Virus record (IMG/VR): IMGVR_UViG_3300042335_000264 | Coordinates: 1-46,689 of that record | DNA length: 46,689 nt | Strand: one strand, 5' to 3' | Source: a virus | Shown: in pieces, positions 1 through 46,689 of the stretch | Position numbering within the stretch: position 1 is the first letter of the stretch | Layout: the number at the start of each line of letters is the position of its first letter | Notes under the pieces: generated by a model | Told to the model about the DNA's origin: nothing | What the model saw: only the letters and a program-made list of their open reading frames with translations | Databases searched by the model: none | Position numbers and translations under genes: made by a program

Positions 1-344
1 CCCCAGTAGTTTTGGACGTATTTAGTTATCTCCCACTTGTCTGTATCAATCTTACACTTTTCAATTAAATCCTCTAAACTCTTAATCTCTTCTTTAGTGT
101 TTACCACTATCTCACCTGTCCCTTTCTGCACATCCTCAATAAACCTAACAATTGTATCCTCTAGCTCTCCGATATAGTTTCCAACCTCTGCCTCATTTTC
201 CACAGCTTCTGCATTTCTTAGTTCTCTAATCAATGCATCCACCTCATCCTCAGTGATTTGTAGTTTGTCTGCATAGAACTTCTTGCTCTTTTTCCAGTGA
301 AGCATTTGCTCCAGCTGGTGCAGAAGGGATTGATTTTCAGGCAT
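1..344 (-). CDS. Phage protein, N-terminal part only (cut by window edge)
   Basis: Read from the ATG at 342-344, the open frame runs 114 codons to the window edge without a stop, so only the N-terminus is visible. The first ~35 residues are helical and HTH-like, containing WKKSKKFYADKLQITEDEV. An acidic stretch follows, then SLEDLIEKCKIDTDKWEI. A similar N-terminal arrangement is known to me in front of calcineurin-like phosphoesterase domains of phages of Bacteroidota, but the catalytic part lies outside the window, so that name is only a guess. It has its own promoter and is separated by a terminator from the tail genes upstream of it, so it is not simply the last gene of the structural operon. 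Confidence 0.7.
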   Translation of the reverse strand, partial: MPENQSLLHQLEQMLHWKKSKKFYADKLQITEDEVDALIRELRNAEAVENEAEVGNYIGELEDTIVRFIEDVQKGTGEIVVNTKEEIKSLEDLIEKCKIDTDKWEITKYVQNYW

Positions 345-372
345 TTATGATTTAGTTTAGTTAAAATTACCG

Positions 373-404
373 TAAAGGTACGAAAGTTTTTAATAATTTC
401 CAAA
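373..404 (-). promoter_or_regulatory. Bacteroidota-type promoter for the gene at 1-344
   Basis: On the minus strand a TTTG (-33, bases 401-404) is followed by exactly 20 bases and TACCTTTA (-7, bases 373-380). This fits the TTTG-N20-TAnnTTTR pattern shared by three other sites in this window. The start codon is about 30 bases downstream. Confidence 0.6.
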
Positions 405-450
405 TTATTTTAACCACTCTGGTTAGTGTGGATAACTAAGTTAGTTATAA

Positions 451-484
451 ATAAAAAACTCCCAGGGGTAGAAACCCCCAGGAG
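451..484 (-). terminator. Intrinsic terminator ending the structural module
   Basis: On the minus strand a 10-bp stem (CTCCTGGGGG with CCCCTGGGAG, two G-U pairs, 6-base loop) is followed by TTTTTTATTT. It lies about 40 bases beyond the stop of the last adhesin-like gene. A weaker CCCTG/CAGGG hairpin lies between it and that stop (488-513). Confidence 0.75.
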
Positions 485-522
485 AAACCCTGAAAACCAA
501 CAAACAGGGCTTTTTGATATCA

Positions 523-1029
523 TTAAGAACAACCCTCACACTCACCACTGCTGGTGCAATTGGTGGTTGATGTACATGGATATATGGTTAGAGAAAATCC
601 TGTTGGAATGGATGGTGAACACACTTGTGTATTCAACCCAGCTCCCAGTGAATATGTTTCAGGTTCCACCTTACCACAATCCACATAGGTATAATTTAGA
701 GGACCGCCAGTCTCATTCAAGATGTGGTAGCACAAACACTCAAGAGGAGCAGCTGTGGTAGTAGTGGTGGTTGTACTACTTGATGTAGTGGTAGTTGTAC
801 TACAATCACCTCCAACTGTAATATCTATGTAATTGGTACACAACCCATTATCAGACATCACTCTTATAATAGTGGTTCCATTTGGAACTGAGGATGTTAA
901 ATATCCTGCTAGGAGAGACGCCTTACTCACCCCTGTTTCAAAAGCTGATACAAACCCATCAACATCTGAGTAGAGATTGAATGGGCCTGTATCAGTTCCA
1001 GCTGTTGTTAATGTTATTATTACAATCAC
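523..1029 (-). CDS. Thr-linker, Cys-rich structural/adhesin-like protein (paralogue of next gene)
   Basis: The protein has 168 residues. An N-terminal domain of about 75 residues (starts MIVIITLTTAGTDTGPF) is joined by a Thr/Ser-only linker (residues ~77-92) to a Cys-rich domain with the pattern C-Y..N-T..Y-x-x-C-G. The same kind of linker and Cys domain occurs in the gene at 1036-1536. No ATG is available, so a GTG at 1027-1029, right after the preceding stop, is the likely start. The place at the distal end of the tail module after a collar fibre suggests a virion surface or receptor-binding role. That is inference. Confidence 0.7.
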   Translation of the reverse strand: MIVIITLTTAGTDTGPFNLYSDVDGFVSAFETGVSKASLLAGYLTSSVPNGTTIIRVMSDNGLCTNYIDITVGGDCSTTTTTSSSTTTTTTTAAPLECLCYHILNETGGPLNYTYVDCGKVEPETYSLGAGLNTQVCSPSIPTGFSLTIYPCTSTTNCTSSGECEGCS

Positions 1030-1035
1030 AAGTTA

Positions 1036-1536
1036 TTAGATTAACGTTGTTGTTGTAGTGGTGGTTGGACATGCTCCAACATTTGCAAGGCTAACACCAG
1101 GCACTGGAGGCACAACTACTGTTCCTGTGCAAGCACAGATGTAGATGGTGCTAGGACCAGCAACAGATGTTTGTACAAACACTCCACCACATGCATAATA
1201 TGTAATATCAACACTAGAAACAGTGGAATTTGTTACAGAGTAGAACTCACAAGAAGGACATGCAATTGTTGTTGTAGTGGTAGTTGTAGAGCTAGTGCTT
1301 GTGGTAGTGGTAGTGGTTGTTAAACTATTTACCAGTGTTTGAAGAGCTGTAATTTGACTCTGCAAATCACAAACCTCTTCATCTATTTTTTGTAAAGACA
1401 CAGTCACTGTATCACATGCATGAATTCCTGTACAAGGCAGATTAGGGCCACTATAGCACACATTATCTGTTGGTGTACATGGAACATTACAAGGATCTAC
1501 AACAGGAGCGTAGTTAGGTTGATTGCAACAAGACAT
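1036..1536 (-). CDS. Thr-linker, Cys-rich structural/adhesin-like protein
   Basis: The protein has 166 residues. The N-terminus is very Cys-rich (starts MSCCNQPNYAP), followed by a short coiled coil (VCDLQSQITALQTLVNSL), a Thr/Ser linker and a domain with CEFYSVTNSTVSSVDITYYA then CGG. It ends in a second Thr run. The MSC start resembles the N-terminus of the neighbouring tail fibre, so both may attach to the same virion site. The coiled coil suggests an oligomer. A receptor-binding or decoration role is inferred from position and architecture only. Confidence 0.75.
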   Translation of the reverse strand: MSCCNQPNYAPVVDPCNVPCTPTDNVCYSGPNLPCTGIHACDTVTVSLQKIDEEVCDLQSQITALQTLVNSLTTTTTTTSTSSTTTTTTTIACPSCEFYSVTNSTVSSVDITYYACGGVFVQTSVAGPSTIYICACTGTVVVPPVPGVSLANVGACPTTTTTTTLI

Positions 1537-1556
1537 TATATAATTATTTTAAACTA

Positions 1557-2681
1557 TTAAGGAATATACATGATGTAGTAACAACCAAGACCAGGTTGGA
1601 AGTTAGAGTGAGCTAATCCTCCTCCTGTAGAAGAAATTGCTTTATCAGTAATGGTGATACCAGTTGTTTTGGAGTTAGTGATTCCAATATCAGGAGTTCC
1701 TGCTGCACCAGCTAAAAGATAACTAGAATTATCACCATAAGTCTTTTCTTTGGCAATTGGAGTGGTTGCTGTAATAGTTACACCAGTTCCTGATAATACT
1801 GTAAAGTGGGTGTGTCCAGGATCACTAATTTGAGGATCTGTTGTGTGCGTGTGAGCAGGAATCTGAGCAGTGGTGAGTACAATAGAGTTAGCTCCTTGTG
1901 CCCCTAATAATGTATAAGTGGGATTTCCAGCAACCGAAGGATTAACAGCAGGGTTCATAGGTCCTCCACCCATGGTGTTATCTGTAACACCAACACCTAC
2001 ACGCCCTCTTTTATCAGGGGTACCATTGTTACCATTACAGAGGTAGATTTTATCCCAAGCACCAAGACCTTTACCACTGGTATCAAAGTTACCACTTATT
2101 GTACCATAGTATTCAACAACAGTGAAAGGCACCATTCTATCCTTGTAGGAAGCAGGAGGAGCAGGTGGTGTACAAGCTGCCACCAAAGCACAGAGCTCTG
2201 ACTTCTTTACATAATTAGTTTCAACATCCAACACAAATGCATCAAAATCAACAATGTGTGCACAAAGCTTTGTAATTACTGCCTGAAGGATGGCATGAGT
2301 TCCAGAATTAGAATCTACACCAGTGAGACATCCCACCGTGTAAGGTCCTTCTAGTGCAGCAAAGTCACCTTCTAGTGTAGTGAGTCGTGTGTCAAGCTCA
2401 CAAACAGCCTTGATGATGGCACTAATTACATTGGGAAGTGTAAGGTCTTCACAAGCAACCAGGTTTTTATTTACAATATCACATATGATTGCGGGGTTGA
2501 TGGTCAAGTTGATTCCTGTACCATCTAGTGTAGAGGTGAGAAACTCAATCAGTGCTTGTTCAACATACGAAAGAGAATCACCATTTTTGATTCCTAGAAT
2601 GGCAACATCAACTCCTGTATATCGTACGCATTGATCGGAAACAATCTCTGCACATCCATTAAAACAATTAGAACAAGACAT
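1557..2681 (-). CDS. Tail fibre protein with C-terminal tail-collar domain
   Basis: The protein has 374 residues. The C-terminal half carries a classic tail-collar signature: WDKIYLCNGNNGTPDKRGRV, then GGGP, AQIPAHTHTT and a terminal FQPGLGCYYIMYIP. The N-terminal ~180 residues are Cys-rich (MSCSNCFNGC) and helical and probably form the virion attachment and shaft. Collar domains of this kind fold onto trimeric fibres and contact receptors, with the HxH motif binding metal in known examples. It is transcribed with the upstream small genes with almost no spacing. Confidence in the collar domain is high. The exact place in the tail is unknown. Confidence 0.9.
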   Translation of the reverse strand: MSCSNCFNGCAEIVSDQCVRYTGVDVAILGIKNGDSLSYVEQALIEFLTSTLDGTGINLTINPAIICDIVNKNLVACEDLTLPNVISAIIKAVCELDTRLTTLEGDFAALEGPYTVGCLTGVDSNSGTHAILQAVITKLCAHIVDFDAFVLDVETNYVKKSELCALVAACTPPAPPASYKDRMVPFTVVEYYGTISGNFDTSGKGLGAWDKIYLCNGNNGTPDKRGRVGVGVTDNTMGGGPMNPAVNPSVAGNPTYTLLGAQGANSIVLTTAQIPAHTHTTDPQISDPGHTHFTVLSGTGVTITATTPIAKEKTYGDNSSYLLAGAAGTPDIGITNSKTTGITITDKAISSTGGGLAHSNFQPGLGCYYIMYIP

Positions 2682-2948
2682 TTATTTAGAATTTAGAATT
2701 TTAACTCTGCTTGCAATCATGTTTACAGTGAATGCAGCGGCATAATTTGGATTACAAAGTTTGTAAACAAGAATTCTCCTGTAGTTGAGCAAGTCTAACA
2801 TTGCTCCTCCAGGTACGGGTTGGTTCAGAATGTAAACAATATTGTTGTATAGATTACCTGCTAGATTGGCTAGCTTACAATCTATTTCAGCAATAAGTGC
2901 AGGAATACTAGCGCACTCTGGACAGCTGGTAAGCCTTGGTGATAACAT
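2682..2948 (-). CDS. Small conserved phage protein upstream of tail fibre
   Basis: The protein has 88 residues and contains CPEC near the N-terminus, AEIDCKLANLAGNLYNNIVY and a C-terminal LCNPNYAAAFTVNMIASRV. It is followed at once by the tail fibre start, so the two are probably translationally coupled. I remember similar small proteins beside collar fibres in uncultured phages, but no function is known to me. A tail assembly or fibre chaperone role would fit the position. Confidence 0.75.
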   Translation of the reverse strand: MLSPRLTSCPECASIPALIAEIDCKLANLAGNLYNNIVYILNQPVPGGAMLDLLNYRRILVYKLCNPNYAAAFTVNMIASRVKILNSK

Positions 2949-3060
2949 TTGTTATAATTTTTCGTCCTTGTTTAGTAGCTGCATTACACAGTCCACAAAG
3001 ACCGTTAATCAATTGACATCCACACCCAACGTTAGCTCCACAATTTCGACACTTTGCCAT
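2908..3060 (-). CDS. Cys-rich zinc-finger-like microprotein
   Basis: A 50-codon frame from ATG 3058-3060 to TAG 2908-2910 begins MAKCRNCGANVGCGCQLING and continues with CGLCN, giving CxxC, CGC and CxxC motifs, followed by a basic tail. It starts 2 bases after the stop of the upstream gene and overlaps the start of the next by 41 bases, so it fills an otherwise empty gap in a tightly packed operon. The regular Cys spacing argues for a real zinc-binding protein. Function unknown. Confidence 0.7.
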   Translation of the reverse strand: MAKCRNCGANVGCGCQLINGLCGLCNAATKQGRKIITNVITKAYQLSRVR

Positions 3061-3061
3061 A

Positions 3062-3625
3062 TTAGTAGAAGTTTATTACGTAGTTATTTCCAGAGCATCC
3101 GCAGTTGTTCTTGAGGAAGTTGTTAAGCATCATGTCAGCTTGATTATACAACTTCATAGCCTCATTCGTAGCACAATTGTTAGCTGCAGCTATAGATCCT
3201 TGGATGAAGAAGTATATGGAGGTGAGGTCCACCTTAGCTTGGGTTTTGATAGCTCTATCACATTCCATCATATCAAGCTTCATGAAAGCGTTATCAAATT
3301 TCTCTTGTAGCTTATCCACACGCATGATGGACTTCTCTACGAAGTTTTTATATGCAGGGGCTACAGAATACCTTAAATGATAAACCCCGTCAGGTAGTGG
3401 TTGGTCCACTCCTACAGGGCTAAGTCCTAGATTTGATGTAGTGAATACATTAAAGTCATTAACACTGAACGGTTTAATCACCACTCCAAAACCAGGAACA
3501 TTGATTTCAATAGTTGCTCCAGAAACAACAGGGGGATCTGTAGGATAGACAGATGCATCAGCAACACCTAGTGTTTGTACATTGTACGTAGGAATTACTA
3601 ATATATCTAATTTTATATCTGTCAT
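3062..3625 (-). CDS. Probable structural (connector or tail) protein
   Basis: The protein has 187 residues. The N-terminal half is beta-rich and ends with LPDGVYHLRYSVAP. The C-terminal half is helical and Cys-containing (MMECDRAIKTQAK, NNCATNEAMKLYNQADMML) and ends NNCGCSGNNYVINFY. A beta domain plus a helical bundle, and the place between connector-type and fibre genes, suggest a tail or collar protein. A hairpin terminator separates it from the gene upstream, so its expression may be lowered relative to that gene. Confidence 0.75.
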   Translation of the reverse strand: MTDIKLDILVIPTYNVQTLGVADASVYPTDPPVVSGATIEINVPGFGVVIKPFSVNDFNVFTTSNLGLSPVGVDQPLPDGVYHLRYSVAPAYKNFVEKSIMRVDKLQEKFDNAFMKLDMMECDRAIKTQAKVDLTSIYFFIQGSIAAANNCATNEAMKLYNQADMMLNNFLKNNCGCSGNNYVINFY

Positions 3626-3631
3626 GTTGCT

Positions 3632-3683
3632 TCAAATAAATAAGCCAGAGGATCTGAGTTTGTATCCTCTCACCTCTGGCTTA
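3632..3683 (-). terminator. Hairpin terminator between two structural genes
   Basis: An 11-bp perfect inverted repeat (TAAGCCAGAGG at 3641-3651 with CCTCTGGCTTA at 3673-3683, 21-base loop) is followed on the minus strand by TTATTT. It lies between the stop at 3715 and the start at 3625, with only about 15 bases from stem to start codon. It probably gives partial termination. Confidence 0.65.
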
Positions 3684-3714
3684 GGTTAATATAATATTTG
3701 TATCTATTCTACTA

Positions 3715-4902
3715 TTACGGAATCAGAGTTGATGTGGTAGTAGTAGAAGGCCATACAGTGGTGGTGGTAGATGTAGTGGTGATACAAGAGTTATCAGCAG
3801 TTACAGCGCCCAGACCAGCAACAAGAACAGCCTCAATGAGTCCACCGATAGGATTAGCAGAACCATTGCTTTGTGTTTGAGGAACAGCAAGGATTACAGT
3901 GCTATCTTCATAGATGTAGTCACCCCACTGATACTCAGACTTGTTATACTCGTTGAACTTGATGTAATAACTGTCATAAGTAACACCGTCACTTACCCAG
4001 CTTTCAAAGTTCTCGTTGTAGCCATTCATTCTGTAGAGGTGCTTCAAGTAACCAGCTTGGTAGCTGTAGAAGTTCTTCTCCAGTTGAGCAATCTCAGCAG
4101 AAGTACCAACAGCGTAAGAAGAACGCTGGATAATCACTGGATCAGCTACAGTGTTACAAGGATCTGCTACAATGAAGTCAGCAGTTGTTGCAGGTCCACT
4201 AAACACGAATGTACGGAACCACATACGGTCATACTCGAAAGGAAACGCTGCTACATCACAAGGCTGACCATATTTGGTAAGAGGCTTACCAGTGATACGC
4301 AAGAAAGCGTTTTGGTCGTTACCAATTCTCTGGAACTGATAGAAGTCAGAGAAAGTGATGTTGTCAGGATTGTTACCAGGAGCTTGATAGTTCAAATGAA
4401 TGATGATGTCATCAATCAAAGCAGGTACATCCACGATATCACAAGGATCACCACCGCAATCGCAACAAGGTGCATTTACAGTTACTGAACGAGTGAAACC
4501 GTTGAAATACAGGGTATCCAGGTAGCTAGAGTGAGCACGAAGTGTTAAGGTAACAATGTCACCACACTGTACGTTCCAGTTTACCACATCTGTAACCTGA
4601 GTTACAGGAGTAGGACAACCTTGTACTTTGTACCACTGAGTCACGTTGCTGTTGCAACCAGTTCCTGAGGGGCAGCCTTTAATTTTATCTGAACGCTTAG
4701 AGCCTTGCAGATAAGTGTTTGTACGGCCCTGCGCAATATAGAAATAGGGAGCTGCAGCGATATTCGCAGCAGTGGCAAGTGTGTAATCATTTCTGAAGAT
4801 ACCCACCTGGCCAGCGCTCAAGTTTTGCGTAGATCCAGAGCTAGGAAGCGCAGTTTGTCCTACTGGTACTACGAAGAGCGTAGTTAATGAAAAATCAGCC
4901 AT
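3715..4902 (-). CDS. Abundant tail/virion structural protein with Thr-rich C-terminal tail
   Basis: The protein has 395 residues. It begins MADFSLTTLFVVPVGQTALP and is rich in beta strand, Tyr and Asn, with a Cys cluster (PCCDCGGDPCDIVD) in the middle. The C-terminus is a Thr/Ser run (TTTSTTTTVWPSTTTTST) of the same kind as the linkers in the two adhesin-like genes. Size, place after the connector gene and a terminator directly behind it fit a major tail or collar protein. The Thr tail may be a surface-exposed, flexible or glycosylated extension. I do not recognise the family with certainty. Confidence 0.75.
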   Translation of the reverse strand: MADFSLTTLFVVPVGQTALPSSGSTQNLSAGQVGIFRNDYTLATAANIAAAPYFYIAQGRTNTYLQGSKRSDKIKGCPSGTGCNSNVTQWYKVQGCPTPVTQVTDVVNWNVQCGDIVTLTLRAHSSYLDTLYFNGFTRSVTVNAPCCDCGGDPCDIVDVPALIDDIIIHLNYQAPGNNPDNITFSDFYQFQRIGNDQNAFLRITGKPLTKYGQPCDVAAFPFEYDRMWFRTFVFSGPATTADFIVADPCNTVADPVIIQRSSYAVGTSAEIAQLEKNFYSYQAGYLKHLYRMNGYNENFESWVSDGVTYDSYYIKFNEYNKSEYQWGDYIYEDSTVILAVPQTQSNGSANPIGGLIEAVLVAGLGAVTADNSCITTTSTTTTVWPSTTTTSTLIP

Positions 4903-4932
4903 TTTGCTTTATTTTAGGTGATTAAAAAATAT

Positions 4933-5664
4933 TTATTCGTTTGTCTGAATTCTGTATATCGAGTTTTGTACAGCGGATTGATTCTCAGTGTACATTGCTA
5001 GGTTTTGTACTGTTAAGTCTAACAGTTCATCCTCCAGATAAAGTTCAAGTTCGCAATCTTCGTCAAATGATGGTTGGCCATCTAACATTACATATCCTGT
5101 CTTATTGATATACTTAGGATATCTCATGTAAGACATATATATCTTACTAGGAGTGAAGGTACCATCTGTGAAGATGGATATTTCATCTGTCGAAAGGAAG
5201 TTGAAAGTCTCTTGATATTCAAAAGAAGGCTTATAGTGAGTGTTGTTCAAAATGAACTGTAAGTCACCGTGCTTAGCCAAGTCCCTGTTAATCCAGATCT
5301 TTCTGTCCTTACACACCCCTTTGTCAGCTAGTACATATGCATCAATATAGAACATGTACTTAGGAACAAGTAGGTGCAGATTAGCAAACCATTGATTTAG
5401 TTCAGCGTTCTTGAGGGTGAGATCAAGAGGTTGACTGTTGTAAGTGACCACTAAGCTTTGGAGGTCCTCATAACGCTTCTTAAAAGCATCGAGTCCCATC
5501 CCACTCACCACACTAAAACCATCAACCTTTTGTTTTATCAGCTTAATCTGGGCCTCATTGAGAGCCAGAATTTTATCTTCTAAGTTTATTTGCTGGTGTA
5601 TGTTGGTCGATAGTTTATTTAGTTTTTGGTCAATCTTATATAATAAACTATCTACTGGTATCAT
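4933..5664 (-). CDS. Probable ring/head-tail connector protein
   Basis: The protein has 243 residues. The N-terminal third is helical (residues ~1-75). The C-terminal part carries YMRYPKYINKTGYVMLDG, then CELELYLEDELLDLTVQNLA. This YP-K-rich loop followed by 'C-E-L ... helix' is typical of connector/ring proteins that sit under the portal in podovirus-like and crAss-like virions. It overlaps the upstream gene by 4 bases and belongs to the capsid operon. The assignment is by motif shape and place, not by a search. Confidence 0.65.
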   Translation of the reverse strand: MIPVDSLLYKIDQKLNKLSTNIHQQINLEDKILALNEAQIKLIKQKVDGFSVVSGMGLDAFKKRYEDLQSLVVTYNSQPLDLTLKNAELNQWFANLHLLVPKYMFYIDAYVLADKGVCKDRKIWINRDLAKHGDLQFILNNTHYKPSFEYQETFNFLSTDEISIFTDGTFTPSKIYMSYMRYPKYINKTGYVMLDGQPSFDEDCELELYLEDELLDLTVQNLAMYTENQSAVQNSIYRIQTNE

Positions 5665-6629
5665 AGAGCAGCTAATTTCTTAGTTTTCAACTTACCTTCG
5701 AGAGTGAGGAGCAAGTCCTGGTTATCATCGTCAGCAAGCAGCTTAATCAAATCATCTTCGTCCTTAGCTACTTCAAACTCACCCTCATAAATTTTACCAT
5801 TTGGTCTTGCCCTATAGATAGAATGTGTGAGAGCTTGTTTCACTAAGTCCTTGATATGGAGTAAGTTATCCTTCATATCTGCAAAGCGTGTGAACACTTC
5901 GACAGGATTTAACCCTTGATACTTACCGTTTTTAAACTCGGTTTGTTTGAGGACATTATCTACAAGGTTGTAAACAGCTTCCTCTTTAGTATCATCAGTT
6001 ACAGGTAAGCCCAACAAGCGAGCCACTTTTCTTTTTCTCTCAGGCGTCATAGTGTCAAACTTGACAATAGCCTTGTTGATAAGTTGCTTCTTCTTGAACA
6101 TCACTGCGTTTTCAATATCCTCGTCAGCCACATAAAACTGTGTATCTGCAGGAAACTCACCACGCTCCCAAGCTTGATAAGAGCTTGCAATTGTGGGGTG
6201 AACACGCAACCAAGAGAAGGCTAATTCCTGAAGAGGAATAGAAAGATCAAAGAAGTTGTCTCCATCTAACAGCTTTACAGGCTGTACGTGCAATGAATCA
6301 TTTGAAGATGTAGACATTCCATAGTTCCAGAAACTAGAACGAGGACCTAAATCAACATCACCAAGTGCAGCTTGTAGCTTATTTTTAAGATTTGTTACAC
6401 GCTCAGTTTCCATCTCTCTTTCAAGAGGATCAGAGATTCTGCGTATGTAAGCAGCCTCAGGATCAATACCTGTACGATACTTACCATCAAGTTCTTTGTA
6501 AGGATACTTAAATACCCCTGTTCCAGGGATACGTGTAAGCCCTCTTAAAGAAAGGCCACCTTGCATTGTTTGAAGTTGAGAGTTGTTATACTCCTTCTTA
6601 AGTGTTGAGATTTTACCTAACTTACCCAT
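5661..6629 (-). CDS. Virion-associated protein downstream of capsid gene
   Basis: The protein has 322 residues. It starts after the structured RNA that follows the capsid gene and overlaps the next gene by 4 bases. The N-terminus is basic (MGKLGKISTLKKEYNNSQLQ), the middle contains SDPLEREMETERVTNLKNKL and the C-terminus is helical and charged. There is no enzyme motif and no membrane segment. The constant place between capsid and connector genes suggests a head or head-tail joining protein. Family not recognised. Confidence 0.75.
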   Translation of the reverse strand: MGKLGKISTLKKEYNNSQLQTMQGGLSLRGLTRIPGTGVFKYPYKELDGKYRTGIDPEAAYIRRISDPLEREMETERVTNLKNKLQAALGDVDLGPRSSFWNYGMSTSSNDSLHVQPVKLLDGDNFFDLSIPLQELAFSWLRVHPTIASSYQAWERGEFPADTQFYVADEDIENAVMFKKKQLINKAIVKFDTMTPERKRKVARLLGLPVTDDTKEEAVYNLVDNVLKQTEFKNGKYQGLNPVEVFTRFADMKDNLLHIKDLVKQALTHSIYRARPNGKIYEGEFEVAKDEDDLIKLLADDDNQDLLLTLEGKLKTKKLAAL

Positions 6630-6656
6630 ATGTAGTTTATTTATTTGGTTTATTTG

Positions 6657-6800
6657 CAGAGATGTGAGGACCGAACCTCATGGCAATTAAGAATTCTCCT
6701 AATTCCCATCTCTGTAGTTTGAGAAGAGCACCCCCACCCTGAAAGTGGGGGGCGATCTCTTCTCGGTAGGTTATAAGAACAGCGTGAGCTGTAGTCTTAT
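6657..6800 (-). ncRNA. Three tandem RNA hairpins after the capsid stop codon
   Basis: On the minus strand three separate folds follow one another. The first (6773-6800) pairs ATAAGA/TCTTAT and ACAGC/GCTGT and begins in the stop codon. The second (6721-6764) pairs GAGAAGAG/CTCTTCTC and, inside, CCCCCAC/GTGGGGG. The third (6657-6714) has closing stem CAGAGATG/CATCTCTG with two arms inside (TGAGG/CCTCA and GG.AATTA/TAATT.CC), giving a three-way junction. None is followed by a T-tract, so they are not ordinary terminators. A role as mRNA 3' protection, processing site or separate small RNA is inference. Confidence 0.5.
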
Positions 6801-8353
6801 TAGAATTGTGGGATTTCTTCAATCAACACTGTACGAGACAGGTCCTCAATGAATACATCACAACGATCCTTCATCCAGATTTCGTATCCTGGGAATTTGT
6901 TCGCAGAGCTCATACCCTGAGACTTAGCAAAGCCTAAGTGGTGGCGAGTTCCATCGATATATCCCCAAGTCATAGAAGGAGCACCCTTCATACGCACCTC
7001 ACGGATGTTATTAACCATAGAGCCATCAGACATAGGACTTACGTCAAACACCATGAATACAGGAGTTGACTTCTTGTTCTGTCCAAACTCTAGGTTAGAT
7101 TGAGGAAGGTCAAGTTCCTTCAGGTGAATCAGTTCAACACGACCAGTCTCACGAGTTACCATTGCATCGAATGCAAAGTTGTAAGTGATGTGTTGTCCTT
7201 CTCCCTGCATGTAACGGTTTCCGCTATCAGCCATGAAGGTAAGACCGCTATTCAAAGCGTCTGTCTTCAAAGCTTGTTGGAACACGTCAAAACCTGCTTC
7301 GTTAGTGTACATTTTAACACGACGGTCTTTAACATCCACACGACGATAGAACAGGTCACCAAACACAGAACGAATCAGGTTGGCAGTAAATTCACCACGG
7401 TTGTATTGAACCAGGTTACCGTTGTTACGCATGCGGTGATAAACACCAGCAGATGTACGCTTAAGTTCTTGCTTAGATCCGTTGGTCTTTACAGTACCAG
7501 GACGAGACCAAATCATACGCTTAACTTTCAACTCAAGCATAGACTTACGCATCCAGAACTCAATAAATGGCTCCCACTTAACATCGTTACGAGTTAAGGG
7601 AAGTTGGTTACGACGCTGAGGTGCATATACAAGGATATCCAAAGGACGTCCTGCAGAGTCACGCATCATTTTGTCATCAGCCCACTCAGTGATTTTGTGC
7701 TCAAAACCATATGCAGAACCCAAAGATTCAAACATAGTGATTTGCTCACCCAAACGAGGAAGACCTAACAAATCTTGATCGAACTCACCAATTGCAGCAT
7801 CAACCAACTCAAGCTCGATACCTACTTGTAAGAAGGTAGAACTTACGAAGTCTACAGTTGGGTTGTCTGTAACAAGTGTGAAGCTATAAAGGAATCCCAT
7901 GTTCCAAGGAACGGGGTCCTTAATAACATAGAAGCGAGGACCATACTGACGAGAACCTACAGACACAATAGCGTTCTTAGAGAACTCATTAGTGTCGAGG
8001 ACCAGTTGGAACTCTTGACCATCGATACCAGGCTTGCTCAACTCAAGAGTTGAGTTAGGTACGTCGATGATTTTGGGGAATTTGTAGGGAACAGCTACTT
8101 GCCATTTCCAAGCATCGCTATTATTATCAATGTAATAAGGCGTGCTTTTGTTGATCATGTCGAGAAAGTCATTGCTGTACAGAGAGCTCTGTGTATAGAG
8201 GCTGATGATTTTCTTGTCGTAATCAGCAGGCTCAGTTGAGTGAAAGCTCTCCAGGTGGTTAGCGTCAGTTAGCTTACCTACAGCACGCTTGTCCATAGAA
8301 GCGACACGAGCATACGTGAAGCCAGTTAGACCTGGGATTGTTTGAATTGCCAT
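6800..8353 (-). CDS. Major capsid protein (probable)
   Basis: The protein has 517 residues and follows directly after a scaffold-like gene and before connector genes, the usual place of a capsid gene with an HK97-type fold. It begins MAIQTIPGLTGFTYARVASM. The sequence is an even mix of strand and helix without low-complexity parts or membrane segments, as expected for a shell protein, and it lacks enzyme motifs. The gene is followed by strong RNA hairpins, which would fit a highly expressed message. The fold itself cannot be proven from the sequence by eye. Confidence 0.8.
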   Translation of the reverse strand: MAIQTIPGLTGFTYARVASMDKRAVGKLTDANHLESFHSTEPADYDKKIISLYTQSSLYSNDFLDMINKSTPYYIDNNSDAWKWQVAVPYKFPKIIDVPNSTLELSKPGIDGQEFQLVLDTNEFSKNAIVSVGSRQYGPRFYVIKDPVPWNMGFLYSFTLVTDNPTVDFVSSTFLQVGIELELVDAAIGEFDQDLLGLPRLGEQITMFESLGSAYGFEHKITEWADDKMMRDSAGRPLDILVYAPQRRNQLPLTRNDVKWEPFIEFWMRKSMLELKVKRMIWSRPGTVKTNGSKQELKRTSAGVYHRMRNNGNLVQYNRGEFTANLIRSVFGDLFYRRVDVKDRRVKMYTNEAGFDVFQQALKTDALNSGLTFMADSGNRYMQGEGQHITYNFAFDAMVTRETGRVELIHLKELDLPQSNLEFGQNKKSTPVFMVFDVSPMSDGSMVNNIREVRMKGAPSMTWGYIDGTRHHLGFAKSQGMSSANKFPGYEIWMKDRCDVFIEDLSRTVLIEEIPQF

Positions 8354-8382
8354 TTTGTTATCCTTTTGTGTTTATGAAAAAA

Positions 8383-9672
8383 TTATAAAAACCATGAATT
8401 TTGTTTAGAAGGCTGAGAGCCACCGCTAGTTGTTGACTTAGTTTTAGTCACTTGTCTAGCCACTTCCCCAAACAGCTCGTTTGATTTCTTAGAAACGCCT
8501 GTTCTTTGGATGGTAGATAGTGTAGGATCTTTTTCCAAGATCTTAAGTAGCAATGCAACCTTCACTTTAGTTGCATGGTTTTCAGGTCTTTTCAACTCTA
8601 AGATGGTACGATCAAAATCTGTGAGAGTTTCTCCTGATGCTGTTTTATACTTATCTACCAGCAGGAAGTCTTGTAGTTCGTTTGCCAACTTAGGGTTGAT
8701 GGGTATTCCGTCAAACTCCTTAGATTTCAGTTTATCCTGAAGGACTTGCTGAACGTTATTAATATACTGATTCTTGACAGCTTGTTTCTGTTGTAGCTCC
8801 ATTTCAGCCTTCTGCTCCATTTGGGCAAGCTTTTGGGCTTCCTTCTTAACCAACACCTTGTGGTGTTTTGTTGCTACACTTTCCAGATCACCGTAGTTTT
8901 TGAGTCTTTCAACTTCTGTATTGATGTCTTCAGGCTCAAACCCTTGATCAGCTAGAGCTTGCTTAATGACTGACACTTGATTGTTCTCTTGTGACAAGTC
9001 CATATCAGCGAAGCTTACAACATTGTTATATGTACCAAAGTATTCCTTTGGATTAACACCTTTTACGAATATAGCATCGAACGCTTGTTGATAGTCTTCA
9101 CCAAACTGACCAATGAAGCTCTGTACCATTTCAACAGCTCCTTTCTTCTTCTCACTTTGGAAGCGTTCAAGGAACTCTTCAGGAGTGGAGATGTTAATCT
9201 CTTCTTCATCCTCATCCTGTGAAAAGACACCTAGTTTGAAGAGGTCACGAGACAGAGCTGTGAATTGACTCACTTGCTCATCTACTTCTGTATTTTCATC
9301 AGCGTTAGCTTCTTCTGTTGTAACAGGTTTAGCTTCTGCAGCAGGTTTCTTCTTAACTGGTTGAGGATCAGCTTCTTCTGCATCACCCTCATCCCCAGCG
9401 TTATCTCCTAGGAAGCTAGAAATCAGGTCTTGACCTGAAAGGTCTTTACCATCTTCTTTAGGGACAATCTCTTTACCCTTTGGAACATCTGATGTTTTTG
9501 GAGCTTCAGGGGGTGTAGCCTCTTTTACAATTTCCTGAAGTTGATCAGGACTGCTTGTAGAGGTTTCAGGAGCTAAAAGGTCATTCAGAAGCTCCGTACC
9601 ACCAGGTCCCATCTCCATAGTGTTCTCAATACTAAAGTTGCCAAATGATGGCGTCTCAAGGTTCTCAGCCAT
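8383..9672 (-). CDS. Scaffold-like / prohead core protein
   Basis: The protein has 429 residues. The N-terminal ~150 residues are acidic and rich in Pro, Glu, Ala and Ser (low complexity). The C-terminal half has a long Gln/Lys/Glu coiled coil (KKEAQKLAQMEQKAEMELQQ). It ends GGSQPSKQNSWFL, a basic tail of the sort that binds capsid protein. Acidic plus coiled-coil composition directly before the capsid gene is typical of scaffolds. It is the first gene after the promoter at 9704-9734. Confidence 0.75.
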   Translation of the reverse strand: MAENLETPSFGNFSIENTMEMGPGGTELLNDLLAPETSTSSPDQLQEIVKEATPPEAPKTSDVPKGKEIVPKEDGKDLSGQDLISSFLGDNAGDEGDAEEADPQPVKKKPAAEAKPVTTEEANADENTEVDEQVSQFTALSRDLFKLGVFSQDEDEEEINISTPEEFLERFQSEKKKGAVEMVQSFIGQFGEDYQQAFDAIFVKGVNPKEYFGTYNNVVSFADMDLSQENNQVSVIKQALADQGFEPEDINTEVERLKNYGDLESVATKHHKVLVKKEAQKLAQMEQKAEMELQQKQAVKNQYINNVQQVLQDKLKSKEFDGIPINPKLANELQDFLLVDKYKTASGETLTDFDRTILELKRPENHATKVKVALLLKILEKDPTLSTIQRTGVSKKSNELFGEVARQVTKTKSTTSGGSQPSKQNSWFL

Positions 9673-9703
9673 ATGTAGTTGTTTTTGATTGGTTTATGTA
9701 ATG

Positions 9704-9734
9704 TAAAAGTATATAAAGGTTATTGAATAACAAA
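9704..9734 (-). promoter_or_regulatory. Candidate promoter for scaffold and capsid genes
   Basis: On the minus strand TTTG (9731-9734) is followed by 19 bases and TACTTTTA (9704-9711). This is one base shorter than the other promoters of this window but fits TAnnTTTR. The scaffold start codon is about 30 bases downstream. The gap between 9673 and 9801 otherwise holds only a weak CTATAT/ATATAG hairpin. Confidence 0.45.
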
Positions 9735-9801
9735 GAGTTATGCCTCTATATCAGCCATTTTTGCAGATAATATAGCATTAATGTAATTCACTCTAACTAA
9801 A

Positions 9802-10071
9802 TCACTTTAATTCCACCCACCTAAAACCCATCTTCCATAGAAATCTAGCTGTTTTGGAAGACTCTTTATTCACCTTGGTCTCTGACCAATCAGGGTGTTT
9901 TAAATGGAAATGCTCATGGAGGGCAGTGAGTAAATACCTATATCCAGTGAGTCTTACATCTAATTCTATTTTGTTTTCATCATCCCAAGCAAGTCCATGG
10001 GCTTTTTCTCTACCTAATTTACGATGTTCTACCTTGTGTGGGTTCTTTATTTCCATATTGACTTGCTTCAA
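9802..10071 (-). CDS. Small HExxH zinc-peptidase-like protein
   Basis: The protein has up to 89 residues. It has the short core ALHEHFHLKHPDWSE, that is HExxH followed by an acidic residue 8 positions further, as in very small metallopeptidase-like proteins that occur in many phages of Bacteroidota. The rest is one helix plus a C-terminal WKMGFRWVE. Two starts are possible (10071 or the internal MEIKNPHK at 10056). Both overlap the preceding gene. A prohead protease role is conceivable from the place between portal and scaffold, but the protein is far smaller than known prohead proteases, so I leave the substrate open. Confidence 0.7.
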   Translation of the reverse strand: MKQVNMEIKNPHKVEHRKLGREKAHGLAWDDENKIELDVRLTGYRYLLTALHEHFHLKHPDWSETKVNKESSKTARFLWKMGFRWVELK

Positions 10072-10267
10072 ATATTTCTTTAAGTGCTTGATAAGTAATG
10101 AGTAATGACATCCTTTTTATCTTTTCCACCATCTCAGCCTCATCCTCAGACAGCAAGACAGTGTCCATGTCCTCAATCACACCCATAGCCTGTATGCAGG
10201 CTGTGATGTCTTCATGAGGGGTGGGGTCAAACTCTAGGGTGTCATCCAATATCTCGTTGATATCCAT
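10019..10267 (-). CDS. Small acidic hypothetical protein downstream of portal
   Basis: The protein has 82 residues and is acidic in the first two thirds (MDINEILDDTLEFDPTPHED), with a helical C-terminus. It shares one base with the end of the portal gene and overlaps the next gene by up to 53 bases, so it is part of the packed structural operon. No motif recognised. Confidence 0.65.
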   Translation of the reverse strand: MDINEILDDTLEFDPTPHEDITACIQAMGVIEDMDTVLLSEDEAEMVEKIKRMSLLITYQALKEIFEASQYGNKEPTQGRTS

Positions 10268-12861
10268 TATTCTTTCTTAGGTTTCTTTGCTCTTCCCTTT
10301 GCGTTTTCTTTAGCTATGGCCAGGTCATTTTTCTGATTCTCTCTAGCCACTTGTAGTTTTTCTCTTTCTATAGTTAACTTATCTGCAGCTAGTCTATTTT
10401 TAGTATTAATCTCAGCCATTTTAACATCAAACTCTTTTGTGGCTTTTGATTGTTCATTAGCTAACTTACTGATTTCCAATACGTCAGGAACACCACTTTC
10501 ATCTACGTCTGTAAGTCCCATACCCATAGATTTAGCCTCAGCATTTATCAAAGCAATCTCTTTCTTATTGATACGGTCTAGTTCATTCTGATAATTCTCG
10601 TTAGCTATCTCTTGCTCTTTTTGTAATTGAGCTTGTTGAATCTGGGCTTGTGCAATCTGACCCTGTTGTTCCACCTGCTGCTGTTGAATTTGCAGCTGTT
10701 GCTCTTGCATAGCCTGTTGTCTGTCACGGAGCTCCTTAAACACTTTCTTCATTTGTCTCATGGACTTAGTGCTATACAGCTCAATCACATCATACAGAGA
10801 TCCACCGTTCTGCATCAAAGGCTGGGCCAACTGACGAAGCTCATTGAACATCTGTGTATCTTCAGGACGATTTGTCAAGAATACCTTCAGGTCACGGAAC
10901 TTTAAGTCAGTTCCATTAACAGATACAAAAGCTGATTCACCCTCGCTAGTGATATAGCTAAGGGTGGACTGGGGCTTCTTGCTTTCTACATACAGGGCAG
11001 CATCAATAATGGCTTGATAGAGCTGACCCATTATATATTCATGAGCTACAAACCAAGGTTCTGTTTGAGCATAAGATTGTTGAATAGCTGTTTGTGTACC
11101 TGTTGCAGATTCACTTGCTGTTACAGATCCTAAACGTTGTCTACTCATACCTACAAGCTCCCAACATTCATTCTTTAGCTGTTGCGCTAAGGTGTAACGA
11201 GACTGGATCTCCTGAGTTCTGGTGAGGTCAATGTCCCTAAACTGATTGAATGAGCTGGGGCTCTTTAGGTTTTCAGGACTGTCATCAATAAACACAACAC
11301 CACGGTTGCGAGCTTCCATTTCCCAGATGTCTAATGCATCCTGAGCATCACCATCCTTAGGAACAGGAACGTGTCTGATGGATGTCAAATACACCTTACC
11401 CACTTCCTTCTCAAGAAGTTTGTAAAGCTGGTTCATACATACATTGTACAGCACCTGGAAGGGTTTCATCAAATCTACCAGAGATTTAGCCTCTGTATTC
11501 TTCACTTCGTAAGTAATACCAATAATAGGGCAATAATTAAGAAGCTTGAATGGTTTAACATGGTAGATGTCTGGACCAATCTTTGTACCCTGATACCATT
11601 GATTAATCCATCCCCACTCTAAACTCTGTTGTGTAGGAATGGTTCCAGACTTATAGTTCTCATCTACTAATATTGATTGCTCATTACCTATTTCATCTAA
11701 ATAGATTAATTTACCAATCTTCTTCTTACTCAGCCAATAACAACGAACAACAACATACTTATATCCAAAGGAGCTCACATTAGATGTAAGTCCTAAGAAG
11801 TCTTTTAAACCATCACTATTCTCCTTCATTTCTGATTCAATAATCATACGTGTCTGGAGGACAAGAGGGTCAAATGTATCATACATTACAGAGTCTATAC
11901 CAGGAATAGCGTTAGGATTACCTAGATTGGACTCACGTACATTAATTAATCCATAGTCTTGAAGAGATGAACGAAGGTGATCAATCTCTTCTTTGGTGAG
12001 GTCAGGGATGCTTTCAATGATTTCTGAAAGCTCCATAACTTGTACTGTACCAGCGGCATAAGCCCCCTGAGCTCTACCTGTAGGATCAGAGATATACTTT
12101 CTATCAGGAGTTGTAAGAAACCAAGTGTTCTTAGGGTTAGCCACCTCAACGTTAAATCCAAGTTTTGAGTTGTCTTCATATATATGATAGAATTCTCTTC
12201 CAGAAATTAGCATATCACGAAATGCATCTTCTGATTTCTCCTTCAGATTGAATTCAGCCTTTTGACATGTAAGAACGTGATTAGCCCACTTCTCAGCTAC
12301 AGATGTATAGCTGTCAAGAACATCTTTAACATCTTCAAAACTCATCTCTTCAACTTCCTCTTCAGAGAGCTCTTCTCCTTTTAGAGAAGCCTTCATCAAA
12401 ATCTGTTCTCTTGCTTTACCAATAATGTATTGTTGAAGAAGTTCTGTTTTAAATTGTAACTCTTCAGACTTACTATCATCATCAAATGCTTTCACCCTGA
12501 ATGTATCAGGACGCTTGCTTATTTCACCCACTAATTCGTTGACAGGTGTGGTGATGATGGAATACATCTTTACATATGCAGGAAGTTGTAAGTCAGCTGT
12601 AAGCACGTCTGTAAATGAACGCACTTGTGGCTCCTGATAGAAATCTTCCATCCTTAGGATACCTTTCATTAAGTCGTAGTTCTTTACAAACGTGTCACGG
12701 TTCTTTACAAACTCAGCATAAGCCTTGTTTGCAAAGTAGTCCATGGTGTTTTTGATCCAGCTCTCGTCTTGCTTCTCTTTATCAGTTTTGAACTGGTCAG
12801 GGAAGATATTAAGATAGGCATACCTAATGGTAGCATCTTTGGTATATCTAATAATAGCCAT
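10267..12861 (-). CDS. Portal protein
   Basis: The protein has 864 residues, directly downstream of the large terminase gene. Portals form the dodecameric DNA channel at one capsid vertex. The central part contains the region VGMSRQRLGSVTASESATGT followed by TQTAIQQSYAQTEPWF, typical of portal proteins of this group. The C-terminal 150 residues are a long Gln-rich coiled coil (QAMQEQQLQIQQQQVEQQGQ) ending in a Lys-rich tail, which probably forms the internal barrel. The length is at the upper end for portals and matches the oversized portals of crAss-like phages. Confidence 0.85.
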   Translation of the reverse strand: MAIIRYTKDATIRYAYLNIFPDQFKTDKEKQDESWIKNTMDYFANKAYAEFVKNRDTFVKNYDLMKGILRMEDFYQEPQVRSFTDVLTADLQLPAYVKMYSIITTPVNELVGEISKRPDTFRVKAFDDDSKSEELQFKTELLQQYIIGKAREQILMKASLKGEELSEEEVEEMSFEDVKDVLDSYTSVAEKWANHVLTCQKAEFNLKEKSEDAFRDMLISGREFYHIYEDNSKLGFNVEVANPKNTWFLTTPDRKYISDPTGRAQGAYAAGTVQVMELSEIIESIPDLTKEEIDHLRSSLQDYGLINVRESNLGNPNAIPGIDSVMYDTFDPLVLQTRMIIESEMKENSDGLKDFLGLTSNVSSFGYKYVVVRCYWLSKKKIGKLIYLDEIGNEQSILVDENYKSGTIPTQQSLEWGWINQWYQGTKIGPDIYHVKPFKLLNYCPIIGITYEVKNTEAKSLVDLMKPFQVLYNVCMNQLYKLLEKEVGKVYLTSIRHVPVPKDGDAQDALDIWEMEARNRGVVFIDDSPENLKSPSSFNQFRDIDLTRTQEIQSRYTLAQQLKNECWELVGMSRQRLGSVTASESATGTQTAIQQSYAQTEPWFVAHEYIMGQLYQAIIDAALYVESKKPQSTLSYITSEGESAFVSVNGTDLKFRDLKVFLTNRPEDTQMFNELRQLAQPLMQNGGSLYDVIELYSTKSMRQMKKVFKELRDRQQAMQEQQLQIQQQQVEQQGQIAQAQIQQAQLQKEQEIANENYQNELDRINKKEIALINAEAKSMGMGLTDVDESGVPDVLEISKLANEQSKATKEFDVKMAEINTKNRLAADKLTIEREKLQVARENQKNDLAIAKENAKGRAKKPKKE

Positions 12862-14885
12862 TATATAAACAATTTACTTTTTTTCCTTGGGAATAGTCCT
12901 CTTGATTCTGTGAATAGCTGGTTTTTCTTATTTGGTCTAAAGAACGCTTTCATTCTTTCATCTCCTGATCCCCCCACCTTTCCAAGTATGGGATCCATTT
13001 TAAGAGCTTGTGCAATAGCTAGTTCTGCAGCTACAATACGGTCAAAGTTACCCTGGTCATTATACTGAATTATCTCTTCTAGTAGAACAGGATCAAATAT
13101 CTTTGACACGCCTAACACCTCTTTAATAATGTCACCATCTTCGTTCTTCTCTTGATACACAATAGCCTCCATATACTTCTTGAGACAGTTGTGCAGATAG
13201 TCTCTTATCTTATCTGCTGAGCGGTGCACCCCATACTCACGTTTGACGGTGGTACCAGGCACCACTTCTTTCAACCATTCAGGTTGTTTCTCAAGGTAGT
13301 GTGCATCTCCTTTAGCTTTCATATATTCAATAAAGGAGATGTCATCATTTTCACAAAGTGTACGTGCATTGTAATACTTAATAAGAAGTCGAGCTTGTTC
13401 TTCCCAGGTTTCCTTCTTATCAGGTCGAGCACAATACGAAGCTACGAACATATCTTGGTATTTCTCACCAGTTATGTCGTGCATTCTTTTATAAACGTAC
13501 ACAGACCCTAATGATGTAGAATAAGCAGCTTGTCCTTGTCTATAAGGGTCAACCCCTGCTACATAGAGTCCGTATGGTGGGTTTTCTAAAGGAAACTCAT
13601 ATATCACTACAGGAGCATCCTTCAAATCACTGTTTTTAAGAGGGAAGTTGGTGATGGGTTGTTTATCTGTAAACTCATGACTAAGTTTCTCTCCATCATG
13701 AAACAGTATAACAGGTGTACCTGTGCGTTCTTGACCAATGAGTCTAGCTTTTTGACGTTTAGCTGCCTCAATATCAAATATGTTTGTGTCCTCATTTAGG
13801 AAGATGTCATCCACCTCAAGTGGGTAGTACATCTTCTCTTTTAGATAGGCCACCCTATCTCCAGCCTTCTTAAGGCGTTCTAGATTACCCTCTGTGATTT
13901 CTTTAGCCTTATCCTCATTACTCACCAGCATCCTTACATTATGTAGGTCGCTGTCTTTGGGCTGATCTAGAAATGCTCCAAGTGTACTTTCTTCCTTAGC
14001 CTCCATTCGATATTTATACGAAATAAACAGGCCATGAATACGTTTCTCATCCTTTTCATTGTTGTATGTAAGGAAGTTAAAGTTGTCTACATCAAACATC
14101 AGACTCTTGGCATCCATGAATCGCTTCATATCACCACCAGTACCTGTAAGAATTGGAGAGCACCCCCATCCATAAGGGGTGGTAAAACCTGGCACAGCTG
14201 CCTGAAAACCACGAAGAAAGTTACCCTTTCCAATCTCATCTATAATTAGTTTACGTGGTTTAGTACCAGCAATAGCTTCCTCGTTATTTCCCTCATCTAG
14301 GTTACGGATGAGTATCTGGGAGAACGGTATACGCTCTCCTGATTTGGTCTTAATACCTAGGGTGACTTGGTTTTTCCAGTTATCCTCAACCCTTTGCCAT
14401 CTCCATGCTTCAGGCAAAAAGTTAAGGCCCTTGTCCAGCTTATCTGTGATCAGCTTTATATCGGGGGCATTCAACCCAGCGATCACATTCTGGGAATTCT
14501 CATCAAATGTAGCGCCCCACCCTATGTAAGAAGCCTCTAGTACAGACTTAGCAAAACGTCGAATTCCTAGTATCACTAGTCCTTTCTTATCTTGCTGAGC
14601 CCTTTCTATTTCGTTTGTCACAATCCACTCATTATCACGAAGGAGTGGGTTGGCATATTTCTGTGATATTCTTCCGCGGTCATCAATAACATCCACCTCA
14701 GTGTGCCAGATGTTAAGGTGCCAATACAGAAAGGGGTTGATAAACACCCCATTCATCATAGCACCGTTCAAGCATATATCTCTATGGAAATCAAAGAAGG
14801 GTTTGTATTCAACTGAGTCACGGTCAGGAATACGCCCCTGGTTTAAATACCAGTCTTTGTAGTCTATGCTTTTAATTTCGTTCAT
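12861..14885 (-). CDS. terL: Terminase large subunit (packaging ATPase and nuclease)
   Basis: The protein has 674 residues. The ATPase half shows a deviant Walker A LGIRRFAKS (residues 106-114; Ala stands where Gly is usual before the Lys), Walker B KLIIDE (212-217) and a coupling region GCSPILTGTGG (241-251). The nuclease half begins with YVAGVDPYRQG (Asp446) and continues with CENDDIS (511-517) and an Asp in FDRIVAAE. The product drives DNA into proheads and cuts the concatemer. It shares one base with both neighbours, the probable small subunit upstream and the portal downstream. Confidence 0.92.
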   Translation of the reverse strand: MNEIKSIDYKDWYLNQGRIPDRDSVEYKPFFDFHRDICLNGAMMNGVFINPFLYWHLNIWHTEVDVIDDRGRISQKYANPLLRDNEWIVTNEIERAQQDKKGLVILGIRRFAKSVLEASYIGWGATFDENSQNVIAGLNAPDIKLITDKLDKGLNFLPEAWRWQRVEDNWKNQVTLGIKTKSGERIPFSQILIRNLDEGNNEEAIAGTKPRKLIIDEIGKGNFLRGFQAAVPGFTTPYGWGCSPILTGTGGDMKRFMDAKSLMFDVDNFNFLTYNNEKDEKRIHGLFISYKYRMEAKEESTLGAFLDQPKDSDLHNVRMLVSNEDKAKEITEGNLERLKKAGDRVAYLKEKMYYPLEVDDIFLNEDTNIFDIEAAKRQKARLIGQERTGTPVILFHDGEKLSHEFTDKQPITNFPLKNSDLKDAPVVIYEFPLENPPYGLYVAGVDPYRQGQAAYSTSLGSVYVYKRMHDITGEKYQDMFVASYCARPDKKETWEEQARLLIKYYNARTLCENDDISFIEYMKAKGDAHYLEKQPEWLKEVVPGTTVKREYGVHRSADKIRDYLHNCLKKYMEAIVYQEKNEDGDIIKEVLGVSKIFDPVLLEEIIQYNDQGNFDRIVAAELAIAQALKMDPILGKVGGSGDERMKAFFRPNKKNQLFTESRGLFPRKKSKLFI

Positions 14886-15220
14886 TATCTTCTGCTCCTG
14901 AGGAAGTCTTCAGCCATTGAGCTCAACTCTCCATTACCTCTCACCTCCACCTTAGCTTCTTCTTTCTCACGCAGTTTTTCCACAACCTCCAGAAGAGCCA
15001 AATAATTCTTCATTGTTTCTTGGATGAACTTGCCCTGTGCTTCAATACTTGCTATCACCATGGGTATCATTCCTCCTTTAGAGGTTGGTTTCCATTCTAC
15101 ACGGTCTTTTAGTTCGTGCAAAGGATTAGCATCCACATATGCCTTCCAGCTTTGGAGCTGTTGTTCAGCCCAGTCTAGTTCAGCATTTATATATGTAGTT
15201 TTTTTAATAGTCTTCGCCAT
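14885..15220 (-). CDS. Probable terminase small subunit
   Basis: The protein has 111 residues and is mostly helical, with WAEQQLQSWKAYVDANPL early and a charged helix (LLEVVEKLREKEEAKVEV) late. It sits directly before the large terminase gene with a 1-base overlap, the usual place of the small subunit, which recognises viral DNA and regulates the large subunit. I see no clear helix-turn-helix, so the name rests on position and size. Confidence 0.5.
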   Translation of the reverse strand: MAKTIKKTTYINAELDWAEQQLQSWKAYVDANPLHELKDRVEWKPTSKGGMIPMVIASIEAQGKFIQETMKNYLALLEVVEKLREKEEAKVEVRGNGELSSMAEDFLRSRR

Positions 15221-15488
15221 TATCTTCTTCTTTTAAAATGTCCTCCAGATTCATGCCATCCTTTATAATCTGGTCAAGCTCATTGTCATCTGTATGAGGA
15301 ACATCTAGTTCTAATTGAGACTTATACTTTTCTAAAGCAAACAATATCTCTTTATCCGTCAGTCCCCACATATCTCCATATTCATCAAGAGCTGTAGCTA
15401 TATGTCTTCCCATATTATAATTAGGGAAGTTTGTATGTAGCTGTTGAAGAAGTGTGAGTATCTGACTATAATAACTTGCCTTTCTCAT
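15204..15488 (-). CDS. Hypothetical protein, helical and acidic
   Basis: The protein has 94 residues and starts MRKASYYSQILTLLQQLHTN. The middle contains MGRHIATALDEYGDMWGLTD and the C-terminus is acidic. It overlaps the probable small terminase gene by 17 bases. The layout resembles small regulatory proteins of packaging operons. Function unknown. Confidence 0.65.
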   Translation of the reverse strand: MRKASYYSQILTLLQQLHTNFPNYNMGRHIATALDEYGDMWGLTDKEILFALEKYKSQLELDVPHTDDNELDQIIKDGMNLEDILKEEDNGEDY

Positions 15489-15492
15489 TAGC

Positions 15493-15675
15493 TTATTTTA
15501 CTATCAAGCCAGCGCTTGCAGCAGATAGCTTATCTAATCCTGGTGAAACAACACTCTTAATTAGTTTAGCTATCTCTTCATTAGCTAGCGTTTTTACGTC
15601 TTCTGAAATACCTGGTGTGGCTACTAGGGCTCCTAGCTTTTCAATAACCACCCATGCTTCTACTACTGGGTTCAT
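15493..15675 (-). CDS. Small hypothetical protein
   Basis: The protein has 60 residues (MNPVVEAWVVIEKLGALVAT at the start), amphipathic and without a clear membrane segment. It overlaps the upstream gene by 4 bases and is followed after 4 bases by the next start, so it is part of the operon. No motif recognised. Confidence 0.6.
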   Translation of the reverse strand: MNPVVEAWVVIEKLGALVATPGISEDVKTLANEEIAKLIKSVVSPGLDKLSAASAGLIVK

Positions 15676-15929
15676 ATTAGTTGGTTTAAGTCTTCTTCAT
15701 CAAGTTTTTTAGAGGGATCAATATCTACATCCACATCAAAATCGTTTTCTTCTTTATCTCCCTTGGTATAATAGTCTTCCTTAACAGCAATTCCTATGTT
15801 ATCTTGTAACTCGTCAGGAACACCTATAATATCCACAAAATCAGCGCCTTTGTTCCAGGCATCTGTCAGCACCTCAATGAATATCTTCAGAGGTATCTTC
15901 TTGAGGGTTATTTCTTGTCTATTTTCCAT
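15672..15929 (-). CDS. Small acidic hypothetical protein
   Basis: The protein has 85 residues. The N-terminal half is regular (ITLKKIPLKIFIEVLTDAWN) and the C-terminal half is very acidic (NDFDVDVDIDPSKKLDEEDL). It overlaps its upstream neighbour by 11 bases. No function can be given. The acidic tail may bind a basic partner. Confidence 0.65.
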   Translation of the reverse strand: MENRQEITLKKIPLKIFIEVLTDAWNKGADFVDIIGVPDELQDNIGIAVKEDYYTKGDKEENDFDVDVDIDPSKKLDEEDLNQLI

Positions 15930-16212
15930 CAGGATTCATTTCATCTTCTTGGTCTGGTGTCATCAAAGCCACCCACTTTTCTAACGGGCAGGCACAAGAT
16001 AGACACTTGGTCTTGGCAGACAGGGTGCATCCACAATGTGTGCAATGATCGTCTGGTCTGACAGTTTTGTAATTCTTTCTGTTTTTGGAATGATATTCAC
16101 ATCCAGCACAGATGGCCAGTCTTTGCTCACTGGTCTCCTGTATTGTACTCCTCAACTTCTTGGGCGGAATTAGGTTGTTCCTCCAGCCCTCGTAAATTTG
16201 GGAAACTATCAT
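15919..16212 (-). CDS. Zinc-ribbon protein
   Basis: The protein has 97 residues with a double zinc ribbon: CAGC (near residue 35), then CTHCGCTL, then CLSCACPLEKW. The pattern 'CxxCGCxLxxK..CLSCxCPLxKW' is one I associate with small proteins near terminase genes in phages of Bacteroidota. The frame overlaps the IHF-like gene by 86 bases, which is long but supported by the intact Cys pattern. A DNA- or RNA-binding role is likely and the exact role unknown. Confidence 0.75.
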   Translation of the reverse strand: MIVSQIYEGWRNNLIPPKKLRSTIQETSEQRLAICAGCEYHSKNRKNYKTVRPDDHCTHCGCTLSAKTKCLSCACPLEKWVALMTPDQEDEMNPDGK

Positions 16213-16588
16213 ATATCTTTGGTTTTAAATCTCTCATCCCATCCAACGCTGTTTGCAGCTTCAATTTAGCCGCCTGCCTTTTGGCTTCTGGCAATGTTTC
16301 GTCAGCCACCCATTTTTCAAACAACGCTTTTTGGCTCAAGAACTTCTCCATCATCTTATGCGCCTTCTTCTCGTTAAAGAAGAACTTCCCAAACCCACTG
16401 ATTTCCAAGCTCTTGTGTTGACCTAGCGCCTCATGTGCACTCTGGAACTGGTGATTCACCACAGCCTCTAGCACCTTTTCACTAATCATCATTTTCACAG
16501 CCATTCTCCTAATTAGGTAGTCCTTAACAGAAAGGCTAATAGGCTTATCAGTGAACAAGTCTGATTTCAAGGGTGATGTCATTATCAA
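16127..16588 (-). CDS. IHF/HU-like DNA-binding protein
   Basis: The protein has 153 residues. The first ~90 look like the HU/IHF fold: an N-terminal helical part (VKDYLIRRMAVKMMISEKVL), a second helix and then the family hallmark HKSLEISGFGKFFF, matching the 'G..V.L.GFG.F' strand of IHF. The C-terminal 60 residues are an extra helical, charged extension. IHF-like proteins bend DNA. Genes of this type sit near terminase and portal genes in crAss-like phages, which supports a role in packaging or genome compaction. It overlaps the gene upstream by 41 bases. Confidence 0.7.
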   Translation of the reverse strand: MIMTSPLKSDLFTDKPISLSVKDYLIRRMAVKMMISEKVLEAVVNHQFQSAHEALGQHKSLEISGFGKFFFNEKKAHKMMEKFLSQKALFEKWVADETLPEAKRQAAKLKLQTALDGMRDLKPKIYDSFPNLRGLEEQPNSAQEVEEYNTGDQ

Positions 16589-16898
16589 AATTTAACACGA
16601 TTTGTGGATTCACCTTCACCTTTGTTCCATCCTTCACCAGCACCCCTATCTTCTTGAGCCTAGAAATGATGTTATTTATGGAGGCATTGGTGGTGCCATA
16701 TTTCTCACAGAAATCCTTGCGTATGTTGGCGTAAGATATGTTACCCCTTACAGCAGCAAAGGCTAGGAGCTGTAGTTCCCTTTGTGTCAGCTTTAAATCG
16801 TTTACAGCAGACAGGATGGTATAATACCTCTCCGCTAAGAGGGCATTATCCTTCTCTATTTTCCTAAGCTTCTGTAAAACGATGTTAGTGGTTTTCAT
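16548..16898 (-). CDS. Winged-helix-like protein, first gene of the structural module
   Basis: The protein has 116 residues. A helical N-terminus is followed by a winged-helix-like segment: LTQRELQLLAFAAVRG, then TNASINNIISRLKKIGVLVK as probable recognition helix and wing. It is the first gene behind the strong promoter at 16913-16944, so it is well placed to act as a regulator of the late genes or to bind the phage DNA. A transcription-factor role is inferred from the fold and place. Confidence 0.6.
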   Translation of the reverse strand: MKTTNIVLQKLRKIEKDNALLAERYYTILSAVNDLKLTQRELQLLAFAAVRGNISYANIRKDFCEKYGTTNASINNIISRLKKIGVLVKDGTKVKVNPQIVLNFDNDITLEIRLVH

Positions 16899-16912
16899 AG
16901 ATTTAGTTAGTA

Positions 16913-16944
16913 CAAAGATAGGAACTATTTATAACATATTCAAA
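16913..16944 (-). promoter_or_regulatory. Promoter of the structural (left) module
   Basis: On the minus strand TTTG (16941-16944) is followed by exactly 20 bases and a perfect TATCTTTG (16913-16920). This is a full match to the Bacteroidota consensus TTTG/TAnnTTTG. The first start codon lies 14 bases after the -7 box, so the leader is very short. Confidence 0.75.
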
Positions 16945-17104
16945 TACAATCTTTTACCCTATTGCTATATTATGTCTTATTTCCCTTATCTCTGTCCACC
17001 AGAAGGGGATGAAAAAGCTTATATATAAAGGAAGGAGATATAAGAATAACCCACCCAACCACCCCAAAGTTACAACATCCTCTATATAGATTCCAAATTT
17101 ATTT

Positions 17105-17137
17105 TTTGCACAAGGTAGCGTGAAACACTACTTTATG
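17105..17137 (+). promoter_or_regulatory. Weak candidate promoter for the right (early) module
   Basis: TTTG (17105-17108) is followed by 20 bases and TACTTTATG (17129-17137). The -7 box lacks one base compared with TAnnTTTR. It is the best forward match in the divergent region. A transcript from here would carry the parS-like site and the G/C-tracts in its leader. Confidence 0.3.
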
Positions 17138-17185
17138 CAAAATTCTACTATACCCCTATGTCCATATAAACACTCCCCCCTACCA

Positions 17186-17201
17186 GGTTTCACGTGGAAC
17201 A
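17186..17201. promoter_or_regulatory. parS-like centromere site
   Basis: GGTTTCACGTGGAACA matches the bacterial ParB-binding palindrome family TGTTYCACGTGRAACA at 15 of 16 positions, differing only in the outermost base. Its 14-base core is intact. Such sites are normally bound by chromosomal ParB. No parA or parB gene is seen in this window. The site sits in the divergent region between the two gene modules. Confidence 0.6.
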
Positions 17202-17346
17202 AGCCCCCCTGGTAAACTAACCTATTGAAAATCAATTGTGTGCATGGGAGGGGAGGGTACTTCCAACCAATACCCCTCTTATAATTTGCAAAGTTGGGGG
17301 TGCCCCCGCACCTTCGACAATTATTAATCACTTAAACTTTTGTAAA

Positions 17347-17775
17347 ATGCCAGTAGCATTTAAAAAGTATCAGCGTGACACTACCGAGGTTAAGGAACTC
17401 GGTACTGTCAAAACCCTTGCAGGCAAGGGCGGTCGTGTAAAGTTCTTAAGAAAGAACTTTAAAGACAAGAGCAAGCAAGTTGCTCTCATTGTTGAGCGGA
17501 AAGACGGTGCTTCCGCTGTAATTCCCTGTTCAGTACAAGTTAGTCAACTTGTCCGTGAAGCAGAGATTACGATGCCTCAACTCATTGGACTACAAGTCAT
17601 TGAGTTTGACCATCGCGATAAAGTTGACCCTAAAACAGGTAAACCTGTTCGGGTTGCTGTTATCGCTGCACCACAGGGTGGTGGCATTCAGGAATTCAAC
17701 ACTGACGAGTTGCAAGCAGAAGCTTTGGAACTGTCAGCAGAATTCCTGCCAGAAGGTTTGGTTACACTTGCGTGA
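17347..17775 (+). CDS. First early protein, function unknown
   Basis: The start is ATG 17347, giving 142 residues (MPVAFKKYQRDTTEVKELG). An upstream extension of the frame runs through the G-rich leader and is not credible. The N-terminal half is basic (GKGGRVKFLRKNFKDKSKQV) and beta-like, and the C-terminus is acidic. Codon choice (CGT, GGC, GGT, CTC) is more 'optimised' than in the small genes that follow, suggesting strong expression. Alone before a perfect terminator, it is a monocistronic unit. No family recognised. A nucleic-acid-binding protein would fit. Confidence 0.75.
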   Translation: MPVAFKKYQRDTTEVKELGTVKTLAGKGGRVKFLRKNFKDKSKQVALIVERKDGASAVIPCSVQVSQLVREAEITMPQLIGLQVIEFDHRDKVDPKTGKPVRVAVIAAPQGGGIQEFNTDELQAEALELSAEFLPEGLVTLA

Positions 17776-17797
17776 TAACCAATTCCTTCTGATAAGA

Positions 17798-17832
17798 AGA
17801 AAAAGGGACACAAATCCCTTTTTCTCTTATAT
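17798..17832 (+). terminator. Intrinsic terminator after first early gene
   Basis: A perfect 10-bp stem (AGAAAAAGGG at 17798-17807 with CCCTTTTTCT at 17816-17825, 8-base loop) has its T-tract inside the 3' arm. It lies 22 bases after the stop codon. The A/T symmetry means it could also act on the other strand. Confidence 0.75.
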
Positions 17833-17902
17833 ATATCTGCTACCTGAACACCGAAAACCAACGAAACACTGTTATAACTGATTGTGTTTCAGTGTGTTAG
17901 AG

Positions 17903-18076
17903 AGTGGTTGTGTGACCCATCACCACTTATAAGGGGTAAAACCAGACATCACTAAAACGCATGTCTACAGAGAATATATATAGCATTAAATGTCTCTCTG
18001 GAAGCAAAATAATCGTCAACTGTAGTAAATATGCACGTTAGGGTTATTATGGCTATACAACACTGAGAGACATTTA
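17903..18076 (+). ncRNA. Candidate structured RNA, element A with upstream hairpins
   Basis: Within the 430-base gap 17776-18205 there is no gene. Two hairpins come first: AGTGGT/ACCACT (17903-17927) and AGACAT/ATGTCT (17944-17966). Then follows a perfect 12-bp inverted repeat, TAAATGTCTCTC (17987-17998) with GAGAGACATTTA (18065-18076), closing a 66-base interior and followed by TTTTATT as in a terminator. The strand is assumed from the T-rich end and neighbouring genes. Confidence 0.4.
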
Positions 18077-18084
18077 TTTTATTA

Positions 18085-18182
18085 CTAGCAGGTGTTAGGG
18101 CTAGTGCGTTCTATGTATACAGTATATACCATGTGAGAGGGTACAGTCTGCATCATCACGTCAGACATACTGGTATACATAG
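18085..18182 (+). ncRNA. Candidate structured RNA, unit 1 (CTAGC hairpin plus long stem)
   Basis: A hairpin CTAGC/GCTAG (18085-18104, 10-base loop) is followed 6 bases later by a perfect 10-bp stem, CTATGTATAC (18111-18120) with GTATACATAG (18173-18182). The 52-base interior holds a further GTCTG/CAGAC hairpin. The same order of elements recurs at 18513-18615. It ends 23 bases before the next start codon. Confidence 0.45.
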
Positions 18183-18205
18183 AGGTCACCAAAAAAACGA
18201 TTGTT

Positions 18206-18484
18206 ATGACAAAGACAGAGTTATTCAAGCTTATAGTTGATACATCTAGTGAGCTTGAAGAAGCCAAAGCTGAGATTAATAATGCCTCAGCACCAAGAGT
18301 TACCTATTCAGATATAGAAGATGTCAGCGATAGATATCAGTCTGCATTGGAATATCAATGGTGGTTAAGGGACCAAACAGAGCTCATAGAGCATTTACAG
18401 AACCGTTTGGATGATCTAAGGGCTCAAATGGATAACTATGAGCACAAGGGGTATGAATTTGTTGTTGTTAATAAGAGCCTGTAA
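18206..18484 (+). CDS. Early hypothetical protein, coiled-coil
   Basis: The protein has 92 residues, almost entirely helical and acidic: LIVDTSSELEEAKAEINNAS early and IEHLQNRLDDLRAQMDNYEH late, with heptad-like spacing. The last residues form a short strand (YEFVVVNK). The stop codon lies inside the loop of a terminator hairpin. No function recognised. It lies between the two structured RNA units. Confidence 0.7.
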   Translation: MTKTELFKLIVDTSSELEEAKAEINNASAPRVTYSDIEDVSDRYQSALEYQWWLRDQTELIEHLQNRLDDLRAQMDNYEHKGYEFVVVNKSL

Positions 18485-18500
18485 CAGGGCTCTTTTGTTT
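18473..18500 (+). terminator. Terminator overlapping the stop codon
   Basis: AAGAGCC (18473-18479) pairs with GGCTCTT (18488-18494) around an 8-base loop that contains the TAA stop codon (18482-18484). The stem is followed by TTG and TTTT. Ribosomes at the stop could open this hairpin, coupling termination to translation. Confidence 0.65.
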
Positions 18501-18512
18501 TAATGCACCATC

Positions 18513-18615
18513 CTAGCTTCCCAAGGGCTAGCGGTTGTAATAGATGAACAGTGAGATATCGTTACACAATACAGACTATGCTAGACATAGGAACTTGTGT
18601 TATATCTATTACAAC
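18513..18615 (+). ncRNA. Candidate structured RNA, unit 2 (CTAGC hairpin plus long stem)
   Basis: A CTAGC/GCTAG hairpin (18513-18531, 9-base loop) is followed by a perfect 12-bp stem, GTTGTAATAGAT (18534-18545) with ATCTATTACAAC (18604-18615). The interior has its own two-step hairpin: ACACAA (18564-18569) with TTGTGT (18595-18600), and CTATG (18576-18580) with CATAG (18586-18590). The order matches unit 1 but the stem sequences differ, as expected for conserved RNA structure rather than copied DNA. Confidence 0.5.
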
Positions 18616-18670
18616 TGAGTGCAGAGGGAAACATTAACCGTGGTTTCTTTACTGAAAAACGCATAACTAA

Positions 18671-18734
18671 AACAAAAGCTGCTAGAGTTAAATACGGATG
18701 CATACGTAAGGCATATGTCTGTAACAGCTTTGTT
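18671..18734 (+). ncRNA. Candidate structured RNA, element D
   Basis: AACAAAAGCTG (18671-18681) pairs with CAGCTTTGTT (18725-18734) with one bulged A. The interior contains ATGC/GCAT pairing. It is the last fold in the 332-base gap 18485-18816, which holds no gene. The remaining ~80 bases to the next start show nothing I can name. Confidence 0.3.
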
Positions 18735-18816
18735 TATTGAACCTTCATAAAAACGGAAATCAATCAGAGTTGTAGGTTCTGTAGATTAAACAGTTAATAT
18801 ATTAAATAAATTTGTT

Positions 18817-19086
18817 ATGAGTACAAACAACAAACATCTGTTCATATTTGACAATTCAATATGGACAGACGGGGCTATACTATCTATGCCTAATGGGGAT
18901 GTGATGGATTTTGGTAAATGTGCAGGCTTACATTGTAAGTTTAGGCTTATTGTATTTCCTACAATAGATCCTCAATATATAGAAGATTATATTAATCAGA
19001 AGCTTATTGGATATGATAAGCAGATGGTTATCAACATAGTATCCTTAATAAACAATTACGTTAACAATTTAAAACAAAAAAGATGA
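18817..19086 (+). CDS. Early hypothetical protein
   Basis: The protein has 89 residues (MSTNNKHLFIFDNSIWTDGA at the start). The N-terminal half is beta-rich with GKCAGLHCKF, and the C-terminal half is helical (DKQMVINIVSLINNYVNNL). It overlaps the next gene by 4 bases. No motif recognised. It lies in the early cluster of small genes that usually modify host functions. Confidence 0.65.
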   Translation: MSTNNKHLFIFDNSIWTDGAILSMPNGDVMDFGKCAGLHCKFRLIVFPTIDPQYIEDYINQKLIGYDKQMVINIVSLINNYVNNLKQKR

Positions 19087-19403
19087 AACGTCAGCTTTTG
19101 GTAGAATTGGGCCTTGTATTGCCCAGATTGGTAAATGGTAGAGTGTGTGTAGTGGATGAAGAAAACTACACTTACCAAACTATTGCAATTGGTAGATACA
19201 CCTATCTTAATCCAAACAATTGGAATCCAGAGGATTATGCAGTTCTTACAACACCTAAATACAGATGTGTTGTAATGGCAAAACCATCTGATAAAGAGAG
19301 CTATTTGGTTAATAAAATGTATAGGAACATGCGTGGTCAGGATAGTGTATATCTTTCAAAGGACTATGCTAATACACAACATTTTGATGGATATAGTTTG
19401 TGA
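19083..19403 (+). CDS. Early hypothetical protein
   Basis: The protein has 106 residues, basic at the N-terminus and rich in Tyr and Asn, with YTYLNPNNWNPEDYAVL. The start overlaps the stop of the upstream gene (4 bases), so the two are translationally coupled. No membrane segment or enzyme motif is seen. Confidence 0.65.
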   Translation: MKRQLLVELGLVLPRLVNGRVCVVDEENYTYQTIAIGRYTYLNPNNWNPEDYAVLTTPKYRCVVMAKPSDKESYLVNKMYRNMRGQDSVYLSKDYANTQHFDGYSL

Positions 19404-19425
19404 TTATAACCTTTGCAGGACTTTA

Positions 19426-19456
19426 TCTATTAGACGTCATATAATAGAGGCTTTTT
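19426..19456 (+). terminator. Weak hairpin terminator
   Basis: TCTATTA (19426-19432) pairs with TAATAGA (19442-19448) and GGCTTTTT follows. The stem is A/T-rich. Together with the following leader it separates the genes ending at 19403 and starting at 19519. Confidence 0.4.
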
Positions 19457-19483
19457 GGTGATGCAAAACCATATTTTTTTTCT

Positions 19484-19518
19484 AATTCCTTAGTAATCAA
19501 TCACTTAAAACGATTTCT
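19484..19518 (+). repeat. Recurrent early-gene leader, copy 1
   Basis: AATTCCTTAGTAATCAATCA followed by CTTAAAACGATTTCT runs straight to the ATG at 19519. The same leader core occurs before 19712 and 20130 (nearly identical) and, more diverged, before 17347 and 23614. Confidence 0.5.
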
Positions 19519-19677
19519 ATGACATTTGAAGAAGCAAAAGATATGTATATGTTACATAGCATATCTCCAGAACTTACATGCACATGTGATGAGCTTCATA
19601 TGTGTCAGCAGTGTTCAGAAGACTTGAAGAACGAGTGTGATTTAAACTCGTTTGAATGTCAGTCACCTGAACAATAA
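19519..19677 (+). CDS. Small Cys-rich early protein
   Basis: The 52-residue frame runs from ATG 19519 to TAA 19677 and contains CTCDELHMCQQC, that is CxC plus CxxC, with one more Cys pair behind it. It has the recurrent leader in front and the next copy of the leader directly behind, so the boundaries are well marked. Zinc binding is likely. Function unknown. Confidence 0.6.
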   Translation: MTFEEAKDMYMLHSISPELTCTCDELHMCQQCSEDLKNECDLNSFECQSPEQ

Positions 19678-19711
19678 ATCCTTATTAATCAACAATTTAA
19701 AACGATTTGCT
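19677..19711 (+). repeat. Recurrent early-gene leader, copy 2
   Basis: It contains TTATTAATCAACAATTTAAA, identical over at least 20 bases to copy 3, then ACGATTTGCT and the ATG at 19712. It begins at the stop codon of the upstream gene. Confidence 0.55.
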
Positions 19712-20074
19712 ATGAAATTAGAACTTATTCGTAATGCTGACAATAAGATTGTTGGCTACAAGCTTCTTAAAGAGGCTACAGATGACACATTTGCCATTGA
19801 ATATGTTAGAGATATGATATTCTTTGGAATGGATGAGTGGGAGCTCACATATGATGGTAGAACAACAGATGATAATAATAACACTGTTGAGCTTAGATGG
19901 GCTACAAGAGAGCATAAAAGAAGGAAAAAAGAAGAAGAGGATGCAGGGTATGAAATGAGAAGGCCTTTATACGGTCATATTAGACAATATGAGCCTGATA
20001 ATAGATCCATCTATGGAATGCCGCATGAGGAATTGGTAGAACTGGCTGAAAAGTATGGTTATAAGAGCTCTTAA
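19712..20074 (+). CDS. Early hypothetical protein
   Basis: ATG 19712 gives 120 residues (MKLELIRNADNKIVGYKLLK). The frame is open further upstream only because the leader happens to lack stops. The middle is beta-rich with YDGRTTDDNNNTVELRWATR, followed by a very basic stretch (REHKRRKKEEEDAG) and an acidic helical end. It looks like a small nucleic-acid-associated protein, but no family is recognised. The stop lies inside a terminator hairpin. Confidence 0.7.
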   Translation: MKLELIRNADNKIVGYKLLKEATDDTFAIEYVRDMIFFGMDEWELTYDGRTTDDNNNTVELRWATREHKRRKKEEEDAGYEMRRPLYGHIRQYEPDNRSIYGMPHEELVELAEKYGYKSS

Positions 20075-20088
20075 TTGAGCTCTTTTTT
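20063..20088 (+). terminator. Terminator containing the stop codon
   Basis: AAGAGCTC (20063-20070) pairs perfectly with GAGCTCTT (20077-20084) around TTAATT, and TTTT follows. The stop codon is in the loop. The recurrent leader starts only 6 bases later. Confidence 0.7.
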
Positions 20089-20093
20089 CATAT

Positions 20094-20129
20094 AATTCCT
20101 TATTAATCAACAATTTAAATTCATTTAAC
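20094..20129 (+). repeat. Recurrent early-gene leader, copy 3
   Basis: AATTCC followed by TTATTAATCAACAATTTAAA and TTCATTTAAC runs to the ATG at 20130. Because a terminator ends at 20088, this leader must either be read through, contain its own start of transcription, or serve translation. Confidence 0.55.
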
Positions 20130-20330
20130 ATGGTTGCACTCGCACTTTTTATTATCGTTGTGTGGACGCTAATGTTCACATTGGCCATCAGTAGAATGAG
20201 TGGTATTAATATTCGCTCAACATGGCAAGTTGTAGGCTTCTTTATTATTGCACCTCTCCTTAACATCGTTGTTCTCATTGGATGGGGTATAACAGGATGG
20301 ATAAACGAAGACTGGGAAGATTTAATATAA
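20130..20330 (+). CDS. Small membrane protein with two transmembrane segments
   Basis: The protein has 66 residues. There are two hydrophobic segments, roughly residues 2-21 (LALFIIVVWTLMFTLAIS) and 33-55 (VVGFFIIAPLLNIVVLIGWG), with a short polar loop and an acidic C-terminus. It is an inner-membrane protein, perhaps acting on superinfection, lysis timing or host membrane proteins. The sequence does not tell which. Confidence 0.7.
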   Translation: MVALALFIIVVWTLMFTLAISRMSGINIRSTWQVVGFFIIAPLLNIVVLIGWGITGWINEDWEDLI

Positions 20331-20351
20331 ACAATTTAAAATCAACGTATT

Positions 20352-20516
20352 ATGGCAAATTTGTATCATTCAGAGCACGATGAGGCTCTAATCACCTATC
20401 CACTTCCTCTTAAAGAGCGAGATGGTAAGAAATTATGGATCATTAATGGCTATCGCGTATGGGCTGAAAACTATGAACAAGCCCTTGAACTAGCAGCCAT
20501 GATAGATGCATTCTAA
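20352..20516 (+). CDS. Small early hypothetical protein
   Basis: A 54-residue frame from ATG 20352 to TAA 20516 encodes MANLYHSEHDEALITYPLPL and ends in a helix (YEQALELAAMIDAF). It has an A/T-rich leader (AACAATTTAAAATCAACG) and a good terminator behind it. No motif recognised. Confidence 0.6.
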   Translation: MANLYHSEHDEALITYPLPLKERDGKKLWIINGYRVWAENYEQALELAAMIDAF

Positions 20517-20541
20517 GTTTTCATAAGCAAGCGTTTAGGTC

Positions 20542-20576
20542 GGGTCTGTGTTTCTACACTGGACCCTTTATTTTTT
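20542..20576 (+). terminator. Intrinsic terminator with GTGT-TTCT-ACAC loop
   Basis: GGGTC/GACCC closes an inner GTGT/ACAC stem with loop TTCT. The T-tract TTTATTTTTT follows. The same inner hairpin design occurs at 46139-46172. Confidence 0.75.
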
Positions 20577-20596
20577 AACTAATTCAATCAACAAAC

Positions 20597-20746
20597 ATGG
20601 AAAAGATAGCAAAAATAGTTGTACTAATGATTGTCCTTCTGGCAGTGATTGGTGGTCTCATGTCTTGTGCAACCAATGGATATGGGTGCAAAGGCAGAGC
20701 TAAAGAGCCTACGGGCACTGTTGGAAAGAAATGGAAAGCTTATTGA
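20597..20746 (+). CDS. Small phage lipoprotein
   Basis: A 49-residue frame from ATG 20597 to TGA 20746 has a signal peptide (MEKIAKIVVLMIVLLAVIGG) and a lipobox LMSC. The mature part starts CATNGYGCKGRAKEP and is basic. Lipidation at the Cys would anchor it in the cell envelope. Small phage lipoproteins often block receptors or DNA entry of later phages (superinfection exclusion). That role is inference. The gene has its own leader and terminator. Confidence 0.7.
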   Translation: MEKIAKIVVLMIVLLAVIGGLMSCATNGYGCKGRAKEPTGTVGKKWKAY

Positions 20747-20776
20747 AGATTTGACGAGTTGGGTTACTAAGGATGA

Positions 20777-20811
20777 AGGACAGCCTTGAAATATAGGCTG
20801 CTCCTTTTTTT
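20777..20811 (+). terminator. Intrinsic terminator after lipoprotein gene
   Basis: AGGACAGCCT (20777-20786) pairs with AGGCTG-C-TCCT (20795-20805, one bulged C) and seven Ts follow. The next start codon is 22 bases downstream. Confidence 0.75.
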
Positions 20812-20832
20812 AAAACAAACAAAACAACGTAT

Positions 20833-21246
20833 ATGAAAAAATTAACATGTCTTCTATTAGGGATGATTATCACCCTCAGCTCATTTGCTCAGCTTGATAG
20901 AGCTTATTCAATGCAAGTGGCTAAATATAATCAAGTGACAGGTGCTTGGACATGGAGTCAAACTAAAGATGTTGATCTTAGGTTCACCTTTGAAGGTAGC
21001 TATATAAGAATACACGATGAGTATGGCACAAGACTATGGACCTATGAGGATTTGGGAGAAACTGGTGGCTATGATGATGATGGTGATTCCTACAAGAAAC
21101 ACGTATGGAATGCATATGATGAAAAGAATAGAAAATGTAGGTTTACAATGCTGTGGTACACCAACGGTATAAAGCTAGTTACATACACTGTGCAATATGG
21201 TGATTATGCCTTCAGATACTACATATCAACCAATCCATCTTTGTAA
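20833..21246 (+). CDS. Secreted protein with signal peptide
   Basis: The protein has 137 residues. The N-terminus MKKLTCLLLGMIITLSSFAQ is a typical signal peptide, with the SxA-Q cleavage site common in Bacteroidota. The mature part is beta-rich and aromatic (WTWSQTKDVDLRFTFEGSYI), with an acidic DDDGDSYKK loop, and looks like a small beta-sandwich. Export to the periplasm or surface suggests an envelope function, such as exclusion. A host-derived origin is possible. Confidence 0.75.
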   Translation: MKKLTCLLLGMIITLSSFAQLDRAYSMQVAKYNQVTGAWTWSQTKDVDLRFTFEGSYIRIHDEYGTRLWTYEDLGETGGYDDDGDSYKKHVWNAYDEKNRKCRFTMLWYTNGIKLVTYTVQYGDYAFRYYISTNPSL

Positions 21247-21274
21247 TTTTATACACTTTTTCAAACAAATAATT

Positions 21275-21493
21275 ATGGTAGGAACAATCTTTAGAAAACA
21301 CGTAGAAAGACATGAAATGGGCACTGCTGGTAAGTCTATGTATCAAGACTGGAAGGTGGTAGCTGATTTGGGTAATGACATCTACAGCTGTGTGCGTGTA
21401 GATAGTACAAATGATCCTTTGGGTACAGCTAGTCCTCAGAAGCGTACATTCAAAGGGTCTGACATTCAAAAACACCTCAAAAACAAACAGTGA
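21275..21493 (+). CDS. Early hypothetical protein
   Basis: The start is ATG 21275 (MVGTIFRKHVERHEMGTAGK), giving 72 residues. The longer frame upstream overlaps the previous gene and is not needed. It is basic and strand-rich, ending SDIQKHLKNKQ. The next gene starts 2 bases after the stop. Function unknown. Confidence 0.65.
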   Translation: MVGTIFRKHVERHEMGTAGKSMYQDWKVVADLGNDIYSCVRVDSTNDPLGTASPQKRTFKGSDIQKHLKNKQ

Positions 21494-21494
21494 T

Positions 21495-22016
21495 ATGTAT
21501 TTCACCGTAGAACTGGTGCTTAAGAGCTATATGCCTAGGCATTTAGAGCCTGGAATGTGGTTTATCACTAAACTCAATCCTGGCACTAGAAAAGAATATA
21601 CAGAAATATGGGCGCTTGACAAAACTCCTTTAGAACCCCTAGAAGAATTTATCACCAAAAATGGTGCACCTGTCGAGCCCTATTTAATCTATGATGAGCA
21701 GGTGTTAGCTGAACCAGAACAAATAGGCTGGTGGGATGATGGTCCACAGTTTGAAGAGCTTAGAGATATAGAGCTCAAGGACATCAACCTCATTCTAGAA
21801 GAATATGAAGGGTATATTGATATTATGATTGACGATTGGGATTTTGCTAATGAGGATGAAATTAATCCTATTCTCAACGCTGATCCTATTACTAACATTG
21901 AAAAGGTCGCACTCTGTATTCCAGGTCTTTATGATGAGGATGAGGAAGAGGAAGAAGAGGATGATGATGATGAAGACTGGGATGATATGGATGATGACTC
22001 TTGGAAACAAGATTAA
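21495..22016 (+). CDS. Protein with very acidic C-terminal tail
   Basis: ATG 21495 gives 173 residues (MYFTVELVLKSYMPRHLEPG). The body is acidic overall, and the last ~30 residues are nearly all Asp and Glu with a few Trp and Met (DEDEEEEEEDDDDEDWDDMD). Such tails can mimic DNA or bind basic proteins, so an inhibitor of a host DNA-binding or defence protein is possible. No fold recognised. The following gene starts one base after the stop. Confidence 0.75.
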   Translation: MYFTVELVLKSYMPRHLEPGMWFITKLNPGTRKEYTEIWALDKTPLEPLEEFITKNGAPVEPYLIYDEQVLAEPEQIGWWDDGPQFEELRDIELKDINLILEEYEGYIDIMIDDWDFANEDEINPILNADPITNIEKVALCIPGLYDEDEEEEEEDDDDEDWDDMDDDSWKQD

Positions 22017-22017
22017 A

Positions 22018-22197
22018 ATGAAAAAACTTATGAAACTAATCAAAGAATTCATCTTTGGCAGGCGTGCAGATGCTGTCTGTCAGATTAAAGTGGGCCTTAA
22101 AACTACCTATCCCCCTAACCAGCCAGACGAATGGACTTGGAAACAAGAGTTTAGAGTGGGTATGATGTGTGGTAAAAAGGCAATCTATTTAAACTAA
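22018..22197 (+). CDS. Small basic hypothetical protein
   Basis: ATG 22018 gives 59 residues. The N-terminus is an amphipathic basic helix (MKKLMKLIKEFIFGRRADAV), followed by strands with Trp (PDEWTWKQEFRVGMMCG). The frame is open far upstream, but that part overlaps the acidic gene out of frame and is a shadow. It may pair with the acidic neighbour, a speculation from charge and spacing. Confidence 0.6.
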   Translation: MKKLMKLIKEFIFGRRADAVCQIKVGLKTTYPPNQPDEWTWKQEFRVGMMCGKKAIYLN

Positions 22198-22203
22198 TAG
22201 TCT

Positions 22204-22779
22204 ATGGGAATGGACATTCATGGTATTGCTCCTCAAACAGTTGGGGACAAGCCTGAGAGACCAGAAAACTGGGACTCTCTAACAGAATATGAACGTAGTA
22301 TGTATTACAATGAGCTACGTAGCTGGGAGGCTAACAATCCTGGTGTGTATTTCAGAGTTAGTGGATGGTCTTGGTTACCTATTCATGTCATATGTGATAG
22401 GGCTATATACATTGCAAATCTTCCTTTTGATACATCAAAGTGGGGAGAAAACAATGGGTATGGTCTAAAGACACAACTAGATTGTGACCTGCTAGCTGCT
22501 GCTATTGAGCTCTATCTAGCGCTTAACAACGCTAACATGCATGATATGGACGATACAATGTACATATGTATTGGTTCATGGACTACAGCCAATGGACATT
22601 TTATGCCACAGGACCTTCAAGATGAGTTAAATGAGGTGTATGAACGAGGCAGAATCATGTACAACGGTGTTGTCACAAAGGATGGTACACTAGCATTCTC
22701 AGCACACAGCTGTCCTCTCTATCACATACAAAATTTTGTAACATTCCTTCGCAAATGTGGAGGATTTGAAATCTGGTAG
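22204..22779 (+). CDS. Conserved phage hypothetical protein (MGMD family)
   Basis: The protein has 191 residues and starts MGMDIHGIAPQTVGDK with a later GVYFRVSGWSWLPIHVIC. I know many phage and bacterial proteins starting MGMDxxG with an aromatic W-W-P-L segment. None has a known function to me. The rest is helical with conserved-looking GYGLKTQLDCDLLAAAIELY. It starts after a short spacer and is followed at once by the next gene. Confidence 0.75.
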   Translation: MGMDIHGIAPQTVGDKPERPENWDSLTEYERSMYYNELRSWEANNPGVYFRVSGWSWLPIHVICDRAIYIANLPFDTSKWGENNGYGLKTQLDCDLLAAAIELYLALNNANMHDMDDTMYICIGSWTTANGHFMPQDLQDELNEVYERGRIMYNGVVTKDGTLAFSAHSCPLYHIQNFVTFLRKCGGFEIW

Positions 22780-22780
22780 T

Positions 22781-23341
22781 ATGACTACATACGCACAAAC
22801 TCTTGCTGCTCAGCCAGACAGAAAGAGGAAAAAGGAGGTCAGAGACTTCCTTTTTTCTTTATTTGCAGGCTTCGAGCTAAACAGAATAGTGGGACTAGCA
22901 GGACCACACATTGGAGATTATATAGAATTCTGTAAATCAAAAGGATATACAGAGTTTGAAATCTACGAAATGGACAAACTAACTGCCTTACATCAATTGG
23001 TTCATCTCAATGACAGTGTACAGCTTAAACTCAAAAACATTTTGGAAGCTAATCCTGACCAACCTGGTACATTGTATGATTTGGACTATTGCGTTACAGG
23101 TAGATATATGAAGGAACACATGATGAGATTCAAAAGCAACTTCATCATGACCTTCTCTGGTAGAGTGTCCTTGAAAGAAACAATGAACACATTTTTTGAC
23201 GTGAGACAAGAAAAGGTGGTGGATATGGTGGAAAACAAGCATCCTATGAAACACAACACTTATTTTACTAATAAGGGTGTGTATGTACAGCTATCCTACC
23301 GTGACACATCACCTATGTTTTGTATCGCTAAAATTGCTTAA
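22781..23341 (+). CDS. Hypothetical protein, weakly Rossmann/methyltransferase-like
   Basis: ATG 22781 follows the previous stop directly, giving 186 residues (MTTYAQTLAAQPDRKRKKEV). The segment RIVGLAGPHIGDYIEFCKSK, then FEIYEMD and later YDLDYCV, looks like the glycine loop, acidic strand end and motif IV of Rossmann-type methyltransferases. The match is loose and by eye. If it is an enzyme, substrate and role are unknown. An inactive derivative is equally possible. Confidence 0.7.
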   Translation: MTTYAQTLAAQPDRKRKKEVRDFLFSLFAGFELNRIVGLAGPHIGDYIEFCKSKGYTEFEIYEMDKLTALHQLVHLNDSVQLKLKNILEANPDQPGTLYDLDYCVTGRYMKEHMMRFKSNFIMTFSGRVSLKETMNTFFDVRQEKVVDMVENKHPMKHNTYFTNKGVYVQLSYRDTSPMFCIAKIA

Positions 23342-23343
23342 TC

Positions 23344-23943
23344 ATGGCTATTGTAGACATCCCAGCTCGTGTTTGCCCACATTGTGGTGGTACAAGATGG
23401 AGCGTAGAACCCAAAAGCACAGGGTTTGTACGCTACAGATGTCCTGTTTTAGCACAAGAAAGGCGCAAACGCTGGAAAGCTAAGAACCCTGAGCGTGTCT
23501 TACAGCATCTAAAAACTAATGCTGAAAAGAGAGTGGCTGCAGGTTATTTTAAACAAAGAAGACAACTAATTAAAGAACAAACAATTATTAATTCACAATT
23601 AAATTCAAACAACATGACAAATCCTTATTTCTACAGCTGGAGAGACATTAAAGAAATGAAAGAACTCATCCGTACAGGAGAGCCCATCATCCGTATTGCT
23701 CGCAGAGAGTATCAGCGTTTTGGAGCATCAAGTGCATCAGCATTTGCTCTTAAATTGTACAAGATTGCTCAAAACACCACTAAGATTAGAAAGTGGGAAG
23801 GTTCAAAAAGAGAGCGTACACCCAAGGCTGAAATGCCTCAGACACAACCTAACCAAGGTTTGGCTGTTCCTGCAGGTACTACATTTGAGGGTACGCCCAA
23901 AAGAGTGGAAATCCACACAGATCACTTCCGTGTTTATTTTTAA
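23344..23943 (+). CDS. Apparent fusion of a zinc-finger protein and a second small protein
   Basis: The frame is open for 199 codons. Residues 1-~45 carry a zinc ribbon (CPHCGGTRWSVEP then RYRCPVLAQERR), followed by a basic helix. Residues ~80-90 are encoded by a copy of the recurrent early-gene leader (23583-23613). From Met91 (ATG 23614) a separate-looking protein begins, MTNPYFYSWRDIKEMKELIR, with the helix SASAFALKLYKIAQNTTKIR and a disordered C-terminus. Two genes may have fused by loss of a stop codon, or the second is also started internally. Confidence 0.7.
   Translation: MAIVDIPARVCPHCGGTRWSVEPKSTGFVRYRCPVLAQERRKRWKAKNPERVLQHLKTNAEKRVAAGYFKQRRQLIKEQTIINSQLNSNNMTNPYFYSWRDIKEMKELIRTGEPIIRIARREYQRFGASSASAFALKLYKIAQNTTKIRKWEGSKRERTPKAEMPQTQPNQGLAVPAGTTFEGTPKRVEIHTDHFRVYF
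23583..23613 (+). repeat. Diverged copy of the early-gene leader inside an open frame
   Basis: AATTATTAATTCACAATTAA followed by ATTCAAACAAC precedes the in-frame ATG at 23614. It resembles the leaders at 19677, 20094 and 17319 but lies within the coding frame 23344-23943. Confidence 0.4.
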
Positions 23944-23965
23944 TCATCCTTAAATACACATCCTT

Positions 23966-24178
23966 ATGGCAACTCTCGTCTATCGCTCTGCCTGGAGCAC
24001 AATCACTCCCTTAGTTTATTGTGATGGTTCTCATGATGCTGCTGTTAATGAATTCATTGACAGGGTTATGAAAGCTAAACTGCGTACAACAAGACTTGTG
24101 CTTGATAATAACAAAATGTATTACAAGCCCAGTAACCAGTACAAAAGATTTGTTGTTCGCATGCGTAAAATCAAGTAA
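23966..24178 (+). CDS. Small basic hypothetical protein
   Basis: The protein has 70 residues (MATLVYRSAWSTITPLVYCD) and is basic towards the C-terminus (YKRFVVRMRKIK). A predicted strand-helix-strand fold with a charged helix (AAVNEFIDRVMKAKLRTTRL) suggests nucleic-acid contact. No family recognised. It is followed by a strong terminator. Confidence 0.65.
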   Translation: MATLVYRSAWSTITPLVYCDGSHDAAVNEFIDRVMKAKLRTTRLVLDNNKMYYKPSNQYKRFVVRMRKIK

Positions 24179-24189
24179 ATTTGGGCAAC

Positions 24190-24226
24190 GGTTCCTATCC
24201 TCATCAATGGGGGTAGGAACCTTTTA
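24190..24226 (+). terminator. Intrinsic terminator before the replication module
   Basis: GGTTCCTA (24190-24197) pairs perfectly with TAGGAACC (24214-24221), with extra CC/GG pairing in the loop, followed by TTTTAT. The next ATG is 18 bases further on. Confidence 0.75.
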
Positions 24227-24243
24227 TAATTAAATCAGCTAAA

Positions 24244-24504
24244 ATGGCAACTAAAAAACAAACAGTAAAAGAAACAGCTAGATTAACTATCACGTGTGAT
24301 TCAAATCAAGAATCCACAGTGAAAATAAAAGGAGATATACACACCCTTACAGCAGCACTTGCTTCTCTAATGGCACACGAAGATGAATACAACGTGTTTC
24401 GTGAGATGATGGCGTTAGCTATTCAGGTTGTTCTAGAAGAAAGTAAACAAAAGAAGAAGAAATCTGCAACTAAAAAGAAAGCAGCTGTTAAAAAGAAGAA
24501 ATAA
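24244..24504 (+). CDS. Protein with Lys-rich histone-like C-terminal tail
   Basis: The protein has 86 residues. A compact N-terminal part (TARLTITCDSNQESTVKIKG then a long helix) is followed by a tail of Lys, Ala, Ser and Thr (KKKKSATKKKAAVKKKK) like bacterial histone H1-like proteins. It should bind DNA or RNA without sequence preference. The stop overlaps the start of the DNA polymerase gene, so the two are coupled. A link with polymerase function is inferred from that. Confidence 0.75.
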   Translation: MATKKQTVKETARLTITCDSNQESTVKIKGDIHTLTAALASLMAHEDEYNVFREMMALAIQVVLEESKQKKKKSATKKKAAVKKKK

Positions 24505-26456
24505 TGAATGTAATCATTTATGACATCGAGACCTTAAAAGAATACTTTCTTGTGGTAGCAATGGTGCCTGGATATAAAAGAATATTCAAGGTGAATGCCT
24601 ATGAAAACAATCTAGACTCATTTATTAGATTCACAGAAGACCACAAAGATGACTATTGGGTGGGTTATAACAACCTACGTTTCGATAGTCAAGTGGTGGA
24701 GTGGGTGATACGCAACTACGAGAACTGGCATGAGCTTTCCAACCTGGAAATAGCTGCCAAGATTCATCAAAAGGCTGCAGATGTTATACATGACGCTAAT
24801 TATGACGTGTTTCCTGAATTTAGGGAGTATGAGCTCAGCCTTAAACAGATTGATTTATTCAAGGTGCACCACTTTGATAACAAGAACAGACGCGTGAGCC
24901 TAAAGAGGCTTGAGTTTGAGATGGACCTAGAGAACATTGAGGAGATGCCCATTCATCATGACACTGTAGGAATGACTAAAGATGATATCATCCTTACGAC
25001 AGAATACTGCATCAACGATGTGTGGGCCACCTATCAGTTCTACAAGGTGACCATCGGTGACACAGACCATCCTTTGTATAAGGGTGACAATAGAATACAG
25101 CTCAGACAGGACATACAAGAAGAGTTTGGGATTCCATGTCTAAACTATTCTGACAGTAAGATTGGAGATGAGATGATTAAAAAGTATTACTGTGAACAGA
25201 AGGGTATAGACTACAAGGACCTGCCCAAGACTGGTAAGTTTGAGAAGAAAACCTATGTCAAAAACTGTATTGCAGACTATGTAAAGTTCCAGACGCCTGA
25301 ACTACAAGAGTTCCTGACACGCATCAGGAAGATGAGTTTGGGTATGAAGGATGACTTCAAAGAGGAACTACACTTCTATGGTAATGTGTATTCCTTTATG
25401 AAAGGTGGTTTGCATACAGAGAATGGTCCCAAGATCTTTGAGGCTGATGATGAGTATGAGATTATAGACTGGGATGTATCCAGCTATTATCCAGCCATTA
25501 TCATCAACAATGGTCGTTATCCAAGGCATTTGGGTAAAGAATTCCTTCAGGGCTATAAGACAATGTTTGAGAAGAGGTTGGAACTCAAGCCTTTAGCTAA
25601 GAAGGACAAGAAAATCAAGGGTATTGTAGGAGCACTAAAGCTTGCTGTAAACTCTGTTTACGGTAAGAGCTCTGACATACAGAACTGGATTTATGATAGG
25701 CAGCTCACTATGTTCACCACCATTACAGGTGAACTTAGCCTAATGATGCTCATAGAAGCTTATGAACTGGCTGGTATTAACGTAATAAGTGCAAACACTG
25801 ATGGTGTCACTATTAGGATTAAAAAGGATCTAATAGACAAAATGCACGAGATTAACAGCTGGTGGAGTGAGCTTACACAATATGAGCTAGAAAGGGCTGA
25901 TTATCAAAGAATAATATTTTCCACGGTAAATGACTATCTTGCGATAAAAACAGATGGAGAAATCAAGAAGAAAGGTGATTTCCTCACGGATTTCGAGCTT
26001 CATAAGAACAAGTCAGCTAGGATTGTACCAATGGCTCTCGAACAATATTTTGTTCATAATATACCTGTTGCTACTACTATTCGCAGTCATAGTGTTATCT
26101 TTGACTTCTGTCTCAGACAGAAAGCATCCAAAGACTTCCACTACGAAGGAATAGATAGGTCCACGGGTGTTAAAACTGTGTACAATAAGCTGATTCGTTA
26201 TTATATCTCCAACACTGGAGAGAAGCTCCTGAAAATCAAGAATGAGGATAGTGACAGTGGTGCTGCAGCTGTTTCCCAAGTGGAAGCTGGTGAGTGGCTA
26301 GCCACTGTATGCAATAAACTTGATAAGAACCATCCTCTAGACAACATCAATTATGCCTATTACATCGAGCGTGCTGAGAAGCTTATTAGGAAGATTGAGA
26401 CAGAGGGTAAAGCAAAGAAGATAGTTGTAAATCCTAACCAACTAACACTTTGGTAA
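24504..26456 (+). CDS. Family B DNA polymerase with 3'-5' exonuclease
   Basis: The protein has 650 residues. Exonuclease motifs: YDIET (Asp7, Glu9), YNNLRFDS (Asp61) and YCIND (Tyr168-Asp172). Polymerase motifs: A, DWDVSSYYP (322-330); B, KLAVNSVYG (379-387); C, SANTDGVT (429-436), in which Asn431 replaces the first Asp of the usual DTD while the essential second Asp433 is kept. The short length puts it among compact phage polymerases. No terminal-protein gene is seen, so protein priming is not indicated. It is the replicative polymerase of the phage and shares one or a few bases with each neighbour. Confidence 0.9.
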   Translation: MNVIIYDIETLKEYFLVVAMVPGYKRIFKVNAYENNLDSFIRFTEDHKDDYWVGYNNLRFDSQVVEWVIRNYENWHELSNLEIAAKIHQKAADVIHDANYDVFPEFREYELSLKQIDLFKVHHFDNKNRRVSLKRLEFEMDLENIEEMPIHHDTVGMTKDDIILTTEYCINDVWATYQFYKVTIGDTDHPLYKGDNRIQLRQDIQEEFGIPCLNYSDSKIGDEMIKKYYCEQKGIDYKDLPKTGKFEKKTYVKNCIADYVKFQTPELQEFLTRIRKMSLGMKDDFKEELHFYGNVYSFMKGGLHTENGPKIFEADDEYEIIDWDVSSYYPAIIINNGRYPRHLGKEFLQGYKTMFEKRLELKPLAKKDKKIKGIVGALKLAVNSVYGKSSDIQNWIYDRQLTMFTTITGELSLMMLIEAYELAGINVISANTDGVTIRIKKDLIDKMHEINSWWSELTQYELERADYQRIIFSTVNDYLAIKTDGEIKKKGDFLTDFELHKNKSARIVPMALEQYFVHNIPVATTIRSHSVIFDFCLRQKASKDFHYEGIDRSTGVKTVYNKLIRYYISNTGEKLLKIKNEDSDSGAAAVSQVEAGEWLATVCNKLDKNHPLDNINYAYYIERAEKLIRKIETEGKAKKIVVNPNQLTLW

Positions 26457-26887
26457 TGAATATCAAGAAAGGAGACAAGTTTAAGGACTACATAGGAACT
26501 CCTTGCTTCATTAGCTATATCAAGGGAGACATCATAAAGCTGTCATTCATAGAGGACCGTCCTCACGTTGAGGTGTGGGATAAGAAAGAGTTTGCTGAGC
26601 AAGTAAAGCTTAGCAGATTCTTTCCTCTTCCTAAAGAGCCTATTAATAGGACAAACATAACAACACATCTCATTGAATATCAGCTAAACATGGTGGGCAA
26701 AACAATAGAGCAAGCTCGTGAGCTGGAAGATTGGTATCACCAATGGACCATGACAACAACACAGTTTGAACTCTTCAAAGCATATGCAATCCCTCTGCTT
26801 CGTAAGGTATTTAAATTTAATAAACGAAAAGCGGAGGAGACATTTGACTGGTTTAACCTCCAGTATGGTCTTCGCTTAAAAGACTAA
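26456..26887 (+). CDS. Hypothetical protein coupled to DNA polymerase
   Basis: ATG 26456 overlaps the polymerase stop (TAATG), giving 143 residues (MNIKKGDKFKDYIGTPCFIS). The N-terminal 60 residues look like a small beta-barrel. The C-terminal half is helical, with WYHQWTMTTTQFELFKAYAI and a final FDWFNLQYGLRLKD. Coupling to the polymerase suggests an accessory role. Family not recognised. Confidence 0.7.
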   Translation: MNIKKGDKFKDYIGTPCFISYIKGDIIKLSFIEDRPHVEVWDKKEFAEQVKLSRFFPLPKEPINRTNITTHLIEYQLNMVGKTIEQARELEDWYHQWTMTTTQFELFKAYAIPLLRKVFKFNKRKAEETFDWFNLQYGLRLKD

Positions 26888-26890
26888 CCC

Positions 26891-27049
26891 ATGTTCTGGA
26901 TTATTTTGACTATAAGCCTGTCTATTGCAGGCTGGATAGCATATGAACTCTATCGTTCTCCTGTTATGGAGGATGAAAATGATACATTTGATGACCCAAC
27001 TCTATCATGTTGGGACGATAACAAGAATCACACAGAAGGAGACTTTTAA
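26891..27049 (+). CDS. Small single-pass membrane protein
   Basis: A 52-residue frame from ATG 26891 to TAA 27049 has a hydrophobic N-terminal segment (MFWIILTISLSIAGWIAY) followed by an acidic, polar tail with one Cys. It fills the gap between two longer genes with 3 and 11 bases to spare. A signal anchor with the tail on one side of the membrane is likely. Function unknown. Confidence 0.55.
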   Translation: MFWIILTISLSIAGWIAYELYRSPVMEDENDTFDDPTLSCWDDNKNHTEGDF

Positions 27050-27060
27050 AAACAAATTTT

Positions 27061-27609
27061 ATGGGATCACAACAGTTTACTGTTAGAAGCAGAGGTATGT
27101 CTGCTAAAGAAGCATATGACAGAGCTGTAGAAGCAGCTGATGATGAATATGGACATCAACAAGGATATTCTGGAGCAATTAATGCTACACCAGGATTCTC
27201 AGATGCTACAGCTAAGTATAAGGCTAGCGGTCTTCCTAAGTATAACTTCATAGAAGAGCGCCTAGATAAACTCACTAAGTTCCAAGGGGCTGAATGCATA
27301 TGCACTAGAGAACCAAAGGGCAACAAGAATAAAATTAAGACACAGGTGGAGCACATTGTTACTGCTGGTACCAAAAAGTGGGTGTTGTATTACACTGTTG
27401 ACGCTGATATCCATGTTGGATCTTTCTTGACTAAAGGCGAGGCTGTTAAAAAAGCTAGAGCTTACACAGAGAAGACTGGTAAACCAAGTCGTGTAAAGAT
27501 GGAAAAAAGACTTGAAAAAGGAGACACCACTGTAGCAAAAATCATTTATAAAAAAGCAAAAGATGAATGTGAAGGAGAATGGGAATTCTATGGATGGGCA
27601 TCCTGCTGA
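27061..27609 (+). CDS. Conserved phage hypothetical protein
   Basis: The protein has 182 residues and starts MGSQQFTVRSRGMSAKEAYD followed by an acidic helix with EYGHQQGYSG. The middle carries CICTREP near ACGG-free basic KGNKNKIK, and the C-terminus ends GEWEFYGWASC. I remember proteins with this same start in phages of Bacteroidota, always without function. It overlaps the next gene by 20 bases. Confidence 0.75.
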   Translation: MGSQQFTVRSRGMSAKEAYDRAVEAADDEYGHQQGYSGAINATPGFSDATAKYKASGLPKYNFIEERLDKLTKFQGAECICTREPKGNKNKIKTQVEHIVTAGTKKWVLYYTVDADIHVGSFLTKGEAVKKARAYTEKTGKPSRVKMEKRLEKGDTTVAKIIYKKAKDECEGEWEFYGWASC

Positions 27610-27868
27610 TTATCTGTATCATCTGATGGATGAGACAGGTGAGGTTTATTACAACTACATAATTATATGTGGAGAACCTTGGCCACACAAAGAGGTGAGA
27701 AAACATCACGCTGCTTTGTACACCTATAGAGAAATGCTTGTAGCAAAAGCACATTTTTCAAGAAAAAGAATAAGAACATATGAGAAAAGAGTGGATAAAC
27801 CTGGATACAGGAAACGTACGCAACAAGAAGCTAAGGATTTTATCAAAGAACTACAACAGAAACCGTAA
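27590..27868 (+). CDS. Hypothetical protein, basic and helical
   Basis: I choose ATG 27590 (MDGHPADYLYHLMDETGEVY, 92 residues). A start at 27563 is possible but increases the overlap. The C-terminal half is strongly basic (KAHFSRKRIRTYEKRVDKPG). Probably nucleic-acid binding. No family recognised. Confidence 0.6.
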   Translation: MDGHPADYLYHLMDETGEVYYNYIIICGEPWPHKEVRKHHAALYTYREMLVAKAHFSRKRIRTYEKRVDKPGYRKRTQQEAKDFIKELQQKP

Positions 27869-27924
27869 CAGGTTCCCGTCATTCGTAACATGGATGAAGT
27901 GGGGTTGTGACAAACACTATCGCT

Positions 27925-28125
27925 ATGGAAAACTTGCAAAAATTTCCTGATGACTTTGAGCGGGAAGCACTGAAAGATTCTGTATATTTGCTGGAAGAAC
28001 AACAAAGAATAATGCAGGAGATTAATGAAGAAGAATCTCGCCTGCCTGCAAAGATTACGCTTCTAACACCACTTCCTGAACCCAAGCAAGATAATGAACC
28101 TGAAGTTAACACCCTACCATTTTGA
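27925..28125 (+). CDS. Small acidic helical protein
   Basis: ATG 27925 gives 66 residues (MENLQKFPDDFEREALKDSV), with a Glu-rich helix and a Pro-rich end. A GTG at 27907 would add six residues. It overlaps the start of the possible helicase loader by 32 bases, which suggests coupled translation. Confidence 0.6.
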   Translation: MENLQKFPDDFEREALKDSVYLLEEQQRIMQEINEEESRLPAKITLLTPLPEPKQDNEPEVNTLPF

Positions 28126-28720
28126 AGAGCTGATCAAGAAGAGTTATTCTCTTGACCTTATTTTCTTACTAAAGCTGATTGAGGAGCAACATGACATCAC
28201 ATCTCTTTGTGAAGAGAGTGTGAAAATTGCTGCACTTCGTCAGACTTTAGTGAGAAAGGGGCTTATAACAGAAGCAGAAGAGAAACTAACTACTATTGGT
28301 AAAGAGCTCATTAAGTTTATTGACACTAAAGAATCTAAAAAGATTGTAAGAAAGAAGCCTGCAACCACAGAGTTTGAAGAGTGGTGGAAAGCATATCCAG
28401 GCACAGATACCTTCAAGCATGGAGGAAAGAGCTTTACAGGTGCAAGAAGCTTGAGACAAAACAAGGATGAATGCAGACTGAAGTTTGATAAAATCCTTCT
28501 TGAGGGTGAGTATACAGCAGCTGAACTAATAGAAGCACTGAAGTTTGACGTGTTACAGAAGAAAGAAAGTTCTGTAAAGAGTGGGACCAATAGGCTCACT
28601 TACATGCAAAACAGTCTCACCTATCTGAATCAGCGTAGCTATGAACCATTTATTGAACTAATTAAAGACGGTGCTAAGGTTGAACAGGCACCTAAAATTG
28701 TAGGAGGTACAGACATATGA
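28094..28720 (+). CDS. Possible helicase loader / replisome organiser
   Basis: The protein has 208 residues. The N-terminal ~90 are helical and resemble a winged-helix domain (KIAALRQTLVRKGLITEAEE). The C-terminal half begins FEEWWKAYPGTDTF and contains KDECRLKFDKILLEG, then NRLTYMQNSLTYLNQRSYEP. This F-x-x-W-W-x-x-Y-P helical domain is typical of replication initiator or helicase-loader proteins of phages. It lies two genes before the DnaB-like helicase, which fits. Assignment by motif shape and context. Confidence 0.6.
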   Translation: MNLKLTPYHFEELIKKSYSLDLIFLLKLIEEQHDITSLCEESVKIAALRQTLVRKGLITEAEEKLTTIGKELIKFIDTKESKKIVRKKPATTEFEEWWKAYPGTDTFKHGGKSFTGARSLRQNKDECRLKFDKILLEGEYTAAELIEALKFDVLQKKESSVKSGTNRLTYMQNSLTYLNQRSYEPFIELIKDGAKVEQAPKIVGGTDI

Positions 28721-28968
28721 ACCCACAACCACCAATTAACTTAAACATCCCACTAGAACAAACTATTCCAGTGGTATGTGAAAGCTGTCAAAGTGATGTA
28801 TTCATAAATGCATTGATGCTTCGTAAGGCATCTCGTTTTGTAACAGGAACATCTCAGGACACAATTATTCAGATTCCAGTGTTTATGTGCAGAAAGTGTG
28901 GACACTTGAACCAAGAGTTTATTTCGCCACAATTGAAAAACACTGAAAACAAAGAAGCAAGCTTATGA
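28717..28968 (+). CDS. Zinc-ribbon protein upstream of replicative helicase
   Basis: The protein has 83 residues, with CESC at residues ~21-24 and CRKCGHLN at ~57, forming one zinc ribbon with long strands between. It overlaps both neighbours by 4 bases. Coupling with the helicase gene suggests a role at the replication fork. No named family. Confidence 0.7.
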   Translation: MNPQPPINLNIPLEQTIPVVCESCQSDVFINALMLRKASRFVTGTSQDTIIQIPVFMCRKCGHLNQEFISPQLKNTENKEASL

Positions 28969-30026
28969 GCTTTGATCAACTAAAACAGGAGGTGCAGCTA
29001 GGCCTTGATGGCAGAAATGGAGGCATTCCTATGGGCTTTGATAGGCTCAATAGGTACATTGGCATCCGTAAGAGCATGTACTTTCTTGTGGGTGGTTTGA
29101 CAGGCTCTGGTAAGACATCCTTCATAGATGATGCATTCGTGCTCAATCCATTTGACTGGTATATCAGTCAGAAAGACCCAGGAATCAAGCTACGCATCAT
29201 ATATCGTTCAATGGAGCGTTCTAGAACCTATAAACTAGCCAAATGGGTTGGTAGAAAGATATTTCTAGACCATGGTGTAATTATTCCCGTTCCTAAGCTC
29301 TTGGGCTGGACAGAGAAGATGAGCCATGATGAGCACGATCTGTTCCTGATGTATGAAGACTATATGAATAGGATGGATGATGTCATCACTATTATTGATG
29401 GACCAGAGAATCCTGTAGGTATAGCCAAGGAACTAAAAGCGCATGCTGTTAAACATGGACGTATTGAGCAGATTGATGAGTATAACAAGCGCTATTTCCC
29501 TAATGATGAAAGTGAAATAACTATTGTTGTTATTGATCACATAGGCCTACTAAAGACCACCAAGGACCATTCCACTAAAAAGCAAGCTATAGATAAAATG
29601 TCAGATGAGCTTAGATTTGCTCGTGACTTTTATGGATATACGCCTGTTGTTGTTAGTCAGTTCAACCGTGACATTAGTAATCCTATAAGAATAAAGAATG
29701 GTGATGTAGAGCCTCAGCTCGAGGATTTTGCAGAATCATCCAGTACACAAAATGATTCAGACGTTGTACTAGCTCTATTTGATCCTATGCGCTACAAGGT
29801 GGCTGACCCTAGTGGTTACAACCTAGAGAAGCTAAAGGATGAATTTGGTGCTAAGTATTTCAGAAATCTTCGCCTCATAAAGAATAGTTATGGTGAAGAT
29901 GATGTAAGAATAGGCCTAGGCTTTATGGGCCAGATAGGCATGTTCAAAGAGCTGCCCAGACGTAAGGATATGACAGACGCTGATTATGAGGCAGTGGTGA
30001 ACAAGTCCTTTTTTCTAAACAAATAA
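28965..30026 (+). CDS. DnaB-like replicative helicase
   Basis: The protein has 353 residues, only the RecA-like motor, without the N-terminal DnaB domain. Walker A is GGLTGSGKTS (43-52), Walker B ITIVVIDHIGLL (Asp191), and the later VVVSQFNRDI with DFAESSSTQNDSDVVLAL is the typical end region of SF4 helicases (arginine-finger loop and 'S..iqnDaD'). It unwinds the fork 5'-3' as a ring. Partners are the TOPRIM primase, encoded separately, and the possible loader upstream. Confidence 0.85.
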   Translation: MSFDQLKQEVQLGLDGRNGGIPMGFDRLNRYIGIRKSMYFLVGGLTGSGKTSFIDDAFVLNPFDWYISQKDPGIKLRIIYRSMERSRTYKLAKWVGRKIFLDHGVIIPVPKLLGWTEKMSHDEHDLFLMYEDYMNRMDDVITIIDGPENPVGIAKELKAHAVKHGRIEQIDEYNKRYFPNDESEITIVVIDHIGLLKTTKDHSTKKQAIDKMSDELRFARDFYGYTPVVVSQFNRDISNPIRIKNGDVEPQLEDFAESSSTQNDSDVVLALFDPMRYKVADPSGYNLEKLKDEFGAKYFRNLRLIKNSYGEDDVRIGLGFMGQIGMFKELPRRKDMTDADYEAVVNKSFFLNK

Positions 30027-30032
30027 AAACAT

Positions 30033-30203
30033 ATGAGTATTAAATTATTTAGCACAGTTCCTACGAAAGGTGATGTGTTTTGGCAGGTTGTGCTATTTCC
30101 AACTATCACTGTTCTAAGAAACCGTGAGTTTGATGGAGCATATTATGCAGTGAGTATTGAATGGTTATTTTGGTCCGTAACAACTATAATCAATGACAAT
30201 TAG
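30033..30203 (+). CDS. Small hypothetical protein, possibly membrane-associated
   Basis: A 56-residue frame from ATG 30033 to TAG 30203 encodes MSIKLFSTVPTKGDVFWQVV and a hydrophobic, aromatic C-terminus (AVSIEWLFWSVTTII). It fills the gap behind the helicase and overlaps the SF2 helicase start by 11 bases. No motif recognised. Confidence 0.55.
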   Translation: MSIKLFSTVPTKGDVFWQVVLFPTITVLRNREFDGAYYAVSIEWLFWSVTTIINDN

Positions 30204-31269
30204 AGATGAAAGACAGAAGGAGTTTGCTAAAATTTGGATAAACAGCGGTAAACATGGTATACTTAATCTATGCCCTAGATTTGGCAAGATTTACACCACC
30301 ATCAATATAATTGAGAAGCTGAGACCAAAGAGCATTCTTATTGCCTATCCAGATAACAAGATTAAGCAAAGCTGGAAGGATGATTTTGCAAAGCGTGGGT
30401 ATGATGACAGCAATGTCACATACACCACTCACCTGAGCCTAAAGAAGTATACAGAGAATCTGTATGACCTTGTGGTGATAGATGAAATACACCTGCTGTC
30501 TGAGGCTCAAATAGAGGCTGCTAAAGAGCTCCTAGAGATAAACATCAATGTCCTAGGACTCACAGGTACCATGACCACCTGGACAGAGCGTACGCTAGCA
30601 GAAGAGCTAGATTTGCCTGTTGTAGCCACTTATTCTATGGAAAAAGCTATAGAAGAGGGGGTTATTGTAGACTATGAAATCACGGTGGTCCGTGTTCCTT
30701 TAGATAATAAGCGTAAAAACAACTATAAAGGGAAGGTGCGCACTGAAAAAGCTCAATTTGAGGCTTATGGCTGGGTGATAAACAGTCTTGAGGCACAGGG
30801 TAAATCCACCATGTTTCTTAGACTTGCAAGGATGCGCATTATACAGAATAGTGTGGCTAAAATGGAGAAGACCAGGGAACTACTCAAAAAGCATAAAGAT
30901 GAACGAGTGTTAGTTTTCTGTGGTGTTACCAAAATAGCTGACCAACTGGGCATTCCATCCTATCACAGCAAGAAGGAAGAGAAGCAGATATTTGATGACT
31001 TTGTAACAGGTAAGGGTAAACACCTAGCTGTTGTAAAAATTGGTAATACGGGTGTGACATACAAACCACTGAATCGTGTTATCATTAACTATTTTGACAG
31101 CAATGCAGAAAACCTCGCTCAGAAGATTAATCGATGTATGGCTATGGAGTATAACAATCCTAATAAGAGAGCCCAGATTTACATTGTGTGCTCTGATGAG
31201 GATGTTGAAGCAAAGTGGCTCAAAAAAGCGCTAGAATTCTTTGATAAATCTAAAATTAAGTTTACATGA
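30193..31269 (+). CDS. SF2 helicase, UvsW-like
   Basis: The protein has 358 residues. Motif I is LCPRFGKIYT (26-35), with Ile where Ser/Thr normally follows GK. Motif II is LVVIDEIH (93-100), motif III LGLTGT (121-126), then RVLVFCGV and KINRCMAME (motif VI region). The order fits a DEAD/DEAH-type helicase of the UvsW/type III restriction group, which remodels forks and recombination intermediates. The odd motif I leaves ATPase activity in doubt. Confidence 0.82.
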   Translation: MTIRDERQKEFAKIWINSGKHGILNLCPRFGKIYTTINIIEKLRPKSILIAYPDNKIKQSWKDDFAKRGYDDSNVTYTTHLSLKKYTENLYDLVVIDEIHLLSEAQIEAAKELLEININVLGLTGTMTTWTERTLAEELDLPVVATYSMEKAIEEGVIVDYEITVVRVPLDNKRKNNYKGKVRTEKAQFEAYGWVINSLEAQGKSTMFLRLARMRIIQNSVAKMEKTRELLKKHKDERVLVFCGVTKIADQLGIPSYHSKKEEKQIFDDFVTGKGKHLAVVKIGNTGVTYKPLNRVIINYFDSNAENLAQKINRCMAMEYNNPNKRAQIYIVCSDEDVEAKWLKKALEFFDKSKIKFT

Positions 31270-31463
31270 GATTATGCAGACATCCTAAGACTGGTGCTAT
31301 TATGATATGGACCCGTCTTTTTACAGGAGAATATGTTACGCAAACCTACTATTTCTATAACATGAAAGAAGCAATTAGCCTCTTTAGAAAGAAATATCCA
31401 GCGTCTCTAAGAGACCTAAAAGGGTGTAAAAAAAGTGACTGGTGTCCTACATATTTTGGTTAA
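31266..31463 (+). CDS. Small hypothetical protein
   Basis: The protein has 65 residues, basic, with MRLCRHPKTGAIMIWTRLFT at the start and a C-terminal CKKSDWCPTYFG. It overlaps the helicase stop by 4 bases and is the last gene before a promoter. Function unknown. Confidence 0.65.
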   Translation: MRLCRHPKTGAIMIWTRLFTGEYVTQTYYFYNMKEAISLFRKKYPASLRDLKGCKKSDWCPTYFG

Positions 31464-31467
31464 AAAA

Positions 31468-31499
31468 TTTGGTTTTCTCAAAGGAATTCCTTATCTTTA
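31468..31499 (+). promoter_or_regulatory. Promoter for the Sak4-like/SSB genes
   Basis: TTTG (31468-31471) is followed by exactly 20 bases and TATCTTTA (31492-31499). The start codon at 31533 lies 33 bases downstream. The bases GGTTTTC after the -33 box are shared with the promoter at 46184. Confidence 0.65.
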
Positions 31500-31532
31500 T
31501 AGCTATTAAATCACAATAAACCCTTAAAGCAC

Positions 31533-32204
31533 ATGGCAAGTAAACTAATCGGAATTGTAGGTCAAACAGGCACAGGAAAATCCACAGCTATTAAACACCT
31601 AGATCCAAAAGAAACGTACATCATCAATGTAGCAAAGAAAGAACTTCCGTTCAAAGGCTCAGAGAAACTGTACAACACAGAGAACAAGAATTACAAGGAG
31701 GTGGATGATGCAAATGAAATTACACGTTTGCTCAGGACCATCTCAGACAAAGCTCCTCACATCAAGAATATCGTTATTGAGGACAGCAATTACATCATGG
31801 GATTCAACATTGTGTCAAAGGCCACAGAAGTGGGCTACACTAAATTTAGCTTGATGGCTAAAGACATGGTGGACTTATTCAGAGAATCCCGCAAACTTCG
31901 TGAAGACATTACAGTGTTCTACCTTACACACCCAGAAACTATTGAGGATGGTGGTGATATTGTAGGATATAAGATTAAGACCGCTGGTAAGCTGATTGAT
32001 AATCAGGTGTTACTGGAAGGACTTATGACTGTATGTTTATACACGTATGTTGATGAGAACAAAGATGGCACAGCTAGCTATCATTTCATCACCAACAGGT
32101 TTAAAAAGATGCCTGCAAAGAGCCCAGATGGTATGTTTGCAGATGTCAAAATCCCTAACAACTTACAGTTGGTAGTGGATACAGTGAAAGCGTATTATAA
32201 TTAA
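31533..32204 (+). CDS. Sak4-like RecA-fold ATPase (recombination mediator)
   Basis: The protein has 223 residues. Walker A is GIVGQTGTGKST (7-18), Walker B is NIVIEDSNYI, and a strand with ITVFYLTHPET is followed by a glycine turn. The size and layout match Sak4-type phage single-strand annealing ATPases (AAA_24). It is followed by an SSB-like gene, the usual partner of Sak4 in phages. It promotes annealing or strand exchange on SSB-coated DNA. Confidence 0.75.
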   Translation: MASKLIGIVGQTGTGKSTAIKHLDPKETYIINVAKKELPFKGSEKLYNTENKNYKEVDDANEITRLLRTISDKAPHIKNIVIEDSNYIMGFNIVSKATEVGYTKFSLMAKDMVDLFRESRKLREDITVFYLTHPETIEDGGDIVGYKIKTAGKLIDNQVLLEGLMTVCLYTYVDENKDGTASYHFITNRFKKMPAKSPDGMFADVKIPNNLQLVVDTVKAYYN

Positions 32205-32227
32205 ATCACAAATAAAAACAAAGCACA

Positions 32228-33091
32228 ATGATTCAAGGAGACAAAAGAGAAAGACAAGCCCTTCCCGAGATTAGTAAAAAGGTGGGGCTATTTGAAGCAC
32301 GAGTAGTAGCTATCAATCCAACAACAGAAGAGTTCAAAGAAGTGTTAGACATTGAACTTCCTGAAGACAGCAAACTAACAGAGTATCTAGGTACAAGCAG
32401 AGATGGTAACACCTTCTTGCGTGTAGATATCTGGCTGGAGGAAGTGAAAAAGAAAGACAAATTCAAGGTGACCTTCTTCTTAGAGGACAAAGAGCGTGAG
32501 AACAAGGATGGCAGCAAAAAGCAGTATATCAATAACATTGGTAGATGTGCCTGGGCTGATGATCCAAACAATCTTGCTGAGTGGTTTGCCAAGCGTGACC
32601 ACCGCGTAGCATTTGTGGGTGAAGAAGAACTGTATGAGTTCCTTCGCACATGGTTGGGTGAGTTGGATTATTCTAAAGAATCCACTGTTCTGCAGCTTGA
32701 GTGGAAGAAGCTGATGAAAGGTAACCTGAAGGACCTGAAATCTCAGGTGGATGGTGCCTATTGCACAAATGTAGCAGCTCTAGCAACTATCACTGTCAAG
32801 CAAAAAGATGGTGAGAACAAAGAATATCAGAGCATTTACAATAAAGCATTCCTGCCTGCCTATTATCTGAAAAACTTCCGCCTTATCAATTACAATGATC
32901 CCACAGTACAAAGTGGTTTGCGTGCTAAGAAGTCTAAGGACCTCAAGCCTCACGAGCGCTTTGTAGTGAATGTTACAGGAGAGTATGGTTGTAAAGACTA
33001 TTACACTCTGCGTGACTTGCAGGAGTATAACCCAGATGATAATCTGGTAGCTTCTGACAAGACATTGTCTGATGACGGTAGTGATTTCTAA
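32228..33091 (+). CDS. SSB-like single-stranded DNA-binding protein
   Basis: The protein has 287 residues. The N-terminal 120 are beta-rich with FEARVVAINPTTEEFKEVLD and an exposed NNIGRCAWADDP, and the middle is mixed. The C-terminus is an acidic tail ending SDDGSDF, with a final Phe like the partner-binding tip of SSBs. Lying directly behind the Sak4-like ATPase and before a terminator, it fits a phage SSB that recruits replication and recombination proteins. The fold assignment is by features, not by search. Confidence 0.65.
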   Translation: MIQGDKRERQALPEISKKVGLFEARVVAINPTTEEFKEVLDIELPEDSKLTEYLGTSRDGNTFLRVDIWLEEVKKKDKFKVTFFLEDKERENKDGSKKQYINNIGRCAWADDPNNLAEWFAKRDHRVAFVGEEELYEFLRTWLGELDYSKESTVLQLEWKKLMKGNLKDLKSQVDGAYCTNVAALATITVKQKDGENKEYQSIYNKAFLPAYYLKNFRLINYNDPTVQSGLRAKKSKDLKPHERFVVNVTGEYGCKDYYTLRDLQEYNPDDNLVASDKTLSDDGSDF

Positions 33092-33107
33092 ATTCCATTC
33101 CCCTAAC

Positions 33108-33147
33108 AGCCCTCATCAGAGCAATCTGGTGGGGGCTTTATTTTTTA
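33108..33147 (+). terminator. Intrinsic terminator after the SSB-like gene
   Basis: AGCCC...CATCAGA (33108-33120) pairs with TCTGGTG...GGGCT (33125-33137) around GCAA, then TTATTTTTTA. The next ATG (33152) is 5 bases after this T-tract. Confidence 0.75.
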
Positions 33148-33151
33148 TTCT

Positions 33152-33532
33152 ATGATAACAATTCCCGTTAGTGTAGGTGAGCTTGTTGATAAATACACCA
33201 TCCTACAAATCAAACGTTCTAAGGTGAGTGCTGATAAGCTTACAAAGGTGCAGCATGAAATGGATGCCCTTCTTCCAAAGGTGGGACCTTTCATTGGTAT
33301 TGATACTATAGCTAGGTTGTATGAAGACCTTATAGGGGTAAACCAACAGCTTTGGAATGTAGAAGATGAGATAAGAAAGCTTGAAAAGGACAGAGATTTT
33401 GGTGATAGGTTTATTGAACTAGCCAGAGCTGTCTATCATCTAAACGATGAGCGCTTTGTTATCAAAAATAGAATAAACATCCTTACAGATTCAGACATTC
33501 AAGAAGTAAAACAGTATATTGACTACAAATGA
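33152..33532 (+). CDS. DUF6165-like protein
   Basis: The protein has 126 residues. The pattern VSVGELVDKYTILQIKRSKV, then a helical middle with NQQLWNVEDEIRKLE, then FIELARAVYHLNDERFVIKN matches the DUF6165 family as I know it. That family is all-helical and found in bacteria and phages, without known activity. The start lies almost inside a terminator's T-tract, and the stop overlaps the primase start by 4 bases. Confidence 0.75.
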   Translation: MITIPVSVGELVDKYTILQIKRSKVSADKLTKVQHEMDALLPKVGPFIGIDTIARLYEDLIGVNQQLWNVEDEIRKLEKDRDFGDRFIELARAVYHLNDERFVIKNRINILTDSDIQEVKQYIDYK

Positions 33533-34539
33533 TTACAGGTGAAAGAAGGATTAGGCTCACTCCTCAAGCTGTTCTTCAGAAGATCTCAGAGTATGACATA
33601 TTTAGGTTCTACATGCCTGAAAAGGGTTGGAAAATCAATCAGGCTACATTCTCTCCATTTAGACAGGAAAACAATCCATCCTTTCTGATAGGTAATAGAA
33701 AGGGGTTTCTATCGTTTATAGACTTTGCGGACACTAGTAGACGTGGGGACTGCTTTACATTCGTCAAGCTCCTACACAACCTATCCACTATGGATGATGT
33801 CCTAAGGATGATAGATAGAGACTTTGGACTGGGATTTCTGCCTAATACAGCCACAGGTGATTACAAAGTAATTACCAAGGCATATAAGCAGCCCGAAGAG
33901 GTGGGTAAGCGCTATTCCCTGATTCAGGTGATTACGCGTAAGTTCACTAATGAGGAGCTAGCTTATTGGAATGATTATCACCAGAGCCTAGATGACCTTA
34001 GAGCTAACAATGTCTATGCTATTAAGAAACTCTATCTGAACAAACAGCTGTTTCCTTTAAAGGATACAGACCTTAGGTTTGGCTATTATTATGATGGATG
34101 CTGGAAGATCTACCGTCCGTTTGCTGATAAAAAGAGCAAATGGGTGCCTAATAATGTCCCTATTACAGCAATGGATGGTAAAGAGGATATCTCCAATTGC
34201 AAGATAGCCTTCATCAACAAGAGTAAGAAAGACTATATGGTGATGAAAAAGGTGTTTCCTTGCTGTTGTGCTGTCCAAAACGAGGGACTAGGATGTTTCT
34301 CTGATGGGAATGTAGAATATCTAAAAGCCAACTCTGATAGACAAATCCTAAGCTTTGATAGCGATGAGACAGGTGTACACAACTCTAAGCAGATTACAGA
34401 ACTGTTTAACTTTGAGTACGTAAATGTTCCACGAAAGTATCTATCTGAAGGAATCAAGGATTGGGCTGACCTAGTAAAAGCTTATGGGTATTATCCCGTA
34501 GAAAACTATTTAAGACAAAAAGGATTACACGATTTTTAA
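33529..34539 (+). CDS. DnaG-like primase with TOPRIM domain
   Basis: The protein has 336 residues. The N-terminal 100 resemble the CHC2 zinc domain of DnaG (FSPFRQENNPSFLI, then RRGDCFTFVK), but the metal-binding Cys/His positions are replaced. The TOPRIM part has IAFINKSKKDYMVMKK (227-241), then ILSFDSDETG (273-282) with the catalytic Asp pair, and IKDWADLV near the end. It makes RNA primers for the polymerase and works with the DnaB-like helicase upstream. Confidence 0.8.
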   Translation: MITGERRIRLTPQAVLQKISEYDIFRFYMPEKGWKINQATFSPFRQENNPSFLIGNRKGFLSFIDFADTSRRGDCFTFVKLLHNLSTMDDVLRMIDRDFGLGFLPNTATGDYKVITKAYKQPEEVGKRYSLIQVITRKFTNEELAYWNDYHQSLDDLRANNVYAIKKLYLNKQLFPLKDTDLRFGYYYDGCWKIYRPFADKKSKWVPNNVPITAMDGKEDISNCKIAFINKSKKDYMVMKKVFPCCCAVQNEGLGCFSDGNVEYLKANSDRQILSFDSDETGVHNSKQITELFNFEYVNVPRKYLSEGIKDWADLVKAYGYYPVENYLRQKGLHDF

Positions 34540-34549
34540 AACAAACAAC

Positions 34550-35338
34550 ATGGAAAACAAAACTTCCTACGTATCAGCAAGAAGTATTTTAACACAGGCC
34601 GCTGTGCCTGTAGAAACCAGGACTTACAAGCCTGTAACTCATCAACAACTCATGGATCTCACCCTGGAAAGCATACACCAAGCAGGGTTTGAACTAGGTG
34701 ATGAGACTTACACAGCAGCTAAGAATGGTAATGTAGCAAACGGTAGATATACCATTACCAATGTAGCAGATAGCGAAATGCAGCTACAAATTGGTTGGCA
34801 GAATAGCTATGACAAGAGCTTGAGCCTGAAGTTTGCTATTGGTACACGCATATTCATTTGCCAAAATGGTTGTGTATCAGGTGATTATGGTGCTTTTAGA
34901 AAGAAGCATCAAGGAGAAATCCAAACATTCACACCCACAGCTATTACAGAATATATCAAAAGAGCAGGTGAGGCGTTCCAAAAGATGCAACAAGAGCGTG
35001 AGAGAATGAAAACCATTGAGCTCACTAAGCGTACAACAGCTGAGTTGATTGGTAGAATGATTGTTGAAGAGAACATCATCGAGAGCACACAGCTCAACAT
35101 TATTCGCAGAGAAATGGAAGCTCCAACATTTGATTATGGTGCACCTAACAGCATGTGGGAACTCTATCAGCACACCACGTATGCTATGAAGGAAGTGCAT
35201 CCAAGCCTTTGGATGAAAAACCACATTAACGCACACTCGTTCTTTGTTAATGCATCTGGTATAATTGTATCTCCTACACAGATTAGTGTAGAAGTGCCTG
35301 AACCAGGAGCCTTAGAACAATTAGAAATGCAATTTTAA
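34550..35338 (+). CDS. DUF932-like phage protein
   Basis: The protein has 262 residues. The segment LQIGWQNSYDKSLSLKFAIG followed by TRIFICQNGCVSGD is typical of DUF932 / phage-plasmid 'LGT' proteins ('N-s-y-D-k-S ... G ... v-C-x-N-g-c'). The C-terminal half is helical with a second conserved-looking block NSMWELYQHTTYAMKE. Function unknown, often encoded near replication genes. The next gene starts one base after the stop. Confidence 0.75.
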   Translation: MENKTSYVSARSILTQAAVPVETRTYKPVTHQQLMDLTLESIHQAGFELGDETYTAAKNGNVANGRYTITNVADSEMQLQIGWQNSYDKSLSLKFAIGTRIFICQNGCVSGDYGAFRKKHQGEIQTFTPTAITEYIKRAGEAFQKMQQERERMKTIELTKRTTAELIGRMIVEENIIESTQLNIIRREMEAPTFDYGAPNSMWELYQHTTYAMKEVHPSLWMKNHINAHSFFVNASGIIVSPTQISVEVPEPGALEQLEMQF

Positions 35339-35339
35339 T

Positions 35340-36050
35340 ATGAATTGGGAGAAATTCGCAGACCAGTTTGACGAAAGCTGGCACATCAAAATGAAACCAT
35401 TCATTGAGAGTGAAGCTTGTGACACTATCTATGAGTTTCTCAAAAAGGAAGCAAAGAGGGGCAAGAAGATTGCCCCTCTCTCTTCTAACGTTTTTAGAGC
35501 GTTTAGAGAAACTAAGTTTACAGACATCAAGGCTATTATGGTGGGGATGTGTCCCTATCATACATTTAAGAATGGAGAACCTGTAGCAGACGGTTTGCTG
35601 ATGGGTTGCTCCACAACAGGATATCCACAGCCTTCATTAGATAAGTTTTACGATGCTTTGGAGAAAGAGTTCCACGATGGGCTCAATCTCAAAATGAATA
35701 AGAATCCAGATGTTAGCTATCTAGCTAACCAGGGAGTGCTTATGCTTAACGCAGCACTCACCGTAGAAGCTAACAAAGCAGGCTCACACAATGCCATTTG
35801 GGAACCATTCATCAAATATCTATTTGAGAATGTGTTAGATACAACAGGCGCTCCAATCATCTTCCTTGGGAAAGATGCAGCTAAATGCGAGCGTTATGTA
35901 GCTCCCTTTACATGGACATTCACAGTATCACACCCCGCCAGTGCATCATACAAGAATACAGACTGGGATACAGAGGGTGTGTTTAAGAAAGTGAGCCAGA
36001 TAGTTAAACAAAACAACAATCTAGACATTAACTGGCTAGATGTAAGTTAA
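35340..36050 (+). CDS. Uracil-DNA glycosylase-fold protein with altered catalytic motif
   Basis: The protein has 236 residues, the usual length of family 1 uracil-DNA glycosylases. The family motifs are recognisable: IMVGMCPYHTF (67-76) for GQDPYH, ANQGVLMLNAALTV (129-142; Asn137 kept), LGKDAAKC (176-183) and VSHPASASYKN (196-206; His198 kept) for HPSPLS. The catalytic Asp of the first motif is Cys71 here, and the uracil-stacking GLAFSV is GLLMGCS. It may be weakly active, act on another base, or serve as a DNA-binding or processivity factor as poxvirus D4 does. Confidence 0.75.
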   Translation: MNWEKFADQFDESWHIKMKPFIESEACDTIYEFLKKEAKRGKKIAPLSSNVFRAFRETKFTDIKAIMVGMCPYHTFKNGEPVADGLLMGCSTTGYPQPSLDKFYDALEKEFHDGLNLKMNKNPDVSYLANQGVLMLNAALTVEANKAGSHNAIWEPFIKYLFENVLDTTGAPIIFLGKDAAKCERYVAPFTWTFTVSHPASASYKNTDWDTEGVFKKVSQIVKQNNNLDINWLDVS

Positions 36051-36062
36051 AATCAATTATTT

Positions 36063-36377
36063 ATGGAAATGACAGTAGCAGATCTCCAGCTAGGGGATGA
36101 GTTCCTCTATTCTGTACAGGGAACTATTGCCAGGGCTAAGGTGATTAGACCCGTGGCACAAAAGAAGGTACAACCTCCGTACAGACTAAACAACAAAGTG
36201 TATTACAAATCAGTGAAGTGTAAGGTGGCCATGATAGAAAAATCTTATGTTAACAACTGGAATGGAACCACACGCACATGGACTACAAAAGAATATACTG
36301 CGTCAGACAACTACACAGTTGAGAAGTTTGTAGATCTCAATCACAGAAACATTTGGTTAATTAAAAGAGAAGACTAA
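36063..36377 (+). CDS. Hypothetical protein, small beta-barrel-like
   Basis: The protein has 104 residues, beginning MEMTVADLQLGDEFLYSVQG and continuing with basic strands (ARAKVIRPVAQKKVQPPYRL). A predicted SH3- or OB-like barrel with many Lys and Arg would bind nucleic acid. It shares one base with the next gene. Family not recognised. Confidence 0.65.
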   Translation: MEMTVADLQLGDEFLYSVQGTIARAKVIRPVAQKKVQPPYRLNNKVYYKSVKCKVAMIEKSYVNNWNGTTRTWTTKEYTASDNYTVEKFVDLNHRNIWLIKRED

Positions 36378-36772
36378 TGAAACCTTTAAAAGTTGGAGAA
36401 AACCTCACCCTAAATGTGGGTGACTTTATTGTGATTGCCTCAGGCGGTCGATTAGATTATGGCTGGTATTGTGGACAGGGTAGATATGGGTCTACATTAC
36501 ATTATTACAGCATATGGAGTCCTGGAAGTGCTTTGGAAGACTATGAGCAGTATGAAAAAGGAGAACCAATACGATCATGGGTAGCTGAGAGGTTTAAAAA
36601 GCAGAAAGGATTCAACTCCAAATGCTTTTACAAAAACTTTCTTAATGTCTATTATGAAAGCAGAATCCTGAAGCCAGGTAATCCAGATGAGCTATTTACA
36701 CATCCAGAGCAACTAGCAAAATACAACAAATCAAAAGAAGCACTAATCAGAATTAAATTCCTACAACCATGA
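36377..36772 (+). CDS. Hypothetical protein
   Basis: The protein has 131 residues. The first half looks like a small beta-barrel (NLTLNVGDFIVIASGGRLDY), followed by YGWYCGQGRYG and a helical, basic end. It overlaps the rIIA-like gene by 4 bases, so the three genes are co-expressed. No function recognised. Confidence 0.65.
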   Translation: MKPLKVGENLTLNVGDFIVIASGGRLDYGWYCGQGRYGSTLHYYSIWSPGSALEDYEQYEKGEPIRSWVAERFKKQKGFNSKCFYKNFLNVYYESRILKPGNPDELFTHPEQLAKYNKSKEALIRIKFLQP

Positions 36773-39096
36773 TTTTAGAAAAACAGAAAGAATCAATGGT
36801 TCACCAAGAGGGTGAATCACAAGAATCCATTGGGATGTCCCTTGACCTAGACTCAGCACAGATTTTAATGCAGATGTTGAGTAAGAACTTGTATTCAGAT
36901 GATATTGGTTCTACTATCAGGGAGTGTGCATCTAATGCACTAGATTCTCACCGCAGGGCTGGTGTTGATAAGCCTATTGTGGTGTCTCTCACAATCAACA
37001 AAGAGGATAACTATGAGTTCTCTGTAGAGGACTTCGGTACAGGACTAGATGCTGATGACGTAAAGAATATTATCAGCAAGTATGGTAAGTCTACTAAGCG
37101 TAACAGCGCTACAGAATTAGGTATGATGGGGCTAGGTTTCAAAGCCCCGCTAGCGTACAGCTCAAGCTTCTATTTTGTCTGTCGTAAGGATGGAATGGAA
37201 CGTAAGTATATGATGTACGAGGGTGAAGATGTTAATACCATCGATCTTCTTTATGAAGCACCCACAGATCAGCCTAATGGTGTCAAGGTGATTGTGCCTC
37301 TTAAACCCTATGACAAGCACACCTTTATTCGTAAGATTAAAGAGCAGCTTGCCTATTTTGAGAGCGTTTATTTTGACGTACCAGAGATTAATAATGACTT
37401 TGTAATCACACGCCATGAATTCTTCCAATTTTCGGAGCTTGCTAGTAATAATTATCTGCACATCTGTCTGGATAATGTCTATTATCCTATTGACTTTGAA
37501 AAGCTGGGAATTGATACACTTCGTCTTCCAGTGGCTCTTAGATTTAGTTTGACAGATGGTATATTTCCTACACCAAACAGGGAATCCATCCGATATACAC
37601 AAGAGGCCAAGGCTGTGATTCTCAAGCGTTTACAACAAGCTTCTAACTATTTCATTGAGAAATACAATGAGACGGTGAAGGAAACTGCAGATCTGAAGAC
37701 TATCATTGACTATTTTGATAGCGATTATCGTTATCTGAAGGTGGGTAACTCTAGCTGGGATGTACATCCTCTGTCTAAGTTTGCTACAATAGACATTGCA
37801 GCTCCTAAACTCAAGGGTATCAATCTACTTGATATGCAACAGTTGGTGAGACTGCAGGAGTATATGCTTGGTGAGTATGATGCTAAGTTTTATGTGAATG
37901 GTAAAACCATGAGGGAAGCTAAACGCTATTATGGAGCAACATCCATCAAAAAGCTCAGCCGCACAGTCTATGTGTATGAAGGAGATAAGATTTCTGGACT
38001 CAAGAAAGACTATCTAAAGAGCATACAGCCTGACAAGTACACAGACAGCCTGATTGTAAGAAAATCTAGGAGTTTCCCCTTACGCAGCAAGAATGGTAGA
38101 GGTGATTATGACAATTATTACACTATGCTCAAGCTGGGTAAGCATCCAAAGAGTGAGTGGAGACAAAGAATCCAGGAGTTTCAATCCATCATAAATGGCT
38201 ATACCAGCCAGTTTGTGAACATTGATACACTGGAAGTACCACAAAGCTTTATTGATGCTAGAAAGAAACAGCGCATCAGCACTGGTCAAATCAAGGGTAC
38301 AGGTGTTGCTAGTGGTCCTCGTAGAGTGAAGCTAAAGGGCGAGATGATATGTAAGCAGGCTGTAGATCTAGAGCGCTGGGTGGACGGTAAGAACTGTAAG
38401 TGGGTTAGTAAGACCTATGATATGGCTAAGTTCCACCAGAATCCGTTTCTCCTCATCTATGGTAAGCAGGAGGATATGGATAAGATGGATAAGTGGTTCA
38501 GGCCTACAAGAAGTCTTAAGATTGAACTAGCAGTTCTTAGTGAGCGTGAACTCAAGCTCGTAGAGAAGATAGAATTACATAACCTAATGTCATTTAGTAA
38601 ATTTATGGAAGGAAAGAATAAAAAGTTCCAACGGATAGCAACAGCATGCTTTATTGATAAGCTTACGGATGATTACAAATATGTATTCCGTAATGTAGAA
38701 GCACTTCAACCTATTTCTACAGATCTGCATGACAAGGTGGTAAGTCTTACTAATTATAGAAATGTTAATTTCAGAAGCCTGGATGATGACATAAGAGACA
38801 CCATTATAGAACATGCAAAAGAGAATAAAGCATTTGACCTATCTATGTATTCCACTGCTGTAGAAATAGAGAACATCTGCAAGAAGCTTCCGTTCCTAGA
38901 TGCAATGATGAGCAATATTCGCTATTATGGAGATCTTGATAGTGAAAAGCCACTACTCACAGCCCTTAAGGATCTATTCAAGTATCACAAGCATAGAATA
39001 GATTGGAAGAACTACAGAATACGCTTCAATGAAGACCTCCCTTTAGAGGAGACGCTAACATCGGAAACTGTTGAACAATTGGTACAACAAGATTAA
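36769..39096 (+). CDS. rIIA: rIIA-like protein with GHKL ATPase domain
   Basis: The protein has 775 residues, close to T4 rIIA (725). The N-terminal GHKL ATPase fold is clear: N-box STIRECASNALDSH (48-61), G1 box VEDFGTGLD (86-94) and G2 box GMMGLGFKAPLAYSS (118-132). The remaining ~500 residues are unlike GyrB or Hsp90, as in other rIIA proteins. In T4, rIIA and rIIB act at the membrane and overcome exclusion by a lambda prophage, so a defence-related role is plausible here. The rIIB-like gene follows directly. Confidence 0.82.
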   Translation: MILEKQKESMVHQEGESQESIGMSLDLDSAQILMQMLSKNLYSDDIGSTIRECASNALDSHRRAGVDKPIVVSLTINKEDNYEFSVEDFGTGLDADDVKNIISKYGKSTKRNSATELGMMGLGFKAPLAYSSSFYFVCRKDGMERKYMMYEGEDVNTIDLLYEAPTDQPNGVKVIVPLKPYDKHTFIRKIKEQLAYFESVYFDVPEINNDFVITRHEFFQFSELASNNYLHICLDNVYYPIDFEKLGIDTLRLPVALRFSLTDGIFPTPNRESIRYTQEAKAVILKRLQQASNYFIEKYNETVKETADLKTIIDYFDSDYRYLKVGNSSWDVHPLSKFATIDIAAPKLKGINLLDMQQLVRLQEYMLGEYDAKFYVNGKTMREAKRYYGATSIKKLSRTVYVYEGDKISGLKKDYLKSIQPDKYTDSLIVRKSRSFPLRSKNGRGDYDNYYTMLKLGKHPKSEWRQRIQEFQSIINGYTSQFVNIDTLEVPQSFIDARKKQRISTGQIKGTGVASGPRRVKLKGEMICKQAVDLERWVDGKNCKWVSKTYDMAKFHQNPFLLIYGKQEDMDKMDKWFRPTRSLKIELAVLSERELKLVEKIELHNLMSFSKFMEGKNKKFQRIATACFIDKLTDDYKYVFRNVEALQPISTDLHDKVVSLTNYRNVNFRSLDDDIRDTIIEHAKENKAFDLSMYSTAVEIENICKKLPFLDAMMSNIRYYGDLDSEKPLLTALKDLFKYHKHRIDWKNYRIRFNEDLPLEETLTSETVEQLVQQD

Positions 39097-39100
39097 ACAA

Positions 39101-39128
39101 AAAAGGGGGACTAAAAATCCCCCTTTTA
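39101..39128 (+). terminator. Intrinsic terminator between rIIA-like and rIIB-like genes
   Basis: AAAAGGGGG (39101-39109) pairs perfectly with CCCCCTTTT (39119-39127) around a 9-base loop. It starts 4 bases after the rIIA stop and ends 24 bases before the rIIB start. Confidence 0.8.
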
Positions 39129-39151
39129 TTAAATTTTTAAAACACAATCAA

Positions 39152-40660
39152 ATGAGTATTTTCAGCTTAAACTGGTTTAAATCAAGAAAACAACAAGAGA
39201 TCGATGATCTCAAGCATGACATTAAGGTGAAGGAGTTACAAAGACAATTGGAGAGACTAGATGGTCCTTCAGTTCCTGTATTACCACAAAATGTAAGTGT
39301 AACTTCTAATTATGTGCCCTACAGTTCAATAGTCAATCAGCTGTCAAAGCCTTACAAGAATATCAAACTGGTGAATGACATGCTCACTATTGTTCTGAAT
39401 GACGGGTCTATTATCAGTAAGCCTGGTGCCACTAATGATGATTTTATTTATGCTCGTAATGCATCCACAGAGCAACAACTACTTGATCTAGTTGCTAATC
39501 AGGAGGTTGTAGCAGAAAGAAGGAAAGAAGAAGCAGAGCTGGCTAGAAATAAGGCTCTTAGAGATGGCATCCAACAGCTCACTCAGCTAGATGACTTTGA
39601 ACTAAAAGGCGGTTCTGTCTATCTAACAGGTATTGACCGCTCTCTGCCACAATTATTGGTAGAAGAGTTTGTTGTTATTGCATCTAGAAACAGATTCAAT
39701 CGCTATGCACTGGCTAATGATGAGGAGTTTCAGTCCCTGAAGCGCTTCTTTATGTGGTGCTGTCTAAATCCTCGTGCAGAGGTGGCAGACAAGCTTTATA
39801 ACTTCCTGAAGAAGAACGCGTTCAAGATTACCAAGCAGGGCTTCTTTGCAGCGCTTAGAAACGTTGTAACACTGCATGGTTCTCCAGAGCTTGTACAGTT
39901 TGTATCTAATGCCTACATCAAGGTGAAGGCTGTGTGGAAGAAGAGCCCAGACCAATATGAGGTGTATCTCAAGGATGGTGTTTATTCTTTCATCCACATA
40001 GATGATACATACACTACAGAAACAGTAGAAGGTGAAGAGTATTATGATGAGGATATTGAAGACTATGTTACATCTGATGATGAAGAAATCACCGTAAAGA
40101 GAACTGACCTAGGTGAACTGATTGGTAACCTGACACAGCTCTATTTGGACCTGCCTAACAGAAGCGAGAACAGATTTACAGATGCTCACACAAAAACCTT
40201 TGACATTCGTGTAGGTAGACCTGTAAATATGAACCCTGCAGCATGTCGTTGGAATACAGACGATTGTGGTGCTGAGGGTTTACACTTCACATCTGATGAG
40301 ATTCATTATGTAGGATGTGGTGACCAGTCTGTGTTGGTCCTTATTAACCCAATGAAGGTGGTAGGTATTGGTGAATCAAAAGGCAGATGCTGGGAATATC
40401 TCCCCATCATGACTGTTCCTACTGAAGAAGCAACATCTATTTTGCATGATCTGGACTTTGACACGCTGCAGCTTGATGATAGCTATGCTGTCCGTGAGCT
40501 AGAGGGTCTGACAGAGAAAGCAAAAGATGGTTTCGTAGCAGAGAGCAAGAAGCATGAATTCAACATGCCTCATATATCCACAAGAGACATCGAGAACATT
40601 GTTGCATCTTTGGATGAGATGAAGAACGAAATCAGCAAGCGCATCGTTGCTCTTGATTAA
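39152..40660 (+). CDS. rIIB: rIIB-like protein
   Basis: ATG 39152 gives 502 residues. The longer upstream frame runs through the terminator and is rejected. After a coiled-coil start (QQEIDDLKHDIKVKELQRQL), the part IKLVNDMLTIVLNDGSIISK and a helical middle are followed by a C-terminal domain with RFTDAHTKTFDIRVGRPVNM, CGAEGLHF and VLVLINPMKVVGIG. The 'C..GLH ... v.v.P..v..i' pattern and the place after rIIA are typical of rIIB-type proteins in many phages. It presumably works together with rIIA. Confidence 0.75.
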   Translation: MSIFSLNWFKSRKQQEIDDLKHDIKVKELQRQLERLDGPSVPVLPQNVSVTSNYVPYSSIVNQLSKPYKNIKLVNDMLTIVLNDGSIISKPGATNDDFIYARNASTEQQLLDLVANQEVVAERRKEEAELARNKALRDGIQQLTQLDDFELKGGSVYLTGIDRSLPQLLVEEFVVIASRNRFNRYALANDEEFQSLKRFFMWCCLNPRAEVADKLYNFLKKNAFKITKQGFFAALRNVVTLHGSPELVQFVSNAYIKVKAVWKKSPDQYEVYLKDGVYSFIHIDDTYTTETVEGEEYYDEDIEDYVTSDDEEITVKRTDLGELIGNLTQLYLDLPNRSENRFTDAHTKTFDIRVGRPVNMNPAACRWNTDDCGAEGLHFTSDEIHYVGCGDQSVLVLINPMKVVGIGESKGRCWEYLPIMTVPTEEATSILHDLDFDTLQLDDSYAVRELEGLTEKAKDGFVAESKKHEFNMPHISTRDIENIVASLDEMKNEISKRIVALD

Positions 40661-40667
40661 TAATTTT

Positions 40668-40710
40668 GGGAATGTCACTATTTTTCGTAATTTAGTGACA
40701 TTCCCTTATT
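40668..40710 (+). terminator. Strong intrinsic terminator after rIIB-like gene
   Basis: A perfect 13-bp stem, GGGAATGTCACTA (40668-40680) with TAGTGACATTCCC (40693-40705), is followed by TTATTATAA. The HNH gene starts 14 bases later. Confidence 0.8.
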
Positions 40711-40718
40711 ATAACTAT

Positions 40719-41123
40719 ATGACAATCAAGAAGAAACGAAAGCCTAGGAAACCAAGAGTGGCTAAGCCTAGAAACGCTGGAACTATGACAGAATCAGCGT
40801 TCTGGTCCTTCATTCGTAGTGCCCTTAGGCAGAAGAGCAGATGGTGGAAACCTATATTGCAATGCAAATATGAAGCCCGTAGAGCCTACAAAGGTCCTAA
40901 TAAGAGGCAGAAATTTGAATACCAATGCAAACAATGCGAGAAATGGTTCCAAGAAAAGAAAATCAATGTTGATCACATTCATCCAGCAGGCAGTCTCAAC
41001 TGTGCAGCAGACCTCCCAGGATTTGTAGAACGCTTGTTCTGTGAAAAGGAGAATCTGCAGGTGCTATGTGAGAAATGTCACGATGAAAAAACTAAACAAG
41101 AAAAACTATGTCAGAAGAAGTAA
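40719..41123 (+). CDS. HNH endonuclease
   Basis: ATG 40719 gives 134 residues. The frame upstream runs through a terminator. The N-terminus is very basic (MTIKKKRKPRKPRVAKPRN). The HNH core is CKQCEKWFQEKKINVDHIHP, then ENLQVLCEKCHDEKTKQ, with both zinc CxxC pairs and the catalytic DH. It is a free-standing HNH nuclease, either a homing enzyme or one that takes part in packaging or host DNA cutting. It overlaps the next gene by 16 bases. Confidence 0.85.
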   Translation: MTIKKKRKPRKPRVAKPRNAGTMTESAFWSFIRSALRQKSRWWKPILQCKYEARRAYKGPNKRQKFEYQCKQCEKWFQEKKINVDHIHPAGSLNCAADLPGFVERLFCEKENLQVLCEKCHDEKTKQEKLCQKK

Positions 41124-41350
41124 ATCAAATTGTTATTAACAAGGAGCCTTCCTTTACAGAAGTGTGGCACGAGGGATACATTGAATCTAAAGGAGAACGT
41201 CATTACTTTTGGCTTATTGATCCTCAGGGTGTAGACCCAAGAGGGAATGAATATGCTCAAGAGGTGAGATGGTTCTTTGCCCGTGTGCCCAGAGAGGTGA
41301 GAGCTATGTACAATTCAATTATTGAAGCTTTTAAACAGACAGAGAAATGA
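41108..41350 (+). CDS. Small hypothetical protein
   Basis: The protein has 80 residues with EVWHEGYIESKGERHYFWLI and VRWFFARVPREVRAMYNSII. It is strand-rich followed by one helix. It overlaps both neighbours (16 and 4 bases). I know similar phage proteins with 'YFWLidP.G...Y..EI.WFf..vP' but no function. Confidence 0.7.
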   Translation: MSEEVNQIVINKEPSFTEVWHEGYIESKGERHYFWLIDPQGVDPRGNEYAQEVRWFFARVPREVRAMYNSIIEAFKQTEK

Positions 41351-41568
41351 ATATGTTACAACTTCCCAACCCAATTGATGTTGAAACACCCTTAGGATAT
41401 GGTAAAGCTATTGCTTGGATAGACTACGGACCAGACGTTAATACAGTTTGGAAGGTGGTATCATATGTTGATGGGTCTGTTAGAAACTTCTATGATGATG
41501 ACATTTATGTCTACCCCAATAAGATGGATGGGGGAGAAATTAAACCACCAGAAAAATTCAGAAAATGA
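41347..41568 (+). CDS. Small hypothetical protein
   Basis: The protein has 73 residues, beginning MNMLQLPNPIDVETPLGYGK, with a predicted beta fold (AIAWIDYGPDVNTVWKVVSY). It is 4 bases into the previous stop and 4 bases before the nuclease start, so it is coupled to both. Function unknown, perhaps an accessory to the nuclease. Confidence 0.65.
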   Translation: MNMLQLPNPIDVETPLGYGKAIAWIDYGPDVNTVWKVVSYVDGSVRNFYDDDIYVYPNKMDGGEIKPPEKFRK

Positions 41569-42611
41569 TTAAAGGACAAGTAAAAACAGAAGCTAACTAT
41601 CGAGCTAAGTCAATCGATAGTTCGTCCAGCTTGAAGGAATTCAGCATGGACAGAAAGAAATACTATCGTAAGTATATTTTGGGTGAGAATATAGAGGATA
41701 AAGACACCCAAGCAGCTACAACAGGTAGAGTGGTAGAGACGCTACTACTAGAGCCAGAGCTTTTTGATGAGAAGTTCTATATGTCTGCCTGTGCAAGCGC
41801 TCCTACATCTTTGATGCTAGCATTTGTAGAGGGCTTGTATAAGTTTACCAAAGAAGCTACAGATGATAATGGTAATGTAACCAGAAGCTTTGAGGACATA
41901 TCTAAGGACGCGTATGCAGAGTCTGGATTCAAGATTAAATATGACGCTGTAATAGGTAAGTTTGTAGGTTCTGATGCAGAAATCTTCTATAACGAAATCC
42001 GTAAGGTGAGAAGTCAAAATCTGACAGTTGTCACTACAGAGGATGTGAGCAATGCTGAGAAGATTGTAGAAGAGCTGCGTAATAATCCTGTAACCAAGGA
42101 CGTTATTAATTTAGTGAATAGTCCACGTTACACAGTGCATAATCAGCTACAGGTAGAAGGATATACACTTGATGGTCATGAGTTTAAGAGTATGATGGAT
42201 AAGGTGGTGATTGATCATGAAGCATGTACAATACAGGTGTATGACCTCAAGTGTACATGGTCTGTAGAGAACTTCCTAGAAGAATACTATCTGTATCGCA
42301 GAGCATATATTCAGGCGCTATTGTACTATAAGGCAGCATTACATTTCATGAACAACACAGAGGATGTACGAGGCTATCGTGTAGAACCTCCACGTTTTAT
42401 TGTTTGTGACAGTACCAACTATTACAATCCGTTGATTTATACACTCTCCGATAAGGATCTTGAGGATGCATACAATGGCTTCACCCACAAGAATAGAGAA
42501 TATACGGGTGTAGGCAAGCTTATTGCAGACCTAAAATGGGCTCTGGAGAACAACATCTGGAACATTAGCAGAGAAAACAGTATTAATAATGGCCTTGTAA
42601 ACATTAGATAA
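41565..42611 (+). CDS. PDDEXK exonuclease, RecE/lambda-exonuclease-like
   Basis: The protein has 348 residues. An N-terminal SSSLKEFSMDRKKYYRKYIL and TGRVVETLLLEPELFDEKFY match the front part of RecE-type (DUF3799-like) nucleases. The active site is HEFKSMMDKVV (Asp212), then VYDLKCTW (Asp227, Lys229), then YIQALLYYKA (Gln250, Tyr in the QxxxY motif). It would resect dsDNA ends 5'-3' to give single strands for the annealing and RecA proteins encoded nearby. Confidence 0.82.
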   Translation: MIKGQVKTEANYRAKSIDSSSSLKEFSMDRKKYYRKYILGENIEDKDTQAATTGRVVETLLLEPELFDEKFYMSACASAPTSLMLAFVEGLYKFTKEATDDNGNVTRSFEDISKDAYAESGFKIKYDAVIGKFVGSDAEIFYNEIRKVRSQNLTVVTTEDVSNAEKIVEELRNNPVTKDVINLVNSPRYTVHNQLQVEGYTLDGHEFKSMMDKVVIDHEACTIQVYDLKCTWSVENFLEEYYLYRRAYIQALLYYKAALHFMNNTEDVRGYRVEPPRFIVCDSTNYYNPLIYTLSDKDLEDAYNGFTHKNREYTGVGKLIADLKWALENNIWNISRENSINNGLVNIR

Positions 42612-42615
42612 AAGA

Positions 42616-43167
42616 ATGGATGTAAAAAAGACAATCACTACAATATTTATGGTGCCCACCCTTAAAATACCTAAGGGTGAGCTCCAAAATAATGGATTTA
42701 TTAATGCTTATATTAAGGATGGGAGCAGAGAAGTGCAATATGAAAACAGCATCTATCTCTTGTTCCATCCTAAGCATTTATATAAATTCAAAGAGTTCTT
42801 AGATAATGAATATGAGCGTACCAAATCTATTATTGATGACTATGATTATAAAGATGGATTTGTAGTGGTAGTTTATCAACTCGATCCCAAATTTAAAAAC
42901 GATTTTAAACTAGTAAAACAAGGAAAATATTCTAAGACATCTGATGAATTTCAAAAACAGTTTTCTAAGGTGACTAGAATAAAAAAGGACGGACTATACC
43001 GAGATGAGATTAGTTTGCAATATCGTGTCTTCAATAGAACAGAAGATTTGATTAAATTCTGGGAGGACAAGCTAGGTGTAGAATTTGATGATGATCAAGA
43101 GGTGTGGCACGCATTTATTCCAGAGAATGAGATTCTTAACATTGAAAAACTAAAAGAGTATGTTTGA
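42616..43167 (+). CDS. Hypothetical protein
   Basis: The protein has 183 residues, with an N-terminal TITTIFMVPTLKIPKGELQN, Tyr-rich middle and a charged C-terminus (HAFIPENEILNIEKLKEYV). The mixed fold lacks a known motif. I recall phage proteins with 'TiFmvPTLkI' at the start beside recombination genes. It overlaps the next gene by 8 bases. Confidence 0.7.
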   Translation: MDVKKTITTIFMVPTLKIPKGELQNNGFINAYIKDGSREVQYENSIYLLFHPKHLYKFKEFLDNEYERTKSIIDDYDYKDGFVVVVYQLDPKFKNDFKLVKQGKYSKTSDEFQKQFSKVTRIKKDGLYRDEISLQYRVFNRTEDLIKFWEDKLGVEFDDDQEVWHAFIPENEILNIEKLKEYV

Positions 43168-43372
43168 TAATGAAATAGCAGAGGTGCTAAGAAAAACCTA
43201 TGGAGACGAAAAGTTTCGTATATTCTGCGAGATGCAAGTGACTAGAAACAAGCTTGCAACAGATGAGCTCAACAGATTAAATGAGTCTGAAGATATGAGC
43301 TATGAGCGTTACTTTTGGCAAACTAAATTAGATGAGACAACTAGAAACGAAAAACTAAACAAAAATGGATAA
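43160..43372 (+). CDS. Small helical hypothetical protein
   Basis: The protein has 70 residues, highly charged and helical (MFDNEIAEVLRKTYGDEKFR), with one Cys. It overlaps neighbours by 8 bases on each side, which argues for translational coupling. No function recognised. Confidence 0.65.
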   Translation: MFDNEIAEVLRKTYGDEKFRIFCEMQVTRNKLATDELNRLNESEDMSYERYFWQTKLDETTRNEKLNKNG

Positions 43373-43775
43373 GCTATTAGAAAAATATCCCTACGCTACA
43401 GATGCTGTAAGGGATTGGTTCATGGGGAAAATGATAGAGTCTTTCAAAGATCAGAGCGTACCCGCTGAGTTTAAGGAGTTTATGCGTCAACAGGGTGTGT
43501 CCAATGACAGAATAGCAAAGATTCTAGGAGAGAATCCAAGGGTGTTATTTGATGTGTTTGATGACAACAACTTGATTATCAACATTATATACACAGACCA
43601 GGGATTTACATGGGATGTAGAAGATGTTAAAAGTATTCAATACTATCCTTCTAGAAGAGAAGCTGAGGGTGCTGCTGTTGAACGTACATTCCGTATACTT
43701 GATGAAAGACTAAACATTATTATATCAGAAACCAAAAACAATGAAGGACCAGATAGTACAACAAGTGGTGAGTAA
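43365..43775 (+). CDS. Hypothetical protein
   Basis: The protein has 136 residues. The first half is helical (MDKLLEKYPYATDAVRDWFM) and the second half strand-helix with FDVFDDNNLIINIIYTDQG. It overlaps the MazG-like gene by 35 bases. No motif recognised. Confidence 0.65.
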   Translation: MDKLLEKYPYATDAVRDWFMGKMIESFKDQSVPAEFKEFMRQQGVSNDRIAKILGENPRVLFDVFDDNNLIINIIYTDQGFTWDVEDVKSIQYYPSRREAEGAAVERTFRILDERLNIIISETKNNEGPDSTTSGE

Positions 43776-43992
43776 ATACACTGAGCGCAGCGATAGAGGT
43801 TATCAAAAATATGGCACCACCCTGCAGGAGAATAATAAGGACATCTACTTAAAACACCTTCAGGAGGAGCTTATGGATGCTACCCTCTACCTAGAAAAAC
43901 TTCTTACGTTAGAACAGGAGATGAGAATTCTCTGTATAAAGCATCTTGATAATAAGGAACTAGGTGAAGCTGTAAGAAAGTTAGTTAGTTAG
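43741..43992 (+). CDS. MazG-like / phage nucleotide pyrophosphohydrolase-like protein
   Basis: The protein has 83 residues. The core SDRGYQKYGTTLQENNKDIY followed by LKHLQEELMDATLYLEKL matches small phage proteins of the MazG-like all-alpha NTP pyrophosphohydrolase type (helix with EExxD). Such enzymes clear nucleotides or alarmones. Only part of the metal-binding set is visible in this short form. The place before the ribonucleotide reductase fits nucleotide metabolism. Confidence 0.6.
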   Translation: MKDQIVQQVVSKYTERSDRGYQKYGTTLQENNKDIYLKHLQEELMDATLYLEKLLTLEQEMRILCIKHLDNKELGEAVRKLVS

Positions 43993-44016
43993 AATTTTTC
44001 AAATGTCTTGGAATTT

Positions 44017-44054
44017 AAAGGGTGGTGATTTAACTTCGCCACCCTTTATTTTTC
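44017..44054 (+). terminator. Intrinsic terminator in front of ribonucleotide reductase gene
   Basis: AAAGGGTGGTG (44017-44027) pairs with CGCCACCCTTT (44037-44047, one G-U) around a 9-base loop, followed by ATTTTT. It lies inside the extended reading frame from 44003 and so argues that the reductase starts at 44078 instead. Confidence 0.75.
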
Positions 44055-44077
44055 ACCCCTTAAAATTACAAAATGTT

Positions 44078-46120
44078 ATGGATTTAGGATTGGACGCACT
44101 AAGTAAGTTGACAGTTTTTAGTAAGTATGCAAAGTATGTACCCGAATTAAAGCGCAGAGAGACCTGGGAAGAGATTGTAGCCAGGTATGAGAGCATGATG
44201 GTCAAGAAGTATCCCAAGCTGGAAGGCCAGATTAAGGAGACTTCTCAGTTCATTTTAAACAAGAAAGTGCTTCCTTCCATGAGAGCCCTGCAGTTTGCAG
44301 GACCAGCTGCTGAGGTGAATAACTCAAGGATTTACAACTGTTGCTATCTGCCTATAGATAGTATACATAGTTTTAGTGAGACTATGTTCTTGCTGCTGGG
44401 CGGTACAGGAGTGGGCTATAGTGTTCAAAAACAACACGTTGCACAGCTTCCTGTTATTACAAAGCCTGGTAAAGCTCGTAACTACCTGATTGAGGATAGC
44501 ATCATGGGATGGGCAGACGCTGTAAAGGTGCTTATGAAAGCCTATCTGGAGGGTGGTTTTATGCCTAAGTTTGACTTTAGAACCATTCGTAAAAAGGGTG
44601 CTAGATTGATTACAGCTGGTGGTAAAGCGCCTGGACCAGAACCTTTAAAGATATGTCTGGCTCATGTGGAGGCTGTATTAAGCAGAATAGAGCCTGGTAA
44701 TCAGCTCAAACCCATTGATTGTCATGATATTCTGTGTCACATTGCAAACAGTGTACTGGCTGGTGGTATCCGTAGATCTGCCATGATTGCCCTGTTTAGC
44801 CATGATGATGAGGAAATGATTACATGTAAGTCATCTAACGTTTCTTCAAAAATATTGTCAAAAGAGCATCCCAAGTACACTTCAAAGAATGGACTAGAAG
44901 AAGATATTACTAAATACAATTTGGTAATTGAACAGAGTGGAATTGTTTATAAAGATGTAACAATACACATTGATTTAAATAGTAATAAGTTCTGGGATTT
45001 AGAGCAATATGAACATAATGGGACGTTAGGCTGGTGGGTGTGTAACGAACAACGTGGAAGAGCTAATAACTCTGCTGTGCTCCTAAGAGGAGAAGTTGTA
45101 GCTCAGGAGTTCTTTGACCTTTGGAAGCGCATTGAAGCTTCTGGATCTGGGGAGCCTGGTATCTACTGGACCAATAATCTAGACTGGGGAACTAACCCAT
45201 GTTGTGAGATTGCCCTTAGACCCTATCAGTTCTGTAACCTGTGTGAGGTGAATGTAAGTGATATCGTTAGTCAAGAAGACCTGAATGACCGTGTTACAGC
45301 AGCTGCCTTCTTTGGTAGTCTGCAGGCTGGATTCACAGATTTCCACTATCTACGTCCTATATGGTCTAAAACCACCCAGAAGGATGCCCTCCTTGGGATA
45401 GGTATGACTGGGATTGGATCAGGGGAAATCCTTAAATACAACTTAGCTGCTGCAGCCCGTGTAGCCAAGATGACTAACGCTATTATCAGCGAGCAGATTG
45501 GCACTAATGAGGCAGCCCGCGTAACATGTATCAAACCCTCTGGTACAACTAGTCTTGTTCTAGGAACAGCTAGCGGTATCCATGCTTGGCATAATGATTA
45601 CTACTTACGCACTATGCGTTTTGGTAAAAACGAGGACATAGCTAGCTATCTAATGGTAAATCATCCAGAACTAGTTGAGGATGATGTACTTAGACCACAT
45701 GATACTGTATGTGTACGCATTCCTGTTAAGGCACCTGAAGGATCTATATTCAGAACAGAAAGTCCTCTTGACACATTAGAACGTGTTAAGAAGTTTTCTA
45801 TCGAATGGATCAAGGAAGGTCATCTAATAGGAGACAATACACATAACGTATCAGCCACTATTTCTCTTAAGCCAGAAGAATGGCCTGTTGCAGGAGAGTG
45901 GATGTGGGACAATAGACAATTTTACAACGGACTAAGTGTTCTCCCTTATTTTGGACACACTTACAAGCAAGCTCCTTTTGAAGACATCACAGAAGAAGAA
46001 TATAACACAAGGCTGAACGCATTGCATGCATTAGACCTCACTAAAGTGACAGAACTAGATGACACTGTGGAGTTTGGTCAAGTGGCTGCATGTGCAGGTG
46101 GTGCTTGTGAAATATCATAA
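44078..46120 (+). CDS. nrdJ: Class II (B12-dependent) ribonucleoside-triphosphate reductase
   Basis: ATG 44078 gives 680 residues (MDLGLDALSKLTVFSKYAKY); a start at 44003 would run through a terminator. Key cysteines match the monomeric Lactobacillus-type enzyme: IYNCCYLP (Cys88/89), NPCCEIAL (thiyl Cys375, Glu377), QFCNLCEVN (Cys386) and the C-terminal pair CAGGAC (672, 677). KPSGTTSLVLGT is the family's phosphate loop. It makes dNTPs from NTPs with adenosylcobalamin and works with or without oxygen. Residues ~253-318 form an insertion not usual in the family. Confidence 0.88.
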   Translation: MDLGLDALSKLTVFSKYAKYVPELKRRETWEEIVARYESMMVKKYPKLEGQIKETSQFILNKKVLPSMRALQFAGPAAEVNNSRIYNCCYLPIDSIHSFSETMFLLLGGTGVGYSVQKQHVAQLPVITKPGKARNYLIEDSIMGWADAVKVLMKAYLEGGFMPKFDFRTIRKKGARLITAGGKAPGPEPLKICLAHVEAVLSRIEPGNQLKPIDCHDILCHIANSVLAGGIRRSAMIALFSHDDEEMITCKSSNVSSKILSKEHPKYTSKNGLEEDITKYNLVIEQSGIVYKDVTIHIDLNSNKFWDLEQYEHNGTLGWWVCNEQRGRANNSAVLLRGEVVAQEFFDLWKRIEASGSGEPGIYWTNNLDWGTNPCCEIALRPYQFCNLCEVNVSDIVSQEDLNDRVTAAAFFGSLQAGFTDFHYLRPIWSKTTQKDALLGIGMTGIGSGEILKYNLAAAARVAKMTNAIISEQIGTNEAARVTCIKPSGTTSLVLGTASGIHAWHNDYYLRTMRFGKNEDIASYLMVNHPELVEDDVLRPHDTVCVRIPVKAPEGSIFRTESPLDTLERVKKFSIEWIKEGHLIGDNTHNVSATISLKPEEWPVAGEWMWDNRQFYNGLSVLPYFGHTYKQAPFEDITEEEYNTRLNALHALDLTKVTELDDTVEFGQVAACAGGACEIS

Positions 46121-46138
46121 AGAATCAGTGATTAATAG

Positions 46139-46173
46139 AGCCCTGGTGTGTCTACACTGGGGCTATTTTTTTT
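46139..46173 (+). terminator. Intrinsic terminator after ribonucleotide reductase
   Basis: AGCCC/GGGCT closes an inner GTGT/ACAC stem with loop GTCT, followed by eight Ts. It begins 19 bases after the stop and repeats the design seen at 20542-20566. Confidence 0.8.
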
Positions 46174-46183
46174 GTAAGAAAAA

Positions 46184-46215
46184 TTAGGTTTTCATAGGGA
46201 AAATCGTTATATTTG
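46184..46215 (+). promoter_or_regulatory. Promoter of recA
   Basis: TTAG (46184-46187) stands at the -33 place, followed by exactly 20 bases and a perfect TATATTTG (46208-46215). The GGTTTTC after the -33 box is shared with the promoter at 31468. The recA start is 22 bases downstream. Confidence 0.65.
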
Positions 46216-46236
46216 TGCATTAAACAACAACTACAT

Positions 46237-46689
46237 ATGGCAAAAGCAAAACAAGAAAGCTCTGAATCAAAGAGCAAATTCCAAGAAGCATTAGACAAAT
46301 TAAACAAAACGTATGGTGTAGGCACTGTGCTTGCACTAGACAGCAAAACTGGTGGTGATTATGACATCATTAGTACAGGATCTATTGGGTTTGATTACAT
46401 CACATTAGGTGTGGGTGGCTTTGTAAAAGGACGCTTATACGAACTGATGGGTTGGGAGGGTACAGGTAAGTCAACTATTTGTGGTCATGCAGCAGCAGAA
46501 TGTCAAAAGAAAGGAGGCACTGTACTGTACATAGATGGTGAGCATGCTGTAGATAAGAACTATTTCCAAGCTCTGGGTGTTGATACCACTAAAATGTTGA
46601 TAGCTCAACCAGCCTGTGGCGAAGAGGGTTTCAACATTGCAATGGAAATGATTAACACTGGAGAGGTAGATCTCATCATCATAGACTCA
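46237..46689 (+). CDS. recA: RecA recombinase (N-terminal 151 residues, cut by window edge)
   Basis: The frame starts at ATG 46237 and is open to the window end. The family features are clear: LNKTYGVGTVLALD near residue 22, TGSIGFDYITLGVGGFVKGR (47-66), Walker A MGWEGTGKST (71-80), YIDGEHAVDKNYFQALGVD and Walker B DLIIIDS at the very end. RecA polymerises on single strands and exchanges homologous DNA. Having its own promoter, it is expressed apart from the reductase. It differs from typical bacterial RecA in the P-loop (GWEGTGKST for GPESSGKTT). Confidence 0.93.
   Translation, partial: MAKAKQESSESKSKFQEALDKLNKTYGVGTVLALDSKTGGDYDIISTGSIGFDYITLGVGGFVKGRLYELMGWEGTGKSTICGHAAAECQKKGGTVLYIDGEHAVDKNYFQALGVDTTKMLIAQPACGEEGFNIAMEMINTGEVDLIIIDS

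Follow-up and report, generated by a model that had tools for sequence, protein, structure and literature searches.

A putative host-type parS site in the divergent intergenic region of a crAss-like phage in which no par genes were found

The DNA analysed here (46,689 nucleotides in all, referred to below as the window) comes from a crAss-like phage (Crassvirales) and makes up part of a genome of roughly 114 kb. It is assigned to this order because it carries terminase, portal, head protein, DNA polymerase, ribonucleotide reductase and rIIA-like genes and because its terminase matches mainly crAss-like phages (Cellulophaga, Bacteroides and gut). Leftward, i.e. on the minus strand, run the genes for the major head protein (6800..8353), the portal protein (10267..12861), the crAss-like terminase large subunit (12861..14885), which was the query used for finding relatives, an HU/IHF-like DNA-binding protein (16127..16582; PF00216, E=1.5e-7, over the cut-off) and, first in the leftward direction, a 116-residue protein of the winged-helix type (16548..16898). 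The last of these bears a weak similarity to the DNA-binding portion of phage replication protein O (PF04492, E=3e-4, 21.7 of 28.7 bits and below the cut-off); it was detected by tblastn in 73 of 80 loci and served as the anchor for locating the region of interest in relatives. On the plus strand, a first rightward gene of 142 residues (17347..17775), poorly conserved and belonging to no family, is followed at greater distance by genes for a phage DNA polymerase (24504..26456), a DnaB-like helicase (28965..30026), a rIIA-like protein (36769..39096) and a ribonucleotide reductase (44003..46120). A full-length relative encodes a lytic-type gene set (UvsX, its own primase, helicase, polymerase, ribonucleotide reductase, rIIA/rIIB and endolysin). 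The full-length relative G002 encodes both the CrAss_Ring_1 and CrAss_Ring_2 tail-ring proteins, and no integrase is among the Pfam and PHROG families listed for it. Separately, G002 (L248-L251) carries an assortment of sugar and sulfur genes, i.e. for a heptose kinase/adenylyltransferase, a phosphoheptose isomerase, a sulfotransferase, an APS kinase, an epimerase and a GH19 chitinase.

The starts of the first leftward gene (16898) and of the first rightward gene (17347) bound a noncoding region of about 450 bp (16899..17346, not assigned to a strand). The proposal, made from the sequence alone, that a parS-like site lies in the single divergent intergenic region of this phage agrees both with this annotation and with two full-length relatives, in which there is one main divergence, with otherwise just small local flips, and in which the parS-like site is located there. 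The minimum of the cumulative GC skew also falls at the site in these two relatives. This would fit a replication origin, for which the divergent region is a likely candidate, although such a curve could also arise purely from the direction of transcription.

The region also contains promoter-like sequences, with one match (TTTG-N20-TATCTTTG, 16913..16944, minus strand) just upstream of the leftward gene and a second (TTTG-N21-TAACTTTG, 17065..17097, minus strand) separated by about 90 bp from the core of the parS-like site; some of the relatives also have a match at this second position. These are the two matches to TTTG-N18..22-TANNTTTG in the whole window, and the looser pattern TTG-N18..23-TANNTTTG is present in the divergent region of 67 of the 69 relatives with enough sequence, compared with 2.5% of random windows. 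We take the pattern of TTG, spacer and TANNTTTG to be the Bacteroidota promoter type. Two further features of the region were observed. Operator-like palindromes of the form GTNAR-N7..9-TTNAC are about six times denser in the divergent regions of relatives than overall (0.97 versus 0.16 per kb), often with two in tandem (e.g. in L018, L041 and L003). At 17230-17270, on the side of the site towards the rightward gene, a block (TGTGCATGGGAGGGGAGGGTACTTCCAAC) appears conserved across the close relatives that were aligned, whether or not these carry the parS-like site.

The occurrence of the Bacteroidota promoter type in 67/69 relatives, together with the crAss affiliation and the tail-ring proteins, points to a host that is almost certainly in the Bacteroidota. 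No relatives of the terminase were found in the collection of sequenced genomes used for host look-up. A cyanobacterial host, considered since the nearest named terminase is that of a phage isolated on the cyanobacterium Leptolyngbya (41% identity), was rejected on account of the promoters. The phage concerned, Lbo-JY46 (PP438436.1; L100-L102), is itself of interest, given that the family of the window looks like one of Bacteroidota phages; its host assignment, or a possible host jump, merits attention.

The parS-like site itself, found by motif search, is a 16-mer, GGTTTCACGTGGAACA, at 17186-17201 (no strand assigned). As the sequence-only reading had it, the 16-mer departs from TGTTTCACGTGGAACA only in its outermost, first base; the CACGTG centre is intact, and positions 17187-17200 hold a perfect 14-base core, GTTTCACGTGGAAC, which corresponds to the palindrome GTTYCACGTGRAAC and is its single perfect copy in the window. 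No other site in the window lies within three mismatches of TGTTTCACGTGGAACA, with 0.42 matches at three mismatches being expected per shuffled window. The earlier estimate that such a core should occur by chance far less than once in 47 kb also holds, about 7e-4 perfect copies of GTTYCACGTGRAAC being expected by simple arithmetic. The half-site GTTYCAC is not in excess in the window (11 seen, 11 expected), and Rfam and tRNA scans gave no matches. Runs of six C residues stand to the left (17175..17180) and right (17204..17209) of the site, and G/C runs on both sides are found in most close relatives. The nested inverted repeats reported to flank the site are partly substantiated: the repeat is present (TACCAGG at 17181-17187, CCTGGTA at 17208-17214), but the DNA folds no better than when shuffled (z = 0.03), such that we reject the repeats as a structure, and most relatives have not kept these flanks.

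Conservation was assessed among IMG/VR relatives with terminases 83-100% identical to that of the window (80 kept out of 505 matches; records up to about 115 kb), one of which, L002, is nearly the same phage. In 63 relatives the divergent region is intact, and here the region upstream of the winged-helix anchor was searched. The prediction that the motif would recur at the same place in relatives was borne out in part: the palindrome is perfect in 17 of the 63 and has a single mismatch in 10 more (27 in all), while five have decayed versions (GTTCCATATGGAAC, GTTCCACAAGGAAC and TTTCCACGTGGAAA) and 31 have no recognisable site. By comparison, perfect sites occur in 8 of 1123 other 900-bp windows of the same loci (0.7%), partly as coding coincidences. 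Fifteen of 20 family records hold one and only one copy of the 12-base core (0/20 for the reversed pattern used as a control), including four (L007, L033, L066 and L056) in which it lies inside an ORF and which were left out of the count. Presence of the site follows the terminase tree, requiring 8 changes as compared with 20.5 when labels are shuffled, and both main branches carry it. In aligned regions the palindrome is kept while the surrounding DNA undergoes insertions, deletions and substitutions, and across relatives its distance to the leftward gene ranges from about 250 to 1,113 bp. Among 24 different sequences, the bases of the 14-mer that vary are chiefly those at the T/C, A/G and first or outermost positions. 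This set was picked for similarity, so that its information content is inflated; a clade of the terminase tree with the site in 20 of 27 rows gives a fairer measure. Since 31 of the 63 relatives are without the site and five have it decayed, it is not essential; overall, selection seems to have kept it as an accessory that the phage can do without.

These comparisons bear on two of the alternatives to a genuine parS. That the resemblance is pure chance, with no function, fits with the lack of the site in about half of the relatives, and coincidental coding matches do occur in this phage family; however, about 7e-4 perfect matches are expected per window, the palindrome is retained amid diverged flanks, and its recurrence at one place in 27/63 relatives, set against fewer than 1% of control windows with a perfect site, contradicts chance, making this reading hardly credible. 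Very improbable, too, is the possibility that the sequence is the phage's own operator or a hairpin, with its likeness to parS being fortuitous. The region does have further palindromic operator-like repeats and adjoins the winged-helix gene, but that gene is also present in relatives without the site, the variation, like that of the host motif, falls chiefly on the Y/R and outermost bases, and there is no notable fold.

Several matches elsewhere in the family were rejected. In L007, L033, L066 and others, what seemed to be a relocated site some 4.7 kb past the start of the terminase is a coding coincidence inside a 176-residue ORF reading PGFHVKLP, as are apparent sites at +7.7 kb, within the major head protein gene; the L056 match, within a 406-residue ORF, was not counted. 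The PGFHVKLP ORF, which follows the portal gene (about 4737 bases past the terminase start in L033, with equivalents in L007, L009, L034, L040, L064, L066 and L075), resembles an SPFH/band-7 motif and could mislead motif surveys. In L068, L071 and L077, GTTCCATATGGAAC and GTTCCACAAGGAAC stand where the close relatives L073 and L080 have GTTCCACGTGGAAC, which might reflect decay or else a ParB of altered specificity in a different host. Further afield, the DNA examined from Leptolyngbya phage Lbo-JY46, Cellulophaga phi17:2 and phi4:1, and csAssE-Sib, all of them less closely related, has no such site, which counts against the host-parS reading.

The same palindrome is found on the chromosomes of the proposed host phylum. 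Of 198 Bacteroidota genomes, 184 contain GTTYCACGTGRAAC, typically in two copies that, among the cases listed, are mostly close together, whereas the reversed control is present in about 10. In each of 20 of these genomes that were tested, one chromosomal ParB scored over the curated cut-off; one such ParB, when compared with solved structures, matched ParB and Spo0J (E about 1e-52). Because of its occurrence in 184/198 genomes and of the ParB in 20/20, GTTYCACGTGRAAC is the chromosomal parS of Bacteroidota. The ParB gene is not adjacent to parS in genomes of the host phylum, which counts against a reading that involves host ParB. The phage 16-mer, with its perfect 14-base core and intact CACGTG, is a palindrome of the TGTTNCACGTGNAACA type that defines chromosomal-type parS. 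Comparison with the parS of the predicted host, as had been suggested, thus shows the same palindrome, with the host being predicted to the level of phylum, via the promoters.

The view that the phage lacks par genes is likewise upheld. Neither ParB (ParB_N, PF02195) nor ParA (PF13614) gave a match over the cut-off in 20 family records, most of 80-115 kb; as a positive control, the ParB_N search was positive in 11 of 14 genomes and the ParA-type search in 14 of 14. A ParB encoded by relatives of the phage was considered and rejected, there being two weak PF02195 matches only, to proteins with a ParB/Srx fold and a DGQH motif that are unlike centromere-binding ParB. These proteins, of about 255 residues, are encoded at L083:1387-2154 and L084:1387-2148, in the relatives L060 and L031, both of which are without the site.

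The motif is not confined to this family. A search of the entire viral collection for exact copies of the 14-mer gave at least 120 loci, versus 52 for the reversed sequence, and, among the matches listed, 30 of 136 occurrences of the 14-mer compared with 2 of 52 for the control lie mostly outside predicted genes. This suggests, for the sample of the database covered, that the motif is enriched in the noncoding DNA of other viral contigs too; some of the contigs bearing it may be integrated or contaminated with host DNA. A ParB search over the listed motif-bearing viral loci gave one weak match. On one 77-kb viral contig two exact parS 14-mers stand in tandem in noncoding DNA (L280:6864-6893).

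Recurrence in relatives, identity with the Bacteroidota motif and the absence of ParAB together make it well supported, at the level of sequence comparison, that a host-type parS lies in the divergent region of a phage that appears to have no par genes; the core proposal of the sequence-only reading, a parS-like centromere site in such a phage, has therefore held up with respect to recurrence in place, chromosomal motif identity and lack of ParAB. Host ParB is very probably recruited by the site. We further consider it modestly probable that an acquired chromosomal-type parS serves to load host ParB at the phage origin for positioning or partition of unintegrated phage DNA. In this scheme a true chromosomal-type parS would have been acquired, and then kept, by the phage; during infection of a Bacteroidota cell, the ParB of the host, which is a CTP-dependent clamp, would load on the single phage site and slide over the adjoining DNA, i.e. 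the likely origin and the region of early and late promoters. Less certainly, the ParB-coated phage DNA might then be moved or tethered on the nucleoid by host ParA, and unintegrated phage genomes might thereby be kept, spaced or shared out at cell division. In support, one high-affinity parS is enough for chromosome segregation in Pseudomonas aeruginosa (PMC4368675), and unstable plasmids are stabilised by chromosomal parAB plus one parS (PMC7022226). Positioning or partition would suit a prolonged carrier state, or one resembling that of a plasmid, as has been proposed for crAss-like phages (PMC12118408), and is the simplest use for a site on a non-integrating phage. Against this reading stand the lytic-type gene set and the lack of any recognised plasmid replication or partition gene among the families listed for a full-length relative, and whether partition or positioning is the main role of ParB recruitment appears to us evenly balanced.

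The main rival to positioning or partition is promoter regulation, in which ParB, once loaded, would spread across the promoters of the divergent region and so silence early and late genes or set the time of their transcription, with a host factor acting as an expression switch. The location of the site in a divergent promoter region, where two leftward promoters of the Bacteroidota type lie 90 to 270 bp away, is consistent with this, as is the ability of parS-bound ParB to silence nearby genes in P. aeruginosa (PMC7022226). The promoters are, however, present in relatives both with and without the site, and the variable spacing between site and leftward gene implies no fixed promoter geometry; we regard regulation as an unlikely, though not a negligible, main role. 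Less probable again is a decoy or takeover function, whereby many phage copies would titrate ParB, or pull SMC onto phage DNA, either disturbing the host chromosome or helping phage DNA compaction. The site matches the host consensus in full, phage copies made during replication would exceed in number the two sites that a host usually has, and parS sites recruit the SMC condensin (PMC10197239); yet one site per genome is poorly suited for titration, for which arrays would be expected, and the site is kept at an origin-like region rather than being scattered.

The persistence of crAss-like phages in their hosts, despite the lack of an integrase, still calls for an explanation, and a host centromere on the phage origin would offer a concrete, single-site mechanism. 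The host-ParB reading, if true, would make this a naturally occurring phage that relies on host ParB while having no par gene of its own. In its broadest form, which we put forward tentatively and with some doubt, the proposal is one of centromere piracy, i.e. that a widespread metagenomic crAss-like lineage bears the parS of the host chromosome at its own origin and exploits host ParAB, with SMC perhaps involved too, to retain and share out its unintegrated genomes; if true, this would help to explain how phages with lytic gene sets persist without lysogeny. Phage ParABS systems and chromosomal parS are both already known. Our literature search, the scope of which excluded subscription papers and preprints, found no report of a host-type parS without parAB in a crAss-like lineage, nor a natural case of a phage relying on host ParB without any par gene.

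The closest precedent by lineage is a crAss-like phage with a phage-plasmid lifestyle (Schmidtke et al., as cited in PMC12118408); so far as that citation describes it, it is like the present phage in belonging to the same order, having Bacteroidota hosts and not integrating, and differs in belonging to another family. The ParABS systems of plasmid prophages (P1, N15 and the extrachromosomal mycobacteriophages) likewise place a centromere-like site on an unintegrated phage genome, but these phages encode their own ParA and ParB, whereas here neither was found and the site is of the chromosomal type. Chromosomal parS placed on unstable laboratory plasmids, in P. aeruginosa and others, resembles the present case in that a single chromosomal-type site is located on an extrachromosomal replicon; there parAB was supplied by design, while here the site is natural and in a phage. 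With respect to the chromosomal parS of Bacteroidota and of most bacteria, the hosts usually have two copies, whereas the phage appears, from its sequence, to have one copy and no parAB in the element; the palindrome, its CACGTG centre and the T/C and A/G positions of variation are common to both, and the phage site, too, may lie near an origin.

Follow-up and report, generated by a model that had tools for sequence, protein, structure and literature searches.

The window, i.e. the whole 46.7-kb stretch of DNA analysed here, comprises the entire virus record IMGVR_UViG_3300042335_000264 and is probably a fragment of a larger genome. Its large terminase matches PHROG 6681, and the best tblastn relatives are Leptolyngbya phage Lbo-JY46 (41% identity), the Cellulophaga phages phi17:2 and phi4:1 (34%) and Crassvirales, e.g. 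ProJPt-Bp1 and cr118_1; a blastn search against INPHARED returned chance pieces only. Judged by sequence, the source of the window is a crAss-like phage. The structural genes and terL lie on the minus strand and are read leftward, and the early-side genes are read rightward on the plus strand from about 17.3 kb. Two long non-coding gaps of this early side, neither of which holds a convincing gene of its own, contain the structures considered here, units 1 and 2 (Table 1).

Several other non-coding features are found in the same region. A block kept in relatives (17870-17990), which reads CATTGATT..GTTAGAGAG..ATAAATATAGCATTAA, is probably the early promoter region. Between the promoter-like motif and unit 1 there is a third long perfect stem (17988-18075, AAATGTCTCTC/GAGAGACATTT, 11 bp), the place of which is taken in L077 and L036 by a tRNA-like sequence. 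An A+T-rich leader, TTATTAATCAATCATTTAAAACGATTT, is repeated before early start codons (19483-19530, 19675-19723 and 20092-20119), and a conserved, terminator-like non-coding block, AGGCTTTTTGGTGATGCAAAACCATATTTTTT (19416-19509 in the window), is found directly 3' of units in L005, L010, L016 and L025.

Table 1. Features of the early-side locus, in window coordinates, and hatchet matches in related contigs
Feature	Position	Strand	Evidence or remark
Early promoter-like motif ATATATATAGCATTAA, upstream of unit 1	17974-17989	+	common to many relatives
Unit 1, pseudoknotted RNA	18085-18192	+	8 homologues including the window; R2 116 bits (training sequence)
Unit 1 parts: hairpin CTAGC/GCTAG; TGCG; variable stem; GGTCACCAA	18085-18104; 18105-18108; 18109-18183; 18184-18192	+	
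Unit 1 pseudoknot, GGTG with CACC	18091-18094 with 18187-18190	+	complementary, invariant
Small early gene, 92 aa, between units 1 and 2	18206-18484	+	
Terminator-like hairpin AAGAGCC..GGCTCTT and TTGTTT, directly before the predicted cut	18473-18500	+	window sequence
Unit 2, putative twister-class ribozyme variant, entire, P1 to P1'	18496-18633	+	R1 97.2 bits, E 6e-29 (the window itself is among the 46 training sequences); covariation
P1 5' strand TGTTT, partner AAACA at 18629-18633	18496-18500	+	above swapped-flank control; double changes in 5/5 pairs
UAA, predicted cut U18501/A18502	18501-18503	+	U-A twister cleavage site (PMC6154101)
P2 5' strand UGCAC	18504-18508	+	compensatory variants UGCGU/ACGCA and UGUAC/GUACA
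T2 base C, opposite G18525 of L4	18509	+	paired in 45/46 sequences, without covariation
P4 hairpin CTAGC/GCTAG	18513-18531	+	97.8% paired; double changes in 5/5 pairs
P5, long variable hairpin stacked on P4	18532-18617	+	88.7% paired; double changes in 9/11 pairs; C18532-G18617 at the junction; perfect 12-bp core 18534-18545/18604-18615
P2 3' strand GUGCA	18619-18623	+	P2 compensation test
GAGGG: conserved G, A, then predicted T1 3' strand GGG	18624-18628	+	GCNGAGGG downstream in 108/114 units
Hatchet matches	L085:5635-5767; L091:6387-6553; L095:191-325; G034:2447-2609		viral contigs that also carry the twister variant

A preliminary description, made from the window alone, had pointed to a short CTAGC/GCTAG hairpin followed by a long perfect stem in each of the two gaps, and both layouts are present where it had placed them. 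Specifically, the hairpin strands of unit 1 (18085-18089 and 18100-18104) enclose a loop of 10 and its perfect stem, 18111-18120/18173-18182, has 10 bp (11 bp if counted from 18110); in unit 2, the strands 18513-18517 and 18527-18531 enclose a loop of 9, the perfect stem being the 12-bp core of P5. The position in the early region, on both sides of one small gene, had been recognized correctly, and the two structures are, as was thought, no tRNAs: ARAGORN finds neither tRNA nor tmRNA in the window, and no Rfam family reaches its gathering score there. On the plus strand, unit 1 folds with a z-score of about -2.4 and unit 2 with one of about -2.6 to -3.4, so that thermodynamics alone sets them moderately apart from shuffled sequences; in such a window, 2.1 perfect 10-bp stems enclosing 40-80 nt are expected and 3 are seen, and for 12-bp perfect stems the figures are 0.23 and 2. 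Since single-sequence folding is moderate and 10-bp stems are to be expected about twice per window, the strength of the observation comes from the relatives. Among these, the paired bases change with compensation, uncompensated changes being what the preliminary description had named as evidence against it, and the comparison bears out its view that the gaps hold conserved structured RNAs. It had overlooked the outer P1 and P2 helices, both predicted loop-to-3' pseudoknots, and the UAA and GAGGG of unit 2, as well as the absence of these core motifs from unit 1. Its proposal that the two units are diverged members of one RNA family has to be abandoned: within the window, the model R1 (for unit 2) matches unit 2 alone and the model R2 (for unit 1) matches unit 1 alone, and the two units have different core motifs.

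In TerL relatives (80 loci at 83-100% identity), the non-coding blocks 18465-18546 and 18605-18629 are common with the window, and the interior of the long stem of unit 2 differs. The extracted regions have a fixed frame, namely, TAATGCACCA, a 5-bp hairpin with the loop TTCCCAAGG, a long variable stem, and GAGTGCAGAGGG. A scan of IMG/VR with a pattern of the 5' half alone yielded at least 119 stretches, and about 180 distinct relatives of unit 2 were recovered from this database. At the places from the 5'-half scan with enough downstream sequence, 114 in number, the 3' core listed for GAGGG in Table 1 was sought within 300 nt downstream; upstream control segments contain it in 0 of 126 cases. 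A relative of the crAss-like TerL of the window (25-83% identity) is present in 15 of the 16 unit-bearing records tested, and, of 23 large related records, 17 have at least one unit detected by R1, most often one or two per genome and, in G028, three; the R1 match is missing at the same locus in several relatives, and eight named crAss-like phages gave no R1 match. A bacterial origin was rejected, the 10 exact-pattern matches in genome contigs being about the chance number; the sole genome-contig match that scores like a unit (L295, 43 bits) lies on a 4.6-kb contig in a lake MAG and is cut off by the contig end, and the match in L298 scores 22 bits with its stems broken. As far as these searches reach, the form represented by unit 2 is common in crAss-like phages of environmental bacteria.

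The pairing was assessed in alignment A1, in which 46 homologues were scored against the structure of Table 1. In addition to the values listed there, 99.6% of the cells are paired in P2 and 64% in P1; every whole-structure measure in A1 lies above all 500 shuffles, and slid controls are only 32-48% paired. For P1, an alignment-free test found three or more contiguous pairs at the exact twister position in 54 of 114 units, compared with 17.7 when the flanks were swapped. Because P2 is nearly invariant in A1, a scan was made for two altered P2 5' strands, and the 3' side was then inspected. Among units with a recognisable 3' core, UGCAC is accompanied by GUGCA in 115 of 117, and UGCGU by ACGCA in all 13. 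For UGUAC, the partner is GUACA in 45 of 52 units and forms a U-G wobble in the remaining seven. The scan amounts to a prediction test of P2 in which its fifth pair is included. The matches that have no 3' core (16 for UGCAC, 9 for UGCGU and 32 for UGUAC) include chance hits of the short patterns, and the P4 pairing counts split in the same way as the presence and absence of the 3' core; P4 is fully paired in 110 of 115 units. T1, between the CCC of L4 and the 3' GGG, is complementary in 46 of 46 sequences and invariant, and hence covariation cannot probe it; UAA is likewise invariant in A1, but belonged to the search pattern. The second canonical T2 pair (G-C) is absent and base 18508 covaries with P2, which makes a simple swap of T2 from GC/GC to CC/GG less likely.

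The lead to the identity of unit 2 was an Rfam twister-P1 match in the relative L149 (855-923, 48.5 bits), located 105 nt upstream of its unit. The printed Rfam twister-P1 consensus and unit 2 share the order UAA, P2, P4, UCCCAAG loop, P2', GAGGG, P1'. The P4 loop of unit 2 (L4, 18518-18526) contains the twister-type UUCCCAAGG, its CCC (18520-18522) is the predicted 5' strand of T1, and the C before P4 faces the G of AAG in L4 (T2). Unit 2 has the U-A step within UAA, the 3' GAGGG, and the stems P1, P2 and P4 of a twister, and the conserved G of GAGGG corresponds to the catalytic position of twister. Twister cuts at U-A, with T1 and T2 being the pairings of L4 with L1 and L2 (PMC6154101). The Rfam twister models find nothing on unit 2, even at E = 10, and it is therefore filed as a twister-class variant rather than a member of RF03160. 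EGFOA RNA (RF02955; 15.8 bits, E 0.77, below the 37.7 bits required) was rejected as a weak match whose helices disagree with those supported by covariation, and N4-type hairpin promoters for a virion RNA polymerase were dropped from consideration once the conserved core was recognized as that of twister, the block 17870-17990 being the better promoter candidate. We consider it probable that unit 2 is a twister-class self-cleaving ribozyme, of a form that is not in Rfam, which would cut early mRNA at U18501/A18502.

Some units depart from the common form. Tandem units of the twister variant occur within one intergenic region in L106 (9205-9544) and L189 (9873-10477). A conserved insert in the P4 loop is present in the long units L018, L061, L067, L141 and L189, and also in L062, L071 and L109; it reads GTGGATAT..GACTT .. 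GTGAAACCAC, followed by CTGATTA..TAATCAG before CTCCCAAGG, and could be a sensor domain or another ribozyme. On the minus strand of L007, an ORF for a GIY-YIG homing endonuclease (about 13250-14110 of the reverse complement) lies exactly in the P4 loop, the order around the insertion being CTTCCCAAG, the ORF, and TGACAG. The inner part of P5 comes in several sequence types that are common to contigs with different P4 (e.g. L091, L111, L132, L154 and L169), and it behaves as if it were a separate domain.

Other ribozymes, among them the canonical twister of L149, were found on the same strand as the units and no more than about 1.3 kb away. Hatchets have mostly come from metagenomic sequences for which no carrier is named. 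Here, hatchet (RF02678) is present in 4 of 40 related records at 78-82 bits (gathering score 51), in all four on the same strand as the unit and 0.9-1.1 kb upstream of it, with small ORFs between the two in the three cases inspected; one hatchet carrier, G016 (L085), has a crAss-like terminase. A pistol match in L110 (1398-1457), at 33.9 bits just under the threshold, lies 1.3 kb upstream of the unit with three ORFs in between. Self-cleaving ribozymes show enrichment in the vicinity of one another, and such reasoning from position led to the discovery of pistol, hatchet and twister-sister (PMC10085705). Matches to tmRNA are also seen in viral contigs, L260:2753-3226 (84 bits) and L095:8424-8820 (63 bits).

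The homologues of unit 1 share a hairpin, CUAGC/GCUAG or CAAGG/CCUUG, with the loop nGGUGUUAGG, followed by UGCG, a variable stem, and GGUCACCAA; in their alignment, 97.9% of the cells are paired, with double changes at five pairs, and the homologues L213 and L046 have short stems. In 6 of the 8, GGUCACC is followed at a distance of 12-17 nt by the ATG of an ORF of 63-92 aa. Unit 1 is not a twister, as it is devoid of the UAA-P2-GAGGG core and R1 finds nothing there; the Rfam ribozymes give no match to it at E up to 10, and an HDV-like, pistol or hatchet identity was discarded after hand comparison revealed no fit. The 45-56 nt that precede unit 1 in L058, L260 and L244 match the sequence before the twister variant in L067, L066, L166 and L189 at 89-96%, the matches of L244 to L166 and L189 being shorter (16-20 nt). 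In particular, L058 and L067 are 84.7% identical over the 1.5 kb that lead up to the element; past that point, unit 1 and the gene MSNLEF... come next in L058, and in L067 the twister variant is separated from the same MSNLEF gene by another small gene and a terminator-like hairpin. This shared upstream DNA indicates that unit 1 and the twister variant occupy the same slot, i.e. unit 1 holds sites that ribozymes hold in relatives (L058 vs L067; L244 and L260 vs L066, L166 and L189). The common design noted in the preliminary description may, then, go beyond chance, since each unit has a variable stem between a hairpin and a 3' tail that can pair with the hairpin loop, and since either unit may stand behind the same upstream element, although the two are different RNAs. 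The shared slot fits either two ribozymes or two leader structures. A tentative and rather doubtful possibility is that unit 1 represents a new structural class of self-cleaving ribozyme (a hairpin with the loop GGUGUUAGG, UGCG, a stem and the 3' tail, forming an H-type pseudoknot) that is exchangeable with the twister variant. If so, crAss-like phages would cut early transcripts around small genes with ribozymes of several kinds (twister variant, hatchet, pistol and unit 1).

The units lie in sense with the neighbouring genes in 57 of 63 cases, at a median distance of 169 nt from the next ORF start. The 45 nt upstream of the units fold better than nearby controls (mean -8.2 vs -5.7 kcal/mol, p 2e-6, 107 units); inasmuch as the strict count of hairpins ending within 13 nt of UAA (78 of 119) is not far from the control (51 of 113), it is the fold-energy test that carries the claim of an upstream hairpin. 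In the window, the predicted cut site lies right at the end of the hairpin 18473-18494 with its UUGUUUU tract. The most likely role of unit 2 appears to be the cutting of early phage transcripts, which would set mRNA ends. Upon transcription of the early mRNA, unit 2 would fold through T1 and cut the chain at the predicted site; the upstream message, with the 92-aa gene, would then end with the hairpin and a short U-rich tail bearing a 2',3'-cyclic phosphate, and the downstream message would start with the folded ribozyme, bearing a 5'-OH. Unit 1, which takes equivalent positions at the 5' ends of early mRNAs, may have a similar task. Genes for RtcB or TROVE, which could join or bind the cut ends, are absent from the 23 records searched. 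The early promoter motif directly adjoins the start of a twister unit in L012 and is separated from the downstream unit 1 by 19 nt in L273, so that in these records the effect would be on the 5' end only.

Cutting at such promoter-adjacent places would remove only a few bases, and this, together with the location of the units 5' of early genes at the above distance, would suit a scenario in which the twister fold persists with cleavage lost or unused, unit 2 being a structured 5' leader with a role in mRNA protection or in the tuning of translation, and unit 1 an alternative leader. We view this scenario as unlikely, considering that UAA and GAGGG are kept even where the stems are fully changed in sequence and that other ribozyme classes are found nearby. 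The terminator-like hairpin with a U-rich tract directly before unit 2, along with the stable hairpins before many units, might suggest transcription control instead, by a terminator plus an attenuator or antiterminator RNA (put-like) acting on RNA polymerase. The unit, however, lies 3' of the hairpin and accordingly is not yet transcribed when the polymerase arrives there, and such control does not predict the specific twister core, so that it strikes us as very improbable. The same low expectation attaches to the suggestion of the preliminary description that the units belong to a family of phage small RNAs, here taken to act in trans and possibly against the host: they are indeed structured, non-coding, and located in the early region, with copies clustered in some phages, but the upstream hairpin lies too close to unit 2 to leave space for a promoter of the unit, the inner part of P5, a possible targeting site, is not conserved whereas the ribozyme core is, and units 1 and 2 are different RNAs. 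The anti-host role is without support, and the best reading of unit 2 is that of a self-cleaving ribozyme acting in cis. A mobile or recombination element, with the DNA ends rather than the RNA conserved, would account for phages with more than one copy or with copies in tandem (L106, L189) and for the GIY-YIG ORF in L007, but is extremely improbable given that the compensatory changes follow RNA pairing, including a pseudoknot-compatible twister layout, that no target-site duplication is seen, and that there are usually only one or two copies per genome.

The task of self-cleaving ribozymes in bacteria and phages has yet to be settled, and PMC10085705 calls the reason for their gene associations unknown. 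Twister and hammerhead have been associated with Mu-like phage genes, according to work cited in PMC10085705; the literature searched, with subscription papers and the ZWD alignments lying outside it, holds no report of twister ribozymes in crAss-like phages, and an earlier description is possible. The twister variant described here recurs in one kind of setting, immediately 3' of a hairpin or promoter and 5' of small early genes, and further ribozyme classes lie in the neighbourhood. That it is common in a defined phage group, at a recurrent place and with one clear shared slot, makes its function testable. Furthermore, the current twister models appear to miss a sizeable branch, and the shared slot points, by position, to what may be a new ribozyme class.

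Compared with twister type P1 (RF03160), unit 2 has the same stem order, the same L4 motif UCCCAAG, and the same T1 complementarity, CCC/GGG; its P1 is weak, and a weak P1 is tolerated in the twister env22 (PMC6154101). The optional twister stems P0, P3 and P5 are found in 21, 78 and 1% of examples, respectively (PMC6154101). In contrast to the common twister form, unit 2 lacks P3, and P5 is always present and long. It also differs in its 5-bp P2 and in the replacement of the second T2 pair: of the two pairs GC/GC of the Rfam consensus, in which the base corresponding to 18508 is G, one appears to be kept (C18509-G18525). Hatchet and pistol have folds unlike those of units 1 and 2, and neither unit matches the models of these classes. 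No tRNA lies within 600 nt of the 63 twister-variant units tested, whereas the theta ribozymes of gut phages lie beside tRNAs and have an HDV-like fold, unlike the twister variant; they, too, are phage-borne and self-cleaving, and are thought to process phage transcripts (PMC10879173).
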